Below are positions 1-64,000 of a stretch of 64,000 nucleotides of DNA, in pieces. The notes beneath the pieces were generated by a model. It did no database searches and was not told the origin of the DNA. It saw nothing but the letters and a program-made list of their open reading frames with translations. The translations under genes and the position numbers were made by a program. The stretch comes from Thermus aquaticus (GTDB taxonomy: Bacteria > Deinococcota > Deinococci > Deinococcales > Thermaceae): assembly GCF_001280255.1 (NCBI RefSeq), contig NZ_LHCI01000106.1:479907-543906 (forward strand), read 5' to 3'. Every line of letters starts with the position of its first letter. Position 1 is the stretch's first letter.

Positions 1-527
1 GCATGGCCGCCGTGAACCAGGCCCTGGCCCAGGGGGAAACCCCCCTAAGGGAGGGCGACGAGGTGGCCTTCCTGCCCCCGGTCTCGGGGGGGCAGGACAG
101 CTTCGGCCTCACCCATGAACCCTTGGACCTGAAGGCCCTGGTGGACTGGGCCACGGCCCCCGAGTACGGGGCGGTGGTGAGCTTCCTGGGCACCACCCGA
201 AGCCCCAACCGGGGAGAGGAGGTGGCCTATTTGGAGTACGAGGCCTACCCGGAGATGGCGGAAAGGGTCATGGCGGAGATCATCGGCGAGATGCGGGCCC
301 GCTGGCCCCTGGGCCGGGTGGCCCTCTGGCACCGCTTGGGTCGGGTGGACCCCGGGGAGGCCTCCATCGCCATCGTGGTCTCGGCCCGCCACCGCAAGGA
401 GGCCTTCGCCGCCTGCCAGTACGCCATTGACCGGGTCAAGCAGGTCCTCCCGGTCTGGAAGAAGGAGCACCGCCAGGACGGAAGCTTCTGGGTGGAGGGC
501 TTCGCCCCGGAGGAAGGGCGGCTTTGA
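1..527 (+). CDS. Molybdopterin synthase, MoaD-MoaE fusion (5' end outside window)
   Basis: Joins sulfur to precursor Z to make molybdopterin in molybdenum-cofactor synthesis. The visible N-terminal part ends like a MoaD sulfur carrier (DEVAFLPPVSGG, a di-glycine tail) and runs straight into a MoaE domain (roughly residues 40-170 of the visible part) with the late motif QVLPVWKKEH typical of the MoaE active site. The reading frame is open to the left edge, so the true start and most of MoaD lie outside. In most bacteria MoaD and MoaE are separate, because the MoaD Gly-Gly carboxylate must be free to be thiolated. A fused protein must be cleaved after GG (as known for mycobacterial MoaX) or work another way. 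The TGA stop is the first codon of a family A repeat. Confidence 0.88.
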   Translation, partial: MAAVNQALAQGETPLREGDEVAFLPPVSGGQDSFGLTHEPLDLKALVDWATAPEYGAVVSFLGTTRSPNRGEEVAYLEYEAYPEMAERVMAEIIGEMRARWPLGRVALWHRLGRVDPGEASIAIVVSARHRKEAFAACQYAIDRVKQVLPVWKKEHRQDGSFWVEGFAPEEGRL

Positions 528-614
528 TACCATCCCAGGCTGGCCCAAGCCAGCCTGGGGGCCCCAAAGGAGCGCATCCGAGGCCCAGGAAGGGAAACGG
601 GAAGCAAGGGCATG
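528..614 (+). repeat. Family A palindromic repeat, diverged copy
   Basis: This is a diverged copy of the ~100-bp family found at five other places in the window. It begins TACC directly after the TGA stop, has the hairpin CCCAGGCTGGC / GCCAGCCTGGG, then GGGGCCCC. It ends with GCAAGGGCATG, where the ATG is the start codon of the next gene. It fills the whole space between the MoaD-MoaE gene and the next ORF. Confidence 0.7.
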
Positions 615-836
615 ACCTCTTTCACCGCCGTCGCCTTTATCCTCCTCCTCGCCCTCTGGGCCCTGCCCCTCCTCCTGGGCTTCCTCTCGGGAAGGGCCTA
701 CCGGGAGGGCCGGGGCCGGGTGGCCCTGGGCCTCCTCCTCTTCGGGGTCTTCCTGGGCTTTCTGGCCCGCCCCAGGCCCCTGGGGCTTTTCTTCCTCCTC
801 CTGGGCCTGCTTTTAGGCTACGGCCGCCTGCGCTAG
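612..836 (+). CDS. Small hypothetical membrane protein
   Basis: This is a 74-residue protein made of two or three hydrophobic segments (about residues 5-25, 36-52 and 55-72) separated by short Arg-rich stretches (SGRAYREGRGR, ARPRP). Charge placement suggests an integral inner-membrane protein. No family is recognised. The ATG sits at the right-hand end of a family A repeat, so its translation signal may come from the repeat. The next gene has its own promoter overlapping this stop codon. It may be real or a fortuitous hydrophobic ORF in GC-rich DNA; Leu-rich composition is common in such artefacts. Confidence 0.5.
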   Translation: MTSFTAVAFILLLALWALPLLLGFLSGRAYREGRGRVALGLLLFGVFLGFLARPRPLGLFFLLLGLLLGYGRLR

Positions 837-839
837 AAT
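834..839 (+). promoter_or_regulatory. -10 element of leaderless Uma2 gene
   Basis: TAGAAT lies 6 bases before the ATG at 846, so transcription should start at or next to the start codon. It overlaps the stop codon of the preceding ORF. Confidence 0.6.
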
Positions 840-845
840 GGGAAG

Positions 846-1385
846 ATGACCGAACGGGCCCTGCGCCCCCTAACCGAGGAAGAGTACCTGGCCCTGGAAA
901 GGAAAAGCCCCCTTCGCCACGAGCTTCTTGAGGGGATCCCCTACGCCATGGCCGGGGCGGGCCTGGACCACAACCTCATCGTCACCAACCTGGTGGCCCT
1001 CCTCAAACCCCTGGCCCGGGCCAAGGGGTGCCGGGTCTACAGCGAGACGGTGAAGCTCAAGCTTTCCGAGGACACCTTTTACTACCCCGATGTGATGGTG
1101 GTCTGCGGCCCCAAGGCCCATCCCCTCTACGAGACCGCTCCTTGCTTGGTGGTGGAGGTCCTTTCACCCAGCACCGAGGCCCAGGACTGGCGGGAAAAGC
1201 TCGCCCGTTACCTCCGCCTACCTAGCTTGGAGGGCTACCTCATCCTCCAAAGCGAAACCCGAGGCGGAACCCTATACCGCAGGACCCCGGAGGGCTTCCA
1301 GGAGGAGGCCCTGGGAGAGGTCCTCCACCTACCCCGCCTGGAAGGCCCTGTGCCTCTAGACGCCATCTACGAGGGCGTGGCGTGA
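846..1385 (+). CDS. Uma2-family (DUF820) PD-(D/E)XK nuclease-like protein
   Basis: This 179-residue protein has the usual length and layout of the Uma2/DUF820 family, a restriction-endonuclease-fold group that is often multi-copy in Thermus, Deinococcus and cyanobacteria. Visible family marks are an N-terminal EEYLALE...RHELLEG segment, the core PDVMVVC strand (about residues 79-85), LVVEVLSPSTEAQDWREKLARY (the ExxS...D...K catalytic region, about residues 100-121) and a C-terminal LEGPVPLDAIY. The cellular role of the family is not established. The start is the ATG 6 bases after a TAGAAT box. The stop overlaps the proposed GTG start of rlmN. Confidence 0.88.
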   Translation: MTERALRPLTEEEYLALERKSPLRHELLEGIPYAMAGAGLDHNLIVTNLVALLKPLARAKGCRVYSETVKLKLSEDTFYYPDVMVVCGPKAHPLYETAPCLVVEVLSPSTEAQDWREKLARYLRLPSLEGYLILQSETRGGTLYRRTPEGFQEEALGEVLHLPRLEGPVPLDAIYEGVA

Positions 1386-2431
1386 AACCCATCCTGGAGC
1401 TTTTCCCCGAAGAGTTCCCCGGCGAGGGCTACCGCAAGGCCCAGATCGCCCACTGGGTCTTCGCCCGAGGGGTCCTGGACTTCGCCGAGATGACCGACCT
1501 CCCCAAGGGCCTGCGGGAGGCTTTGGTCAGGGAGTGGCGCGTGAGCGAGTTCCAGCTGGTGGAGGCCTACCCCAGCAAGGACGGGAGCGTCAAGTACCTC
1601 TTCACCCTCCTGGACGGGAAGAAGACCGAGGCCGTCTACATGCCCTACCAGAACCGCAAGACGGTCTGCCTCTCCAGCATGGTGGGCTGCCCCGCCGGGT
1701 GCACCTTCTGCGCCACCGGGGCCTTGGGCTTTGGGCGGAACCTGACCGCGGCGGAGATCCTCTCCCAGCTTCTCGCCATCGCCCACCACCAGGGCCTCTC
1801 CCCCAGGGAGATCCGCAACGTGGTCCTCATGGGCATGGGGGAGCCCCTCCTGAACCTCACGAACGTCCTCAAGGCCATCCGGGTCATGCTCCACCCCAAA
1901 GCCCTGGCCATGAGCCCAAGGCGCATCACCCTCTCCACCGTGGGCATCCCCCGGGGCATCCTGCGCCTGGCGGAAGAGGACGTGGGCGTGCGCCTGGCCC
2001 TCTCCCTCCACGCCCCCGACGACGAGACCAGGCGGAAGATCATCCCCACCGCCCACCGCTACCCCATCGCCGAGATCATGGCGGCGGTGCGCCGCTACTA
2101 CGAGCGCACCAAGCGGCGGGTCACCTTTGAGTACACCCTCCTCAAGGGCCTGAACGACCACCTTTGGCAGGCCCGGCTTCTGGCCAAGCTCCTCAAGGGG
2201 ATCAGCGCCCACGTGAACCTGATCCCCTTCAACCCCTGGGAGAACGCCCCGGTGGAGGGGACACCCAAAGCAGGCATCCTGGCCTTCGCCGAGGAGCTTA
2301 GGCGCCTGGGAGTGCCCACCTCCATAAGGTGGAGCCGGGGCCGGGACGTGGGGGCCGCCTGCGGTCAGCTGGCCCTCAAGGCCCCCAAGGCCCTCACCTT
2401 CACACCCCTTCTAGAAGACGCCGGGCAATGA
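1382..2431 (+). CDS. rlmN: 23S rRNA (adenine-2503-C2) methyltransferase, also tRNA A37
   Basis: This is a radical-SAM enzyme that methylates C2 of A2503 in the peptidyl-transferase region of 23S rRNA. The 349 residues match the family. The Fe-S motif CxxxCxxC is Cys103, Cys107 and Cys110 in [22 protein letters not shown] is the conserved SAM-site motif, and [11 protein letters not shown] near the C-terminus holds the catalytic Cys that forms the methyl-enzyme intermediate. The start taken is the GTG at 1382 overlapping the Uma2 stop (GTGA); a slightly later start is possible. The 3' end overlaps the convergent acyl-CoA dehydrogenase gene by about 30 bases. Confidence 0.95.
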
Positions 2432-3563
2432 CCACCTTGAGGATCTCGCTGGTCCCCTCCCCGATCCTGGTGAGGCGGGCGTCCCGCCAGTAGCGCTCCA
2501 CGGGGTAGTCCTTGACGTAGCCGTAGCCGCCCAGGATCTGGATGGCCTCGTCGCAGGCCCTGACCGCCACCTCGCTGGCGAAGAGCTTGGCCTGGGCGGC
2601 CTCGAGGGCAAAAGGCCTCCCGGCGTCCTTGAGCTCGGCCGCCTTGAGGTACAAAAGCCTCGCCGCCTCCAGCTCGGTGGCCATCTCCGCCAGCTTGAAG
2701 GACACCCCCTGGAACTCGGCGATGGGCCTGCCGAAGGCCTCCCGCTCCTTGGCGTGGCGCAGGGCGAAGTCCAAGGCCGCCCGGCCCAGGCCCACGGCCA
2801 TGGCGGCGATGCCGATCCTGCCCCCGTCCAGGACCCTGAGGACGTCGTAAAAGCCCTTCCCCCGCTCGCCCAAAAGCCCCTCCTCGGGGACGAAGAGGTC
2901 CTCCAGGAGGAGCTGGGCGGTGTCCGAGGCGTTGAGGCCCAGCTTCTCCTCCTTCCTCCCCACCCTAAGCCCCTTCTCGGGCCGGAAGAAGGCGAAGGCG
3001 GAGATGCCCAGGTGCCTCTTCTCCGGGCTTGGGGCCGGGTCGGTCCGGGCCATGATCACGTAGACCCCGGCCACGCTCCCCTGGGTGATGAACTGCTTGG
3101 TGCCGTTTAGGAGAAACCCCCCGGGCACGGCCTCGGCCCTGGTCTTGAGGGCGGCAGCGTCCGAGCCCGCCCCCGGCTCCGTCAGGCCCCAGGCCCCCAG
3201 GGCCTCCCCCGAGGCCAGCTTTGGCAGGAACTCCGCCTTCTGCTTCTCGTTCCCGGCCAGGAGGATGTGGCCCGTGGCCAGGGAGTTGTGGCTGGCCACG
3301 GTGAGGGCCAAAGCCCCGTCGTAGTAGGCGACCTCCTCCACCATGCGGGCGAAAAGCCGCATGGGGAGGCCGGCGCCCCCGTAGGCCTCGGGCACCGTGG
3401 CCCCGAAGACCCCGAACTGGGCCATCTTGCGCACCAGGTCCCAGGGGAAGGCCCCCGTCCGGTCCCTCTCCGCCGCCCCCGGGGCCACCTCCGCCTTCAG
3501 GAACTCCCGCAAGGGCCCCAGGACTGCCCGCTCCTCTCTGCTTTCCTCAAACCACAGGGTCAT
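2400..3563 (-). CDS. Acyl-CoA dehydrogenase
   Basis: This 387-residue flavoenzyme carries out the first, alpha-beta dehydrogenation step of acyl-CoA degradation. Domain order is normal: N-terminal helical domain, central beta domain with [11 protein letters not shown] (FAD/substrate binding), C-terminal helical domain with [21 protein letters not shown] and GEGTSEI. Substrate chain length cannot be told from sequence. The start chosen is the ATG at 3563 (MTLWFEES): a TTGCCA / 16 bp / TATACT promoter ends 9 bases before it, and the reading frame upstream lies beyond that promoter. It stands alone on this strand and diverges from the Clp1/Grc3-like gene. Confidence 0.93.
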
Positions 3564-3572
3564 GGTGGGGTC

Positions 3573-3600
3573 AGTATAACACTTTCCTGCCGAATGGCAA
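3573..3600 (-). promoter_or_regulatory. Promoter of acyl-CoA dehydrogenase
   Basis: On the minus strand TTGCCA (3600-3595) and TATACT (3578-3573) are separated by 16 bases; the start codon follows 9 bases later, leaving a 2-4 base leader. Confidence 0.7.
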
Positions 3601-3625
3601 AAATGCGTCAGACCACAGGGCGTGC

Positions 3626-3631
3626 TAGAGT
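3626..3631 (+). promoter_or_regulatory. -10 element of Clp1/Grc3-like gene
   Basis: TAGAGT stands 8 bases before the ATG at 3640; no clear -35 is seen. It supports the 3640 start over upstream in-frame codons. Confidence 0.5.
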
Positions 3632-3639
3632 CTTTCCCG

Positions 3640-4338
3640 ATGCTCCTCCTCCTGGGCCCCACGGACGTGGGCAAGTCCACCCTGGCCCAAAGGCTTCTGG
3701 AGCGGGCGGGCGAGGCCTACCTCCTGGACCTGGACCCCGGGCAGGGGTCCTTGCCCGGGACCTTCACCCTCTTCCGGCACCGGGGCGGGCTTATCCCCGT
3801 GCGCCGGGCCCTGGTGGGGGCGCTTTCCCCGGTGGGGGTGGAGGCCAAGGCCCTGGTGGCCGCCTTGCGCCTGGCCCGCCTCATCCCCAAGGGAAGCCCG
3901 GCCATCGGGGACACGGACGGCCTTCTGGACCCCACCTACCGCCTCCTTCAGGTGGACGCCCTAAGCCCCGCCGAGGTCCTGATCCTGGGCTCCGAGGCCC
4001 TCTACCAGGCCTTAAGCTGGCGCAAGGACCTGAGGCTCCGCCTGGCCAAGCCCCTCCCCGAGGCCAGAAGGAAGACCGCCGCCGAGAGGCGGAGGGCCCG
4101 CTTGGAGCGGCTTCTCGCCCACTTCCAGGGGGCCATACCCCGGGCCTTTCCCCTGGAAGGCCCCGCCGAGCCCGGGAGGCTCTACGGCCTCCTGGACGCC
4201 GAAGGCTTCTTCCTGGCCTACGGGAAGCTCCTGGCCTGGGAAGGGGGGGAGGGGATTTTCCTCACCCCCCATGAGGGGGAGGTGGCCCGCCTCGAGGCCA
4301 CCCGCCTAAGCCTCCCTACCCCCGCACTACCAGGTTGA
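3640..4338 (+). CDS. Clp1/Grc3-like P-loop protein (polynucleotide 5'-kinase family)
   Basis: This 232-residue protein starts directly with a Walker A loop, GPTDVGKST (residues 6-14), followed by [13 protein letters not shown], the Walker B-type DLDPGQ typical of the CLP1/GRC3/NOL9 polynucleotide kinase group. That group phosphorylates 5'-OH ends of RNA or DNA in archaea and eukaryotes. The rest of the protein is shorter than Clp1 and lacks its N- and C-terminal domains, so only the kinase core is present. Substrate is unknown; 5'-OH RNA repair or rRNA processing are guesses. It is transcribed alone and its 3' end overlaps that of leuS by 23 bases. Confidence 0.72.
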
Positions 4339-6952
4339 GGATCTTGCCCGGGACGTAGATCTCCTTGACGATCTCCTTGCCCTCCAGGTGGGCCTGGACG
4401 TTTTTCACCTTGAGGGCCTCGGCCCGGGCCACCTCCAGGGGGGCGTCCTTGGGGATCTGGATGGTGCCCCGCACCCGGCCGTTCACCTGCACGGCCACCT
4501 CCACCACGTCCTTCTCCAGGGCCTCCGGGTCCAGCTCGGGCCAGCCCGCCTCAAAGAGGCTATTGGGCCAGAACCAGTGCCAAAGCTCCTCGGCCAGGTG
4601 GGGGGCGAAGGGGAAGAGCATCTGCAGGTAGTAGCGGATGGCGGTGCGGTAGAGGGGGGTGACGGGGCGCTCCCGGCGGTACTCGTAGAGGGCGTTCAGG
4701 AACTCCATGAGAGCGGCGATGGCGGTGTTGAAGCGCAGGGCCTCGAGGTCCTCCGTCACCTTCTTGAGGGTGGCGTGGAGCTTTCCGTAGAGCTCCCGGT
4801 CGGCCCCCTCCAGCGCCTCTTTCTGGAACCTACCCGAGATCTTCTCCAGCTCGGAGCGGTCCTCGGCCACCCGCCTATAGATCCGGTTCAGGAAGCGCCA
4901 GGCCCCCTGGACCCCCTCCTCGGTCCAGACCATCTCGTTCTCGGGAGGGGCGGCGAAGAGGATGGTGATGCGGGCGATGTCGGCCCCCTCCTCCTTCACG
5001 AAGGGCCCCACCATGACCCCGTTGCCCTTGGACTTGCTCATCACCGCGGGCTTCCAGAGGTGCACGGTACCGTCCTCGTGGGGCCTGAGCTCGGCCCCCA
5101 TCTTCTTCACGTCCTCCAGGGAAAGCTCCCTTTCCTGGACCTCCAGGCGGATGCGGGTGGGCTCGGGAAGGCGGACCCTCTCCCCTTCCACCTCCACAGG
5201 GCCGAAGTCCGTCCAGGCCAGGACCATGCCCTGGGTGAAGAGGCCCTTGAAGGGCTCCTCCACCTCCACCATCCCCAGGTCGTGGAGGAACTTGGTGAAG
5301 AAGCGGCTGTAGAGGAGGTGCAGCACGGCGTGCTCCACCCCGCCGATGTACTGGTCCACCGGCATCCAGAAGTTGGCCTTCCCGGGGTCAAAGGGGAGGC
5401 GGTCGTTGTGGGGGTCGGTGTAGCGGAGGTAGTACCAGCTGCTGTCAAAGAAGGTGTCCATGGTGTCGGTGTCCCGCTTGGCGGGGCCGCCGCATTTGGG
5501 GCAGGTGGTCTCGTAGAACTCGGGGTGGGCCTCCAGGGGGCTTTTCCCCTTGGGCCGGATGTCCTCAATGTCCTTGAGGTCGGGGAGGAGGACGGGAAGC
5601 TCTTCCTCGGGGACGGGCACCACGCCGCAGGTGGGGCAGTGGACCATGGGGATGGGGGTGCCCCAGTAGCGCTGGCGGCTGATGAGCCAGTCCCGGAGGC
5701 GGTAGGTGACCCTGGCCTTCCCCAGGCCCTTTTCCTCCAGCCAGCGGGTGATCCGCCCCTTGGCCTCCTCACTCATGAGGCCGTCAAAGGGCCCCGAGTT
5801 CACCAGAACGCCGGGCTCCTCGTAGGCCCTTTCCAGGGGCTCGGGGAGGGGTTCTCCCGGCCGCTCCACCACCTTCTTGATGGGGAGGCCGAACTTCTTG
5901 GCGAACTCGTAATCCCTCTGGTCGTGGGCGGGCACGGCCATGATGGCCCCGGTGCCGTAGCCAAAGAGGACGTAGTCGGCGGTGAAGATGGGGATCCTCT
6001 CCCCAGTGGCGGGGTTTAGGGCGTAGGCCCCCAGGAAGACCCCGGTCTTCTCCCTCCCTTCGGCCTGGCGCTCAATCTCCGTCTTGCGCTTGGCGGCCTC
6101 CACGTAGGCCAGGACCTCCTCCCGCCGCTCGGGGGCGGCGAGCTCCAGGGTGAGGGGGTGCTCCGGGGCCAGGACCATGAAGGTGGCCCCGAAGAGGGTG
6201 TCGGGGCGGGTGGTGAAGACGGCGATCCGCTCCTCCCTCCCCTCCACGGGGAAGAGGATCTCCGCCCCCTCCGATCGGCCGATCCAGGCCCTCTGCATGG
6301 CCTTGACCTTCTCCGGCCAGTCCAGGCCCTCGAGGTCCTGCAAAAGCCGGTCGGCGTAGGCGGTGATGCGGAGGTACCACTGCGTGAGTTCCCGCTTCTC
6401 CACGGGGGTGTCCTCGTGCCGCCAGCACCGCCCTTCCACCACCTGCTCGTTGGCCAGGACCGTCTGGCACTTGGGGCACCAGTTGACCAGCCCCCCCGCC
6501 CGGTAGGCCAGGCCCTTCTCCCACATCTTGATGAAGATCCACTGGTTCCAGCGGTAGTAGTCGGGCTCGCAGGTGGTGACCTCCCGGTCCCAGTCGTAGA
6601 GGATGCCCATGAGCTCCAGGCTCTCCTTGGCCTGGCGGATGTTCTCGTAGGTCCAGTCCCGGGGGTGGAGGCCGAACTTAAGGGCGGCGTTCTCCGCCGG
6701 AAGCCCGAAGGCGTCCCAGCCCATGGGGTGGAGGACCTCGTAGCCCTGGACCTTGCGGAAGCGGGCCAGGACGTCCCCCATGGTGTAGTTCTTCAGGTGG
6801 CCCATGTGCAGGTCCCCGGAAGGGTAGGGGAACATGACCAGGACGTACTGCTTCCCCCTCTTCCCGGGGACCTCCTTGGCCTTCATGAAGCCCTTCTCTT
6901 TCCAGAAACGTTGCCACTTGGGCTCTATGGCGTGGGGGTTGTACTTCTCCAT
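4316..6952 (-). CDS. leuS: Leucyl-tRNA synthetase
   Basis: This class I aminoacyl-tRNA synthetase charges tRNA-Leu. The 878 residues equal the known Thermus LeuRS length. HIGH-type motif [11 protein letters not shown] is near residue 45; the CP1 editing domain with TTRPDTLFG follows; a zinc-binding [23 protein letters not shown] region and KMSKS ([11 protein letters not shown]) come later; the anticodon-binding domain is C-terminal. The start is the ATG at 6952 ([14 protein letters not shown]), preceded by GAGGAGG. An in-frame TTG at 6967 lies inside that ribosome-binding site and is less likely. The leader contains a terminator hairpin. Confidence 0.98.
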
Positions 6953-6965
6953 CCTCGGCCTCCTC

Positions 6966-7053
6966 AAAAAAACCCTTCCCCTCCCTGGGAAGGGACGGCC
7001 AGGCCCCTCCCCACTTAGGGGGCTAGCCTGGCCCAGCGCATAGAACCATCATA
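6966..7053 (-). promoter_or_regulatory. leuS leader: promoter, possible leader peptide and attenuator
   Basis: On the minus strand TATGAT (7053-7048) is followed after 6 bases by an ATG (7041) that opens an 8-codon leaderless [11 protein letters not shown], ending TAA at 7017-7015 and containing one Leu (CTA). Within and after it GGCCAGGC (about 7034-7027) can pair with GCCTGGCC (about 7006-6999). Then CCCTTCCC and GGGAAGGG form a hairpin followed by TTTTTT at 6971-6966, an intrinsic terminator just before the leuS ribosome-binding site. A terminator placed between promoter and gene implies conditional read-through. Confidence 0.6.
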
Positions 7054-7056
7054 CCC

Positions 7057-7839
7057 CTAGGCCCTCAGGGCCCGGGCCACCACCGCCCCCAAAAGGAGGG
7101 CGTAGAGGACCAGGTAAAGGCCCAAAAGGGCCAGGACGAAGCCCGCCAGGGGCCCGTAGAGGAGCTCGTACTGGGAGCGGGGCAGGAGCCTGGGCAGAAG
7201 GAGGCGCACCCCCTCAAAGAGGAGGGTGGCCACCCCCGCCCCGGCGCTTAAGGGCAGGAAGTCCCTAAAGCCCCTAAGGCCCCGGAAGAGGGCGTAGGTG
7301 AGGAGGAAAAGGAGAAAGGCAGCAAGAAGGGGTAAGAAGGCCTCGAGGGGGCCCAATAGGCTTCGCCACTCGGGGGGAAGGTAGCGCAGGAGAAACCCCA
7401 GGAAAAGCCCCAGGAGGGAAAGGAGGATGAGGGAGAGGGCCAGCAGGGGGGGCATGAGGAGGCCCAAAAACCGGTGGCGGAAGCCAAAGGGGCGCCCGAA
7501 GACGAGGCCCAGGGCGTAGCTCAAGGCGGCGAAGAAGTTGCTCCCAGACCAGAGGAGGAGGAGGCCGCTTCCCAGGGTGAGGGGGAAGGCGCTTCGGGTC
7601 AGGAAGGCCAGGGTCTCCCCCGCCAGCTCTGGCCGGGCGGGGAAGAGGGCCATGGTGAGCTCGGAGAGGCTTTGGAAGACCTCGGCCTGAAGGGTGGGGT
7701 TCCCCTTGAGGAGGAGCCCAAAGAGGCCCGCCAGAAAGAGGAGGAGGGGCGTGAGGGAGAGGAGGGCGTAGTAGGCCAAAGCGGCGGCGAAGAAGGGGAC
7801 GTGGGCCTCCTGGTAAATCCGGATGAGGTCCCTAAGCAA
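7057..7839 (-). CDS. YihY/BrkB-family inner-membrane protein
   Basis: This 260-residue polytopic membrane protein has the YihY/BrkB signature at its N-terminus (HVPFFAAALAYYALLSLTPLLLFLAG), and six hydrophobic segments are visible. The family was once called ribonuclease BN or virulence factor BrkB; its molecular function is not settled. The start is TTG at 7839 (TTG CTT AGG GAC), overlapping the stop of the TPR gene upstream by 8 bases, so the two are translationally coupled. The leuS -10 box lies just downstream of its stop codon. Confidence 0.85.
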   Translation of the reverse strand: MLRDLIRIYQEAHVPFFAAALAYYALLSLTPLLLFLAGLFGLLLKGNPTLQAEVFQSLSELTMALFPARPELAGETLAFLTRSAFPLTLGSGLLLLWSGSNFFAALSYALGLVFGRPFGFRHRFLGLLMPPLLALSLILLSLLGLFLGFLLRYLPPEWRSLLGPLEAFLPLLAAFLLFLLTYALFRGLRGFRDFLPLSAGAGVATLLFEGVRLLLPRLLPRSQYELLYGPLAGFVLALLGLYLVLYALLLGAVVARALRA

Positions 7840-8392
7840 GGCCCTCCACCTCCTCCGCCCCCTTGGGGTCCCCGGCCTTTAGGAAGAGGCGGATGGCCGC
7901 CTCCTTGTGCCTTTGGGCCTCCTCCTCCTGGCCGAAGCGGAGGTGCCACTCCAAAAGGCCCCGGTGAGCGCAGGCCTGGGCCACGGGGTCTTTGGCGGCC
8001 TCGGCCTCGGCGAGGCTCTCCCGGAGGAAGGCCAGGCTTTCCCCCTTCTCCCCGAGGAGGAGCCAGATGTAGCCCCGCTCGTAGAGGTTCACGGAGCGGG
8101 CCAGGGGGTCAGGGGGAAGGAAGCGGGCTTCCTCCTCAAAGACGGCGAGGGCCTCCTTTAGCCTACCCGCCATGCGGAGGACCATCCCCACATGGTGGAG
8201 CGCCCGGTGGCTCCCCGATTCCCGGTAGAGGGCCCGGTACAGGGCCAGGGCCTCCTCGTGCCTTCCCTGGAAGGCCAGGGCATACCCCAGGACGAAGCGG
8301 GCCTCAGGGGAAGGGTCTTGGGCGAGGAGCGCCTCGGCCTCCCCGTAGCGCCCCGCCCCTATAAGCCGCCAGGCCTCCGCCAGACCCTTCAC
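7832..8392 (-). CDS. TPR-repeat protein
   Basis: This 186-residue all-helical protein is built of tetratricopeptide-like repeats, e.g. EAEALLAQDPSPEARFVLGY, HEEALALYRALYRE and LKEALAVFEEEARFLP. There is no signal peptide, so it is probably cytoplasmic and a protein-protein interaction module of unknown partner. The start chosen is GTG 8392 (VKGLAEAW), which forms a GTGA overlap with the proA stop; the longer frame back to 8425 lies inside proA and reads as low-complexity Gly/Ala. It is co-transcribed with proB-proA and the YihY gene. Confidence 0.8.
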   Translation of the reverse strand: MKGLAEAWRLIGAGRYGEAEALLAQDPSPEARFVLGYALAFQGRHEEALALYRALYRESGSHRALHHVGMVLRMAGRLKEALAVFEEEARFLPPDPLARSVNLYERGYIWLLLGEKGESLAFLRESLAEAEAAKDPVAQACAHRGLLEWHLRFGQEEEAQRHKEAAIRLFLKAGDPKGAEEVEGLA

Positions 8393-9630
8393 GCCCGCTC
8401 CTGCCCCTCCCCCAGGGCCACCCACTTCAGGGTGGTGAGCTCCATAGGGCCCATGGGCCCGTAGGCGTGGAGCTTGGAGGTGCTGATGCCGATCTCGGCC
8501 CCCAGGCCCAGCTCAAAGCCGTCGTTGAAGCGGGTGGAGGCGTTCCAGAGGACCAAGGAGGCGTCCACCTCCTCCAAAAAGCGCCAGGCCGCCCTGGGGT
8601 CTTCGGTGCAGATGGCCTCGGTGTGGCGGGAGCCATAGCGGGCGATGTGGTCCAGGGCCTCCTCCAGCCCCGAGACCACCTTGACCCGTAGGACGAGGTC
8701 CAGGTACTCCCGGTCCCACTCGTCCTCCCGGGCGGGGACCGCCTCCTTAAGGAGGGGAAGGGCCCTAGGGCAGGCCCTGAGCTCCACCCCTTTGGCCCTC
8801 ATGGCCTCCTCCAGGAGGGGTAAGAAGGCCTCCGCCACCTTCTCGTGGACCAAGACGGCCTCGAGGGCGTTGCACACCGCGGGCCGCTGGGTCTTGCCGT
8901 TCACCGCCAGCCGCAGGGCCATGGAGAGGTCCGCCCCCTCGTCCACGTAGAGGTGGTTGACCCCCTTCGCGTGGGCCAGGACGGGCACCCGGGCCTCCTT
9001 CTGCACCAGGCGGATGAGCTCCTCGCCGCCCCTGGGGATCAGGAGGTCCAAAAGCTCCAGGCGGCACATCTCCAGGATGGCCTCCCGGTCGGTGGTGGGC
9101 ACCAGGGTCACCGCCTCCTCGGGAAGCCCCGCCTCCCTCAGGGCCTCGTGCCACAGGGCCACCAGGGCCCGGTTGGAGCGGAAGGCCTCCTTACCGCCCC
9201 TAAGGAGCATGGCGTTTCCCGCCTTGAGGGCCACGGCCACCGCCTCCACCGTGGCCCCGGGCCTGGCCTCGTAGATGAAGCCGATGAGGCCCAGGGGCAC
9301 CCGCATCCTCCCCACCCTGAGGCCGTTGGGCCGCTTGGCGAGCCCCTCTATCCGGCCCAGGGGGTCGGGAAGGGAGGCCATCTGGCGAAGCCCCTCGGTG
9401 AGGGTCTTCAGGTCCTTCTCCTTCAGGGCCAACCGGTCCAGCTTGGCCCGGGAAAGCCCGGCCCTTTCCGCCTCCTCTAAGTCCTCCCGGTTCGCCCTCA
9501 GGACCTCTTCCCAGCGGCCCTCTAGAAGCTCCGCCATCCGCAAAAGGGCCAGGTCCCGCCTCCCCTTGGCGATCTCGGGAAGCCTCCTTTTCGCCCTTTC
9601 CGCCAGCTGCCAAAGGGTCACGCCCGTCAT
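8389..9630 (-). CDS. proA: Gamma-glutamyl phosphate reductase
   Basis: This is the second enzyme of proline synthesis from glutamate, an NADPH-dependent reduction of gamma-glutamyl phosphate to glutamate semialdehyde. The 413 residues are of aldehyde-dehydrogenase superfamily type, with YEARPGATVEAVAVALKAGNAMLLRGGKEA (binding region split here by function: cofactor loop then substrate site) and GKTQRPAVCNALE containing the catalytic Cys. The ATG at 9630 overlaps the proB TGA (ATGA). Confidence 0.97.
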   Translation of the reverse strand: MTGVTLWQLAERAKRRLPEIAKGRRDLALLRMAELLEGRWEEVLRANREDLEEAERAGLSRAKLDRLALKEKDLKTLTEGLRQMASLPDPLGRIEGLAKRPNGLRVGRMRVPLGLIGFIYEARPGATVEAVAVALKAGNAMLLRGGKEAFRSNRALVALWHEALREAGLPEEAVTLVPTTDREAILEMCRLELLDLLIPRGGEELIRLVQKEARVPVLAHAKGVNHLYVDEGADLSMALRLAVNGKTQRPAVCNALEAVLVHEKVAEAFLPLLEEAMRAKGVELRACPRALPLLKEAVPAREDEWDREYLDLVLRVKVVSGLEEALDHIARYGSRHTEAICTEDPRAAWRFLEEVDASLVLWNASTRFNDGFELGLGAEIGISTSKLHAYGPMGPMELTTLKWVALGEGQERA

Positions 9631-10736
9631 CCTTCCTCCTTCAGGGCCAGGTGGTCCCGGTGGACCACCTCCTCGGTGTAGCGGTAGCCCAGGACCTCCT
9701 CAATCTCCCCGCTCTTACGGCCCCTGATCCGGGCCACCTCTTCGGAGGCGTAGTTGGCCAGGCCCACGCCCACCTCCTCCCCGCTTTCCGTAAGGAGGCG
9801 GACCGCCTCCCCCCGGGAAAACCGCCCCCGCACCTCCTTGATGCCGGCGGGAAGGAGGCTCGCCCCCCGCTCCTTGAGGGCCTGCACCGCCCCCCGGTCC
9901 AAAACGAGCTCCCCTTTGGGGTGGAGGAGGCCGTAGAGCCAGGCCTTCTCCCCGCGGTAGCGCCTTCTGGCGTGGAAGTAGGTGCCTATGGGAACCCCCT
10001 TCAGGGCCTCGAGGATGACCCCGGGCCGCCTGCCGGGGAGGAGGAGGGTGGGGATGCCCACCCGGCCCGCCAGCCTGGCGGCCAGGAGCTTGCTCCGCAT
10101 CCCCCCGCTCCCCAGGGGGTTCCCGCCCCCGGCGTGGGCCAGGACCTTCTCCACGTCCTCCACCTCGAGGATGGCCCTGGCCCCGGGGTTCAGCTTGGGG
10201 TCCTCCTCGTAGAGGGCGTCCACATCGGAAAGGAGGAGGAGAAGCCCCGCCTCTACCAAAGCGGCCACCCGGGCGGAAAGCTGGTCGTTGTCCCCGAAGC
10301 GGATCTCGTGAAAGGCCACGGTGTCGTTCTCGTTGATGATGGGGACCACCCCCAGGTCCAGAAGGGCCCTAAGGGTGGCCTTGGCGTTCAGGTAGCGCTC
10401 CCGGGCGGAGAGGTCCTCGGCGGTGAGCAGAACCTGGGCCACGTGGAGGCCCAGGGGGGCGAAGGCCTGCCGCCAGGCGGCCATAAGGAGGGGCTGGCCG
10501 ATGGCAGCCAGGGCCTGCTTCTTGGGCATGTCCTTGGGCCTGGGGAGGCCCATGAGGGCCATGCCCGCCGCCACCGCCCCCGAGGAGACCAGAACCACCT
10601 CCCGCCCCTCCTGGCGCAAAAGGGCCACCTGGCGGGCGATCTCCCCCATGACGTCCGGGTCCAGCCCCCCCTCCCCGGCCAGGACGGCGCTCCCCACCTT
10701 CACCACCAGGCGTTTCGCGCAAAGCCCCGGCCGCAT
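9627..10736 (-). CDS. proB: Glutamate 5-kinase
   Basis: This is the first enzyme of proline synthesis; it phosphorylates glutamate and is usually feedback-inhibited by proline. The 369 residues comprise an amino-acid kinase domain (VVKVGSAVLAGEGG at residue 11 on; IINENDTVAFHEIRFGDND; LLLLSDVDALYEEDP) and a C-terminal PUA domain from about residue 270. The start chosen is ATG 10736, 8 bases after a TATCCT box; an upstream in-frame ATG at 10754 would lie before that box. It is the first gene of the operon proB-proA-TPR-yihY. Confidence 0.95.
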   Translation of the reverse strand: MRPGLCAKRLVVKVGSAVLAGEGGLDPDVMGEIARQVALLRQEGREVVLVSSGAVAAGMALMGLPRPKDMPKKQALAAIGQPLLMAAWRQAFAPLGLHVAQVLLTAEDLSARERYLNAKATLRALLDLGVVPIINENDTVAFHEIRFGDNDQLSARVAALVEAGLLLLLSDVDALYEEDPKLNPGARAILEVEDVEKVLAHAGGGNPLGSGGMRSKLLAARLAGRVGIPTLLLPGRRPGVILEALKGVPIGTYFHARRRYRGEKAWLYGLLHPKGELVLDRGAVQALKERGASLLPAGIKEVRGRFSRGEAVRLLTESGEEVGVGLANYASEEVARIRGRKSGEIEEVLGYRYTEEVVHRDHLALKEEG

Positions 10737-10744
10737 TAAGGCCC

Positions 10745-10750
10745 AGGATA
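10745..10750 (-). promoter_or_regulatory. -10 element of proB operon
   Basis: TATCCT on the minus strand lies 8 bases before the proB ATG, giving a leader of about 1-2 bases. No strong -35 is seen. Confidence 0.5.
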
Positions 10751-10766
10751 GCACCTCTCATTCCCT

Positions 10767-10869
10767 TTCCCTTGGTGCCTGTTTCCTTCGGCCCACCATG
10801 TCTGGTAACTTCCCCAGGAACCTTTTGCAGGGGCCCCCATGCTGGCTTGGGCCAGCATGGGGTGGTATC
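10767..10869 (-). repeat. Family A palindromic repeat, full copy, reverse orientation
   Basis: This is a nearly full-length copy on the minus strand: TGATACCACCCC, hairpin of 12-bp arms (10835-10846 and 10851-10862, CCCCATGCTGGC / GCCAGCATGGGG), then GGGGCCCC, GCAAAAGGTTCCTGGGGAAG, CAGACATGGTGGGCCGAAGG. It fills the space between proB and the winged-helix-like gene. Confidence 0.85.
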
Positions 10870-10876
10870 AGATGGG

Positions 10877-11089
10877 CTAGGGGTCCGGAGATACCTTTTC
10901 CCCCGCTAGCCGGAAGCGCCCCCCCTCAAAGGCCACCCGCCCTTCCCGCCTGAGCCGCACCAGAAGGGCGAAGAGGCGGGCCTTGGTGAGGCCTGGGTGG
11001 AGGGGCCTGAGAGCGGCGTGGAGTTCCTCCAGGGTACGCTCCCGCGCCAGGGCCTGAAGCAAAAGGGCTTCCAGGCGCCGTTCCCGCAC
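10877..11089 (-). CDS. Small winged-helix-like protein
   Basis: This 70-residue basic, Leu-rich protein (RERRLEALLLQALARERTLEE...TKARLFALLVRLRREGRVAFEGGRFRLAG) has the helix-helix-helix-strand-strand outline of a small winged-helix domain. DNA binding is inferred from this pattern only. The start is GTG 11089, leaderless: AATAAT (11101-11096) is 6 bases upstream. That box overlaps the -35 hexamer of the divergent tRNA-Arg promoter by two bases. Confidence 0.6.
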   Translation of the reverse strand: MRERRLEALLLQALARERTLEELHAALRPLHPGLTKARLFALLVRLRREGRVAFEGGRFRLAGEKVSPDP

Positions 11090-11095
11090 CCTTCC

Positions 11096-11129
11096 ATTAT
11101 TGACAAGTCCCCTTGGGGCGTGGTATGTT
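11096..11129. promoter_or_regulatory. Overlapping divergent promoters of winged-helix gene and tRNA-Arg
   Basis: Plus strand: TTGACA (11100-11105), 18-bp spacer, TATGTT (11124-11129), about 12 bases before the tRNA. Minus strand: AATAAT (11101-11096), 6 bases before GTG 11089. The minus -10 shares bases 11100-11101 with the plus -35. Confidence 0.65.
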
Positions 11130-11141
11130 TGAGCTTGGCTT

Positions 11142-11218
11142 GGGCCCGTAGCTCAGTTGGATAGAGCGGCTGACTACGGATCAGCAGGTCAGGGGTTCGA
11201 ATCCTCTCGGGCCCGCCA
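11142..11218 (+). tRNA. tRNA-Arg (anticodon ACG)
   Basis: This 77-base cloverleaf includes an encoded CCA. The acceptor stem GGGCCCG pairs with CGGGCCC; D-loop contains AGTTGGAT; anticodon stem GCTGA/TCAGC encloses loop CTACGGA with anticodon ACG at 11176-11178; T-arm is AGGGGTTCGAATCCTCT type. A34 would be edited to inosine by TadA to read CGU, CGC and CGA. A strong terminator follows directly. Confidence 0.98.
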
Positions 11219-11222
11219 AGGT

Positions 11223-11253
11223 CCCCCGGAACCTTCCGGGGGTTCGCCTTTTT
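11223..11253 (+). terminator. Intrinsic terminator of tRNA-Arg
   Basis: CCCCCGGAA / TTCCGGGGG (9-bp stem, 2-base apex that will open to a larger loop) followed by TTCGCCTTTTT. Confidence 0.85.
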
Positions 11254-11260
11254 GGGGCCC

Positions 11261-11266
11261 TACAAT
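11261..11266 (+). promoter_or_regulatory. -10 element of leaderless PduO-type gene
   Basis: TACAAT is 6 bases before the ATG at 11273; the -35 region falls in the tail of the tRNA terminator and is not well conserved. Confidence 0.6.
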
Positions 11267-11272
11267 GGGGCC

Positions 11273-11836
11273 ATGAAGATCTACACCAAAACGGGAGACG
11301 CGGGGGAGACCGGGCTCTACGGGGACGAGCGGGTGGTGAAGGCCCACCCCCGGGTGGAGGCCTACGGCACGGTGGACGAGGCCAACAGCGCCATCGGCCT
11401 GGCGCGAAGCCTTCTGCCCAAGGAGCACCTGGACCTTCAGGACCTTCTGGAGCGCATCCAGAACGCCCTCTTTGACCTGGGGGCCGACCTGGCGACCCGC
11501 ATGGGAAGCCCCTATGAAAAGAACATTGCCCGCATGGACGCCGAGGACGTGGAAAACCTGGAGAGGGCCATAGACCGCTACCAGGAGGAAAGCCCCCCCT
11601 TCCGGGGCTTCATCCTGCCCGGTGGGCACCCGGCGGCCGCCGCCCTTCACCTGGCCCGCACCGTGGTGCGCCGGGCGGAACGCAAGGTGGTGGCCCTGAG
11701 CCGGGAGGAGCCGGTGAACCCGGAGACCATCCGCTACTTAAACCGCCTCTCCGACCTCCTCTTCGTCCTGGCCCGGGTGGTGAACGCCCGGGAAGGGGTC
11801 AGGGAGGAGGGCTGGCTGGTCAAGAAAAGGCGCTAG
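11273..11836 (+). CDS. Cob(I)alamin adenosyltransferase, PduO type
   Basis: Transfers the 5'-deoxyadenosyl group of ATP to Co(I) corrinoid to make adenosylcobalamin. The 187 residues are of PduO/MMAB type. The N-terminal ATP loop is MKIYTKTGDAGETGLYGDERV; VEAYGTVDEANSAIG and the later RTVVRRAERKVVAL...YLNRLSDLLFVLAR (with the Arg-x-x-Glu active-site helix) are clear. Thermus uses B12 enzymes such as methylmalonyl-CoA mutase, which may be the consumer. The start at 11273 is set by the leaderless TACAAT box. The 3' end overlaps the next, convergent ORF by 4 bases. Confidence 0.93.
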   Translation: MKIYTKTGDAGETGLYGDERVVKAHPRVEAYGTVDEANSAIGLARSLLPKEHLDLQDLLERIQNALFDLGADLATRMGSPYEKNIARMDAEDVENLERAIDRYQEESPPFRGFILPGGHPAAAALHLARTVVRRAERKVVALSREEPVNPETIRYLNRLSDLLFVLARVVNAREGVREEGWLVKKRR

Positions 11837-12117
11837 GGCCAGGGCTTGCCGTAGACCCGGACCTCGGCCCCGGGGAAGGCGTTTTCTAGGAGATCTTTAA
11901 GGAATAGGGCGGCGGAGGGCAGAAGCCCCCCGCAGGGGCCTTCCATGTAGAGGAAAAGGTACCGGGGCCGCCTGGGGGACTGGGAGAAGCCCAGGCATCC
12001 CTCGTACTCGGGAAAGTACTCGTAAAAGAGCTCCAGAAGGTCCCGCACCAGGTCCTTGGCCTCGGGCAGGGCCTCTATGGAGCTTCTGGGCTTGACCCAG
12101 AAGGTCATGGCCTTCAC
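11833..12117 (-). CDS. Hypothetical 94-residue protein divergent from NatA-like gene
   Basis: This small soluble protein (MTFWVKPRSS...LLELFYEYFPEYEGCLGFSQSPRRPRYLFLYMEGPCGG...VRVYGKPWP) has two Cys and many aromatics. No family is recognised. The start is GTG 12117, 6 bases after GATAAT; an ATG 9 bases later is also possible. It is divergent from the ABC-transporter operon and its promoter shares a -35 hexamer with it. Confidence 0.6.
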   Translation of the reverse strand: MKAMTFWVKPRSSIEALPEAKDLVRDLLELFYEYFPEYEGCLGFSQSPRRPRYLFLYMEGPCGGLLPSAALFLKDLLENAFPGAEVRVYGKPWP

Positions 12118-12123
12118 GCCTCC

Positions 12124-12173
12124 ATTATCCCCCTCCCAGGGGGGCTTGCAAAGTGATATCACACTGCTATAAT
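12124..12173. promoter_or_regulatory. Divergent promoter pair sharing one palindromic -35 hexamer
   Basis: TTGCAA (12146-12151) is its own reverse complement. Plus strand: 16-bp spacer then TATAAT (12168-12173), 6 bases before GTG 12180. Minus strand: 16-bp spacer then GATAAT (12129-12124), 6 bases before GTG 12117. The perfect palindrome GTGATATCAC (12153-12162) sits inside the plus-strand spacer and could be an operator. Confidence 0.75.
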
Positions 12174-12179
12174 GGGCTT

Positions 12180-12899
12180 GTGATCCAGGCCCAAGGCCTC
12201 ACCAAGCGCTATGGCCCCAAGACCGCCGTGGAGGGGCTATCCCTGAAGGTAGAGCGGGAAGAGGTCTACGCCCTCCTTGGCCCCAACGGGGCGGGCAAGA
12301 CCACCACGCTGAGGATGCTCGCCACCCTGGTGCGTCCCACGGCGGGAAGGGCGGAGGTGGCGGGGGTTGACGTGGGGAAGGAGCCCTTGGAAGTCCGCCG
12401 CCGCCTGGGCCTGGTGAATGGAGGGATGCGGGTCTACGACCGCCTCACGGGGCGGGAGATCCTGGCCTTCTTCGCTTCCTTCTACGGCCTCGAGGGCCGC
12501 GCCTTTAAGGAGGCCCTGGACTGGGTGGTGGCCCTTTTGGAGATGGAGGAGACCCTGGAGAAAAAGGTCCTGGAGATGTCCACGGGCATGCGGCAGAAGG
12601 TGGTCATCGCCCGGGCCATCCTCCACCGCCCCCCGGTCCTCCTCCTGGACGAGGCCACCGCGGGTCTGGATGTCTTCGCCAGGCGGGCCCTCCTGGACTT
12701 CGTGAAGACCTACCGGGACCTGGGGAACACCGTCCTCTACTCCACCCACGTCATGCCCGAGGCCGAGGAGGTGGCCGACCGGGTGGGCTTTTTGCACCAG
12801 GGGCGCCTGGTCTACGAGGGAAGCATGGAAGAGGCTTTGGCCATGGGGGAAGGAAGCCTGGAAAAAGCCTTCATCCGAAAGGTGAGGGAAGCGGCATGA
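12180..12899 (+). CDS. ABC transporter ATP-binding protein, NatA-like
   Basis: This 239-residue ATPase subunit pairs with the membrane protein encoded next. Walker A LLGPNGAGKTTTLRML (residues 30-45), signature region STGMRQKV (degenerate LSGGQ), Walker B PVLLLDEATAGLD and the H-loop YSTHVMPEAEEVADRVG are all present. The match to NatA-type exporters (Na+ or drug efflux) is by overall pattern and by the NatB-like partner. The start is GTG 12180 because TATAAT lies 6 bases before it; the frame upstream to 12153 would start before the transcription start. Confidence 0.9.
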   Translation: MIQAQGLTKRYGPKTAVEGLSLKVEREEVYALLGPNGAGKTTTLRMLATLVRPTAGRAEVAGVDVGKEPLEVRRRLGLVNGGMRVYDRLTGREILAFFASFYGLEGRAFKEALDWVVALLEMEETLEKKVLEMSTGMRQKVVIARAILHRPPVLLLDEATAGLDVFARRALLDFVKTYRDLGNTVLYSTHVMPEAEEVADRVGFLHQGRLVYEGSMEEALAMGEGSLEKAFIRKVREAA

Positions 12900-14074
12900 A
12901 ACCCGTCTGGCGTATCGCGTGGAAGGAGTTGGTCCAGGTCTTCCGGGACCGGAAGCTCGTCTTCTCCACCCTAGTTCTCCCCGTACTCCTCATGCCGGTC
13001 TTCATGTTCGGCCCCCACCTCTTCCTCTCCCGCCTCCTGGAAGGGACCTCGGCCAAGGTCCAGGAGGTGGCCGTGGCCGGGCTTCCCGAGGAGGCCCTGG
13101 AAGCCCTCCTTAAGGCCAACCTGGCGCCAAAGCCCGTAGAAGACCCGGAAAAGGCGGTGCGGGAAGGAAAGTACCCCGTGGGCGTGGTCTACGAGGGGGG
13201 CCGCTACCGGGTCTTCGGCCGCCTGGCGGGAGGGGTTTCGGAAAGCCAGGTGGCGGTGGGCAAGGCGCAGGCCGCCCTCCAGGGCCTCAAAGAGAGGAAG
13301 GTGGCCGAGGCCCTGGCGGCGAAGGGGATTTCCCTGGACCTCCTCCATCCCTTTCAGGTGGAGACCGTGGACGCCTCGCCCCCTCGGGAAAAGGCGGGGG
13401 GGCTATTGGGCTTCCTCCTCCCCTTCTTCCTGGTGAGCTTCATCCTCTCCGGGGGGCAGGTGGTGGCGGTGGACGCCACCGCGGGGGAGAAGGAGAAGGG
13501 GACCCTCGAGGCCCTCCTCGCCGCCCCCGTTCCCCTCCTCCACCTGGCCCTGGGCAAGACTCTGGCCACGGTGACCATGGCCCTCCTTTCCGGGGTGGCG
13601 GGGCTATTGGGCTTGGCCCTGGGAGGGGTTCTGAGCGCCCGCCTGGGCGGGGAGCTCCTCGGCAAAGGGGGTCAGGTCCTCTCCCTGGGAGGGCAGATCC
13701 AGATGGACGGGGGAAGCTTCCTGGCCCTCTTCCTCACCGCCTTTCTCCTGGCCCTCTTCATGGGGGCGGTCATGGTGGCCCTGGGGCTCTACGCCCGGAG
13801 CTTCAAGGAGGCGCAAAGCTACATGGCCCCCCTCCTGCTCCTCGCCCTTTTCCCTTTGCTTTTCCTCCAGTTTCGGGGCTTTTTTGAGCTTCAACCCTGG
13901 CATCACCTGATCCCCCTCTTCAACACCGCCCTCCTCATGGACGCCCTCCTCAAGGGGCAGGCGGAGGGCCTCCAGGTAGCCCTCACCTGGGGCTCCACCC
14001 TGGTCTACGGGGCTTTGGCCCTCCTCCTGGCGGTGCGGGTCTTCGCCCGGGAGGACGTGGTCTTCAGGAACTAA
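12896..14074 (+). CDS. ABC-2 type permease, NatB-like
   Basis: This 392-residue membrane subunit overlaps the ATPase gene by ATGA. Topology is typical of NatB/YhaP-type ABC-2 permeases: one N-terminal membrane segment (about residues 22-40), a large external domain (about 50-165) and five or six membrane segments afterwards. The conserved [25 protein letters not shown] loop contains the E-KE-GTLE motif of ABC-2 permeases. The substrate is unknown. The following four genes run in the same direction with tight spacing. Confidence 0.88.
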
Positions 14075-14087
14075 GGAGGCGGTCCTG

Positions 14088-14735
14088 GTGTTTTTGGGGC
14101 GGTACGTGGGCACGGTGCGGGAGCCGGGCTTCCACTTCGCCAACCCCCTGGCGGCGAGAAAGCGCATCTCCCTAAGGGTCCACAACTTCACCTCGGATAA
14201 GCTCAAAGTAAACGACGCCCACGGCAACCCCATTGAGATCGCCGCGGTGGTGGTCTTCCGGGTGGTGGACACGGCCAAGGCCCTCTTCCAGGTGGAGAAC
14301 TACCAGGCCTTCGTGGCCATCCAGTCGGAGGCGGCCATCCGGGCCCTGGCGAGCCGCTACCCCTATGACGCCGAGGGCAAGTCCCTGCGGGGCAACCCCG
14401 AGGAGATCGCCGAGGAGCTGAAGGCCGAGGTGGAGGAGAGGCTGAAGGTGGCGGGGGTGGAGGTCCTCGAGGCCCGCCTCACCCACCTGGCCTACGCCCC
14501 CGAGGTGGCCCGGGCCATGCTCCGCCGGCAGCAGGCCCTGGCGGTGGTGGCCGCCCGCCGGCTCTTCGTGGAGGCCGCCGTGGGTATGGTGCGGGAGGCC
14601 CTGGCGGGCCCCGAGGCGGCGGGGCTTCCCCTGGACGAGGAAAGGAAGGCGGCCATGGTCAACAACCTCATGGTGGCCCTGGTCTCCGAGGCCCAAGCCC
14701 AGCCCGTGGTCAACGTGGGCACGCTGTACACCTAA
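14088..14735 (+). CDS. SPFH/Band 7-domain protein, N-terminally short
   Basis: This 215-residue protein matches the SPFH (stomatin/prohibitin/flotillin) fold: [32 protein letters not shown], then [39 protein letters not shown] and a C-terminal coiled helix rich in Ala and Glu. Family members usually begin with a membrane hairpin and about 50 extra residues; here the ORF starts at GTG 14088, right at FLGRYVG. AAGGAGG at 14073-14079 fits that GTG. The preceding codons read K-E-A-V-L, still like the family, up to the natB stop codon, so the missing N-terminus may have been deleted. SPFH proteins form membrane-microdomain scaffolds. Confidence 0.8.
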
Positions 14736-14743
14736 GGAGGCGG

Positions 14744-14944
14744 GTGAAGGGAAAGCCCGAGGGAAAAAAGGCCTTTCTCCTGAGGCTGGACCCGAGGCTT
14801 TACCGGGTGCTGGAGAAGTGGGCCCACGACGAGCTCCGGAGCGTGAACGCCCAGATAGAATACCTCCTCAAGGAAGCGGCCAAAAGGGCGGGGCGGTGGA
14901 AGGATGAGGACGAGGCTGGAGCCCAAGAGGGACGGGAACCCTAA
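14744..14944 (+). CDS. Arc-type ribbon-helix-helix protein
   Basis: This 66-residue protein is a strand-helix-helix unit (KAFLLRLDPRLYRVLEKWAHDELRSVNAQIEYLLKEAAKRAG) typical of Arc/HicB-like ribbon-helix-helix DNA-binding proteins. The conserved pattern R-S-V-N-A-Q-I-E-x-L-L is the second helix. From family knowledge, such a gene often sits immediately after an SPFH gene. It may regulate this operon. Start GTG 14744 with AAGGAGG three bases before it (short spacing); the tail overlaps the next ORF. Confidence 0.8.
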   Translation: MKGKPEGKKAFLLRLDPRLYRVLEKWAHDELRSVNAQIEYLLKEAAKRAGRWKDEDEAGAQEGREP

Positions 14945-15428
14945 AGCGCTCCTTCTAGCCCTCTACCTGGCCTCCCTCGTGGCCCTGGGCTTCCTCGCGG
15001 CCACAGCGGAGGCCTCGGAAAGAACCTTCCTCCTCGCCCTGGTGGCCGTGGATGCCCTGGTCATGGGAGCCCTCTTCGTTTGGCTTGCGGGCCTTCCCGA
15101 AAAGCTCTTCTACGTTCTGGAGGGCCCTTTCCTGGCAATACACCACGCTTGGGGCCAGAGGAGGGTGCACCGCTCGGAGGTGGCGGCCGTGGTCCCCACG
15201 GCCTACGCCCTACCCCTCCTCGCCCTCGGACCCAAAGCCGAGATGCCCGGCTACTACCGGATGCGCTTCCGCTTCAGAACCCCCGCTTTCCCCCAGGGGC
15301 TTCCCGTGGAAGCCCTGGTGGGGGCGAGGCGGGGAGAAGGGGTTCTCCTGGTCCTCAAGGACGACACGGGCCTCCTCCTGAATCCCGATGACCCCAAGCC
15401 CCTCATCTCCTGGAAGGAGGCGGTATGA
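14904..15428 (+). CDS. Two-TM membrane protein with soluble C-terminal domain
   Basis: This 174-residue protein has two membrane segments (about residues 14-33 and 41-65), then a soluble domain with beta character (MPGYYRMRFRFRTPAFPQ...VLLVLKDDTGLLLNPDDPKPLISWKEAV) that resembles bacterial PH-like domains, by pattern only. The ATG at 14904 overlaps the ribbon-helix-helix gene by 41 bases; a later start is possible. It ends in an ATGA overlap with the CPBP protease gene. Confidence 0.65.
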   Translation: MRTRLEPKRDGNPKALLLALYLASLVALGFLAATAEASERTFLLALVAVDALVMGALFVWLAGLPEKLFYVLEGPFLAIHHAWGQRRVHRSEVAAVVPTAYALPLLALGPKAEMPGYYRMRFRFRTPAFPQGLPVEALVGARRGEGVLLVLKDDTGLLLNPDDPKPLISWKEAV

Positions 15429-16198
15429 AGGCCCTTTACTGGACCTACGGCCTCTCCTGGGGCCTGGCCCTCCTGGCCTACGCCTTGGGGGTTAGGCCGG
15501 AATCCCCAGCCATCCTGGCCCTGGGGGTTCTCTACATGTGGGTGCCGGGCCTGGTGGCCCTCCTTTTCGCCCGGAGAGAGGGGATAAGGCTTCCCCTGGC
15601 CTTCCGGCCCAACCGCTACTGGCTTTTGGCCTGGCTCTTCCCCGTTCCCCTCACCCTCCTCTCCGTCCCCCTCAGCCTCCCCTTCGGGGCCTACAGGGGC
15701 CTGGCCTGGACCTTTCCCGAGGGCCCACCGCCCCTCCCCGAACCCCTGCTCCTCGCCCTTGTCCTCCTCCAGGGGCTTTTCGCCGGGGCCACGGCGAACC
15801 TCTTGGTCGCCTTGGGGGAAGAGCTCATGTGGCGGGGGTACCTTTGGGAAAGGGTTAGGGAGCGGGGCTTTTGGCCCGCCACCCTGGAGATCGGCTTCCA
15901 CTGGGGCCTCTGGCACGCCCCCATGATCCTCCTTTTCGGCCATAACTACCCGGACGAGCGCCTCCTGGGCGTGCCCATGATGATCCTCTTCACCCTCCTC
16001 CTGACCCCGGTCCTCCTCTACGTGCGGGAAAAGGGGGGTTCGGTCTTTCCTGCCGCCCTCCTCCACGGCACCCTGAACGGGGTGGCCGGGCTTTCCCTGG
16101 TTCTAGTGGAGCGCACCAACGACCTCCTCGTGGGGGTGGGGCTTCCTGGCCTCTTCCTCCTGGCCCTCTTTAACCTCTGGCTCAGGAGGCGGGTATAG
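15425..16198 (+). CDS. CPBP-family intramembrane metalloprotease (CAAX-like)
   Basis: This 257-residue multi-pass membrane protein has the three CPBP/Rce1 motifs: EELMWRGYLWE (EExxxR, about residues 137-147), a following His in EIGFHWGLWHAP and HGTLNG (HxxxN) near residue 219. CPBP proteases process prenyl proteins, bacteriocins or anti-sigma factors in different hosts. Proteins in which a NatB-like permease is fused to a CPBP protease are known, so the neighbourhood with natAB makes a joint role plausible. Last gene of the operon; the rapZ -10 box overlaps its stop. Confidence 0.88.
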   Translation: MKALYWTYGLSWGLALLAYALGVRPESPAILALGVLYMWVPGLVALLFARREGIRLPLAFRPNRYWLLAWLFPVPLTLLSVPLSLPFGAYRGLAWTFPEGPPPLPEPLLLALVLLQGLFAGATANLLVALGEELMWRGYLWERVRERGFWPATLEIGFHWGLWHAPMILLFGHNYPDERLLGVPMMILFTLLLTPVLLYVREKGGSVFPAALLHGTLNGVAGLSLVLVERTNDLLVGVGLPGLFLLALFNLWLRRRV

Positions 16199-16199
16199 T
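16194..16199 (+). promoter_or_regulatory. -10 element of leaderless rapZ
   Basis: TATAGT, overlapping the CPBP stop codon, is 7 bases before the rapZ ATG. Confidence 0.6.
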
Positions 16200-16206
16200 C
16201 AGGTGG

Positions 16207-17025
16207 ATGCGGTTTCTGGTCCTAAGCGGCCTCTCCGGGGCGGGCAAGACCACGGCCAAGGGGTTTTTAGAGGACCTGGGCTACTTCATGGTGGACAACC
16301 TCCCGCCCCGCCTCTGGAAGCCCCTTCTGGAGGAGCTTAAGAACCGGGGCGTGGAGCGGGCGGGTGTGGTGCTGGATGCCCGGGCCCTGGCCTTCTTCCC
16401 CGACCTCGAGGAGGCCTTAAGGGAGCTCAGGCCCACCGTGGTCTCCCTGGAGGCCCGCCCCGAGGTCCTCCTCCGCCGCTACAACCTGACCCGCCGCCTC
16501 CACCCCCTGGGGGCGGGAAACCTCATGCGGGAGATCGGCCAGGAAAGGGAGATCCTCTCCGCCCTCCGGGAAAAGGCCCACCTGGTCCTGGACACCTCGG
16601 ACCTTTCCCCAAGGGCCCTAAAGGAGGCCCTGGCCCGCTTTCTGGGCGAGGAGGCAGGCTTCATCCTGCGCCTTCTCTCCTTCGGCTTCAAGTGGGGGCC
16701 GCCCCAGGAGGCCGACCTGGTGCTAGACGTGCGCCCCCTCCCCAACCCCCACTACGACCCCCTCCTCAAGCCCAAGACCGGCCTGGACCCCGAGGTCAGG
16801 GCCTACGTCTTCCGGGAGGAGGAGGAACCCTTTTACCGGGCCCTTCTCGCGGTGGCGGGGCTCTCGGCGGAGGGGGCCAGGAAGGAGGGGCGGGCCTTTT
16901 ACACCGTGGCCGTGGGGTGCACGGGGGGGCGGCACCGCAGCGTGGCCGTGGCCGAGAGGCTGGCCGAGGACCTTTCCGGCAGGTTCCGGGTGGAGGTGAG
17001 CCACCGGGATGTGGAAAAGGAGTGA
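16207..17025 (+). CDS. rapZ: RNase adapter / nucleotide-binding protein RapZ (YvcJ)
   Basis: This 272-residue GTP/ATP-binding protein has Walker A GLSGAGKTTAK (residues 8-18), Walker B-like VVLDARA, SFGFKWGPPQEADLVLDVRPLPNPHY and the C-terminal GCTGGRHRSVAVAERLAE that binds nucleotide or hexosamine phosphate. In enterobacteria it directs RNase E to the GlmZ RNA; the job in Thermus is not known. It is followed by yvcK with a 17-base overlap, the order seen in Gram-positives, but no whiA follows. Confidence 0.93.
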   Translation: MRFLVLSGLSGAGKTTAKGFLEDLGYFMVDNLPPRLWKPLLEELKNRGVERAGVVLDARALAFFPDLEEALRELRPTVVSLEARPEVLLRRYNLTRRLHPLGAGNLMREIGQEREILSALREKAHLVLDTSDLSPRALKEALARFLGEEAGFILRLLSFGFKWGPPQEADLVLDVRPLPNPHYDPLLKPKTGLDPEVRAYVFREEEEPFYRALLAVAGLSAEGARKEGRAFYTVAVGCTGGRHRSVAVAERLAEDLSGRFRVEVSHRDVEKE

Positions 17026-18232
17026 GGGCCTCTTCCGCCGCTTCCCCGCCCTGCGCTGGCTCTACCCGGGGATGCGGGTCAAGCGCTACGCCCTGGTGGC
17101 GGCCCTCGGGGTCCTCCTCCTGGCTCTAGGCCTCGCCCCCCTCCTGCCCGCCCTGCCCCTATGGCCCTGGGCCCTGGCCTTGGGCCTTTTGGGCCTCCTC
17201 CTCCTCGTGGGCGGGATCAGGGCCATGAACCGGAGCCTACTTTCCGCCCTCACCGAGCCCGAGGAGGTGCCGGAGAGGGTCTATGTGCGGCGAAGGCTGG
17301 AACGGGGCCCCAAGGTGGTGGCCTTCGGCGGGGGCACGGGGCTTTCCCGGATTCTTAGGGGACTCAAGGAGCACACCGCCAACACCACGGCCATCGTGGC
17401 CGTCACCGACGACGGGGGCTCCACGGGCCGCCTTAGGCTCACCTTCGGCCTGCCGGCGGTGGGGGACCTGGTGGACTGCCTGGCCGCCCTCTCCGACCAC
17501 CCCGCCCTGGCCCAGCTCCTGGCCCACCGCTTTGACCGGGGGGAGATGCGGGGGCACACCTTCGGCAACCTCTTCCTGGTGACCCTCTACCAGGTGGCGG
17601 GGGACTTCGCCGAGGCCATCCTCGAGGCCAACGCCATCCTGAACCTGAGGGGCCAGGTCCTCCCCGCCACCCCCGAGGCCGTGCGCCTCAAGGCCCGCTT
17701 CCAGGACGGGGAGGAGGTGGAGGGAGAGGTGGCCATCAGGAAGAGGGGGGGCAGGATCCGGGAGGTCTTTTTGGTGCCGGAGCCCAGGGAGGTCATGCCG
17801 GAGGCCCTCGAGGCCATAAGGAAGGCGGACCTTCTGGTCCTGGGGCCGGGAAGCCTTTACACCAGCGTGATCCCAAGCTTCCTCCCCGGGCCCCTCAAGG
17901 AGGCCCTGAGGAAGGCCAGGGCCCCTCTGGTCTACGTGGTGAACCTCATGACCGAGCCCGGGGAGACCGACGGCTACACCGCCTACGACCACTACAAGGC
18001 CGTCGCCCAGCACCTGGGCCGAAGGCCCCAGGTGGTCCTGGTGCACACCGCCCCCGTCCCCGAGGAGGTCCTGGCCCGCTACCGGGCGGAGGGCCGCTTC
18101 CCCGTGGCCTACGACCCCCGCCCCTTCGCCGTGGACGGGGTGCGGGTGGTGGAAGGGGACTTCCGGGAGGAGGGCCCCCTGGCCCAGCACGACCCCAGGA
18201 AGGTGGTGGAGGCCCTCCTGAACCTGGTATAA
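17009..18232 (+). CDS. yvcK: YvcK/CofD-like protein (gluconeogenesis/cell-wall factor)
   Basis: This 407-residue protein has two N-terminal membrane segments (about residues 28-50 and 52-70) and a CofD-like UDP-sugar-binding domain: FGGGTGLSRILRGLKEHT, VAVTDDGGSTGRLR, GDLVDCLAALSD, RGHTFGNLF and LGPGSLYTSVIP. YvcK binds UDP-GlcNAc and links carbon source to cell-wall synthesis in Bacillus. The membrane anchor is a feature of some lineages. ATG 17009 overlaps rapZ; a GTG/ATG slightly downstream could be used instead. Confidence 0.92.
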   Translation: MWKRSEGLFRRFPALRWLYPGMRVKRYALVAALGVLLLALGLAPLLPALPLWPWALALGLLGLLLLVGGIRAMNRSLLSALTEPEEVPERVYVRRRLERGPKVVAFGGGTGLSRILRGLKEHTANTTAIVAVTDDGGSTGRLRLTFGLPAVGDLVDCLAALSDHPALAQLLAHRFDRGEMRGHTFGNLFLVTLYQVAGDFAEAILEANAILNLRGQVLPATPEAVRLKARFQDGEEVEGEVAIRKRGGRIREVFLVPEPREVMPEALEAIRKADLLVLGPGSLYTSVIPSFLPGPLKEALRKARAPLVYVVNLMTEPGETDGYTAYDHYKAVAQHLGRRPQVVLVHTAPVPEEVLARYRAEGRFPVAYDPRPFAVDGVRVVEGDFREEGPLAQHDPRKVVEALLNLV

Positions 18233-18233
18233 C
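18228..18233 (+). promoter_or_regulatory. -10 element favouring a leaderless start at 18241
   Basis: TATAAC overlaps the yvcK stop and is 7 bases before GTG 18241 but only 1 base before GTG 18235, so 18241 is the better start if this promoter is used. Confidence 0.45.
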
Positions 18234-18240
18234 CGTGGGC

Positions 18241-18939
18241 GTGCTTTTCCTCTTCCAAGACCCCTTAGGGGACGACCACGGCCTGGCCTACCAGTACCCT
18301 CGGGCCGCCCTATACCAGGAGGCGGGGGAGGGCTTCGCCGACCTCCTGGCGGTGGCGGGGGAGGCGAGGGAGGGGCGCCTCGTCCTCAAGGTGCGCCTGG
18401 CCCGCTACCCCAACCCCCTCGAGGGCCCCTTGGGCTTCAGCCTGGCCACGGTGGTCCTCTTCCTGGACACGGCGGAGGGCGGGGAGGAGACCCTGGTGCC
18501 GGGCCTCTCCACCCCTAAGGGACAGGGCTGGGAGGTGGCCTACGTCCTCACGGGCTTCGGGGCGGAAAGGCGGACCCCCAAAAGCGAAAAGGCGCCCGTC
18601 CGGGCCTGGCGGGAGGGGGACTGGGTCCTCCTGGACACCGGCCTTCCTCCCGGGCACTATGGGGTCTACGGCGGGGTGGGCCTCTTTGACCCCTTCGCCC
18701 CCTGGTACCTGCGCCCCACAAGCCCCGATGGCGGCCCCTGGACCCTGATGGCCCCACCGGGAAGCCCGCCCCTGGTGGACCTCCTGGCGGAAACCCCCCT
18801 GGACCAGGCCCGGGCCTACGAGACCGGGGTTCTGAAGCCCCTCTGGCCCCAGGGGCTTTATCTGAGGCGGGAAAGCCTCCTGGCCTTCGCCCTAGGGGGC
18901 CTCTCCCTCATCCTGGCCTTTCTCCTGCGGAAACGTTAG
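18241..18939 (+). CDS. Membrane-anchored glucodextranase-C-like protein
   Basis: This 232-residue protein opens with LFLFQDPLGDDHGLAYQYP, the DPxGDDxGxxxY motif of the C-terminal module of glucodextranase and related archaeal/thermophile S-layer-linked enzymes (a beta-sandwich, calcium- and sugar-associated). It ends with one membrane segment (LLAFALGGLSLILAFLL) and RKR, a cytoplasmic stop. No signal peptide is visible at the N-terminus, which is odd for a protein with a C-terminal anchor. No catalytic domain is attached. Function unknown; the position after yvcK suggests an envelope role. GTG 18235 is the alternative start. Confidence 0.65.
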   Translation: MLFLFQDPLGDDHGLAYQYPRAALYQEAGEGFADLLAVAGEAREGRLVLKVRLARYPNPLEGPLGFSLATVVLFLDTAEGGEETLVPGLSTPKGQGWEVAYVLTGFGAERRTPKSEKAPVRAWREGDWVLLDTGLPPGHYGVYGGVGLFDPFAPWYLRPTSPDGGPWTLMAPPGSPPLVDLLAETPLDQARAYETGVLKPLWPQGLYLRRESLLAFALGGLSLILAFLLRKR

Positions 18940-19256
18940 AGGGGCCTCAGGTCCTCCAGGAGGAGCCAGCCCACCCCGGGGGGGAGGCCCTCCAGGTGCT
19001 CCCTAAGGGCCTCCGCCACCCTTTCGGCCAGGGGCTTCAGGGCCTCCGGGGCCTCCTCGGTGAGGAGGAGCAGGGTGACCTGGTAAAAGGCCTGGGTGGC
19101 CGTGGGGGTGCCGTCCTCAAAGAAGGGGGTGGGCGGGGGCACGGGGTCTATGAGGAGCCGCGCCCCCAGAACCTCCCCAGGGAGGAGGGCCCTGGGGTCC
19201 AAGGAAGCCTCCTTGGGGTGCCAGAGATAACCCTGAAAAAGCCTAACCGCCTGCAC
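18936..19256 (-). CDS. Hypothetical protein, 106 residues
   Basis: This is a soluble alpha/beta protein with no recognised family (RLFQGYLWHPKEASLDPRALLPGEVLGARLLIDP...GVGWLLLEDLRPL). The GTG start at 19256 overlaps the alr stop by 14 bases on the same strand, so it is the last gene of the priA-alr operon. Its 3' end meets the stop of the glucodextranase-C-like gene. Confidence 0.6.
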   Translation of the reverse strand: MQAVRLFQGYLWHPKEASLDPRALLPGEVLGARLLIDPVPPPTPFFEDGTPTATQAFYQVTLLLLTEEAPEALKPLAERVAEALREHLEGLPPGVGWLLLEDLRPL

Positions 19257-20328
19257 GGGCCCACTCTACCCCCTCCAGGAGGTAGACCCGGGGCAGGCGG
19301 CGGGAGAGGTGGACGGCCACCTCGTAGGGGATGGTGCCCCGGGCCTCGGCCCAGGCCAGGAGGCCCGTGGGGCCGAAGTCCGGGGAGAGCACTTCAAAGA
19401 CCGCCCAAAGGTCTACGGGACCGGGGAGGAGGACCGTGGTCTGGTCCATGGAGATCCGCCCCGCCACCCTAAAGGGTTCGCCCCCAGGCCCCCTCACGAA
19501 GGCCACCGCCCCCCGGGGAAGCCCGTCGGCGTAGCCCACGGGCAGGGTGGCCAGCCACTCCCCCCCTTGGGCCACGAACGCCCCCCCGTACCCCACGCGG
19601 TCCCCCGCCTTCAGGCGCTTGACCAGGGTGGGGCGAGCGAGAAGCCGGAGGACGGGCCTCAGGCCAAACCCCGGCACCAGGCCGTAGAGGGCGAGGCCCA
19701 CCCGTGCGTTTTCCCCCCCGTGGAGGAGGAGGCCATAGGAGTTTTCCAGGTGGTAGAAATACCCCGGCCCCAGGGCCTCCCGCACCCTCTGAAACCGCCC
19801 CCGTTGCACCTCCACGAAGGCCTCGTCCTCCCCCGCCGTGGCCAGGTGGCTGTACACCCCCTCCACCCGCACCCCCAGGGCCTCCACGGCCCTCAGGGCG
19901 GCCAAGGCCTCTTCCCAGGGGAAGCCCACCCGGTTCATCCCCGTGTCCACCTTGAGGTGGGCCCTGGGGGTGAGGCCCAGGGCCCGGGCCCTCTCAGCCA
20001 GGGCCCGGGCGGCCTCCAGGGTGGAGAGGGTGGGCGTGAGGCCCCACCTTAGGGCGGCCTCGGCCTCGAGGGGGTGGAGGCTCCCCAGAAGGAGCACCTC
20101 CCCCCACACCCCCCCTTCCCGGAGGGCCCGCCCCTCGGCGATGGTGGCCACGGCGAACCGCCCCACCCCCCTTTCCTCTAGGAAGCGGGCGATGGACAGG
20201 GCCCCGTGGCCGTAGGCGTCCGCCTTGAGGACAGGGATCACCTCCCCCTGGGCCCTGGCCTTGAGGAGGAGGTAGTTGGCCCAAAGAGCATCCAGGTCCA
20301 CCTCTATCCAGGCCCGCCAGCCCTCCAC
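19243..20328 (-). CDS. alr: Alanine racemase
   Basis: This PLP enzyme interconverts L- and D-alanine for peptidoglycan. The 361 residues have the fold-III barrel with PLP-lysine motif VLKADAYGHGA (about residues 33-43) and the second catalytic Tyr in GDRVGYGGAF; RISMDQTTV is also conserved. GTG 20328 lies 2 bases after the priA stop codon, so both are translated from one mRNA. Confidence 0.95.
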   Translation of the reverse strand: MEGWRAWIEVDLDALWANYLLLKARAQGEVIPVLKADAYGHGALSIARFLEERGVGRFAVATIAEGRALREGGVWGEVLLLGSLHPLEAEAALRWGLTPTLSTLEAARALAERARALGLTPRAHLKVDTGMNRVGFPWEEALAALRAVEALGVRVEGVYSHLATAGEDEAFVEVQRGRFQRVREALGPGYFYHLENSYGLLLHGGENARVGLALYGLVPGFGLRPVLRLLARPTLVKRLKAGDRVGYGGAFVAQGGEWLATLPVGYADGLPRGAVAFVRGPGGEPFRVAGRISMDQTTVLLPGPVDLWAVFEVLSPDFGPTGLLAWAEARGTIPYEVAVHLSRRLPRVYLLEGVEWARAGG

Positions 20329-20330
20329 GC

Positions 20331-22451
20331 TCAGTCCTCCAAAAGCCCCACGAAGCGGTGGGGGTCGGGGTCCAGCTTAAACCGCCGCCGGTCCAGGCGG
20401 GCAAGCATCTCCTGCAGGCGCTCCGTGCTCCCCCTCAGGAGGAGGTGGTAGACGTAAACCCCCTTGACCCTGGGGACGGGGGCGGGGGCGGGGCCCAGGA
20501 CCTCCTCCTCCCGGGCCACCCCCTTCAGGGCCTCCTTTAGGGCGAAGGCGGCCTCCAGGGCCCGCGCCTCCTGGCGGTGGCTCACCTCCAGCTTCACCAT
20601 GCGCACCTTGGGGGGGTAGTGGAGGGCCTCCCTCAGGGCCTTCTCCGCCCAGGGGAAGGCCTCCACGCTCCCCTCCAGAAGCCCCTCGTGGGCGGGGTGG
20701 TCGGGTGTGTAGGTCTGGAGGAGGATCAGGGGCCTCCGCCCGGGCCTGAGCTCGGTCAGGGCCCAGAGGAGGCGGTGGTACCGCTCCGCCGCCCGGAAGT
20801 CGGAATCGTAGAGGAAGCCGTCGGCGTAGGGCAGGAGGACGAGGGCCAGCTCGGGGAGGCTCGGGCCCCGCAAAAGGGCCGTGGTCCCCACCACCACCCC
20901 GGGCTTTCCCTCCAGGAGGGGCTTCAGGTCGTCCTTGCCCTCCTTGGCGTAGCGCAGAACGGGCAGGGCCAGGTGCCGCCTGAGCTCCTGAGTGAGCCAC
21001 TCCAGCCCGGGCCCCTTGGGCTCTAAAAGGGGGGAGCCGCACTCCGGGCAGAGGAGGGGCGGGGGCTCCTGGTGGCCGCACTGGTGGCAGAGGAGCCTGT
21101 CCCGGCCCTCCCGGTGGTAGCGCAAGGAGAGGGCGCAGTTGGGGCAGGTGGGCTTGTAGCCGCAGTCGCCGCAGAGGAGGAGGGCGCTATACCCCTTGCG
21201 GGCGGCCAGGACCACGGCCTGCCTGCCCTTTTCCTCCACCTGCTTTAAAAGGGCCAGGGCCCGGCCGGTGAAGGGGTAGCCCTTCTCCCGCTTCAGGTCC
21301 AGGAGCATGACCCTGGGCTTGGGGACGGGAAAGGTGAGGCCGGGCCTGTCCAGGACCTCCACCGCCGGGACCAGGGAGAGGTAGGTGAGGGGAACGCCTA
21401 AAAGCCTGGCCCGGAGCTCCGCCAGCGGCGGAACGAAGGCCCGGGTGCCGGAGGCGAGCTTGTAGCTCTCGCTCCCCTCCTCCACCACCACCAAGGAGTC
21501 CGGGGTGAAGGGGAGGAAAAGCCCCCCGTAGGTGGCGAACACCACGCCCCCGGGGTCTTTAAAAAGGGCCTCCCTTTCCCATAAGGAAAGCCCCCCGTGG
21601 TAGGCCCTGGCCTCGGGGAAGAAGGCCAGAAAGCGCAGAAGGAGGCTCACCTCGGGAAAGAGGACCAGGTGGCTCCCCCGGGCCAGAAGCCCCTTTAAAA
21701 GCCTTAGCCTCTCGGAAAACCGCCCCCCGTTCAGGCGCTCGGGCCTCTCCGGCAGGAAGAGGGGCTCCACCCCGCCCTCCTCCCCCCTGGCCTCCGGCGG
21801 GGGGCCGTAGCCCACATAGCCCTCCTCCAGAAGGCGCTTGAGCCGCCGCACCCCAAGCCCCGTGGCCCGGGCCCAGGCGGCGAGGCTCTCGGCGTGGCCC
21901 ATCTCCCTGAGGCGCCTAAGGGCGCGGGAGAGCTCGGGGTCGGGGTGGTCCTCCTTGAGGGGCAGAAGCACCCTCTTCCCCTCCTTGAAGGCCACCTCCT
22001 CCTCCAGGACCCCGGCCTCCCGCAGGAGGTCTAAAAGCTTGGGGTCAAAGCCTTTGGCCTCCTGCCAGTCCGAAAGGCCCTCGAGGCCCGGGGGCAGGAC
22101 CTTGGGGTCGGCGCCGGGGTAGAGGCGGACCCGGTGCTTGAGCTCGGGGAAGGGGGGCAGGAAGTCGGCCAGCACCTGGCCCAGGGGGGCGAAGAGGTAG
22201 CGGGCGGCCTCCTCGGCAAAGCGGATCTCCTCCGGGCGCAGGTAGGGGGTCTGGTCCAGATAGGCGATGGCGTGGCGCAGGCCGGGCCCCGGCCTCACCT
22301 CCTCCTCCCCCACCACCACCCCCACCCGCACCTCCCCCCGCCAGGGCACGGCCACCCGAAGGCCCAAGGGAGCCTCCCCCTCCTGCCCCAGGGGGGGCAG
22401 GTAGCTCATGGGGGGAAGGGGCAGGAGGAGGGCCACCTTTAGGGCCCGCAT
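20331..22451 (-). CDS. priA: Primosomal protein N' (PriA) lacking helicase motifs
   Basis: This 706-residue replication-restart protein has the zinc region intact (eight Cys: CGDC, CPNC, CHQC, CPEC, about residues 425-480). The helicase part is degenerate: no GxGKT/S Walker A loop occurs anywhere, and the DEEH position reads VVEEGSES. PriA of the sister genus Deinococcus has been described as a pseudohelicase, so this loss is probably ancestral and the protein acts as a DNA-binding or DnaB-loading scaffold. The ATG is leaderless, 6 bases after TATCCT, and faces a divergent MFS gene only 17 bases away. Confidence 0.9.
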   Translation of the reverse strand: MRALKVALLLPLPPMSYLPPLGQEGEAPLGLRVAVPWRGEVRVGVVVGEEEVRPGPGLRHAIAYLDQTPYLRPEEIRFAEEAARYLFAPLGQVLADFLPPFPELKHRVRLYPGADPKVLPPGLEGLSDWQEAKGFDPKLLDLLREAGVLEEEVAFKEGKRVLLPLKEDHPDPELSRALRRLREMGHAESLAAWARATGLGVRRLKRLLEEGYVGYGPPPEARGEEGGVEPLFLPERPERLNGGRFSERLRLLKGLLARGSHLVLFPEVSLLLRFLAFFPEARAYHGGLSLWEREALFKDPGGVVFATYGGLFLPFTPDSLVVVEEGSESYKLASGTRAFVPPLAELRARLLGVPLTYLSLVPAVEVLDRPGLTFPVPKPRVMLLDLKREKGYPFTGRALALLKQVEEKGRQAVVLAARKGYSALLLCGDCGYKPTCPNCALSLRYHREGRDRLLCHQCGHQEPPPLLCPECGSPLLEPKGPGLEWLTQELRRHLALPVLRYAKEGKDDLKPLLEGKPGVVVGTTALLRGPSLPELALVLLPYADGFLYDSDFRAAERYHRLLWALTELRPGRRPLILLQTYTPDHPAHEGLLEGSVEAFPWAEKALREALHYPPKVRMVKLEVSHRQEARALEAAFALKEALKGVAREEEVLGPAPAPVPRVKGVYVYHLLLRGSTERLQEMLARLDRRRFKLDPDPHRFVGLLED

Positions 22452-22456
22452 ACGCC

Positions 22457-22463
22457 TAGGATA
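22457..22463. promoter_or_regulatory. Overlapping divergent -10 boxes of priA and MFS gene
   Basis: Minus TATCCT (22463-22458) is 6 bases before priA ATG 22451; plus TAGGAT (22457-22462) is 6 bases before GTG 22469. The two hexamers share five base pairs. No clear -35 elements are seen; they would fall inside the opposite gene. Confidence 0.6.
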
Positions 22464-22468
22464 AGGGG

Positions 22469-23518
22469 GTGGGCCTGGCCGTGCTCCTCTCCGGGGTGGC
22501 CCTCTACAGCGCCCTCTACGCCGTCGTTCCCCTCCTTCCCCTCCTGGAAAGGCTCTTCGGTGCGCCCCCGGGGGCGGCGGGGCCGGGCGTGGGCCTCCCC
22601 CTCCTCCTCCTGGTCCTCCTCTCGCCCCTGGTACCCAGGCTCCCCTGGCCGGCGGAGAGGGTTCTGGGCGGGGGGCTCCTTTTGGTGGGGCTTGGGGGGC
22701 TTCTGGGGGCCCTCAGCCCAAGCCTTTTCCTTTGGATCCTTTCCCGCCTTCTCCAGGGGGTGGGGGCGGCCATGGTCCCCGCCCTGGCCATCGCCCTGGT
22801 GCCCCGCCTTTTCCCCCAAAAGGCCCTGGAGATGGCGGGGGTGTACATGGCAGGGAACGTGCTGGGCGGGGGGTTGGGCCGGGTCCTGTCGGGCCTCCTC
22901 GCCGAGGCGTTTGGGGTGCGAAAGGCCCTCCTTTTCCTCTCCCTGCCCGCCTTGATCCTGGGCCTTCTCCTCCTCCGCGCCCCAAAGAGCCTCCTCGTCC
23001 TGGGCCCGCCCCGGTACGACCTCAGGGCCTGGCCCCTCTATTTGGTGGGGGGCATCCTCCTCTTCCTGAACCTCTTTTTGGCCAACCTCCTCCCCTACCG
23101 CCTCCTGGAGATGGGCTTTGGGCCGGGCCAGGTGGGCCTCCTTTACCTGGCCTACCTCTTCGGCATCCCGGGAAGCGCCTTCTCCGGCTTCCTCTCCCGG
23201 AGGTTTGGCCCCGTGGCCACCTTCCGCCTGGCCTTCTTGGGGGTCATCCTGGGCATGGCCCTGCTCCTCCTGCCCCCGCCCGGCCTGGCCCTGGGCTTCG
23301 TCCTCATGATGGCGGCCCTCTTCACCGCCCAGAGCCTGGCCTCGGGGGCGGCGGGGAGGCGGGGGCCCGGGGGGAGCGGGGCCTATGTGGCGGCCTTCTA
23401 CCTGGGGGGCACCCTGGCGGGCCTTCTTTACCCCCTCTTCCTCCACAGCTTTCCCCTGGCCGTGGGCCTGGGCGTGGCCCTGGCCCTCCTGGCCCTGGCC
23501 CTGGCTCCGGTAAGGTAG
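22469..23518 (+). CDS. Major facilitator superfamily transporter
   Basis: This 349-residue protein has about ten to twelve membrane segments and the MFS loop-2/3-type motif SRLLQGVGAAMVPALAIALVPRLFPQ of drug:H+ antiporter-type members. It is shorter than the usual ~400 residues, so terminal helices may be short. The substrate is unknown; drug or metabolite efflux is likely from the motif. GTG 22469 is leaderless. It stands alone between priA and the CRISPR remnant. Confidence 0.85.
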   Translation: MGLAVLLSGVALYSALYAVVPLLPLLERLFGAPPGAAGPGVGLPLLLLVLLSPLVPRLPWPAERVLGGGLLLVGLGGLLGALSPSLFLWILSRLLQGVGAAMVPALAIALVPRLFPQKALEMAGVYMAGNVLGGGLGRVLSGLLAEAFGVRKALLFLSLPALILGLLLLRAPKSLLVLGPPRYDLRAWPLYLVGGILLFLNLFLANLLPYRLLEMGFGPGQVGLLYLAYLFGIPGSAFSGFLSRRFGPVATFRLAFLGVILGMALLLLPPPGLALGFVLMMAALFTAQSLASGAAGRRGPGGSGAYVAAFYLGGTLAGLLYPLFLHSFPLAVGLGVALALLALALAPVR

Positions 23519-23538
23519 ACGCCCCTCCACACCACGCC

Positions 23539-23652
23539 CGGCAAATCCCCTTACGGGGCTAAACCTTCTGCAACGAATCCATTGACTCGCCCGTTTGATT
23601 ACATCGTCCTGAACGGGTCGCAATCCCCTTACGGGGCTAGACCTTCTGCAAC
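23539..23652 (-). CRISPR. Single-spacer CRISPR array (two repeats)
   Basis: There are two 36-base repeats (23652-23617 and 23574-23539 on the minus strand) around one 42-base spacer (23616-23575). Read on the minus strand the leader-side repeat runs from GTTGCAGAAGG to GGGGATTGCGAC, so its last eight bases, ATTGCGAC, equal the 5' handle known for type III crRNAs of T. thermophilus. The distal repeat is degraded at that end (GGGGATTTGCCG), as terminal repeats often are. The centre GCCCCGTAAGGGG is palindromic. No cas gene is present in the window. Identity of the repeat class is from memory. Confidence 0.85.
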
Positions 23653-23960
23653 CCTACCCCTACCTTTTTCCTGTACTGGACGGGGCTCGTGGAGGAGGGT
23701 TTTGGGAGAAAGATGAAACTTGGAATATGCGTAGGTAGAAAACGAGGGTTTTGGGGGGTTTAGGCCGGTGGAAAGTCTGCGGAGGAAAGGCGAAAGGAGA
23801 TGCATAAGCGAGTATCGCCGTCCCGAACAGGAAAACTGGCTTTCAAGCTCCTCTCCCGGTTATCCGGGACAAGGGCATTATAGCACTACAACCCCGCCCC
23901 AAGGCCCCCTCTCGCTCAAGAGTCGGGCATACCCCGTTTCCGAGTGGCCTAGGCAGGGCG
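23653..23960 (-). other. Probable CRISPR leader and non-coding DNA
   Basis: This stretch is noticeably less GC-rich than its surroundings (e.g. 23690-23762 with runs AAAGATGAAACTTGGAATAT and GGTTTTGGGGGG). It lies on the side of the intact repeat, where the leader should be. No protein-coding ORF with family resemblance is seen; open frames here are short and run into glcE in the wrong frame. The far end holds the glcE promoter. Confidence 0.5.
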
Positions 23961-23966
23961 TACCAT
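23961..23966 (+). promoter_or_regulatory. -10 element of leaderless glcE-like gene
   Basis: TACCAT is 6 bases before ATG 23973. Confidence 0.5.
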
Positions 23967-23972
23967 GGCCCC

Positions 23973-28040
<4,068 letters not shown>

Positions 28041-28049
28041 ACTCTAGCC

Positions 28050-28511
28050 ATGCTGACCTGGGTGGACCTTTTGGCCCTCTTCAGCCTGGCCCTGGGCCTG
28101 GCCCTGGGCTACCGGGAGGGGCTTCTGGGGGCCGGGATGGGGCTTGGGGTCCTCCTCTACCTGGTCCTGGCCCAGCTAGGGCTAAAGGGCCCCTGGTGGG
28201 GCCTGGGTTTGGGCCTCCTTCTGGGGACGCTGGCCAAGAGCCTGCCCCTCCCCGCCCTTTCCCGGGGCCTCGAGGGCCTGCTCGGGGCCCTGGGAGGGCT
28301 TCTTTTGGGGCTGTTCCTGGCCTTTAGCCTGTGGACCGGCTTCCCCTGGGAGGTGGTGGGGGGGACCCTCCGCTACCCCTCGGTGCGCCTCCCCACCCCC
28401 ATCTACGAGGGAATAGGACAGAGCCCCTTCGCCCGCGAGGCCTTCCGCCTGGCCTGGCAGACCCCCTGGCTCAGGAAGGCCCTGGCCCTAGAGGGCGAGA
28501 ATCCGCGATAG
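28050..28511 (+). CDS. CvpA-like membrane protein
   Basis: This 153-residue protein has four hydrophobic segments (about residues 6-22, 26-44, 47-62 and 75-98), followed by a polar C-terminus. MLTWVDLLALFSLALGLALGYREGLL resembles the start of CvpA-family proteins (W-x-D-x-x...G-x-x-x-G), a group tied to colicin V production and envelope stress. The assignment rests on N-terminal pattern only. Its 3' end overlaps that of pfkA. Confidence 0.6.
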   Translation: MLTWVDLLALFSLALGLALGYREGLLGAGMGLGVLLYLVLAQLGLKGPWWGLGLGLLLGTLAKSLPLPALSRGLEGLLGALGGLLLGLFLAFSLWTGFPWEVVGGTLRYPSVRLPTPIYEGIGQSPFAREAFRLAWQTPWLRKALALEGENPR

Positions 28512-29456
28512 GGCAAGAAGCGCCCGGTTGATGTCCTTCCTGCGCTCCACCGCCTCCTTGAGGGGGGTGAGCTCCACCTCTCCCTCCACCTCCCCCACCA
28601 TGACCCCGCTGGTCCCCCCGGCCAGGGCCTCCACCGCCGCCGCCCCCAGGCGGCTCGCCAGGATGCGGTCCTTGGCCGTGGGGCTTCCTCCCCGCTGGAT
28701 GTGGCCCAGCACCGTGACCCGGGCCTCCACCTGGAGGTGCTCCTGGATGGCCTTGAGAAGCCCCGTAGCCCCCCCGGGGTAGGCCCCTTCCGCCACCACC
28801 ACGATGGAGCTGGACTTGCCCCGCCTCTGGGACTCCAGAAGCCCCTCGGCGATGGCCTTGGGGTCCACGGGCTCCTCGGGCACGGCGATCACCTCGGCGC
28901 CCCCCGCCAGGCCCACATCCAGGGCGATGAAGCCCGCATGCCGCCCCATGACCTCTATGAAGAAGACCCGCTCGTGGCTGGCGGCGGTGTCCCGGATGCG
29001 GTCAATGGCCTCCAGGGCCGTGTTGACGGCGGTGTCAAAGCCGATGGTATAGTCGGTGCCAAAAAGGTCGTTGTCAATGGTGCCTGGCACCCCCACCACG
29101 GGGATCTTGTGCTCCTCAATGAGGCGCATGGCCCCGCGGAAGGTGCCGTCGCCGCCGATGGCCACCAGGCCCTCTATCCCCGCCGCCTTCAGCTTGGCCA
29201 CCGCCTTGGCCCGCCCCTCCTCGGTGAGGAACTCCTGGCTCCGGGCGGTGAGGAGGATGGTCCCTCCCCGTTGCAGGATGTTGGCCACGTCCCGCACCCC
29301 CAGGGGGACCATCTCCCCCTGGATCATGCCGGCGTAGCCCCTACGGATGCCGATGACCTCAACGCCCATGGCGTAGGCCTGGCGCACCACGGCCCGGATG
29401 GCCGCGTTCATGCCGGGGGCGTCGCCCCCGCTGGTAAAGACGCCGATGCGCTTCAT
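28488..29456 (-). CDS. pfkA: ATP-dependent 6-phosphofructokinase
   Basis: This is the committed step of glycolysis. The 322 residues are of bacterial PfkA type: GVFTSGGDAPGMNAAIRAVV (ATP site), GGDGTFRGA, GVPGTIDNDLFGTDYTIGFDTA (catalytic Asp in TIDND), EVMGRHAGFIAL and GHIQRGGSPTAKDR. ATG 29456 follows GGAGGAGAG and overlaps the rsmI stop (ATGA). Eno and pyk of the same pathway lie 12 kb away. Confidence 0.97.
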   Translation of the reverse strand: MKRIGVFTSGGDAPGMNAAIRAVVRQAYAMGVEVIGIRRGYAGMIQGEMVPLGVRDVANILQRGGTILLTARSQEFLTEEGRAKAVAKLKAAGIEGLVAIGGDGTFRGAMRLIEEHKIPVVGVPGTIDNDLFGTDYTIGFDTAVNTALEAIDRIRDTAASHERVFFIEVMGRHAGFIALDVGLAGGAEVIAVPEEPVDPKAIAEGLLESQRRGKSSSIVVVAEGAYPGGATGLLKAIQEHLQVEARVTVLGHIQRGGSPTAKDRILASRLGAAAVEALAGGTSGVMVGEVEGEVELTPLKEAVERRKDINRALLALSRILAL

Positions 29457-30241
29457 CTCTCCTCCATGCTGAGGCGGTAGGCCTCGTTGCGGGCAACCCC
29501 GGCCGCCACCAGGGCCCGGAAGAGGGCCTTCCCGGAAAGGCCCTGGCCCTTGAGCTCCGCAAGAAGCCTTTCCGCGTCCGGGGCCGGGGCCTCCTTGGGC
29601 CCCAGGACCAGGACGAACTCCCCCTTGGGCTCGGCGAAGCGGGCCCAAGCCTCCTTCAGGCTTCCCCGGAAGACCTCCTCGTGGACCTTGCTGATCTCCC
29701 GGGCCACGGCCACGGGGTGGGCCTCCCCGTAGACCTCCATGAGGTCCTCTAGGGTCTTCCTCAGGCGGTGGGGGCTTTCGTAGAGCACCGCGGTCCTCCC
29801 TTCCCGGGCCAGGGCCTGAAGCCTTTCCTTGCGCTCCCTTCCCGCCTTGGGCAAAAAGCCCTCAAAGGTGAAGCGGTGGGTGGGCAGGCCCGAGGCCACC
29901 AGGGCGGGGATGAGGGCGGTGGGGCCAGGAAGCGCTTCCACCCGCCAGCCCCATTCTAAGGCCAGCCGCACCAGCTCCGCTCCCGGATCCGAGATCCCCG
30001 GGGTGCCGGCATCCGTGGCGTAGGCCACGTAGGCGTAGGGGGCGAGGAGCTCCTTGGCCCGGTCCAGGGTGTGCTGGTCCAGGCGCAGGGTAGGGGTGGG
30101 GATGCCGTAGTGGCGAAGGAGAAGCCCCGTGCGCCTGGTGTCCTCGCAAGCCACCACCTCGGCCTCCTTCAGGGTCCTGAGGGCCCTCAGGGTGATGTCC
30201 TCCAGGTTGCCGATGGGGGTGGGAACCAGGACCAGGCGCAT
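29453..30241 (-). CDS. rsmI: 16S rRNA (cytidine-1402-2'-O)-methyltransferase
   Basis: This 262-residue SAM-dependent tetrapyrrole-methylase-fold enzyme modifies C1402 in the ribosomal P site. Marks are LVLVPTPIGNLEDITLRAL at the N-terminus, ACEDTRRTGLLL, ATDAGTPGISDPG and the VLYESPHRL strand. ATG 30241 is 4 bases after the zinc-ribbon gene stop. Confidence 0.95.
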   Translation of the reverse strand: MRLVLVPTPIGNLEDITLRALRTLKEAEVVACEDTRRTGLLLRHYGIPTPTLRLDQHTLDRAKELLAPYAYVAYATDAGTPGISDPGAELVRLALEWGWRVEALPGPTALIPALVASGLPTHRFTFEGFLPKAGRERKERLQALAREGRTAVLYESPHRLRKTLEDLMEVYGEAHPVAVAREISKVHEEVFRGSLKEAWARFAEPKGEFVLVLGPKEAPAPDAERLLAELKGQGLSGKALFRALVAAGVARNEAYRLSMEER

Positions 30242-30245
30242 GGGG

Positions 30246-30647
30246 CTAGAGCAGGATGGGCCTCAGGGTCTTCACCACCTGGCGGAAGGGGAACTCGTAC
30301 ACGGAGCCCGAGGGCAGGGTGAACTCCAGAAGGTCGGGCGCTCCCGGGAAGACCACCCGCCTCAGGGCCAGGGGCCCCCCGTCGGTTTCCACGTGGACGG
30401 TGAGGTAGTCGGGCTCCAGGTTGCGCCCGTCCTCCGCCTCCTTCGGGGCCTCCTCCCCCACGCCCTCCTCCAGCCGCCTCAGGGCCTCCAGAGGGTCGGC
30501 CTTGAGGGCCCGCACCTCCTCCTCCAAGGTCCCGTCGGAGAAACGGAGGACCACCTCGTCCCCCGCCCCGCAGGCCTCGCAGTCCAGGAGGTCCCCCGCC
30601 TCGTAGCCCTCCAGGTCCAGGGGCTCGCCGCAAACCGGGCAGACCAT
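30246..30647 (-). CDS. Zinc-ribbon protein of unknown function
   Basis: This 133-residue protein has an N-terminal zinc ribbon with two CxxC pairs (MVCPVCGEPLDLEGYEAGDL...DCEACG), an acidic middle and a beta-rich C-terminus. No family is recognised beyond the ribbon. The ATG at 30647 is preferred over GTG 30653: GGGAGG (30658-30653) is 5 bases upstream of the ATG and the GTG lies within that site. It leads the operon with rsmI and pfkA. Confidence 0.7.
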   Translation of the reverse strand: MVCPVCGEPLDLEGYEAGDLLDCEACGAGDEVVLRFSDGTLEEEVRALKADPLEALRRLEEGVGEEAPKEAEDGRNLEPDYLTVHVETDGGPLALRRVVFPGAPDLLEFTLPSGSVYEFPFRQVVKTLRPILL

Positions 30648-30665
30648 AAACACCTCCCAAGGAGG

Positions 30666-30671
30666 ATTCTA
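30666..30671 (-). promoter_or_regulatory. -10 element of zinc-ribbon/rsmI/pfkA operon
   Basis: TAGAAT on the minus strand should start transcription near 30659, just before the GGGAGG ribosome-binding site. Confidence 0.5.
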
Positions 30672-30683
30672 TCCCTGGGAGCC

Positions 30684-30776
30684 TAAGCGCCCGCGCTTTG
30701 GTTTCGCAACACGGGGTGCCCAAGTCGGGGCTGGAAAGGGCACCCCGCCGTGGCCAAAAGCCAGGCGGGGCGCTTA
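30684..30776 (-). repeat. Family B palindromic repeat (copy B1)
   Basis: This 93-bp copy has perfect 9-bp terminal inverted repeats TAAGCGCCC. The hairpin is CCCCGCCTGGC / GCC...GGCGGGG, then TTGGGCACCCCGTGTTGCG and AACCAAAGCGCGGG at the far end. It lies between ppa and the zinc-ribbon gene. Here the TAAG end is 7 bases past the ppa stop, not on it. The hairpin arm is diverged from the other copies. Confidence 0.85.
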
Positions 30777-30783
30777 GCCCCCT

Positions 30784-31311
30784 TTAGCGGCCGTAGCGGG
30801 CGATGGCGGCCTGGATCTCCTCCAAGGCCGCCTGGCGGTCCCGCCAGCCGGTGACCCGGACCCACTTGCCCTTCTTGGCCTCGAGGGCCTTGTAGGTCTC
30901 AAAGAAGTGCTGGATCTCCTGCTTGACGCCCTCGGGAACGTCGCCGATGTCCTGGATGTGGTCCAGGCGCTGGTCCTCGGCCACCACCCCCAGGATCTTG
31001 GCGTCGCTCCCCTTCTCGTCCTCCATGAGGAGAAGGCCCACCGGGCGCACCTCCACCACCACCCCCGGCAGAAGGGGGTAGGTGGAGAGGATGAGGCCGT
31101 CCAGGGGATCCCCGTCCTCGGCCAGGGTGGAGGGGATGAAGCCGTAGTCCCCGGGATAAAACTGGGCTCCCGGCAGGACCCGGTCCAGCTTGACAACCCC
31201 CAGCTCCGGGTCGTACTCGTACTTGTTGCCGGAACCCCGGGGGACCTCAATGACCATGTGGACCACCTGGGGCGCGTTCTTACCCACGGGAAGGCTCTTC
31301 AGGTTCGCCAT
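30784..31311 (-). CDS. ppa: Inorganic pyrophosphatase
   Basis: This is a type I soluble pyrophosphatase, 175 residues. It contains the Mg-site signature DEDGDPLDGL-type motif (here LAEDGDPLDGLILS), FYPGDYGFIPST and DQRLDHIQDIGDVP, with the conserved Lys/Arg at GSGNKYEYD. The start is ATG 31311 (MANLKSLPVG), 9 bases after TATAAT; the longer frame to 31359 runs through the promoter. Confidence 0.97.
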   Translation of the reverse strand: MANLKSLPVGKNAPQVVHMVIEVPRGSGNKYEYDPELGVVKLDRVLPGAQFYPGDYGFIPSTLAEDGDPLDGLILSTYPLLPGVVVEVRPVGLLLMEDEKGSDAKILGVVAEDQRLDHIQDIGDVPEGVKQEIQHFFETYKALEAKKGKWVRVTGWRDRQAALEEIQAAIARYGR

Positions 31312-31320
31312 AGCCCCCCC

Positions 31321-31326
31321 ATTATA
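31321..31326 (-). promoter_or_regulatory. -10 element of ppa
   Basis: Perfect TATAAT, overlapping the stop codon of the GDPD gene, 9 bases before the ppa ATG. Confidence 0.65.
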
Positions 31327-31951
31327 CGAGGACCTCCGGGAAGTCCGTGACCAGGGCATCCACCCCCCAGGCCGTGAGGGCCTGGGCCTCCCGCTTGTCG
31401 TTCACCGTCCAGGCCAGGACCCGGTAGCGGGCCCTCAGGCGGCGGACCTCCTCTTCGTCCAAGAGGCCCACCCAGGGGTGCACCCAGGCCACGCCCAGAC
31501 AGGGGGCCAGCTCCAGGGCCTCGGGCTTCTCGTAGAGGAGGCCTAGGGGCGCGACGCCGAGGCGCCTCAGGCGCACCAGCGCCAGGGGGTCAAAGGAACT
31601 CACCCAGACCCTTTCCGAGGGAGAGCGGGCCAGGAGCCGAGCCAAAGCCTCCTCCCGGCCATCGGTCTCGGGGGGCAGGCTCTTGAGCTCCACGTTGATC
31701 CAGGCGCCGGGAAAGCTCTCTAAAACGGCCTCCAGGGTGGGCACGTAGGGGGGAAGCTCCCTCAGGGAAAGGCCGGCGATGGAAGCGCCTCCCAGGGTGA
31801 AGTCGTGGTGGACCACCAGGACCCCGTCTTTGGTCAGGTGCACGTCCAGCTCAAAGCCGTCTAGGCCCGAGTCCAGGGCCTTCCTGAAGGCCTCGAGGGT
31901 GTTCTCCCGCACCCCCAGGGCGATGCCGCGGTGGCCTAGGCGGAGGGGCAC
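31322..31951 (-). CDS. Glycerophosphodiester phosphodiesterase
   Basis: This 209-residue TIM-barrel enzyme of the GDPD family hydrolyses glycerophosphodiesters to glycerol-3-phosphate. Catalytic motif LGHRG...ENTLEAFRKAL (HR near residues 7-8), GFELDVHLTKDGVLVVHHD (ExD and second His) and VNVELKS-like WINVELKS are present. It has no signal peptide, so it is cytoplasmic. GTG 31951 is leaderless, 7 bases after TATACT. Confidence 0.93.
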   Translation of the reverse strand: MPLRLGHRGIALGVRENTLEAFRKALDSGLDGFELDVHLTKDGVLVVHHDFTLGGASIAGLSLRELPPYVPTLEAVLESFPGAWINVELKSLPPETDGREEALARLLARSPSERVWVSSFDPLALVRLRRLGVAPLGLLYEKPEALELAPCLGVAWVHPWVGLLDEEEVRRLRARYRVLAWTVNDKREAQALTAWGVDALVTDFPEVLV

Positions 31952-31958
31952 GAGGGGG

Positions 31959-31968
31959 AGTATACAAT
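31959..31968. promoter_or_regulatory. Overlapping divergent -10 boxes of GDPD gene and its neighbour
   Basis: Minus TATACT (31964-31959), 7 bases before GTG 31951; plus TACAAT (31963-31968), 6 bases before ATG 31975. The hexamers overlap by two bases. Confidence 0.65.
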
Positions 31969-31974
31969 GGGGCC

Positions 31975-32589
31975 ATGGGCAAGTACGAGGAAGCCTTTTC
32001 CCGCCTGGGAGAGCGGGCCCTGGCGCGCCTGGAGGGGCCAGGCGGATTTCTGGCGGTGACGGAAACCCACCTGGTCCTGGTGGACGAGGCTGGGGTAAAG
32101 AAGATGGAGCTTGCCCGCATCCGCCGGGTGGGCCGGGGGGAAGGGGGAAGCCTTTTGGTCCAGAGTGAGGAAGAGGCCCTCGCCATCCCCCTTCGGGCCT
32201 TTCCCTTGGAGGAGCTCAAGGCCTTCCTGGAGGGGCTGAAGCCCCATGTGGCCCGCGCCCGGAAGGCCACCCAGGCCTCCCGGCCACTAGAGCCCAGGGA
32301 AACGCCCAAAGCCCCCCTCTGGGAGGAGGAGGCCACGCCCAAGCCCGCCTCGGTGGAGCTAGCCCCGGAGCCCCAGGAGGCCAAGGAGGCCACCCCACCG
32401 GCCAGGCCCCGGGGGGGCGGGAACCCTTTGGCCCTTCCCCTCAAGGTCCTCGCCCTCCTCACCCTGGGCTACACCGTGGCCTTCGTGGCCCTGAACCCGG
32501 GTGCCGACCTCTGGGCCCTTCTGGGCGTGGTCTTAGGAGGACTCGGCCTGGCCCTGACGGAGTGGTCCTTGGCTACCTCCTGGCGGTAG
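31975..32589 (+). CDS. Hypothetical protein: PH-like domain, linker, two membrane segments
   Basis: This 204-residue protein has an N-terminal ~85-residue domain with alternating strands (GFLAVTETHLVLVDEAGVKKMELARIRRVGRG..., a pattern seen in bacterial PH/GRAM-like domains). A Pro/Ala/Glu-rich linker follows (about residues 95-145), then two membrane helices (about 150-170 and 175-197). Function unknown. Its end overlaps comEA by 28 bases, so it may be cotranscribed with comEA-comEC. Confidence 0.65.
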   Translation: MGKYEEAFSRLGERALARLEGPGGFLAVTETHLVLVDEAGVKKMELARIRRVGRGEGGSLLVQSEEEALAIPLRAFPLEELKAFLEGLKPHVARARKATQASRPLEPRETPKAPLWEEEATPKPASVELAPEPQEAKEATPPARPRGGGNPLALPLKVLALLTLGYTVAFVALNPGADLWALLGVVLGGLGLALTEWSLATSWR

Positions 32590-32870
32590 CCCTTCTGGCC
32601 CTCCTCAGCCTTTGGCCCAAGCTGGCCCCCAGGCCTCTCCCCGTCCGGGTGGAGGCCCTGTCCGAAGCCTCCTTCACCCCTCCCGCCCCGGAGCCCGTGA
32701 GCCTGAACGGAGCGAGCCTGGAGGAGCTGGAGGCCCTTCCCGGGATAGGCCCCACCCTGGCCCGGAGGATCGTGGAGGGGAGGCCCTACGGAACCGTGGA
32801 GGACCTCCTCAAGGTGAAGGGCATTGGGCCCCGCACCCTGGAAAGGATCCGCCCTTACGTGAGGCCGTGA
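32562..32870 (+). CDS. comEA: Competence protein ComEA (DNA receptor)
   Basis: This 102-residue protein has an N-terminal membrane anchor (residues 2-18) and a C-terminal double helix-hairpin-helix DNA-binding domain ([54 protein letters not shown], two GIG motifs). It binds incoming DNA in the periplasm for natural transformation, at which Thermus excels. GTG 32562. Followed by comEC with a GTGA overlap. Confidence 0.93.
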   Translation: MVLGYLLAVALLALLSLWPKLAPRPLPVRVEALSEASFTPPAPEPVSLNGASLEELEALPGIGPTLARRIVEGRPYGTVEDLLKVKGIGPRTLERIRPYVRP

Positions 32871-34897
32871 AAGGAGCCCTTTCTTCCTCCGGCGTGGGTC
32901 TGGGCCTGGGGGGCCTCCTGGGGGCTTTGGCCCTCCTCTACCCCGCCCTTCTGCTCCTGGCCCCCCTGGGCCTCCGCCTTGGCCTCCCTTTTTTCCTGGG
33001 GCTCGTTCTCGTGCTCTTGCGGGGCCTCCTTTTTCCCGTCCCGGAGCCCCCTTACGGGCTTAGGGTGGAGGGAACCTTGGCCGTCCGGGAGGGGTTCACC
33101 CGGTGGGAGGGCCACCGCCTCAGGGTGAAGCACTTCCCTCCCCTCGAGGACGGGGTCTACCACCTCCGGGGCTACCTGGCCCCGCCCGAGCCCCGGCGCA
33201 ACCCCGGCGGGTTTGACGAGCGGGCCTGGCTCCTGGCCCAGGGGGTCAAGGGCGTGTTTCACGTGGAACAGGCCAAGCGCCTTTCGGCCCTGCCCGACCC
33301 CCGGACCTCCTTTAGGGCGCGGCTCGCAGAGGGCCTTTCCCCGCCCGCCAAGGAGGTCCTCGAGGGCCTGGTCCTGGGGGACAAAAGGGGGCTGGAAGAC
33401 GCCTACCTTCTCTTCCAAAAGGCCGGGCTGGCCCACCTTCTCGCGGTCTCCGGCCTCCACGTGGGGTTTCTAGTGGGGGCTGTTCTCCTCCTCCCCCTGG
33501 GGCGGTGGCGCTACCTCCTGGCCCTGGCCCTCCTTCCCCTTTACCTTTTCCTGGCGGGGCCAAGCCCCTCCCTGGTCCGGGCGAGCCTCATGGCGGGCCT
33601 CTCCCTCCTGGGCCTCTTCCTGGGCCTGGGGGCGGCGGGGGTGGTCCAGGCCCTGGGACTCGCCCTCTTCCTCCAGCTCCTCCTCAGGCCCGAGGCCATC
33701 CTCGGCCTGGGCTTCCAGCTCTCCTATCTCGCCGTCCTGGGCCTGGCCCTGGTCCTGCCCGCCCTCAGGCTTCCGCCGGGGCTTAAGGGCTACCTTCTCG
33801 GGGGCCTGGCCGCCAGCCTGGCGGTCCAGGCCTTCCTGGCTCCCCTCCTTCTGCACCGCTTCCACCTCCTGCCCCTTCTGAGCCCCCTGGCCAACCTCCT
33901 GGCCGCCCCTGTGGTGGCCCTCCTGGTCCCCCTGGGCTTCCTGAAGCTCCTTCTGGGCGGGGCGCTGGCCTGGGCCGTGGAGCCCCTGGCCCAGGGGCTT
34001 CTCTTCCTGGCCGGGGTGGCCTCCCAGGGGCCCCTCCTCCGGCTGGGGGAGATCAGCCCCCAGGGCTTCGCCCTCTACTACCTGGGGCCTCTTCCTCCGC
34101 TCCTCGCCCTCCACCACCTCCTCCCCTGGCGGAAAGCCCTCCTCCTGGCAAGCCTCCCCGCCCTGGTGGGCCTGGCCACGGGCCTCCCCAAGCCCGTGGA
34201 CCTCTGGCTTTTGGACGTGGGCCAGGGGGACGCCCTCCTGGCCCGCATGGGAGGGGCCGAGGTCCTGGTGGACGGGGGGAGGCCGGAGCAGGGGGAGAAG
34301 GTGGCGCGGGCCCTGAGGGCCCTGGGGGTGGAGGCCCTCGAGGTCCTGGTGGCCACCCACCCCGACGCCGACCACTTCGGGGGGCTTTTGCGGGTGGTGG
34401 AGGAGGTTCCCGTGGGCCTCGCCCTCCTCTCCCCCGCCTTTCCCCAGGACCACCCCCTGGTCCAGGCCCTGGAGGCCAAAGGGGTGCCCACCCTGAGGCC
34501 CGGGGCGGGCACGGCCCTCCGGGTGGGGAAAGGGCGGATCCAGGTCCTCTGGCCCCGCCACCTCTCCCACGACGACAACCGGGACGGCCTGGCCCTCCTC
34601 CTGGACCTGGGGCGCGCCAAAGCCCTCCTCCTGGCGGACCTTCCGGCGGAGGTGGAGGAAAAGCTGGCCCCTGGCCCCGTGGAGATCCTCAAGGTGAGCC
34701 ACCACGGGTCCAGGACCGGCACCTCCGAGGCGCTCCTGGCCCAGACCAGGCCCCGGATCGCCCTGATCGGTGTGGGGAAGAACCCCTTCGGCCACCCCCA
34801 CCCCGAGGTCCTAGAGCGCCTGCAGGCCCACGGGGTGAAGGTCTACCGCACGGACCGGATGGGCGCGGTGCGGGTGGACCTGGGCTACGCCTGGTAG
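32867..34897 (+). CDS. comEC: Competence protein ComEC (DNA channel, MBL domain)
   Basis: This 676-residue inner-membrane DNA-uptake channel has two N-terminal membrane segments, an external OB-like domain (about residues 60-150), the Competence core with [14 protein letters not shown], many membrane helices, and a C-terminal metallo-beta-lactamase nuclease-like domain ([34 protein letters not shown]). The start is GTG 32867 overlapping the comEA stop. A near-consensus parS site lies within its coding sequence at 33255-33270. Its 3' end overlaps parB. Confidence 0.95.
33255..33270. other. parS-like centromere site inside comEC
   Basis: TGTTTCACGTGGAACA differs from the bacterial parS consensus TGTTTCACGTGAAACA at one position. 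It lies 1.6 kb from parB and encodes VFHVEQ within ComEC. Confidence 0.8.
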
Positions 34898-35674
34898 CCG
34901 AGCCGCTCCAGAAGGGCCTCCAGCTCCTCCAAAGAGCGGTAGTGGATGACCACCCGGCCCCGACGTCCCCCCAGCACCTTGACGGGCAGGCCCAGGTGCC
35001 GGGAAAGCTCCAGGGAGAGGGGGGAGGGCTCCTTGGGCCCCTTCTCTCGGCCCAGGCGCTCCCTTAGGGCCTCGGCCTGCCGCACGGAAAGCCCCTTTTC
35101 CAGGATCTCCTTGAGGCCCCAAAGCCGGTCCTCGGGCTCCAGCATGAGGAGGGCCCGGGCGTGCCCGGCGGTGATCTCTCCTGCCTCCAGGGCCCTCAGG
35201 ACCTCTTCCGGAAGCTGGAGAAGCCTCAGGGCGTTGGCCACCGTGGAGCGGGCCTTGCCCACCCGCTTGGCCACCTCCTCCTGGGTCAGGCCCATGGAAA
35301 GAAGGGCCTGGTAGCCCCGGGCCTCCTCCAGGGGGGAGAGGTCCTCCCGCTGGAGGTTTTCCACCAGGGCCAGCTCCAGGGCCTCCCGGTCGGTGAGGTC
35401 CCGCACCAGGGCCGGCACCTCGGTAAGCCCGGCCATCTGGGCCGCCCGGTAGCGCCTCTCCCCGGCCACCAGCTCGTACCCGTCCCCCTTTGGCCGCACC
35501 AGGATGGGCTGGAGGAGCCCCTTTTCCTTGATGGACTGGGCCAGCTCCTCCAGGCTCTCCTGGGAGAAGTGCCGCCGGGGCTGGCCGGGGTTGGGCCGGA
35601 TGGCCGAGAGGGGGAGGCGCACCACCCCGCCGCCCCCCTTGGGCAGGAGGGCCTCGAGGCCCCTCCCAAGACCG

Positions 35675-35691
<17 letters not shown>
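34885..35691 (-). CDS. parB: Chromosome partitioning protein ParB (Spo0J)
   Basis: This CTP-dependent clamp binds parS and organises the origin. The 268 residues comprise the N-terminal [12 protein letters not shown] tail that stimulates ParA, the ParB/Srx domain with [12 protein letters not shown] (CTP-binding GERRxR), the helix-turn-helix [22 protein letters not shown] and a C-terminal dimerisation segment. GTG 35691 overlaps the parA 3' end by 17 bases. Confidence 0.97.
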
Positions 35692-38962
<3,271 letters not shown>

Positions 38963-38972
38963 CCCGCCCTCC

Positions 38973-38999
38973 ACTTTACCCAAGGCCCTGGCGTAGAAT
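38973..38999. promoter_or_regulatory. Divergent promoters of mnmG and dnaA
   Basis: Minus TAAAGT (38978-38973) precedes mnmG ATG 38962 by 10 bases. Plus TAGAAT (38994-38999) starts dnaA transcription near 39006, about 17 bases before its TTG. Confidence 0.55.
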
Positions 39000-39022
39000 G
39001 TTCCCTTGGACGGGGGGTGGCC

Positions 39023-40342
39023 TTGACGCACGAGGCGGTCTGGCAGCACGTTCTGGAGCACATCCGCCGCAACATCACCGAGGTGGAGTACCACACCTGG
39101 TTTGAAAGGATCCGCCCCCTGGGTATCCGGGAGGGGGTTTTGGAGCTGGCGGTGCCCACCTCCTTCGCCCTGGACTGGATCAAGCGGCACTACGCCCCCC
39201 TGATCCAGGAGGCTTTAGGCCTCCTGGGGGCCCAGGTACCCCGCTTTGAGCTTTTGGTGGTGCCCGGAGCCGCCCAGCCGGTCCAGGTGGACATCTTCCA
39301 GGCCGCCCCCCAGGCCGACCAGGGGAAGTCCAAGCTCAACCCCAAGTACACCTTTGAGAACTTCGTGGTGGGGCCCAACAACAACCTGGCCCACGCCGCG
39401 GCCGTGGCCGTGGCCGAGTCGCCCGGCAAGGCCTACAACCCCCTTTTCATCTACGGGGGGGTGGGCCTGGGCAAGACCCACCTCATGCACGCCGTGGGCC
39501 ACTCGGTGGCCAAGCGCTTCCCCAGCCTCAAGATTGAGTACGTCTCCACCGAAACCTTCACCAACGAGCTCATCAACGCCATCCGCGAGGACCGCATGGC
39601 GGAGTTCCGGGAGCGGTACCGCTCTGTGGACCTCCTCCTGGTGGACGACATCCAGTTCATCGCCGGCAAGGAAAGGACGCAGGAGGAGTTCTTCCACACC
39701 TTCAACGCCCTCTTTGAGGCCCACAAGCAGATCATCCTCTCCTCCGACCGCCCTCCCAAGGACATCCTCACCCTCGAGGCCCGCCTGAGGAGCCGCTTTG
39801 AGTGGGGGCTCATCACCGACATTCAGCCCCCCGATCTGGAGACCCGCATCGCCATCCTGAAGATGAACGCCGAGCAGAGGGGCCTCCGCATCGGCGAGGA
39901 CGTCCTGGAGTACATCGCCCGCCAGGTCACCTCCAACATCCGCGAGCTGGAGGGGGCCCTGATGCGGGTGGTGGCCTACGCCTCCTTAAACGGCGTGGAG
40001 CTCACCCGCCAGGTGGCCGCCAAGGCCCTCTCCGACATCTTCGCTCCCCGGGAGGTAGAGGTGGACCCCCAGGAGATCGTGCGGGCGGTGGCGGAGCACT
40101 TCGGCCTCCGCCCGGAGGACCTGGTGGGGGGCGGCCGGCGCAAGGAGGTGGTCCTGCCCCGGCAGATGGCCATGTTCTTGGTGCGGGAACTCACCCGGGC
40201 CTCTTTGCCCGAGATCGGCCAGCTCTTTGGGGGCCGGGACCACACCACGGTGCTCTACGCCATCCAAAAGGTTCAGGAGCTCTCGGAAAGCGACCGGGAG
40301 GTCCAGGCCATCCTGCGCGCCCTCAGGGAGAAGGTGGGGTGA
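39023..40342 (+). CDS. dnaA: Chromosomal replication initiator DnaA
   Basis: This 439-residue protein has domain I (residues 1-80, [25 protein letters not shown]), a short domain II, AAA+ domain III ([20 protein letters not shown], Walker [11 protein letters not shown], Walker [10 protein letters not shown]) and domain IV with the DnaA signature [19 protein letters not shown]. It binds the boxes directly downstream. TTG 39023 (THEAVWQH) matches the T. thermophilus start; GTG 39017 is the alternative and has the stronger codon. Confidence 0.97.
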
Positions 40343-40640
40343 GGCCTGTGGATAACCTGTGGATAACCCTGTGGATAACCCGGCCCAACCTGTGGATAAC
40401 CCTGTGGACAACCTGTGGAAAACTGGGGGGTCCTCGAGGCCTGTGGATAACCCGCCACTTATCCACACCTTATCCACAGGCCAAGCCCGGTTTTCCACAG
40501 GAGTTATCCACAGGCCCTTTGCCCTCCAGGAGGGCTTTTTCCTCCCTTTATCCACATATCCACAGGCCCTATTACTACTACGGCTATTCTTTTAAGATCT
40601 TTAAAAGAGCCTTTAGTAACAGTAAAAGAAGGAGGACCCC
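40343..40640. other. oriC: 13 DnaA boxes and AT-rich unwinding region
   Basis: Perfect TGTGGATAA boxes on the plus strand at 40347, 40358, 40370, 40391 and 40442, with variants TGTGGACAA (40403) and TGTGGAAAA (40414). On the minus strand perfect TTATCCACA at 40459, 40470, 40504 and 40548, with variants TTTTCCACA (40491) and ATATCCACA (40556). That makes seven in one orientation followed by six in the other, switching near 40455. AT-rich DNA at 40567-40632 is the likely unwinding element and contains the near-palindrome TTTTAAGATCTTTAAAA. Confidence 0.95.
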
Positions 40641-40643
40641 AAA

Positions 40644-44494
<3,851 letters not shown>

Positions 44495-44497
<3 letters not shown>

Positions 44498-44599
44498 GTA
44501 CCCCACCGCGGCTTTTGCCGCGGTGGGGGCCCCAGAAAAGCCCTTCCACACCCCCGACTTTTGGCACCCCGTGTTGCGAAACCAAAGTGCGGGCACTTA
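44495..44599 (+). repeat. Family B palindromic repeat (copy B2)
   Basis: This 105-bp element starts TAAGTACCC and ends GGGCACTTA (imperfect 9-bp terminal inverted repeats). The hairpin is CCCCACCGCGGC / GCCGCGGTGGGG followed by GCCCCAGAAAAGCCC and, near the end, GCACCCCGTGTTGCGAAACC. The first TAA is the pyk stop. A deleted family A repeat follows immediately. Confidence 0.9.
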
Positions 44600-44600
44600 A

Positions 44601-44651
44601 TACCACCCCTTGCTGGCGCAAGCCAGCATGGGGCCCCGGCAAGGGGTATAG
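44601..44651 (+). repeat. Family A repeat, internally deleted copy
   Basis: It keeps the left end TACCACCCC, the hairpin TGCTGGC...GCCAGCA, GGGGCCCCGGCAA and then jumps to the right end GGGGTATA, losing about 45 internal bases. It adjoins copy B2. Confidence 0.75.
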
Positions 44652-44698
44652 AGGGCCCGGGGCCCCAAAGGGGCCCCGGAGGGAGGGAGTGGACCGGT

Positions 44699-45127
44699 CT
44701 ACTTGACCGGGGGACGGGACTTGAGCACGTCCTGTGGGGAGAGGGCCTTGGCCCTGGCCGCCTTGACCTCGGCGGCGGTGATGGGCTTGGCCTTAGACTT
44801 GGCGAAGGTGGTGAGGACGTAGTTGAGGACGTCGGCCACTTCCTGGTCCTTGAGCTGGCGGAAGGGGGGCATCACGCCGTTATAGGTCTTGCCCTCCACG
44901 GTCAGGGGGCCCTGCAGGCCGTAAAGGACCACCCGGACCAGGTACTCCCGCCCCCCCTTGGCCTGGACCACCTTGTCCAGGTGGGTAAGGGGTGGGAAAA
45001 CGCCAGGGATGCCTTGGCCGTTCGCCTGGTGGCAGCTTTGGCAATGGGCGGAGTAGAGTTTGGCCCCAGGACTTTGGGCCAGGGCCAAGAGTCCCAGGAA
45101 ACCCAAAAGGGGCAGAAGGCGCTTCAT
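44699..45127 (-). CDS. Periplasmic c-type cytochrome
   Basis: This 142-residue protein has a signal peptide (KRLLPLLGFLGLLALAQS) and one haem-binding motif CQSCH (about residue 31). Axial Met is probably in GVMPPFRQL, the usual M-P-P/M-P-x-F of class I cytochromes. An Ala/Lys-rich tail follows. It may feed a terminal oxidase or take electrons from the bc complex. Start ATG 45127 is leaderless. The reading frame stays open into the broken radical-SAM gene, but that is not a real fusion. Confidence 0.88.
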   Translation of the reverse strand: MKRLLPLLGFLGLLALAQSPGAKLYSAHCQSCHQANGQGIPGVFPPLTHLDKVVQAKGGREYLVRVVLYGLQGPLTVEGKTYNGVMPPFRQLKDQEVADVLNYVLTTFAKSKAKPITAAEVKAARAKALSPQDVLKSRPPVK

Positions 45128-45133
45128 GGTTTC

Positions 45134-45139
45134 ATAGTA
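45134..45139 (-). promoter_or_regulatory. -10 element of cytochrome c gene
   Basis: TACTAT on the minus strand, 6 bases before ATG 45127. Confidence 0.6.
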
Positions 45140-45155
45140 CGCCGGGGCCTCCCTC

Positions 45156-45937
45156 TCAGGCCAGGGGCATTTGTCCTGGGGTGTGGGCGCACCGGGGATC
45201 GGCGGCCAGGTAATCCCCGGTCTCGGCCCAGGCCCGGGCCCGGCTTCCCCCGCGGATCTCCCGGTACTCGCACAGGCCGCATTTCCCCTTGAGGAGCGCC
45301 TTGTTGCGGAGCTCCTGGAAAAGGGGCTTTCCCGGTAGATTTCCAAAAGGGGGCGTTCCCGCACGTTTCCGGCCGACAGGGGCAGGAAGCCCGAGGGATA
45401 GACCTCCCCCGTGGAGGAGACGAAGACAAAGCCGAATCCGTCGGAGAGGTGGATCCCCCGCCCCTCCCCCACCAAAGCCCCATCCTCCCCACCCTCCTTC
45501 CGCCTGCGCTCCAGGGCCACCCGGCGGAACATGGGGCCCTCGGTGGTGCGCACCTTGAAGGGGTAGCGGCGGGATAGGTCGTAGAGGAGGGGCATGACCT
45601 CCTCGTACTCCTGCGGCGAAAGCTGGTCCAAAAGGGCTCCCCGGCCTACGGGGACCAGGAAGAAGACCTCCCAGGTGGCTACCCCCTTGGCCGCCAGGAT
45701 CTCGGCGATGCCGGGAAGTTCCCGCCAGGTGCGCTGGGACACCGTGGTGTTGACCTGGGTCATCAGGCCCACCTCCCGGGCCCAGTCCAGGGCCTTCAGG
45801 GCCAGGGCGAAGGTGCCCTCCACCCCCCGGAAGCCGTCGTGGGCCTCGGGGTTCGCCCCATCCAGGGAGATGGCCATCTGGTGGACCCCTAAGGCCTTAA
45901 AGCGGGCCACCACCTCCCGGGTGAGGCGGGGGGTCAC
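45156..45937 (-). pseudogene. Radical-SAM/SPASM (NirJ-like) gene, N-terminus lost and frameshifted
   Basis: The homologous part begins TPRLTREVVARFKALGVHQMAISLDGANPEAHDGF, which in relatives follows ~120 residues with the CxxxCxxC Fe-S cluster; those residues are absent and the MBL gene ends 15 bases upstream. Reading is normal to LLEIYRESP near 45330, where AGCCCCTTTTCC lacks one C. One base shift restores LFQELRNKALLKGKCGLCEYREI and a tail ending PLA at 45156. With no cluster motif and a frameshift it should be inactive. Relatives make or modify haem (AhbD/NirJ type). Confidence 0.85.
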
Positions 45938-45952
45938 GGCGGGGGTTTTCCT

Positions 45953-46567
45953 CTATACCCCCAGTCTAAGGGCCAGGGCCTCCACCCTAGCCCGGTCCAG
46001 GGGCCCCCCGTGGCCCAGATAGACCCACTCCGCCTCCAGGTCCAGGATCTTGCGCACCGTGCGCCGAGCCAGCTCGTGGTCCTCGTTGATGAACCTGGGG
46101 GGAAGGCCCCCGCCCCTCAGGGCGTCCCCCGCCAGGAGGACCTTTTCCCGGTAAAGGCCCACCTGGCCCAGGGTGTGGCCGGGCAGGGCCACCACCCGCC
46201 AGCCATGGACCTCTTCCCCTTCCTCCACGGGCACCAAGGCCTCCTTGGGGATGGGCGGGCCCAGGTTGGCCAGGGCCTTGCCCAAAAGGGGGATGGGCAG
46301 GGGCGGGCGGGGTCTTTCCCCGGTCAGGTAGGGCCACTCCCTGGGGTGGGCCAGGACGGGGAGGCCAAAGCGCTCCCAGAGGGCTCTAGCCCCGCCGCTA
46401 TGGTCCAGGTGGTGGTGGGTGAGGAAGAGGAGCCGGGGCGGGGTCTTGAGGAGGGCAAGAAGCCTCCTGGCCTCCCAAGGGAGGCCCGCGTCCACCAGGA
46501 AGTAACCCTCCTCCAGGGGGACGCGGTAGAGGTTGGCGGCGAAGCGCAGGACCTCAGGCCCGCTCAC
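45953..46567 (-). CDS. Metallo-beta-lactamase-fold hydrolase
   Basis: This 204-residue enzyme has the binuclear metal motif [10 protein letters not shown] (HxHxDH), [12 protein letters not shown] (third His) and LLAGDALRG (bridging Asp). It resembles small MBL proteins of glyoxalase II or quorum-lactonase type; substrate unknown. GTG 46567 overlaps dxs by 14 bases. The broken radical-SAM gene starts just downstream. Confidence 0.88.
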
Positions 46568-48401
46568 GGACCCGCTCCACCCCCATCTCCTCCAGAGCCT
46601 TGCGGATGCCCTCCGGGTCTATCCCCGCCTGGCGGTGGAGGCTCGGGATGGGCCCGTGCTCCAGGAAGCGGTCGGGAAGGCCCAGGACCCGGACCTCGGG
46701 CCTCAGGCCCATCTCGTTCAGGGCCTCCAGGACGGCGCTCCCGAAGCCGCCCATCTTCTGGTGGTCCTCCACGGTGAGGAGCTTGTAGCGGGAAAGCTTC
46801 CTTAGCATCTCCCGGTCCAGGGGCTTGAGGAAGCGGGCGTTCACCACGCCCACCCTGGGGTCGTCCCCGGCGGCCTCGAGGGCGTACCTCAGGGTCTTGC
46901 CGAAGGCCAGGATGTAGACCTCCGTCCCCTCCTTAAGGACCTCCCAGGTACCCCAGGCGATCTCCGGCCAGAGGCCCTCCTCCACCCGCTCCACGTTGTC
47001 CCGAGGGTAGCGGATGGCCACGGGGCCCCCGACCTCCAGGGCCTTCTTGAGCATGGCCCGAAGCTCCAGGGCGTCCTTGGGGGCGGCGATCTGGAAGTTG
47101 GGAATCGTCCTCAGGTAGGCGATGTCAAAGACCCCGTGGTGGGTGGGCCCGTCCGCCCCCACCACCCCGGCCCGGTCTATGGCGAAGACCACCGGCAGGT
47201 TCTCTATGGCCACGTCGTGGATGGCCTGGTCGTAGGCCCTTTGGAGGAAGGTGGAGTAGATGGCCACGATGGGCTTCATGCCCTTAAGGGCTAGGCCCGC
47301 CGCCGTGGTCACGGCCACGTCTTCGCAGATGCCCACGTCCAGGTAGCGCTCGGGGTGCTCTATGGAGTAGCGCACCAGCCCCGAGCCCTCCCGCATGGCA
47401 GGGGTGATGACGAAAAGCTTGGGCTCCAGGTGGGCCAGCTCCGTGACCGCATCCCCGAAGGCCTGGCTCCAGCTATAGCCCTTGGAGACCTTCTCCGGCT
47501 TCTCGGGGTTGAAGCCGGGGGGGCCGTGCCAGTAGATGGGGTCGGCCTCGGCCACCTTGTAGCCCTTGCCCTTCTTGGTGACCACGTGGAGGAGCGTGGG
47601 GCCCTCCAGCTCCTTGAGGTGCTCCAGGATGTGGATGAGACCCTTGAGGTCGTGCCCGTCCACGGGGCCCACGTAGCGGATTCCCCAGGCGTAGAAGGGG
47701 TTCTCCTGGTGAAGGAGGAGCTTGGCCGCCTCCTTGGCCCGGTCCACCAGGCCAAAGAGCTGGGGAGAGATGCGCTCCAGGATGTTTCGGCCCAGCTTCT
47801 CCGCGTCCTGGACCCACTTTCTTATTTGGAGTTCCTTGAAGTACTTGTTGAGGGCCCCCACGTTCTCGGAAATGCTCATCTCGTTGTCGTTGAGGATGAT
47901 GAGCATCCGCTTCTGGAGCTCCCCGATCTTGTTGAGGGCTGCTAAGGCCATCCCCCCCGTCAGGGCCCCGTCCCCGATCACCGCCACCACGTGGTGGTCC
48001 TCCCCCCGGAGGTCCCGGGCGAGGGCCATGCCCAGGGCGTTGGCCAAGGAGGTGGAGGCGTGCCCTACGGTGATGGCGTCGTGGGGGGACTCGGAGACCT
48101 TGGTGAAGCCGGAGATCCCCCCTTCCTGGCGCAGGGTGTGGAAGCGGTCCTTGCGCCCGGTGACCAGCTTGTGGGCGTAGGCCTGGTGGCCCACGTCAAA
48201 GAGGATCTTGTCCTTAGGGGACTGGAAGACCCGGTGCAGGGCCAGGATGAGCTCCACCGCCCCCAAGGAGCTGGCCAGGTGGCCGCCGTTTTGCGCCGTG
48301 ACCCGGATGATCTCGCTCCGTATCTCCTCGGCCAGGAGGAGAAGCTCCTCCAGGCTAAGGTTCTTAAGGTCCTCGGGGCCGTTTACCTTTTCCAAGACCA
48401 T
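46554..48401 (-). CDS. dxs: 1-Deoxy-D-xylulose-5-phosphate synthase
   Basis: This is the first enzyme of the MEP isoprenoid pathway, joining pyruvate and glyceraldehyde 3-phosphate. The 615 residues include thiamine-diphosphate sites ([17 protein letters not shown] region, [27 protein letters not shown]), the catalytic [16 protein letters not shown] and the C-terminal transketolase domain. IspF of the same pathway is 9 kb away. ATG 48401 is 9 bases after the upstream lipoprotein stop. Confidence 0.97.
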
Positions 48402-48410
48402 GCTTCACCT

Positions 48411-49055
48411 CTAGCGGAAGTTGCGCTCCACCAGGATCCGCCCCTCCCGGGTGCGCACCTCCCCCACCCTGGGGGCGAACCAGACCTCGCGGATGTCCTG
48501 GCTTCGGCTGTCCCGGAAGGTCTGGCGGATGCGGTAGATGCGGAAGGTCCCCGCCGGCACCCGCACCTCCCGCTCCTCCAGGACCTCCATCTCGTAGGCC
48601 AGGGTGCCCTGGGCCAGGGGCTCCCGGCCCGAGGGGGTGAGGAGCTCCACCCTGACCTCCGTGCTCCCGCCCCAGCGCTGGCCGGGGGCCAGGAGGGCCT
48701 CGGGGGGGTACTCCAGGAGGGGAGGGGAGAAGACCACCCGGGCCGAGGGCTCCTGGAATCCCAGAAGCCTCACGCCGAAGGCCCCCACCTGGCGGAAGTA
48801 GGTCCGGTCCTCCCCCCGGCCAAAGACCCGGAAGCGGAGGGCCCCCTGCCCCTCATAGGCCGCCGGGCCTTCCACCCGCATGCGGTAGGGCGGGGAGGAT
48901 AGGGGCTCTCCCTCGGGCACGTAGACCCACTCCAGCCCGGTGCTGGCGGGGTAGAAGGCCTTCTCCTCCAGAAGGGGGCGAGCCTCCGGGGCTTGGGTCA
49001 CCTGGGGGGCGCAGGCGGCGAGGGCCAGGGCGAGGGCCATGAGATACCGCTTCAT
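48411..49055 (-). CDS. Hypothetical lipoprotein
   Basis: This 214-residue protein has a lipoprotein signal peptide, MKRYLMALALALAAC, with the lipidated Cys at 15. The mature part is beta-rich with a DUF-like pattern (FYPASTGLEWVYVPEGE...FRIYRIRQTFRDSRSQDIREVWFAPRVGEVRTREG), similar in outline to surface proteins that measure or bind small ligands. No family is certain. Leaderless ATG 49055 follows TAAACT by 7 bases. Confidence 0.75.
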   Translation of the reverse strand: MKRYLMALALALAACAPQVTQAPEARPLLEEKAFYPASTGLEWVYVPEGEPLSSPPYRMRVEGPAAYEGQGALRFRVFGRGEDRTYFRQVGAFGVRLLGFQEPSARVVFSPPLLEYPPEALLAPGQRWGGSTEVRVELLTPSGREPLAQGTLAYEMEVLEEREVRVPAGTFRIYRIRQTFRDSRSQDIREVWFAPRVGEVRTREGRILVERNFR

Positions 49056-49062
49056 GGTACGG

Positions 49063-49068
49063 AGTTTA
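49063..49068 (-). promoter_or_regulatory. -10 element of lipoprotein/dxs operon
   Basis: TAAACT (minus), 7 bases before ATG 49055, overlapping the end of the upstream coiled-coil gene. Confidence 0.55.
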
Positions 49069-49461
49069 CCGCCTACCTTCCCGTAGGCTGGCCAACACTT
49101 CCCGGAGGTCGGCCAGGTGGGCCTCCAGCCTTCTGGCGGCCTCCAGGTCCCCCTTGGCCAGAGCCCTTTCCGCCGCCAGGCTCTCCAGGAGGGCCACAAG
49201 CCGCCTCCTTTCCTCCCGCACCTCTTCCAGGGCCATCTCTAGCTCCTCCCGCGTCTTGGGGAGGAGGTGGGGGGCGGCCAGGGCCTGGGAAAGCTCCCTT
49301 TCCCGCCCCTCCAGGGCCTTGAAGGCGGCCTCCACCTCGCGAAAGTCCACCAGCCCCTTCAGGTGGCGGCGCGCCCAGGCCCACCCCTCCTGGGGGCGGA
49401 GGAGGTAGGCCAGGGCCAGGAGGAGGAGGGCGAGGAGGAGGATCTCCAGGACCTGGGGCAT
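49066..49461 (-). CDS. Membrane-anchored coiled-coil protein
   Basis: This 131-residue protein has one N-terminal membrane segment (residues 4-22) and then about 100 residues of charged heptad-like helix (EVEAAFKALEGRERELSQALAAP...ALEEVREERRRLVALLESLAAERALA). Its ATG follows the pspA stop with no gap, so it is likely a partner of PspA at the membrane. No named family. Confidence 0.72.
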   Translation of the reverse strand: MPQVLEILLLALLLLALAYLLRPQEGWAWARRHLKGLVDFREVEAAFKALEGRERELSQALAAPHLLPKTREELEMALEEVREERRRLVALLESLAAERALAKGDLEAARRLEAHLADLREVLASLREGRR

Positions 49462-50124
49462 CTAGGCCTGGCCCAGCTCCCGCTTGAGGCGGAGGAGCTC
49501 CTCCTCCACCTCCTTGTCGGCGGACAGGGCGGAAAGCTCCTTGTCCAGGTCCTGGCCGTCCAGCTCCTTCAGGGCCTCGTGCCGGTCCTCCATGGCCAGG
49601 ATGCGGGCCTCCATCTCTTCAAAGGCCTCGAGGGCCGGGTGCCTTTCCAGCCGGGACCCCATGCGGCGCACGGCCTCGGCGGCCTCCACCCCCTTCTTGC
49701 GGGCCAGAAGGAGCTTCTTCCTGGCCTCGGCCTCGTCTATCTTGGCCTCGAGGGCCTTCAGCTGGGTCATGAGGCGGTCGGTGAGGCCCTTCTGCTCCTC
49801 AAGCTGGGCCTTGAAGCCTTCGGCCAGGTCCAAAGCCCGCTTCCTGCGCCTCAGGGCCTCCTTGGCCAGGTCCTCGCGCCCGGCCTTCAAGGCCTCCTTG
49901 GCCTTCTCTTCCCAGAGGGCGGCCTCCTTTAGGTGGCTTTCCACCTCCCGCTCCAGGCGCTTGGCCTCGGCCATGGCGGCCGCCACCTGCTCCCGGGCCT
50001 CCTTGAGGGCCTCTTTCATGTCCAGGACGGCCTGCTCAATGATCTTCTCCGGGTCCTCGGCCCGGCGGAGAAGGTCGTTGAGGTTGGCCCGGATGAGCCG
50101 GCTGATGCGGTCCAGCAGGTTCAT
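49462..50124 (-). CDS. pspA: PspA/IM30-family membrane-repair protein
   Basis: This 220-residue all-helical ESCRT-III-like protein has LLDRISRLIRANLNDLLRRAEDPEKIIEQAVLDMKEAL, the family N-terminus, and a long coiled coil. It polymerises on damaged membranes and in other bacteria is part of the phage-shock response. ATG 50124 has GGAGG 6 bases upstream; GTG 50127 is next to it. It is cotranscribed with the coiled-coil gene. Confidence 0.92.
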   Translation of the reverse strand: MNLLDRISRLIRANLNDLLRRAEDPEKIIEQAVLDMKEALKEAREQVAAAMAEAKRLEREVESHLKEAALWEEKAKEALKAGREDLAKEALRRRKRALDLAEGFKAQLEEQKGLTDRLMTQLKALEAKIDEAEARKKLLLARKKGVEAAEAVRRMGSRLERHPALEAFEEMEARILAMEDRHEALKELDGQDLDKELSALSADKEVEEELLRLKRELGQA

Positions 50125-50159
50125 CACTTACCTCCAAGAAGAGTATGCCACACCCCGGG

Positions 50160-50188
50160 TTGACGGGAAGGAAAACCGGGGGTAGGGT
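50160..50188 (+). promoter_or_regulatory. Promoter for small ORF at 50200
   Basis: TTGACG (50160-50165), 17-bp spacer, TAGGGT (50183-50188). Transcription should start near 50195. Confidence 0.55.
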
Positions 50189-50199
50189 GGCTCTGGGAC

Positions 50200-50307
50200 G
50201 TGGTTCGGGCGGAGGCCATCACCAGAATCCCCTTCGTCCTAGGCTCTTTGGCCGCCCCGGTCCTCCTCTTGGCCTCGGCCCGCTTCCGAAGGCAGGTGGC
50301 GGTGTGA
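50200..50307 (+). CDS. Possible 35-residue single-membrane protein
   Basis: A short ORF (MVRAEAITRIPFVLGSLAAP...ARFRRQVAV) consists of a polar N-terminus, one hydrophobic stretch (about residues 11-26) and a basic tail, the layout of a small membrane protein. It starts with GTG about 5 bases after the predicted transcription start and stops at the TGA that opens a family A repeat. It could instead be the 5' part of a non-coding RNA. No family is recognised. Confidence 0.35.
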   Translation: MVRAEAITRIPFVLGSLAAPVLLLASARFRRQVAV

Positions 50308-50399
50308 TACCACCCCATGCTGGCTTGCGCCAGCATGGGGGCCCCGGCAAAAGGTTCCTGGGGAAGTTACTAGACATGGTGGGGGAAACAAGGGTATGA
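50305..50399 (+). repeat. Family A palindromic repeat, full copy
   Basis: Starts TGATACCACCCC; hairpin CCCCATGCTGGC...GCCAGCATGGGG, then GGGGCCCCGGCAAAAGGTTC, CTGGGGAAGTTACTAGACATGG and GAAACAAGGGTATGAG. The ATG at its right end (50396) is the start codon of the next gene. Confidence 0.9.
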
Positions 50400-51133
50400 G
50401 AAGGTGGATCTGGCTCTTCCTTTTGGGGCTTGGGGCCCTGGCCCAGGGTCGCCTCGAGGCCGGGGCCTACTTCCAGGGCGGGCTTTTCCCCACCCTGGAG
50501 GCCGGCTTTGCCCTGGAGGAGGGGGAGGTCTACCTGCGCCTCCAGCCGGGCCGGGGGGGGCTGGGCTACCTGGGGGGGGTCGCCCTGGGGCCCCTCGGCT
50601 ACCTGGGCTACGGGCTCCAGGGGGAGGTGGGGGAGGGGGGCCTGGGCGGGGCGGTCTTCCTGGAGGGCGGGGCGGGCCCTCTGGCCCTGGAGGGAAGGCT
50701 TTCCTACCGCCCCCAAGCGGCTTTTCCCCTTTTCCCCGAGGAGGGGCTTTGGGGGAGGTTCGCCCTCCGCTACCGCCTGGCCCCCAAGGAGGTGGTGGGC
50801 CTCCTACTGGAAGGGGGGCGGGCCGAGGCCACCTACGCCCTGAGGGAGGGGGCCACCTACACCCTGGGACTGGGGGTGGCGGGGTTGCCCTACCTGGTCC
50901 TGGGCTTTAAGGGGGAGATGGGGGAGGGCGGGGAGGTTCTGGATCTGGCCCTGCGCCTTGGGGGGGTGAACCGCCTCGAGGGGGGCCTTTACTTAGGGGA
51001 GGCTAGCCTCCTTTTCATCCTTTCCCATCCTTGGGCGGGTAGCCTCACCCTGTGGCTTGGGGACCTGGGCCTGGAGGCGGGCTTTCGCGAGAGCCCCTAC
51101 GCCTGGGTCCGCTACGCCTGGAGGTGGCCGTGA
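50396..51133 (+). CDS. Exported beta-barrel-like protein
   Basis: This 245-residue protein has a short signal peptide ([18 protein letters not shown]) and then Gly/aromatic alternating strands (GAYFQGGLFPTLEAGFALEEGEVYLRL...YGLQGEVGEGGLGGAVFLEGG), the pattern of an outer-membrane beta barrel with Trp/Tyr girdles (SPYAWVRYAWRWP at the end, terminal aromatic region). Family unknown. The start codon comes from a family A repeat. It overlaps the LolA-like gene by ATGA. Confidence 0.7.
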   Translation: MRRWIWLFLLGLGALAQGRLEAGAYFQGGLFPTLEAGFALEEGEVYLRLQPGRGGLGYLGGVALGPLGYLGYGLQGEVGEGGLGGAVFLEGGAGPLALEGRLSYRPQAAFPLFPEEGLWGRFALRYRLAPKEVVGLLLEGGRAEATYALREGATYTLGLGVAGLPYLVLGFKGEMGEGGEVLDLALRLGGVNRLEGGLYLGEASLLFILSHPWAGSLTLWLGDLGLEAGFRESPYAWVRYAWRWP

Positions 51134-51768
51134 TGCGCCTATTGCTGACCCTTTTCCTCGTTTTGGCCCCGGCTTTGGCCCAGTCTGTAGAGGAGATCCT
51201 GGACCGAGTGGAGAAGAACCTCACCGAGCCCTGGCAGGCGGTGGTGAGGGGCACCTTCCAGGGCCCCTCGGGCCCGGAGGAGCTGGAGGCCAGGGTCTAC
51301 GCCATCCCCAAGGAGGACCTCTTCCGCATAGAGTTCCTAAAGCCCGCCTCCTTGGAGGGCAACTTCACCGTGATCACCGCCAAGGAGGTCTGGAACTACC
51401 TCTACCTCACCAACCAGGTCATCATCTCTCCCCGGGAGAAGGCCCAGGTCCAGGGGCTGGGCTTCTCACCCCAGACCTTCGGGGACCCCAAGGCCCTGGC
51501 CAAGGAGGTGAGCCTCCGCCTGGTGGGGGAGGAGCGCCTTCCCGAGGGGGTGGCTTGGAAGCTTGCGGGCCAGGCCAAGGGGAACCAGGGCTTCGCCCAG
51601 CTGGAGCTTTACGTCCTCAAGGCCGACCCCCGCCCGGTGCGCTTCCTCTTCCGCGACGAGGGGGGGAAGGTCCTGGCGGACCTAAAGGTGGTGGCCTTCA
51701 GGCGGGCGAACCTGACCCCGGCGGCCCTCAAGCGCTACCCTAAAGATGCCCAGGTGGTCCGCCGCTAA
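51133..51768 (+). CDS. LolA-like outer-membrane lipoprotein carrier/sorting protein
   Basis: This 211-residue protein has a signal peptide (MRLLLTLFLVLAPALAQS) and a LolA/RseB-type half-barrel: SVEEILDRVEKNLTEPWQAVVRGTFQG...GNFTVITAKEVWNYLYLTNQVII. Such proteins carry lipoproteins or other lipids through the periplasm. Its coupling to the barrel-like protein suggests a role in building it. The TAA stop is the first three bases of a family B repeat. Confidence 0.82.
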   Translation: MRLLLTLFLVLAPALAQSVEEILDRVEKNLTEPWQAVVRGTFQGPSGPEELEARVYAIPKEDLFRIEFLKPASLEGNFTVITAKEVWNYLYLTNQVIISPREKAQVQGLGFSPQTFGDPKALAKEVSLRLVGEERLPEGVAWKLAGQAKGNQGFAQLELYVLKADPRPVRFLFRDEGGKVLADLKVVAFRRANLTPAALKRYPKDAQVVRR

Positions 51769-51869
51769 GTACCCCGCCGTGGCTCTTGCCACGGCGGGGG
51801 CCCCAGAAAAGCCCTTCCAAAGACCAGACTTGGGCACCCCATGTTGCGAAACCAGAGCGCGGGCACTTA
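51766..51869 (+). repeat. Family B palindromic repeat (copy B3)
   Basis: This 104-bp element runs from TAAGTACCC to GGGCACTTA. Hairpin CCCCGCCGTGGC / GCCACGGCGGGG is a compensated variant of the B2 stem. Its left TAA is the stop of the LolA-like gene and its right end, read on the other strand, is the TAA stop of cysK. Confidence 0.92.
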
Positions 51870-52778
51870 GTCGGCGTAAAGGGGGGTGGAGAGGTACTTC
51901 CAGCCCCCGTCCGGGCTGATGCAGGCCACCCTCTTCCCGGGGCCCAGTTCCCGGGCCACCTGCAGGGCGGCCCAGACGATGCCCCCGGAGCTCATCCCCA
52001 GGAAAAGCCCCTCCTCCCGGGCCAGCCTCCTGGCCAGGGGAAAGGCGTCCTCCTCCCACACCTGGATGACCCCGTCCAGAAGGGAAAGGTCCAGGTTCTC
52101 GGGGATGAAGCCGGGACCCATCCCCTGGAACTGGTGCTGGCCCATCCTGCCGCCGGAGAGGACGTTGGAGCGGGCGGGCTCCACGGCGATGACCCGCACC
52201 CCTGGGATGCGCTCCTTGAGGTAGCGCCCCACGCCGCTGATGGTGCCGCCGGTCCCCGAGCCGTAGACGAAGGCGTCAATGCGCCCCTCGAGGGCCTCGT
52301 AAAGCTCGGGCCCCGTGGTCTCGTAGTGGGCCCGCACGTTGGCGGGGTTTTTGAACTGGTCCGGCATAAAGGCCCCGAGCTCCTCCTTGAGGCGCAAGGC
52401 CTCCTCCCTGGCGGCCAGCATCCGCCTTTCGGGGTCGGTGAGGACCAGCTCCGCCCCGAAGGCCCTCAGGACCCGCTTCCTTTCCTCCGACATCTGGGCG
52501 GGCATGGTGAGGATGAGGCGGTAGCCCCGGCTGGCGGCGATCATGGCCAGGCCGATGCCGGTGTTGCCGCTGGTGGGCTCCACGATGACCTGGCCGGAGC
52601 CGGGGCGCAGGAGGCCCCTTTCCTCGGCGTCCCGGATCATGTACCAGGCGGGGCGGTCCTTGATGGAGCCCCCGGGGTTCTGCCCCTCCAGCTTGACCCA
52701 GACCTCGGCCATGCCCGGCTCCACCACCTTCTCCAGGCGCACCACCGGGGTCTTGCCGATCACCCGCTCTACCCGCAT
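51867..52778 (-). CDS. cysK: Cysteine synthase (O-acetylserine sulfhydrylase)
   Basis: This PLP enzyme makes cysteine from O-acetylserine and sulfide. The 303 residues contain the PLP-lysine motif NPGGSIKDRPAWYMI, EPTSGNTGIGLAM, the phosphate loop GSGTGGTISGVGRYL and SSGGI near the C-terminus. CysK and CysM cannot be separated with certainty. ATG 52778 is leaderless. Its stop codon belongs to repeat B3. Confidence 0.94.
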   Translation of the reverse strand: MRVERVIGKTPVVRLEKVVEPGMAEVWVKLEGQNPGGSIKDRPAWYMIRDAEERGLLRPGSGQVIVEPTSGNTGIGLAMIAASRGYRLILTMPAQMSEERKRVLRAFGAELVLTDPERRMLAAREEALRLKEELGAFMPDQFKNPANVRAHYETTGPELYEALEGRIDAFVYGSGTGGTISGVGRYLKERIPGVRVIAVEPARSNVLSGGRMGQHQFQGMGPGFIPENLDLSLLDGVIQVWEEDAFPLARRLAREEGLFLGMSSGGIVWAALQVARELGPGKRVACISPDGGWKYLSTPLYAD

Positions 52779-52784
52779 ACCCCC

Positions 52785-52790
52785 ACTATA
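52785..52790 (-). promoter_or_regulatory. -10 element of cysK
   Basis: TATAGT (minus), 6 bases before ATG 52778. Confidence 0.6.
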
Positions 52791-52848
52791 GGGCCGTTAA
52801 GGTGGGGAAGTGGTGCCTTAGGCAAGGAAGAATCCCCCTTCCAGGGCT

Positions 52849-53118
52849 TTACCCAAAACTCCTTCCTCGCCCTCCCTTAGCCTGCTTCAAGAGTTCTTGG
52901 GTGACTTCATAGTTGAGCAGGCGAACCAGGCCCCTCAGGAGCAGGTACGGACCATCCCTCTCGCTGGGCAGCCCCAGCTTGCCCCCGAGCTGCAAAAGAA
53001 ACCCCTTGAACGGATCCCCCAACCGCACAGTCGGTGGAGGCGCTTATCGGGGGAAAACGCTCGCAAAACGGCCCGTGAACTCCTGGAGCCTGGCCTCGGC
53101 CACCTTGAGCATGTCCAT
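52849..53118 (-). pseudogene. Probable transposase-like gene remnant with in-frame stop
   Basis: On the minus strand ATG 53118 opens MDMLKVAEARLQEFTGRFASVFPR then TAA (53046-53044). The same frame continues as PFKGFLLQLGGKLGLPSERDG, LLLRGLVRLLNYEVTQELLKQA and ends TAA at 52849. Both halves look like the ends of a larger helical protein; N-terminal text of the form RF-x-x-x-FPR and a C-terminal Leu/Arg-rich helix are common in IS4/IS701-type transposases of Thermus, so an internal deletion plus a stop codon is likely. The assignment is tentative. Codon use is less GC-biased than in neighbours. Confidence 0.45.
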
Positions 53119-53298
53119 GGATCACCCCCGGTACCAGATACGGGCTGCGCCCGCAAGGGGAGATTTACCACGAAACGGAGATGTGGGTAAAGTCCTGCCC
53201 TTCCCCTTTTTTCGGAGGCGGGGTTCTGGTAGGCTAAGGGGAGCAAGCCTCTTTGGGGCCCCTACCCCAAATGAACCCCAGCTTGCGAAAGGGTGAAC
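53119..53298. other. Non-coding spacer before slyD
   Basis: No gene is seen. It is less GC-rich than average. CCCCTTTTTTCGG at about 53205 could end transcription; GAAAGGGTGAAC before the slyD ATG is a weak ribosome-binding site. Confidence 0.4.
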
Positions 53299-53766
53299 AT
53301 GAAGGTTGAACAGGACAGGGTGGTGACCATCCGCTACACCCTCCAGGTGGAGGGGGAGGTCTTGGACCAGGGGGAGCTTTCCTATCTGCACGGGCACGGC
53401 AACCTGATCCGGGGCCTCGAGGAAGCGTTGGAGGGCCGGGAGGAGGGCGAGCGCTTCCAGGCCCACGTGCCCGCCGAGAAGGCCTACGGCGCCCACGACC
53501 CCGAGGGGGTCCAGGTGGTGCCCCTCTCCGCCTTTCCCGAGGACGCCGAGGTGGCCCCCGGGGCCCAGTTCTACGCCCAGGACATGGAGGGCAACCCCAT
53601 GCCCCTCACCGTGGTGGAGGTTCAGGGGGAGGAGGTCACCATAGACTTCAACCACCCCCTGGCGGGGAAGGACCTGGACTTTGAGGTGGAGGTGGTCAAG
53701 GTGCGGGAGGCCACCCCGGAAGAGATCCTCCACGGCCACGTGCACGAAGGCGGCCACGCCCACTAA
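53299..53766 (+). CDS. slyD: FKBP-type peptidyl-prolyl isomerase SlyD
   Basis: This 155-residue folding helper and metallochaperone has the FKBP half-domains (VTIRYTLQVEGEVLDQGE; HGHGNLIRGLEEALEGREEGE) around the inserted IF chaperone domain (AEKAYGAHDPEGVQVVPLSAFPEDAE). It ends in a His-rich tail (ILHGHVHEGGHAH) for Ni binding. Start ATG 53299 matches T. thermophilus SlyD (MKV); GTG 53293 is alternative. Confidence 0.95.
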   Translation: MKVEQDRVVTIRYTLQVEGEVLDQGELSYLHGHGNLIRGLEEALEGREEGERFQAHVPAEKAYGAHDPEGVQVVPLSAFPEDAEVAPGAQFYAQDMEGNPMPLTVVEVQGEEVTIDFNHPLAGKDLDFEVEVVKVREATPEEILHGHVHEGGHAH

Positions 53767-53781
53767 GCCTTTGGGCTTTGC

Positions 53782-53812
53782 GCCCCGGGCCTGGCCCGGG
53801 GCTTGACTTTTT
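53782..53812 (+). terminator. Intrinsic terminator of slyD
   Basis: GCCCCGGGCC / GGCCCGGGGC stem then TTGACTTTTTT. The same TTGACT is the -35 hexamer of the cold-shock gene promoter. Confidence 0.75.
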
Positions 53813-53831
53813 TCCCAAGGCGTGGGATAGT
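53803..53831 (+). promoter_or_regulatory. Promoter of cold-shock protein gene
   Basis: TTGACT (53803-53808), 17-bp spacer, GATAGT (53826-53831); start expected near 53838. The leader is about 43 bases with TAGGAGA before ATG 53881, unusual here because most neighbours are leaderless, and may fold in the cold. Confidence 0.75.
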
Positions 53832-53880
53832 AAGGAGTCCCTGGAAAGCCAGGTGGGTTTTCGGGATGCTTAGGAGAAAC

Positions 53881-54087
53881 ATGAAGAAGGGTACTGTCAA
53901 GTGGTTCAACGCGGAAAAAGGCTACGGGTTCATCCAGCAAGAAGAAGGTCCCGACGTGTTCGTGCACTTCACGGCCATTGAGGCCGACGGCTTCCGCACC
54001 CTGAACGAGGGGGAGCAGGTGGAGTTTGAGGTGGAGCCTGGCCGGGGCGGCAAGGGCCCCCAGGCCAAGAAGGTCCGCCGGATCTAA
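53881..54087 (+). CDS. Cold-shock protein (CspA family)
   Basis: This 68-residue OB-fold RNA/DNA-binding protein has RNP1 KGYGFIQ and RNP2 VFVHFTAI after [10 protein letters not shown]. It melts mRNA structures at low temperature. ATG 53881 has AGGAG 5 bases upstream; an ATG at 53866 lies in the same frame but before that site. Confidence 0.96.
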
Positions 54088-54101
54088 GGCCCCAAGCGGG
54101 C

Positions 54102-54133
54102 AAAAAAGGGCCCCTTTGGGGCCCTTTTCCTTT
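54102..54133. terminator. Bidirectional terminator after cold-shock gene
   Basis: AAAAAA, GGGCCCC, TTT, GGGGCCC, TTTT: a 7-bp stem with A-run before and T-run after. Confidence 0.85.
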
Positions 54134-54138
54134 AGGCT
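54133..54138 (+). promoter_or_regulatory. -10 element of leaderless surE
   Basis: TAGGCT, 6 bases before ATG 54145, immediately after the terminator. Confidence 0.55.
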
Positions 54139-54144
54139 TTAGGC

Positions 54145-54894
54145 ATGCGCATCCTGGTTTCCAACGACGACGGCATCTTCTCCCCGGGCATCAAGGCCCT
54201 GGGCCTGGCCATGCGGGCCCTGGGCGAGGTGTACGTGGTGGCCCCGGACGTGGAGCAGTCGGCGGTGGGCCACGGCATCACCGTGCGCCGCCCCTTGCGC
54301 TTCAAGCACACCCAAAGCGCCGGCTTTGGGGAGATCCCCGCCTACCGGGTGGACGGCACCCCCGCAGACTGCGTGGTCCTGGGGGTGCACCTTCTGGGGC
54401 GGCCCGACCTTCTGGTCTCTGGCATCAACATTGGGGTGAACCTGGGCCTGGACCTGACCCACTCCGGCACCGTGGCGGCGGCCCTGGAGGGCACCTCCTT
54501 GGGCATCCCCTCCATCGCCTTCAGCCTGGACACCTCCGGGGAGGAGCTGGACTTCACCGAGGCCGCCCTCTGGGCCCAGCGCCTGGCCCGCTTGGTGGCC
54601 GAGAAGGGCCTGCCCAGGGGAATCTTCCTCAACGTTAACTTCCCCGCGGGCACCCCCAAGGGCGTCCTGGTGACCCGCCTTTCCACCCACCACTGGGAGG
54701 ATAAGGTGGTGGAGCGCCTGGACCCCGAGGGCAGGCCCTACTACTGGATTGCCGGCACCCCGGTGGGCGAGGAAGAGGAGGGCACGGACCTCTGGGCCGT
54801 GCGCCGGGGCTATGTCTCCGTGACCCCGGTGAGCCTGGACTTCACGGCCCTGGACTTTCTCCCCGAGGTGGCCCGCTGGGTGGAAGGCCTCTAG
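54145..54894 (+). CDS. surE: 5'/3'-nucleotidase SurE
   Basis: This 249-residue metal-dependent phosphatase of nucleoside monophosphates has the N-terminal NDDGIFSPGIKAL (metal-binding Asp pair at residues 8-9), APDVEQSAVGHGIT, GTPADCV, SGINIGVNLG and SGTVAAALEG. It acts in stress survival. Its 3' end overlaps the SAM-hydrolase gene by 4 bases. Confidence 0.95.
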   Translation: MRILVSNDDGIFSPGIKALGLAMRALGEVYVVAPDVEQSAVGHGITVRRPLRFKHTQSAGFGEIPAYRVDGTPADCVVLGVHLLGRPDLLVSGINIGVNLGLDLTHSGTVAAALEGTSLGIPSIAFSLDTSGEELDFTEAALWAQRLARLVAEKGLPRGIFLNVNFPAGTPKGVLVTRLSTHHWEDKVVERLDPEGRPYYWIAGTPVGEEEEGTDLWAVRRGYVSVTPVSLDFTALDFLPEVARWVEGL

Positions 54895-55667
54895 AGGAGC
54901 CGCACGGGCATTCCCTCCCTTAGACCCAAGGCTTCCCGGGCGCTTCCCCGGTTGACGGCGATCTCCAGAAGCCCTGCGCTTCCCAGGTAAGCCAGGGCCT
55001 CCCCCTCCCGGGCCTCCCCGAAGGTGCGGAGGACCCTAAGCCGCTTTCCCGCCACCTCCACCCACCCCCCCAAAGGGGCGGAGAGGAGGGTGGTGATGGC
55101 GTTGCCAAAGCGGTCAAAGGTCAGGACCTCCCCCGTGGGCCCTGGGCTGAGCTTTAGGGGCAGGCGCACCAGGTCCTCTACCGGAACCTCGGGTCCCAGG
55201 CCTTCCGGGGGAAGCCCCAGGGCCAGGTGGGCGGCGGCGGGGGCGAAGAGGTCCCGGCCGTGGAAGGTGTGCCCCCCGGGTTGCCAGCCGGGGAGGGGGT
55301 TTACCCCCTCGGGCCTGGGTGGGGAGAGGGTTTTCAGGAGAAAGGCCTTTTGGGGCGGGTCCAGGAGCCAGGCCAGGGTGAAGATGCCGTTGTCGGGGCC
55401 CACGTAAAGGCGCTCACCCCAGGCGGCTACGGCCCGCCTCCCGGTCCCCACCCCGGGGTCCACCACTGCCAGGAGGACGGCTCCCGGGGGCAGGTAGGGC
55501 AGGGCCTCAAAGAGGGCGTAGGCGGCCCGGCGCAGGTCCCCTGGGGGCAGGCCGTGGGCCAGGTGGACCACCCTTACCCCGGGGGCCCGGGCCTCGAGGA
55601 CCGCCTGGACAATGCCGGCGTAAGGGTCCTCGAGGCCAAAATCGGAAAGGAAGTAGACAGGGCGCAT
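54891..55667 (-). CDS. SAM hydrolase / hydroxide adenosyltransferase (DUF62)
   Basis: This 258-residue enzyme of the fluorinase-like family hydrolyses S-adenosylmethionine to adenosine and methionine. Marks: YFLSDFGLEDPYAGIVQAVL (SAM-binding Asp), AVVDPGVGTGRRAV, VGPDNGIF, FHGRDLFAPAAAHLA and FDRFGNAITT. Chain length and absence of the fluorinase insertion fit the hydrolase group. ATG 55667; a family B repeat lies directly upstream. Confidence 0.9.
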   Translation of the reverse strand: MRPVYFLSDFGLEDPYAGIVQAVLEARAPGVRVVHLAHGLPPGDLRRAAYALFEALPYLPPGAVLLAVVDPGVGTGRRAVAAWGERLYVGPDNGIFTLAWLLDPPQKAFLLKTLSPPRPEGVNPLPGWQPGGHTFHGRDLFAPAAAHLALGLPPEGLGPEVPVEDLVRLPLKLSPGPTGEVLTFDRFGNAITTLLSAPLGGWVEVAGKRLRVLRTFGEAREGEALAYLGSAGLLEIAVNRGSAREALGLREGMPVRLL

Positions 55668-55669
55668 GC

Positions 55670-55768
55670 TAATACCCGCACTTTGGTTTAGCAACGTGGG
55701 GTGCCCAAGTCAAGGCTAAGGGCTTTTCTGGGGCCCCCACCGCGGCAAAAGCCGCGGTGGGGTACTTA
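55670..55768 (-). repeat. Family B palindromic repeat (copy B4)
   Basis: This is in reverse orientation: on the minus strand TAAGTACCCCACCGCGGC, hairpin, GCCCCAGAAAAGCCC, ..GGCACCCCACGTTGC.. The distal terminal repeat is damaged (TAATACCC on the plus strand). Its TAA (55768-55766) is the stop of the TPR-membrane gene; the other end touches the start of the SAM-hydrolase gene. Confidence 0.9.
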
Positions 55769-57211
55769 GAAGCGCCGGAGCCAAGAGGCGGGGAAGAGGG
55801 CCAGGACCACCCCCGCCACCACCCAGCCCAAGGAGAGGCCCAGGAGGCTTTCCGCCCGTTCCTTGGCCAGGTAAAGGGCCGCCCCCAGGAGGAAGAAGAG
55901 GAGGGTGGGCCCGGGCAGGGCCAGGGCGAAGAGGAGGACGGAGAGGTAGGGGGCCAGGTCCCGGTACCGCTCCTTCAGGACCATGGGGGCGAAGCCCCTG
56001 AAGAAGGGCTCCATCAGGGCCAGGCCCAGGAAGGTGAGGAGGTTTAGGGGCAGGGTGGAAAACCCCAGGAGAGGCCGGACCAGGCCGTAGACGAAAAGCA
56101 GGAGGACGAGGAGGGGCCCCACCCAGAAACCCTCCACGAAGCCCTGGGGTGGGCCCAGGATTGCGGCGAGCCGTTTCCTCTGCCAAAGGAGAAGCCCCAG
56201 GAAGAGGGAAAGCCCTAGGAAGAGGTAGAAGCTGGGCAGGACCTGGTTTTGCTGGTAGGGGGTCACGAGGGCCAGGGCGTTGGCGAAAAGGGCCTTGCCC
56301 AGAAGCACGGCCAAGCCCAGGGCCAGAAGGAGGGCCAGGAGGAGAAAGAGGTAGAGGCTCCCGGGCCCCGGCAGGGGGTTTTCCACCACCTCCACGGTGC
56401 GTAGGGGCTCAATGCGGCTTTCCCCCAGGAGGATGAGGCCCAGGAAGACCAAAAAGGCCAGAAGCCAGGGCCAGGCCCGCGCCAAAAGGAGGCCCGGCAG
56501 GTTCACCAGGCCCGAGAGCTGGGCCAAGGCCGCCTGCCCCCGCGCCCAGTCTCCCTGGCCCAGGTAGGCCAGGACCAGGGTGGAAAGGGCCTTTCGCGCC
56601 AGCTCGGGCTGGCCGGCCAGCTCCGGCAACAGGGCCTCCAGGAGGGAGATGGCCTCGTTGGGCCTTCCCGAAAGAAAGAGGAGGCGGCCCTTTTCCAGCC
56701 TCTCCTCCAGGCCGGAGTCCAGGACGGAGAGGCCCTCCTCGGGCTTGTCCAGGGCCAGGTAAAGCCGGGCCAGGAGGAGGCAGACCTCAGGGGTGGGGGG
56801 AAGGGTCTTTGCCTCCTTCAAGGCCTCCTCGTGGCGCTTCAGGCCCTCGAGGGCCAAGGCCCTTAGAAGCCGCCCTTCCGGCCCCTCGGGCAGGGGAAGG
56901 GAGAGGACCTCGGCGGGCTTCCCCTTCAGGAGGAGGAGCCTGGCCCGGAGGAGGGGGGCCTCGGGGTCGTCCCCGAGGCGCTCCAGGTAGGTCGCCGCCT
57001 GGTCGGGCTCCTTTTTGTCCAGGTGGATCCGGGTGAGGAGCCGGAGGGCGGGCCGGTGGCTGGGGTCGCCCGCCAGGGCCAGCTCGCAGGTGGCCTGAGC
57101 GCTCTCCAGGGCCCCTTGCTGGTAAAGCCTCTGGCAACGGGCGTAATAGGTATCGGCCTCCTGGGCCAGGGCCTGGGAGGCCAGCAGGAAGAGAATGGCA
57201 ATAAGCCTCAT
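55766..57211 (-). CDS. TPR protein fused to degenerate CPBP-like membrane domain
   Basis: This 481-residue protein has a signal peptide (MRLIAILFLLASQALAQE), then about 220 residues of periplasmic TPR repeats (e.g. LYQQGALESAQATCELALAGDP), then seven or eight membrane segments. The last region, LALMEPFFRGFAPMV, looks like the EExxxR motif of CPBP proteases with the second Glu changed to Pro; the downstream His motifs are not found, so proteolysis is unlikely. ATG 57211 is leaderless. Upstream in-frame codons belong to another, broken gene. Confidence 0.75.
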   Translation of the reverse strand: MRLIAILFLLASQALAQEADTYYARCQRLYQQGALESAQATCELALAGDPSHRPALRLLTRIHLDKKEPDQAATYLERLGDDPEAPLLRARLLLLKGKPAEVLSLPLPEGPEGRLLRALALEGLKRHEEALKEAKTLPPTPEVCLLLARLYLALDKPEEGLSVLDSGLEERLEKGRLLFLSGRPNEAISLLEALLPELAGQPELARKALSTLVLAYLGQGDWARGQAALAQLSGLVNLPGLLLARAWPWLLAFLVFLGLILLGESRIEPLRTVEVVENPLPGPGSLYLFLLLALLLALGLAVLLGKALFANALALVTPYQQNQVLPSFYLFLGLSLFLGLLLWQRKRLAAILGPPQGFVEGFWVGPLLVLLLFVYGLVRPLLGFSTLPLNLLTFLGLALMEPFFRGFAPMVLKERYRDLAPYLSVLLFALALPGPTLLFFLLGAALYLAKERAESLLGLSLGWVVAGVVLALFPASWLRRF

Positions 57212-57218
57212 GCCTTCC

Positions 57219-57224
57219 AGTTTA
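57219..57224 (-). promoter_or_regulatory. -10 element of TPR-membrane gene
   Basis: TAAACT (minus), 7 bases before ATG 57211. Confidence 0.6.
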
Positions 57225-57239
57225 CGCCCGCCCTTGCCG

Positions 57240-57427
57240 GGAGAATTTGACTCGGTATAATCCTTGGCGGTGATGCGTGTGAACACGTCGCGGATGGAGC
57301 CGCCCCCCACGGCGGTCACCGTGGCCAGGACCAGGACCCCCAGGAGGTCAAACCCCTTCTCCACCCCCTTTAAGGCCCCGGTGGCGGCGAAGACCAGGGG
57401 GCCCAGCCAGACCAGGGTCTCAACCAT
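57240..57427 (-). pseudogene. 5' fragment of TRIC/UPF0126 channel gene
   Basis: VETLVWLGPLVFAATGALKGVEKGFDLLGVLVLATVTAVGGGSIRDVF (split in two recognisable membrane segments) is the first quarter of a UPF0126/TRIC trimeric cation channel, including the GGGxxRD motif. The match ends at about residue 50; the remaining ~150 residues are missing and the frame runs on into the next gene's signal peptide. It overlaps ispF by 8 bases. It is a deletion remnant unless the product is expressed as a fusion. Confidence 0.75.
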
Positions 57428-57878
57428 CTAAAAGCACCACCGCCCGGGCCTGGACGTGCCTGGGGGCCAGGCCCTCCGAGGTCTTAAAGGTGAGGCCCAC
57501 CCGGTCCTGGGGAAGGCCCAGGAGGCGGGAGAGGTTTTGGGCCAGGGCCTGCCGGTGGGGGGCAAGCTTGGGCCTGTCCAGGACGATGACCAGGTTGGCC
57601 TGGAGGAGCCTCCCTCCCCGGGCCCCCACCAGGTTTAGGGCTTCCTTCAGGAAGATCTCGCTTCGTGTGTCCCGCCACCTGGGGTCGGTGTTGGGGAAGA
57701 GGAGGCCGATGTCCCCCAGGCCAAATGCGGCAAGGAGGGCGTCCGTGAGGGCGTGGAGGGCGGCGTCCCCGTCGGAGTGGGCCTTGGCCCCTAAGGGGCT
57801 TGGCAGGAGGAGGCCGCAGAGGTAAAGGGGCCGCCCCTCTTCCAGGAGGTGGCTGTCCTCGCCGTAGCCCAGGCGCAT
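57420..57878 (-). CDS. ispF: 2-C-methyl-D-erythritol 2,4-cyclodiphosphate synthase
   Basis: This is the fifth step of the MEP isoprenoid pathway. The 152 residues include GYGEDSHLL (metal Asp and His), HSDGDAALHALTDALL, GDIGLLFPNTDPRW and the C-terminal KTSEGL loop. ATG 57878 is leaderless and divergent from the HD gene by 16 bases. Confidence 0.96.
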   Translation of the reverse strand: MRLGYGEDSHLLEEGRPLYLCGLLLPSPLGAKAHSDGDAALHALTDALLAAFGLGDIGLLFPNTDPRWRDTRSEIFLKEALNLVGARGGRLLQANLVIVLDRPKLAPHRQALAQNLSRLLGLPQDRVGLTFKTSEGLAPRHVQARAVVLLDG

Positions 57879-57881
57879 GGC

Positions 57882-57890
57882 TATACTTTA
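57882..57890. promoter_or_regulatory. Overlapping divergent -10 boxes of ispF and HD gene
   Basis: Plus TATACT (57882-57887), 7 bases before ATG 57895; minus TAAAGT (57890-57885), 6 bases before ATG 57878. They share three base pairs. Confidence 0.7.
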
Positions 57891-57894
57891 GGGC

Positions 57895-58446
57895 ATGCCG
57901 AGCTTCCAGGATGCGCTGGCCCTCATGGAGGCCTGGACCGAGAGCGAGTCCCTTAGGCGGCACATGCGGGCGGTGGAGGTGGCCATGCGGGCCTACGCCC
58001 GCCGCTTTGGCCAGGACGAGGAGCTCTGGGCCATGGCCGGGGTCCTCCACGACATGGACTACGAGAAATACCCCGAGGCCCACCCCTACCGGGGGGTGGA
58101 GGAGCTTAGGCGGCTCGGCTACCCGGAGGAGGTCCTCGAGGCCATCCTGGGCCACGCCAGCTACACGGGGGTGCCGAGGAAGAGCCTCATGGCCAAGGCC
58201 CTCTTCGCCGTGGACGAGCTCACCGGCCTCATCACCGCCGCCGTCTACGTGCGCCCCGACCGCTCCATCCTGGGCCTCGAGCTCCCAAGCCTGATGAAGA
58301 AGTTCAAGGACAAGGCCTTCGCCAAGGGGGTGAACCGGGAGGAGATCAAAATGGGGGCCCAGGACCTGGGGGTTCCCCTGCAGGAGCACATGGCCTTCGT
58401 CCTCGCCGCCATGAAGGAGAACGCCGAGCTCCTGGGCCTGGCCTAA
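57895..58446 (+). CDS. HD-domain hydrolase
   Basis: This 183-residue protein has the HDIG-type metal motif: H in RRHMRAVEVAMRAYARRFG, AGVLHDMDYEKYP (HD), ILGHASYTGV (H) and AVDELTGL (D). Family members hydrolyse nucleotides or cyclic dinucleotides; the substrate here is unknown. The TAA stop is the first codon of repeat B5. Confidence 0.9.
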   Translation: MPSFQDALALMEAWTESESLRRHMRAVEVAMRAYARRFGQDEELWAMAGVLHDMDYEKYPEAHPYRGVEELRRLGYPEEVLEAILGHASYTGVPRKSLMAKALFAVDELTGLITAAVYVRPDRSILGLELPSLMKKFKDKAFAKGVNREEIKMGAQDLGVPLQEHMAFVLAAMKENAELLGLA

Positions 58447-58543
58447 GTGCCCCACCGCGGCTTTCGCCGCGGTGGGGGCCCCAGAAAAGCCTTTAGCCCC
58501 GATTCGGGCACCCCATGTTGCGAAACCAAAGCGCGGGCCCTTA
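58444..58543 (+). repeat. Family B palindromic repeat (copy B5)
   Basis: 100 bp: TAAGTGCCCC, hairpin CCACCGCGGC / GCCGCGGTGG with loop TTTC, GCCCCAGAAAAGCC, GGGCACCCCATGTTGCG and end GGGCCCTTA. The left TAA is the HD-protein stop codon. Confidence 0.92.
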
Positions 58544-58555
58544 GGTGTCCTCGGG

Positions 58556-58584
58556 TTGCCTTGGGGCCCTTTTCCCGCTAGGGT
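58556..58584 (+). promoter_or_regulatory. Promoter of FUN14 gene
   Basis: TTGCCT (58556-58561), 17-bp spacer, TAGGGT (58579-58584), 7 bases before ATG 58592. Confidence 0.65.
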
Positions 58585-58591
58585 GAGGGGG

Positions 58592-58912
58592 ATGGAGCTT
58601 CCCGACCTCACCCCCTACCTGGGCCAGGTGACCTTCGGCGGCCTGGCGGGGTACGCCGTGGGCTACGCCCTGAAGAAGGTGGGCCGGGCCCTGGCCATCG
58701 TCCTGGGCCTCCTCTTCATCGCCCTGCAGCTTCTGGCCCAGGCGGGCTACGTCCAGGTGGACTGGACCCGCATCCAAAGGGACGTGGAGCCCCTTCTGCA
58801 GCAGCCCGGGCTGAAAAGCCTCTGGGAGCGCCTCCTCTCCACCCTCACCCACAACCTCCCCTTCGGGGCCAGCTTCGTGGGGGGGCTTCTTCTGGGCCTC
58901 AGGGCCGGATGA
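58592..58912 (+). CDS. FUN14-domain membrane protein
   Basis: This 106-residue protein matches the FUN14 family: VTFGGLAGYAVGYALKKVGRALAIVLGLLFIALQLLAQAGYVQVDW followed by SFVGGLLLGLRAG. Two or three membrane helices. Eukaryotic FUNDC1 is a mitophagy receptor; the bacterial function is unknown. The start follows a good leaderless promoter. The 3' end overlaps the convergent gene by 14 bases. Confidence 0.85.
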   Translation: MELPDLTPYLGQVTFGGLAGYAVGYALKKVGRALAIVLGLLFIALQLLAQAGYVQVDWTRIQRDVEPLLQQPGLKSLWERLLSTLTHNLPFGASFVGGLLLGLRAG

Positions 58913-59459
58913 GCCTCTGGGGGGTGGCGATCAGGTCCACCCGGCGCTCGGGGGGCACGGGAAGCCTGGGGTAGACCATGACCGGGTGGGCCAGGGTGGC
59001 GAAGGGGGCCGCCACCTCCAGCCAGGCCTGGGGGAAGCCGTAGCCCTTGCCCACCCAGCCCCCCTCCTCGTCCACGGCCACGGCCCCGATCAGGACCAGG
59101 TCAATGGGCTGGCCCTTCAGCTCCGCCCGCACCCCGTAGCGGTAGGCCTCCCGCACCCGCTTGAGCCGCCTGGGGTCCACGTCTTTGAGGAGGAGGAACT
59201 CCCCTGGGCGGTCGGGGTGGGGGAGGAGGAGGGCCTTACCCCGCTTCAGGGCCTCCTCCCTGAGGGGCTTTAAGACGGCGTCCATCCCCGCCAGGATGAG
59301 CCTGGCCCCCTGGAACTCCGGGGTTGCCATGAGCCTTTCCGCTGCCCGCCTGGCCCCCAGGAAGTTGGGGTGGTGGCCGTGGGGGGGCGTGGGGTGGAGG
59401 GCCAGGTCGTGGCGGGCCAGGAAGTTCCAGACCTCTTCCCGAAGCTGGCCTAGGGTCAT
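58899..59459 (-). CDS. 5-Formyltetrahydrofolate cyclo-ligase family protein
   Basis: This 186-residue protein has the MTHFS fold: LILAGMDAVLKPLREEAL, VDLVLIGAVAVDEEGGWVGKGYGFPQ, in which GKGYG stands for the GxGxGxYD nucleotide/folate loop of the classic enzyme. The N-terminal NFLGARRAAERL replaces the usual R-x-x-L ATP helix. Enzymes of this divergent branch may act on thiamine or other substrates; folate salvage is possible but unproven. ATG 59459. Confidence 0.78.
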   Translation of the reverse strand: MTLGQLREEVWNFLARHDLALHPTPPHGHHPNFLGARRAAERLMATPEFQGARLILAGMDAVLKPLREEALKRGKALLLPHPDRPGEFLLLKDVDPRRLKRVREAYRYGVRAELKGQPIDLVLIGAVAVDEEGGWVGKGYGFPQAWLEVAAPFATLAHPVMVYPRLPVPPERRVDLIATPQRLIRP

Positions 59460-59511
59460 GGGGCCCAAAGGTCCTCCGCCCGGATCCCGCCTAGGACCCC
59501 TTGGAGAGGGG

Positions 59512-59619
59512 TAATCCCACCCCATGCTGGCCCAAGCCAGCATGGGGGCCCCGGCAAAAGGTTCTCGGGGAAGCTACCAGGCATGGTAGGCCGAAGGAAA
59601 CAGGAAACAAGGGTATAAG
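59512..59619 (+). repeat. Family A palindromic repeat, full copy
   Basis: TAATCCCACCCC, hairpin CCCATGCTGGC...GCCAGCATGGG, GGGGCCCCGGCAAAAGGTTC, GGGGAAGCTACCAGGCATGG, GGCCGAAGGAAACAGGAAAC and AAGGGTATAAG. It carries a duplicated GGAAACA. Confidence 0.9.
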
Positions 59620-59707
59620 GGGCCGGCTCCGCTTTGGGGTGAAGAGGGCCTCGAGGGCCTCTTCCTGGGGGAAGGGCGCGTCCATCACCTGCCCCAAGTC
59701 TAAGCCC

Positions 59708-59713
59708 TAAACT
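59708..59713 (+). promoter_or_regulatory. -10 element of dnaE
   Basis: TAAACT, 8 bases before ATG 59722. Confidence 0.5.
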
Positions 59714-59721
59714 GGTGGGGT

Positions 59722-62700
59722 ATGGGGTCCAAGCTCAAGTTCGCCCACCTGCACCAACACACGCAGTTCTCCCTCCTGGACGGGGCGGCCAAGCTCCAGG
59801 ACCTCCTGAAGTGGGTCAAGGAGACCACGCCCGAGGACCCCGCCCTGGCCATGACCGACCACGGCAACCTCTTCGGGGCCGTGGAGTTCTACAAAAAGGC
59901 CACGGCCATGGGGGTGAAGCCCATCATCGGCTACGAGGCCTACGTGGCGGCGGAGAGCCGCTTTGACCGCAAGAGGGGGAAGGGCTTAGACGGCGGCTAC
60001 TTCCACCTCACCCTTCTCGCCAAGGACTTCACCGGCTACCAGAACCTGGTACGCCTGGCCTCGAGGGCCTACCTGGAGGGTTTTTACGAAAAGCCCCGCA
60101 TTGACCGGGAGATCCTGCGGGAGCACGCCCAGGGCCTCATCGCCCTCTCCGGGTGCCTGGGGGCGGAGATCCCCCAGTTTATCCTCCAGGACCGCCTAGA
60201 CCTGGCCGAGGCCCGCCTCAACGAGTACCTCTCCATCTTCGGCGACCGCTTTTTCATTGAGATCCAAAACCACGGCCTCCCCGAGCAGAAAAAGGTCAAC
60301 CAGGTCCTCAAGGAGTTCGCCCGCAAGTACGGCCTGGGCATGGTGGCCACCAACGACGGCCACTACGTGCGCAAGGAGGATGCCCGGGCCCACGAGGTCC
60401 TTCTCGCCATCCAGTCCAAGACCACCCTGGACGACCCCGAGCGCTGGCGCTTTCCCTGCGACGAGTTCTACGTGAAGACCCCGGAGGAGATGCGGGCCAT
60501 GCTTCCCGAGGCGGAGTGGGGGGACGAGCCCTTTGACAACACCGTGGAGATCGCCCGGATGTGCGACGTGGACCTGCCCATCGGGGACAAGATGGTCTAC
60601 CGCATCCCCCGCTTCCCCCTCCCCGAGGGGCGCACCGAGGCCCAGTACCTCAGGGAGCTCACCTTTTTGGGCCTCCTAAGGCGCTACCCCGACCGCATCA
60701 CCGAGGCCTTCTACCGGGAGGTCCTCCGCCTTCTGGGAACGATGCCCCCCCACGGGGACGAAAGGGCCCTGGCCGAGGCCCTGGCCCGGGTGGAGGAGAA
60801 GGCCTGGGAGGAGCTAAGGAAGCGGCTTCCTCCTCTGGAGGGGGTCCGGGAGTGGACCGCCGAGGCCATCCTTCACCGCGCCCTTTACGAGCTTTCCGTC
60901 ATTGAGCGCATGGGCTTCCCCGGGTACTTCCTCATCGTCCAGGACTACATCAACTGGGCCAGGGGCCACGGGGTCTCCGTGGGGCCGGGAAGGGGGAGCG
61001 CCGCCGGGAGCTTGGTGGCCTACGCCGTGGGCATCACCAACATTGACCCCCTGCGCTTCGGCCTCCTCTTTGAGCGCTTCCTGAACCCGGAGCGGGTCTC
61101 CATGCCCGACATAGATACCGACTTCTCCGACCGGGAGCGGGACCGGGTCATCCAGTACGTGCGGGAGCGGTACGGGGAAGACAAGGTGGCCCAGATCGGC
61201 ACCTTCGGGAGCCTGGCCTCCAAGGCCGCCCTCAAGGACGTGGCCCGGGTCTACGGCATCCCCCACAAGAAGGCGGAGGAGCTGGCCAAGCTGATCCCCG
61301 TCCAGTTCGGCAAGCCCAAGCCCCTACAGGAGGCCATCCAGGTGGTGCCGGAGCTAAGGGCGGAGATGGAGAAGGACGAGCGGATCCGCCAGGTCATTGA
61401 GGTGGCCATGCGCCTCGAGGGCCTGAACCGCCACGCCTCCGTCCACGCCGCCGGGGTGGTCATCGCCGCCGAGCCCCTTACCGACCTGGTGCCCCTCATG
61501 CGGGACCAGGAGGGCCGCCCCGTGACCCAGTACGACATGGGGGCGGTGGAGGCCTTGGGGCTTTTAAAGATGGACTTCCTGGGCCTCCGCACCCTCACCT
61601 TCCTGGACGAGGCCAGGCGGATCGTCAAGGAGTCCAAAGGCGTGGAGCTGGACTACGACCGCCTTCCCCTGGACGACCCCAAGACCTTTGAGCTCCTCTC
61701 CCGGGGGGAGACCAAAGGGGTCTTTCAGCTGGAGTCCGGGGGGATGACAGCCACGGTGCGGGGCCTGAAGCCCAGGCGCCTGGAGGACATCATCGCCCTG
61801 GTCTCCCTCTACCGCCCCGGGCCCATGGAGCACATCCCCACCTACATCCGCCGCCACCACGGCCAGGAGCCCGTGAGCTACGCCGAGTTCCCCCACGCCG
61901 AGAAGTACCTGAGGCCCATCCTGGACGAGACCTACGGCATCCCCGTCTACCAGGAGCAGATCATGCAGATCGCCTCTCAGGTGGCGGGGTACTCCCTGGG
62001 GGAGGCGGACCTACTCCGGAGGGCCATGGGAAAGAAGCGGGTGGAGGAGATGCAAAAACACCGGGAGCGCTTCGTTCGGGGGGCCAAGGAGCGGGGCGTG
62101 CCCGAGGAGGAGGCCAACCGCCTCTTTGACATGCTGGAGGCCTTCGCCAACTACGGCTTTAACAAGAGCCATGCAGCGGCCTACAGCCTCCTCTCCTACC
62201 AGACCGCCTACGTGAAGGCCCACTACCCCGTGGAGTTCATGGCCGCCCTCCTCTCCGTGGAGCGCCACGACTCCGACAAGGTGGCCGAGTACATCCGGGA
62301 CGCCCGGGCCCTGGGCATCCCCGTTCTGCCCCCGGACGTCAACCGCTCCGGCTTTGACTTCAAGGTGGTGGGGGAGGAGATCCTCTTCGGGCTTTCGGCG
62401 GTGAAGAACGTGGGGGAGATGGCCGCCCGGGCCATCCTGGAGGAGAGGGAGCGGGGAGGGCCCTTTAAGAGCCTGGGGGACTTCTTAAAGCGCCTCCCCG
62501 AGCAGGTGGTCAACAAAAGGGCCCTGGAGTCCTTGGTGAAGGCGGGGGCTCTGGACGCCTTCGGGGATCGGGCCAGGCTCCTGGCCTCCCTGGAGCCCCT
62601 CCTCCGCTGGGCGGCCGAGACCCGCGAACGGGGGCGGAGCGGCCTCGTGGGTCTCTTCGCCGAGGTGGAGGAGCCCCCTTTGGTGGAGGCTTCGCCCCTG

Positions 62701-63384
62701 GACGAGATCACCATGCTCCGCTACGAGAAGGAGGCCCTGGGCATCTACGTCTCCGGCCACCCCGTCCTCCGCTACCCCGGGCTCAGGGAGGTGGCGAGCT
62801 GCACCATAGAGGAGCTTTCCGAGTTCGTGCGGGAGCTTCCGGGAAAGCCCAAGGTCCTCCTTTCCGGCATGGTAGAGGAGGTGGTGCGCAAGCCCACCCG
62901 CTCGGGGGGGATGATGGCCCGCTTCACCCTCTCCGACGAGACGGGGGCCCTGGAGGTGGTGGTCTTCGGCCGGGCCTACGAGGGGGTCTCCCCCAAGCTC
63001 AAGGAGGACATCCCCCTCTTGGTCTTGGCGGAGGTGGAGAAGGGCGAGGAGCTCAGGGTCCTGGCCCAGGCGGTCTGGACCCTCGAGGAGGTCCTGGAAG
63101 CCCCCAAGGCCCTGGAGGTGGAGGTGGACCACGCCCTACTAGACGAGAAGGGGGTGGCCCGGCTCAAAAGCCTCCTAGACGAGCACCCGGGAAGCCTCCC
63201 TGTTTACCTCCGGGTGCAGGGGCCTTTTGGCGAGGCCCTCTTCGCCCTGAGGGAGGTCCGGGTGGGGGAGGAGGCTTTGGGCCTTCTGGAGGCCGAAGGG
63301 TACAGGGCCTACCTGGTGCCGGACCGGGAGGTCTTTTTGCAGGGGAATGGGGGCGGGCCTAAGGAGGAGGTGGTGCCCTTTTAA
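59722..63384 (+). CDS. dnaE: DNA polymerase III alpha subunit
   Basis: This replicative polymerase, 1220 residues, is as long as the T. aquaticus protein. Order: PHP domain (residues 1-280; HLHQHTQFSLLDG and MTDHGN metal ligands, apparently complete, so proofreading by PHP is possible), palm with PDIDTDFSDRE (catalytic Asp463 and Asp465) and LLKMDFLG (third Asp near 618), fingers, helix-hairpin-helix, OB domain (VLLSGMVEEVVRKPTRSGGMM) and C-terminal tau/clamp region. The TAA stop opens a half family B repeat. Confidence 0.98.
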   Translation: MGSKLKFAHLHQHTQFSLLDGAAKLQDLLKWVKETTPEDPALAMTDHGNLFGAVEFYKKATAMGVKPIIGYEAYVAAESRFDRKRGKGLDGGYFHLTLLAKDFTGYQNLVRLASRAYLEGFYEKPRIDREILREHAQGLIALSGCLGAEIPQFILQDRLDLAEARLNEYLSIFGDRFFIEIQNHGLPEQKKVNQVLKEFARKYGLGMVATNDGHYVRKEDARAHEVLLAIQSKTTLDDPERWRFPCDEFYVKTPEEMRAMLPEAEWGDEPFDNTVEIARMCDVDLPIGDKMVYRIPRFPLPEGRTEAQYLRELTFLGLLRRYPDRITEAFYREVLRLLGTMPPHGDERALAEALARVEEKAWEELRKRLPPLEGVREWTAEAILHRALYELSVIERMGFPGYFLIVQDYINWARGHGVSVGPGRGSAAGSLVAYAVGITNIDPLRFGLLFERFLNPERVSMPDIDTDFSDRERDRVIQYVRERYGEDKVAQIGTFGSLASKAALKDVARVYGIPHKKAEELAKLIPVQFGKPKPLQEAIQVVPELRAEMEKDERIRQVIEVAMRLEGLNRHASVHAAGVVIAAEPLTDLVPLMRDQEGRPVTQYDMGAVEALGLLKMDFLGLRTLTFLDEARRIVKESKGVELDYDRLPLDDPKTFELLSRGETKGVFQLESGGMTATVRGLKPRRLEDIIALVSLYRPGPMEHIPTYIRRHHGQEPVSYAEFPHAEKYLRPILDETYGIPVYQEQIMQIASQVAGYSLGEADLLRRAMGKKRVEEMQKHRERFVRGAKERGVPEEEANRLFDMLEAFANYGFNKSHAAAYSLLSYQTAYVKAHYPVEFMAALLSVERHDSDKVAEYIRDARALGIPVLPPDVNRSGFDFKVVGEEILFGLSAVKNVGEMAARAILEERERGGPFKSLGDFLKRLPEQVVNKRALESLVKAGALDAFGDRARLLASLEPLLRWAAETRERGRSGLVGLFAEVEEPPLVEASPLDEITMLRYEKEALGIYVSGHPVLRYPGLREVASCTIEELSEFVRELPGKPKVLLSGMVEEVVRKPTRSGGMMARFTLSDETGALEVVVFGRAYEGVSPKLKEDIPLLVLAEVEKGEELRVLAQAVWTLEEVLEAPKALEVEVDHALLDEKGVARLKSLLDEHPGSLPVYLRVQGPFGEALFALREVRVGEEALGLLEAEGYRAYLVPDREVFLQGNGGGPKEEVVPF

Positions 63385-63435
63385 GTACCCCACCGCGGCG
63401 AGAGCCTCGGTGGGGGCCCCAGAAAAGCCCTTCCA
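63382..63435 (+). repeat. Family B repeat, left half (copy B6)
   Basis: TAAGTACCCC, hairpin ACCGCGG...CCTCGGTGGGG (one arm altered), GCCCCAGAAAAGCCCTTCCA; then it joins a family A copy. The TAA is the dnaE stop. Confidence 0.88.
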
Positions 63436-63525
63436 CATGCTGGCGCAAGCCAGCATGGGGGCCCCGGCAAAAGGCTCTTGGGGAGCTTACTAGGGCTGGT
63501 GGGCCGAAGGAAACAAGGGCATAAG
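63436..63525 (+). repeat. Family A repeat fused to half of family B
   Basis: The left end (TGATACCACCC) is missing; CATGCTGGC...GCCAGCATG, GGGGCCCCGGCAAAAGGCTC, GGGGAGCTTACTAGGGCTGG, GGGCCGAAGGAAACAAGGGC and ATAAG are present. Together with B6 it is a chimera. Confidence 0.88.
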
Positions 63526-63541
63526 CCCCAATGGGTGCGCC

Positions 63542-63573
63542 CAAAAAGAAAGGAGCCGGGCTTGGGGCCCGGC
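63542..63573 (-). terminator. Intrinsic terminator of groL
   Basis: On the minus strand GCCGGGC, CCCAA loop, GCCCGGC, then TCCTTTCTTTTTG. Confidence 0.85.
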
Positions 63574-63589
63574 CCCCAGTCCCTTCAGG

Positions 63590-64000
63590 CTAGAAGTCCA
63601 TGTCCCCGGCGCCCGCGGGGGCGGGGGTGGACTCCTTCTTCTCGGGCTTCTCCGCCACCACGGCCTCGGTGGTGAGGATCAGGGCGCCGATGGAGGCGGC
63701 GTTCTGCAGGGCGGAGCGGGTCACCTTGGCGGGGTCCACGATGCCCGCCTCCACCATGTCCACAAACTCCCCGGTGGCGGCGTTGAAGCCGAAGCGGAGG
63801 TTCTTGGTCTCGGAGAGGATCCGCTGCACGATGACGGAGCCCTCGTACCCGGCGTTCTCGGCGATCTGGCGGGCGGGCTCCTCCAGGGCCCGGCGCACGA
63901 TCTTGGCCCCGGTGGCCTCGTCCCCGTCCAGCTTCTTGAGGAGCTCCTCCACCGCGCCGATGGCCCGAAGGAGGGCCACGCCGCCGCCCGGGACAATCCC
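63590..64000 (-). CDS. groL: Chaperonin GroEL, C-terminal part (5' end outside window)
   Basis: The last 136 residues of the 60-kDa chaperonin are visible: [83 protein letters not shown] (equatorial domain) and an unusual Pro/Ala tail ending AGAGDMDF in place of the GGM repeats of E. coli GroEL. The gene runs off the right edge. Confidence 0.97.

Follow-up and report, generated by a model that had tools for sequence, protein, structure and literature searches.

We identified the palindrome TGATATCA as the probable operator of an operon encoding an ABC transporter, an SPFH protein and a ribbon-helix-helix (RHH) protein in the window, i.e., the whole 64,000-nucleotide stretch of Thermus aquaticus DNA analyzed here. 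We put the probability at roughly three in four that this site is bound by the operon's own RHH protein and mediates autoregulation; judged from sequence comparisons, the Arc-like protein probably uses it for switching off its own operon. The relevant features of the window are as follows.

12154–12161 (no strand): candidate operator core TGATATCA, within the full palindrome GTGATATCAC at 12153–12162; exact in 21/21 RHH-bearing Thermus genomes and 70/76 SPFH-RHH loci
12146–12151 (+): TTGCAA, −35 element for the ABC-SPFH-RHH genes, separated from the −10 by 16 bp in 6/6 genomes of its subgroup
12146–12151: the same TTGCAA, also at the left outer half-site position (logo −12 to −7; consensus TAYCAA, 4/6 letters match)
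12166–12172 (+): right outer half-site GCTATAA (logo +9 to +15; consensus GATATCA), in the 11-bp register and overlapping the −10
12168–12173 (+): TATAAT, −10 of the ABC-SPFH-RHH operon, with subgroup variants at this position
12180–12899 (+): ABC transporter ATPase (Pfam PF00005), leaderless-type, GTG start at a position common to relatives
12896–14074 (+): ABC-2 type permease (Pfam PF12698)
14088–14735 (+): SPFH/Band 7 membrane-scaffold protein (Pfam PF01145, E = 7.7e-25)
14744–14944 (+): 66-residue Arc/CopG-type RHH protein, proposed autorepressor (RHH_5; Arc profile match)
14904–15428 (+): 174-residue protein, operon member; no Pfam family, present here in most relatives
15425–16198 (+): probable CPBP-type membrane protein, operon member; conserved synteny, assigned by sequence character
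12124–12129 (−): GATAAT, −10 of the 94-residue gene, with no conserved −35; [ACG]ATAAT genus-wide
11833–12117 (−): 94-residue conserved hypothetical gene, neighbor of the operon; in 49/50 family genomes

Conservation of the palindrome

TGATATCA is found once upstream of the ABC-SPFH-RHH operon in all 21 Thermus genomes encoding the 66-residue RHH protein, including G014 and G008, in which the 94-residue gene and the operon are not seen as neighbors. It is absent from G016 and G026, in which SPFH and RHH have been lost but the ATPase and permease genes are still divergent from the 94-residue gene. The site and the RHH gene are thus missing together in these two genomes, possibly as a result of one evolutionary event. 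Thermus genomes contain the pattern RTGATATCAY about once each, before the ABC-SPFH-RHH operon, and the reversed control pattern is rarer. The sequence-only reading had guessed that GTGATATCAC could be a repressor site, and conservation strongly supports this guess. It had also proposed a search at other promoters, which returned exactly one copy of GTGATATCAC in the whole genome; a multi-gene regulon in the window genome is therefore unsupported and was rejected. The outer half-sites are imperfect in the window. As a separate observation, RTGATATCAY is present 12 times, and the reversed control twice, in G055, a Deinococcota genome for which no RHH match is listed.

In a scan covering 84,980 species genomes, RHH protein similarity yielded 80 loci in seven phyla (assigned from record titles), of which 76 were usable; selection was by protein similarity only, and the DNA motif was not used. 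In 70 of the 76 loci, the 350 bp preceding the SPFH homology contain exact TGATATCA, compared with three of 76 for the next-best palindrome of equal GC content; TGATATCA never occurs inside the SPFH gene (0/76). Across these loci it is mostly located 18–50 bp before the SPFH start codon, and in most of the other-genus loci that were fetched it is upstream of the SPFH gene with no ABC genes between them. Most of the exceptions checked have one-letter variants of TGATATCA, and G075 and L237 have no recognizable site. The sequence logo is TGATAT-N5-TGATATCA-N5-ATATCA, with symmetric outer half-sites in an 11-bp register; conserved, repeated half-sites at 10–11 bp precede the RHH operon.

An independent set consisted of six SPFH-RHH plasmid loci that were unused in defining the motif. 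The exact site is present in four of the six (Deinococcus, Qipengyuania, and Nonomuraea) and a degenerate site in Parabacteroides and Rhizobium; for the two records that carry no annotation, an SPFH gene is presumed on the basis of the layout. The annotations of Qipengyuania and Parabacteroides place an SPFH domain-containing protein beside a HicB-type or Arc family DNA-binding protein. Qipengyuania (Pseudomonadota) adds an eighth phylum to Deinococcota, Cyanobacteriota, Bacillota, Actinomycetota, Acidobacteriota, Bacteroidota, and Gemmatimonadota.

RHH copies are also found beside ABC genes without SPFH: a second copy (G049b) in another genus (locus L141 of G049, 4977–5171), and one on a Thermus thermophilus plasmid (L248, 3977–4168). 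No exact TGATATCA is present near these two units, which would mean that they have a different operator or that only SPFH operons are targeted.

Operon proteins and proposed autoregulation

The RHH fold of the 66-residue protein is indicated by Pfam and by comparison with known structures. RHH_5 was detected in 15 of 15 aligned members (best E = 3.6e-6) and Arc in 10 of 15; these scores are weak singly and consistent across the family, and the window's own member alone falls below the Pfam cut-off. The profile matches Arc repressor structures with an E value of 7.6e-6, and in this match a conserved R/K-F-x-L-R strand aligns with the DNA-contacting strand of Arc, including its Arg. The AlphaFold model of a lone chain contains one confident helix and no strand, which may be expected because the RHH fold forms as a dimer. 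The RHH protein is found in 49 of 111 Deinococcota genomes, and the distribution of SPFH across the family genomes matches that of RHH.

The SPFH domain is assigned by PF01145 (E = 7.7e-25). An N-terminal membrane segment is usual, not universal, in the SPFH/Band 7 superfamily; it is absent from the window copy and present in relatives. In the region 14074–14100, the start of the window gene is approximately 72 codons later than in relatives; this looks like an in-frame deletion between the SPFH domain and the end of the permease, or like a fault in the assembly. The permease (12896–14074) has a below-cut-off likeness to an NCBIfam model of permeases that are joined to CPBP membrane proteases; together with the CPBP-like gene (15425–16198) in the same operon, this hints at a peptide-immunity-like function. 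A defense-system reading was discarded, as PADLOC returned only generic ATPase matches.

In the window, the putative operator core sits in the spacer of the ABC promoter, with the outer half-sites overlapping the −35 TTGCAA and the −10 TATAAT. RHH dimers on this operator would block RNA polymerase at the ABC promoter, and such exclusion would amount to negative autoregulation. If repression were lifted, possibly through a membrane-stress state or the SPFH protein, the exporter, the scaffold, and the membrane protein would be expressed jointly; a role of the SPFH protein as sensor or anti-repressor is speculation. Only tentatively do we extend this scheme to a membrane-homeostasis regulon common to eight or more phyla: an SPFH ring might sense the membrane state and release or capture the RHH repressor of TGATATCA, the ABC exporter having been added in Thermus; this wider model is possible and somewhat doubtful.

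Since SPFH and RHH nearly always travel together, co-occurrence cannot single out RHH as the binder, and the palindrome might instead be the operator of a different, widely conserved regulator encoded elsewhere. The RHH-ABC pairs that have neither SPFH nor an exact site agree with this alternative. However, a site count of approximately one per Thermus genome is consistent with a local autoregulator, the 11-bp half-site register fits RHH proteins, and the sites disappear together with RHH; we therefore consider a regulator encoded elsewhere unlikely.

Relation to known systems

Arc (phage P22), CopG, and the ParD/HicB-type antitoxins are small RHH autoregulators encoded in the operons they control, and RHH operators consist of repeated short half-sites at approximately 11 bp that overlap the core promoter. 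The system described here is similar in having a small RHH protein inside the operon proposed as its target, half-sites at approximately 11 bp, and overlap with the promoter. Unlike the ParD/HicB-type antitoxins, it has no toxin partner, the partner being an SPFH membrane scaffold and here also an ABC exporter. The half-site, TGATA(T), differs from that of Arc, and unlike Arc/CopG-type systems, the operator is almost invariant in sequence across eight phyla. SPFH proteins occur throughout bacteria, and we know of no described control for most of them.

A survey of prokaryotic SPFH operons (PMC2636767) describes NfeD partners for SPFH1, 2 and 5. Like the stomatin/NfeD, flotillin, and HflKC types, the present operon combines an SPFH gene with a conserved partner; text searching of the survey revealed neither a ribbon-helix-helix nor a CopG partner, and no operator is mentioned in the passages considered (PMC2636767). 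Among the matches listed for TGATATCA in the literature, all papers were unrelated, searches on SPFH with Arc, HicB or ribbon-helix-helix found no paper on the pairing, and no paper describing a TGATATCA operator was found in these searches. A fixed operator with a co-encoded regulator across eight phyla would provide a direct handle on when this type of SPFH protein is made, and the system is testable in many cultured hosts.

Promoter geometry and the 94-residue gene

The intergenic region was aligned and both promoters were scored in a genus comparison of 27 species. TTGCAA is present only in G000, G005, G013, G015, G018, and G020. In all six, which represent one Thermus subgroup, it is followed after 16 bp by the −10 of the ABC gene and after a further 6 bp by the start codon, the −10 at this place being TATAAT, TATGAT, TACAAT or TAACAT. 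In the other subgroup, TTGACC is located 15–17 bp upstream of TATCAT/TATCAC. The promoter register thus differs by approximately one helical turn between the subgroups, with TTGACC/TATCAT further upstream, while the palindrome is unchanged.

This shift bears on a second alternative, that TGATATCA is conserved as part of the core promoter, an extended −10 (TGA-TATCAT), rather than as a protein operator. The TTGACC element at 15–17 bp from TATCAT/TATCAC in most Thermus genomes speaks for this reading. The window subgroup, however, uses TATAAT with the palindrome unchanged, and a promoter that moved by about one helical turn while the palindrome stayed argues against a pure promoter explanation; the palindrome as a −10 only is accordingly disfavored. 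Furthermore, the exact eight-letter symmetry and outer half-sites also occur in Bacteroidota and Cyanobacteriota, which have another promoter consensus, and are not promoter-like, and the site is gone with the loss of RHH in G016 and G026 despite their kept ABC genes. We regard the extended −10 as quite improbable, and the operator as the better account of the palindrome.

The sequence-only reading had started from the observation that TTGCAA (12146–12151) is self-complementary and identical on both strands. On the plus strand, a 16-bp spacer (12152–12167) leads to TATAAT (12168–12173), GGGCTT (six bases), and GTG at 12180; its minus-strand counterpart is a 16-bp spacer (12130–12145) followed by GATAAT (12129–12124), six bases, and GTG at 12117–12115. 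All letters and distances given in that reading are correct, and the leaderless-type architecture claimed for both directions holds, each −10 being six bases before a GTG. What did not survive is the proposal built on them, that two divergent leaderless promoters share a single palindromic −35 as a designed switch, so that expression of the ABC operon excludes that of the 94-residue gene and vice versa.

The exact geometry in the window genome and the 17-bp spacer in G015 are in favor of a shared −35. In the order of genomes given above, however, the distances from TTGCAA to the −10 of the 94-residue gene are 16, 28, 28, 17, 25, and 23 bp; spacing usable toward both −10s is confined to G000 and G015 (2/6), four of the six have spacers of 23–28 bp, and none of the other genomes has such an arrangement, TTGCAA being found nowhere else. 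Because the 16-bp spacing to the ABC −10 is kept in 6/6 and the other distance is variable, TTGCAA is assigned as the −35 of the ABC promoter, and its link to the 94-residue gene looks coincidental from these alignments. An apparent shared promoter can thus be an operator half-site overlapping a −35.

The 94-residue gene has [ACG]ATAAT 6–10 nt before its start codon in all 26 genomes scored, and its −10 is also visible in the sequence of G008. With spacers of 15–19 bp, the best −35 has a mean of 2.58 matches compared with 2.65 at random positions; the gene therefore has the form of a leaderless −10-motif promoter, with a −10 beside the start codon and a −35 at the random level. The −10 is kept in G001, G002, G022, and G025, from which the ABC operon is absent, in G014, where the operon is elsewhere, and in G008, which has the two on separate contigs. 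In Deinococcus-Thermus, a −10 beside the start codon suffices for transcription, usually without a −35 (PMC12340547), with which the stand-alone −10 of this gene agrees. The ABC gene start is also leaderless-type, but its promoter, unlike those of PMC12340547, additionally has a conserved −35 and the operator. As far as sequence can tell, the 94-residue gene is a bystander with its own stand-alone −10 promoter, outside the operator system.

Bidirectional bacterial promoters have divergent starts within tens of bases and share a symmetric −10 (PMC12825309, PMC10268837). The divergent starts in the window are likewise tens of bases apart, but only a −35 coincides here, in two of six genomes, and bidirectional promoters of E. 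coli do not compete at basal activity (PMC12825309). On the basis of the spacing and the neighbor-free copies of the 94-residue gene, the shared −35 was rejected as a conserved switch, and the model as a whole is highly improbable. In the window genome alone, the two promoters may exclude each other through chance geometry, which would not be a conserved mechanism.

The 94-residue protein has no Pfam or NCBIfam family match. It is carried by 49 of 50 family genomes, with identities of 49–60% in other genera and 74% in one. At L059 (G006), a frameshift or stop breaks the 94-residue gene, and the adjoining operator and ABC operon are intact.
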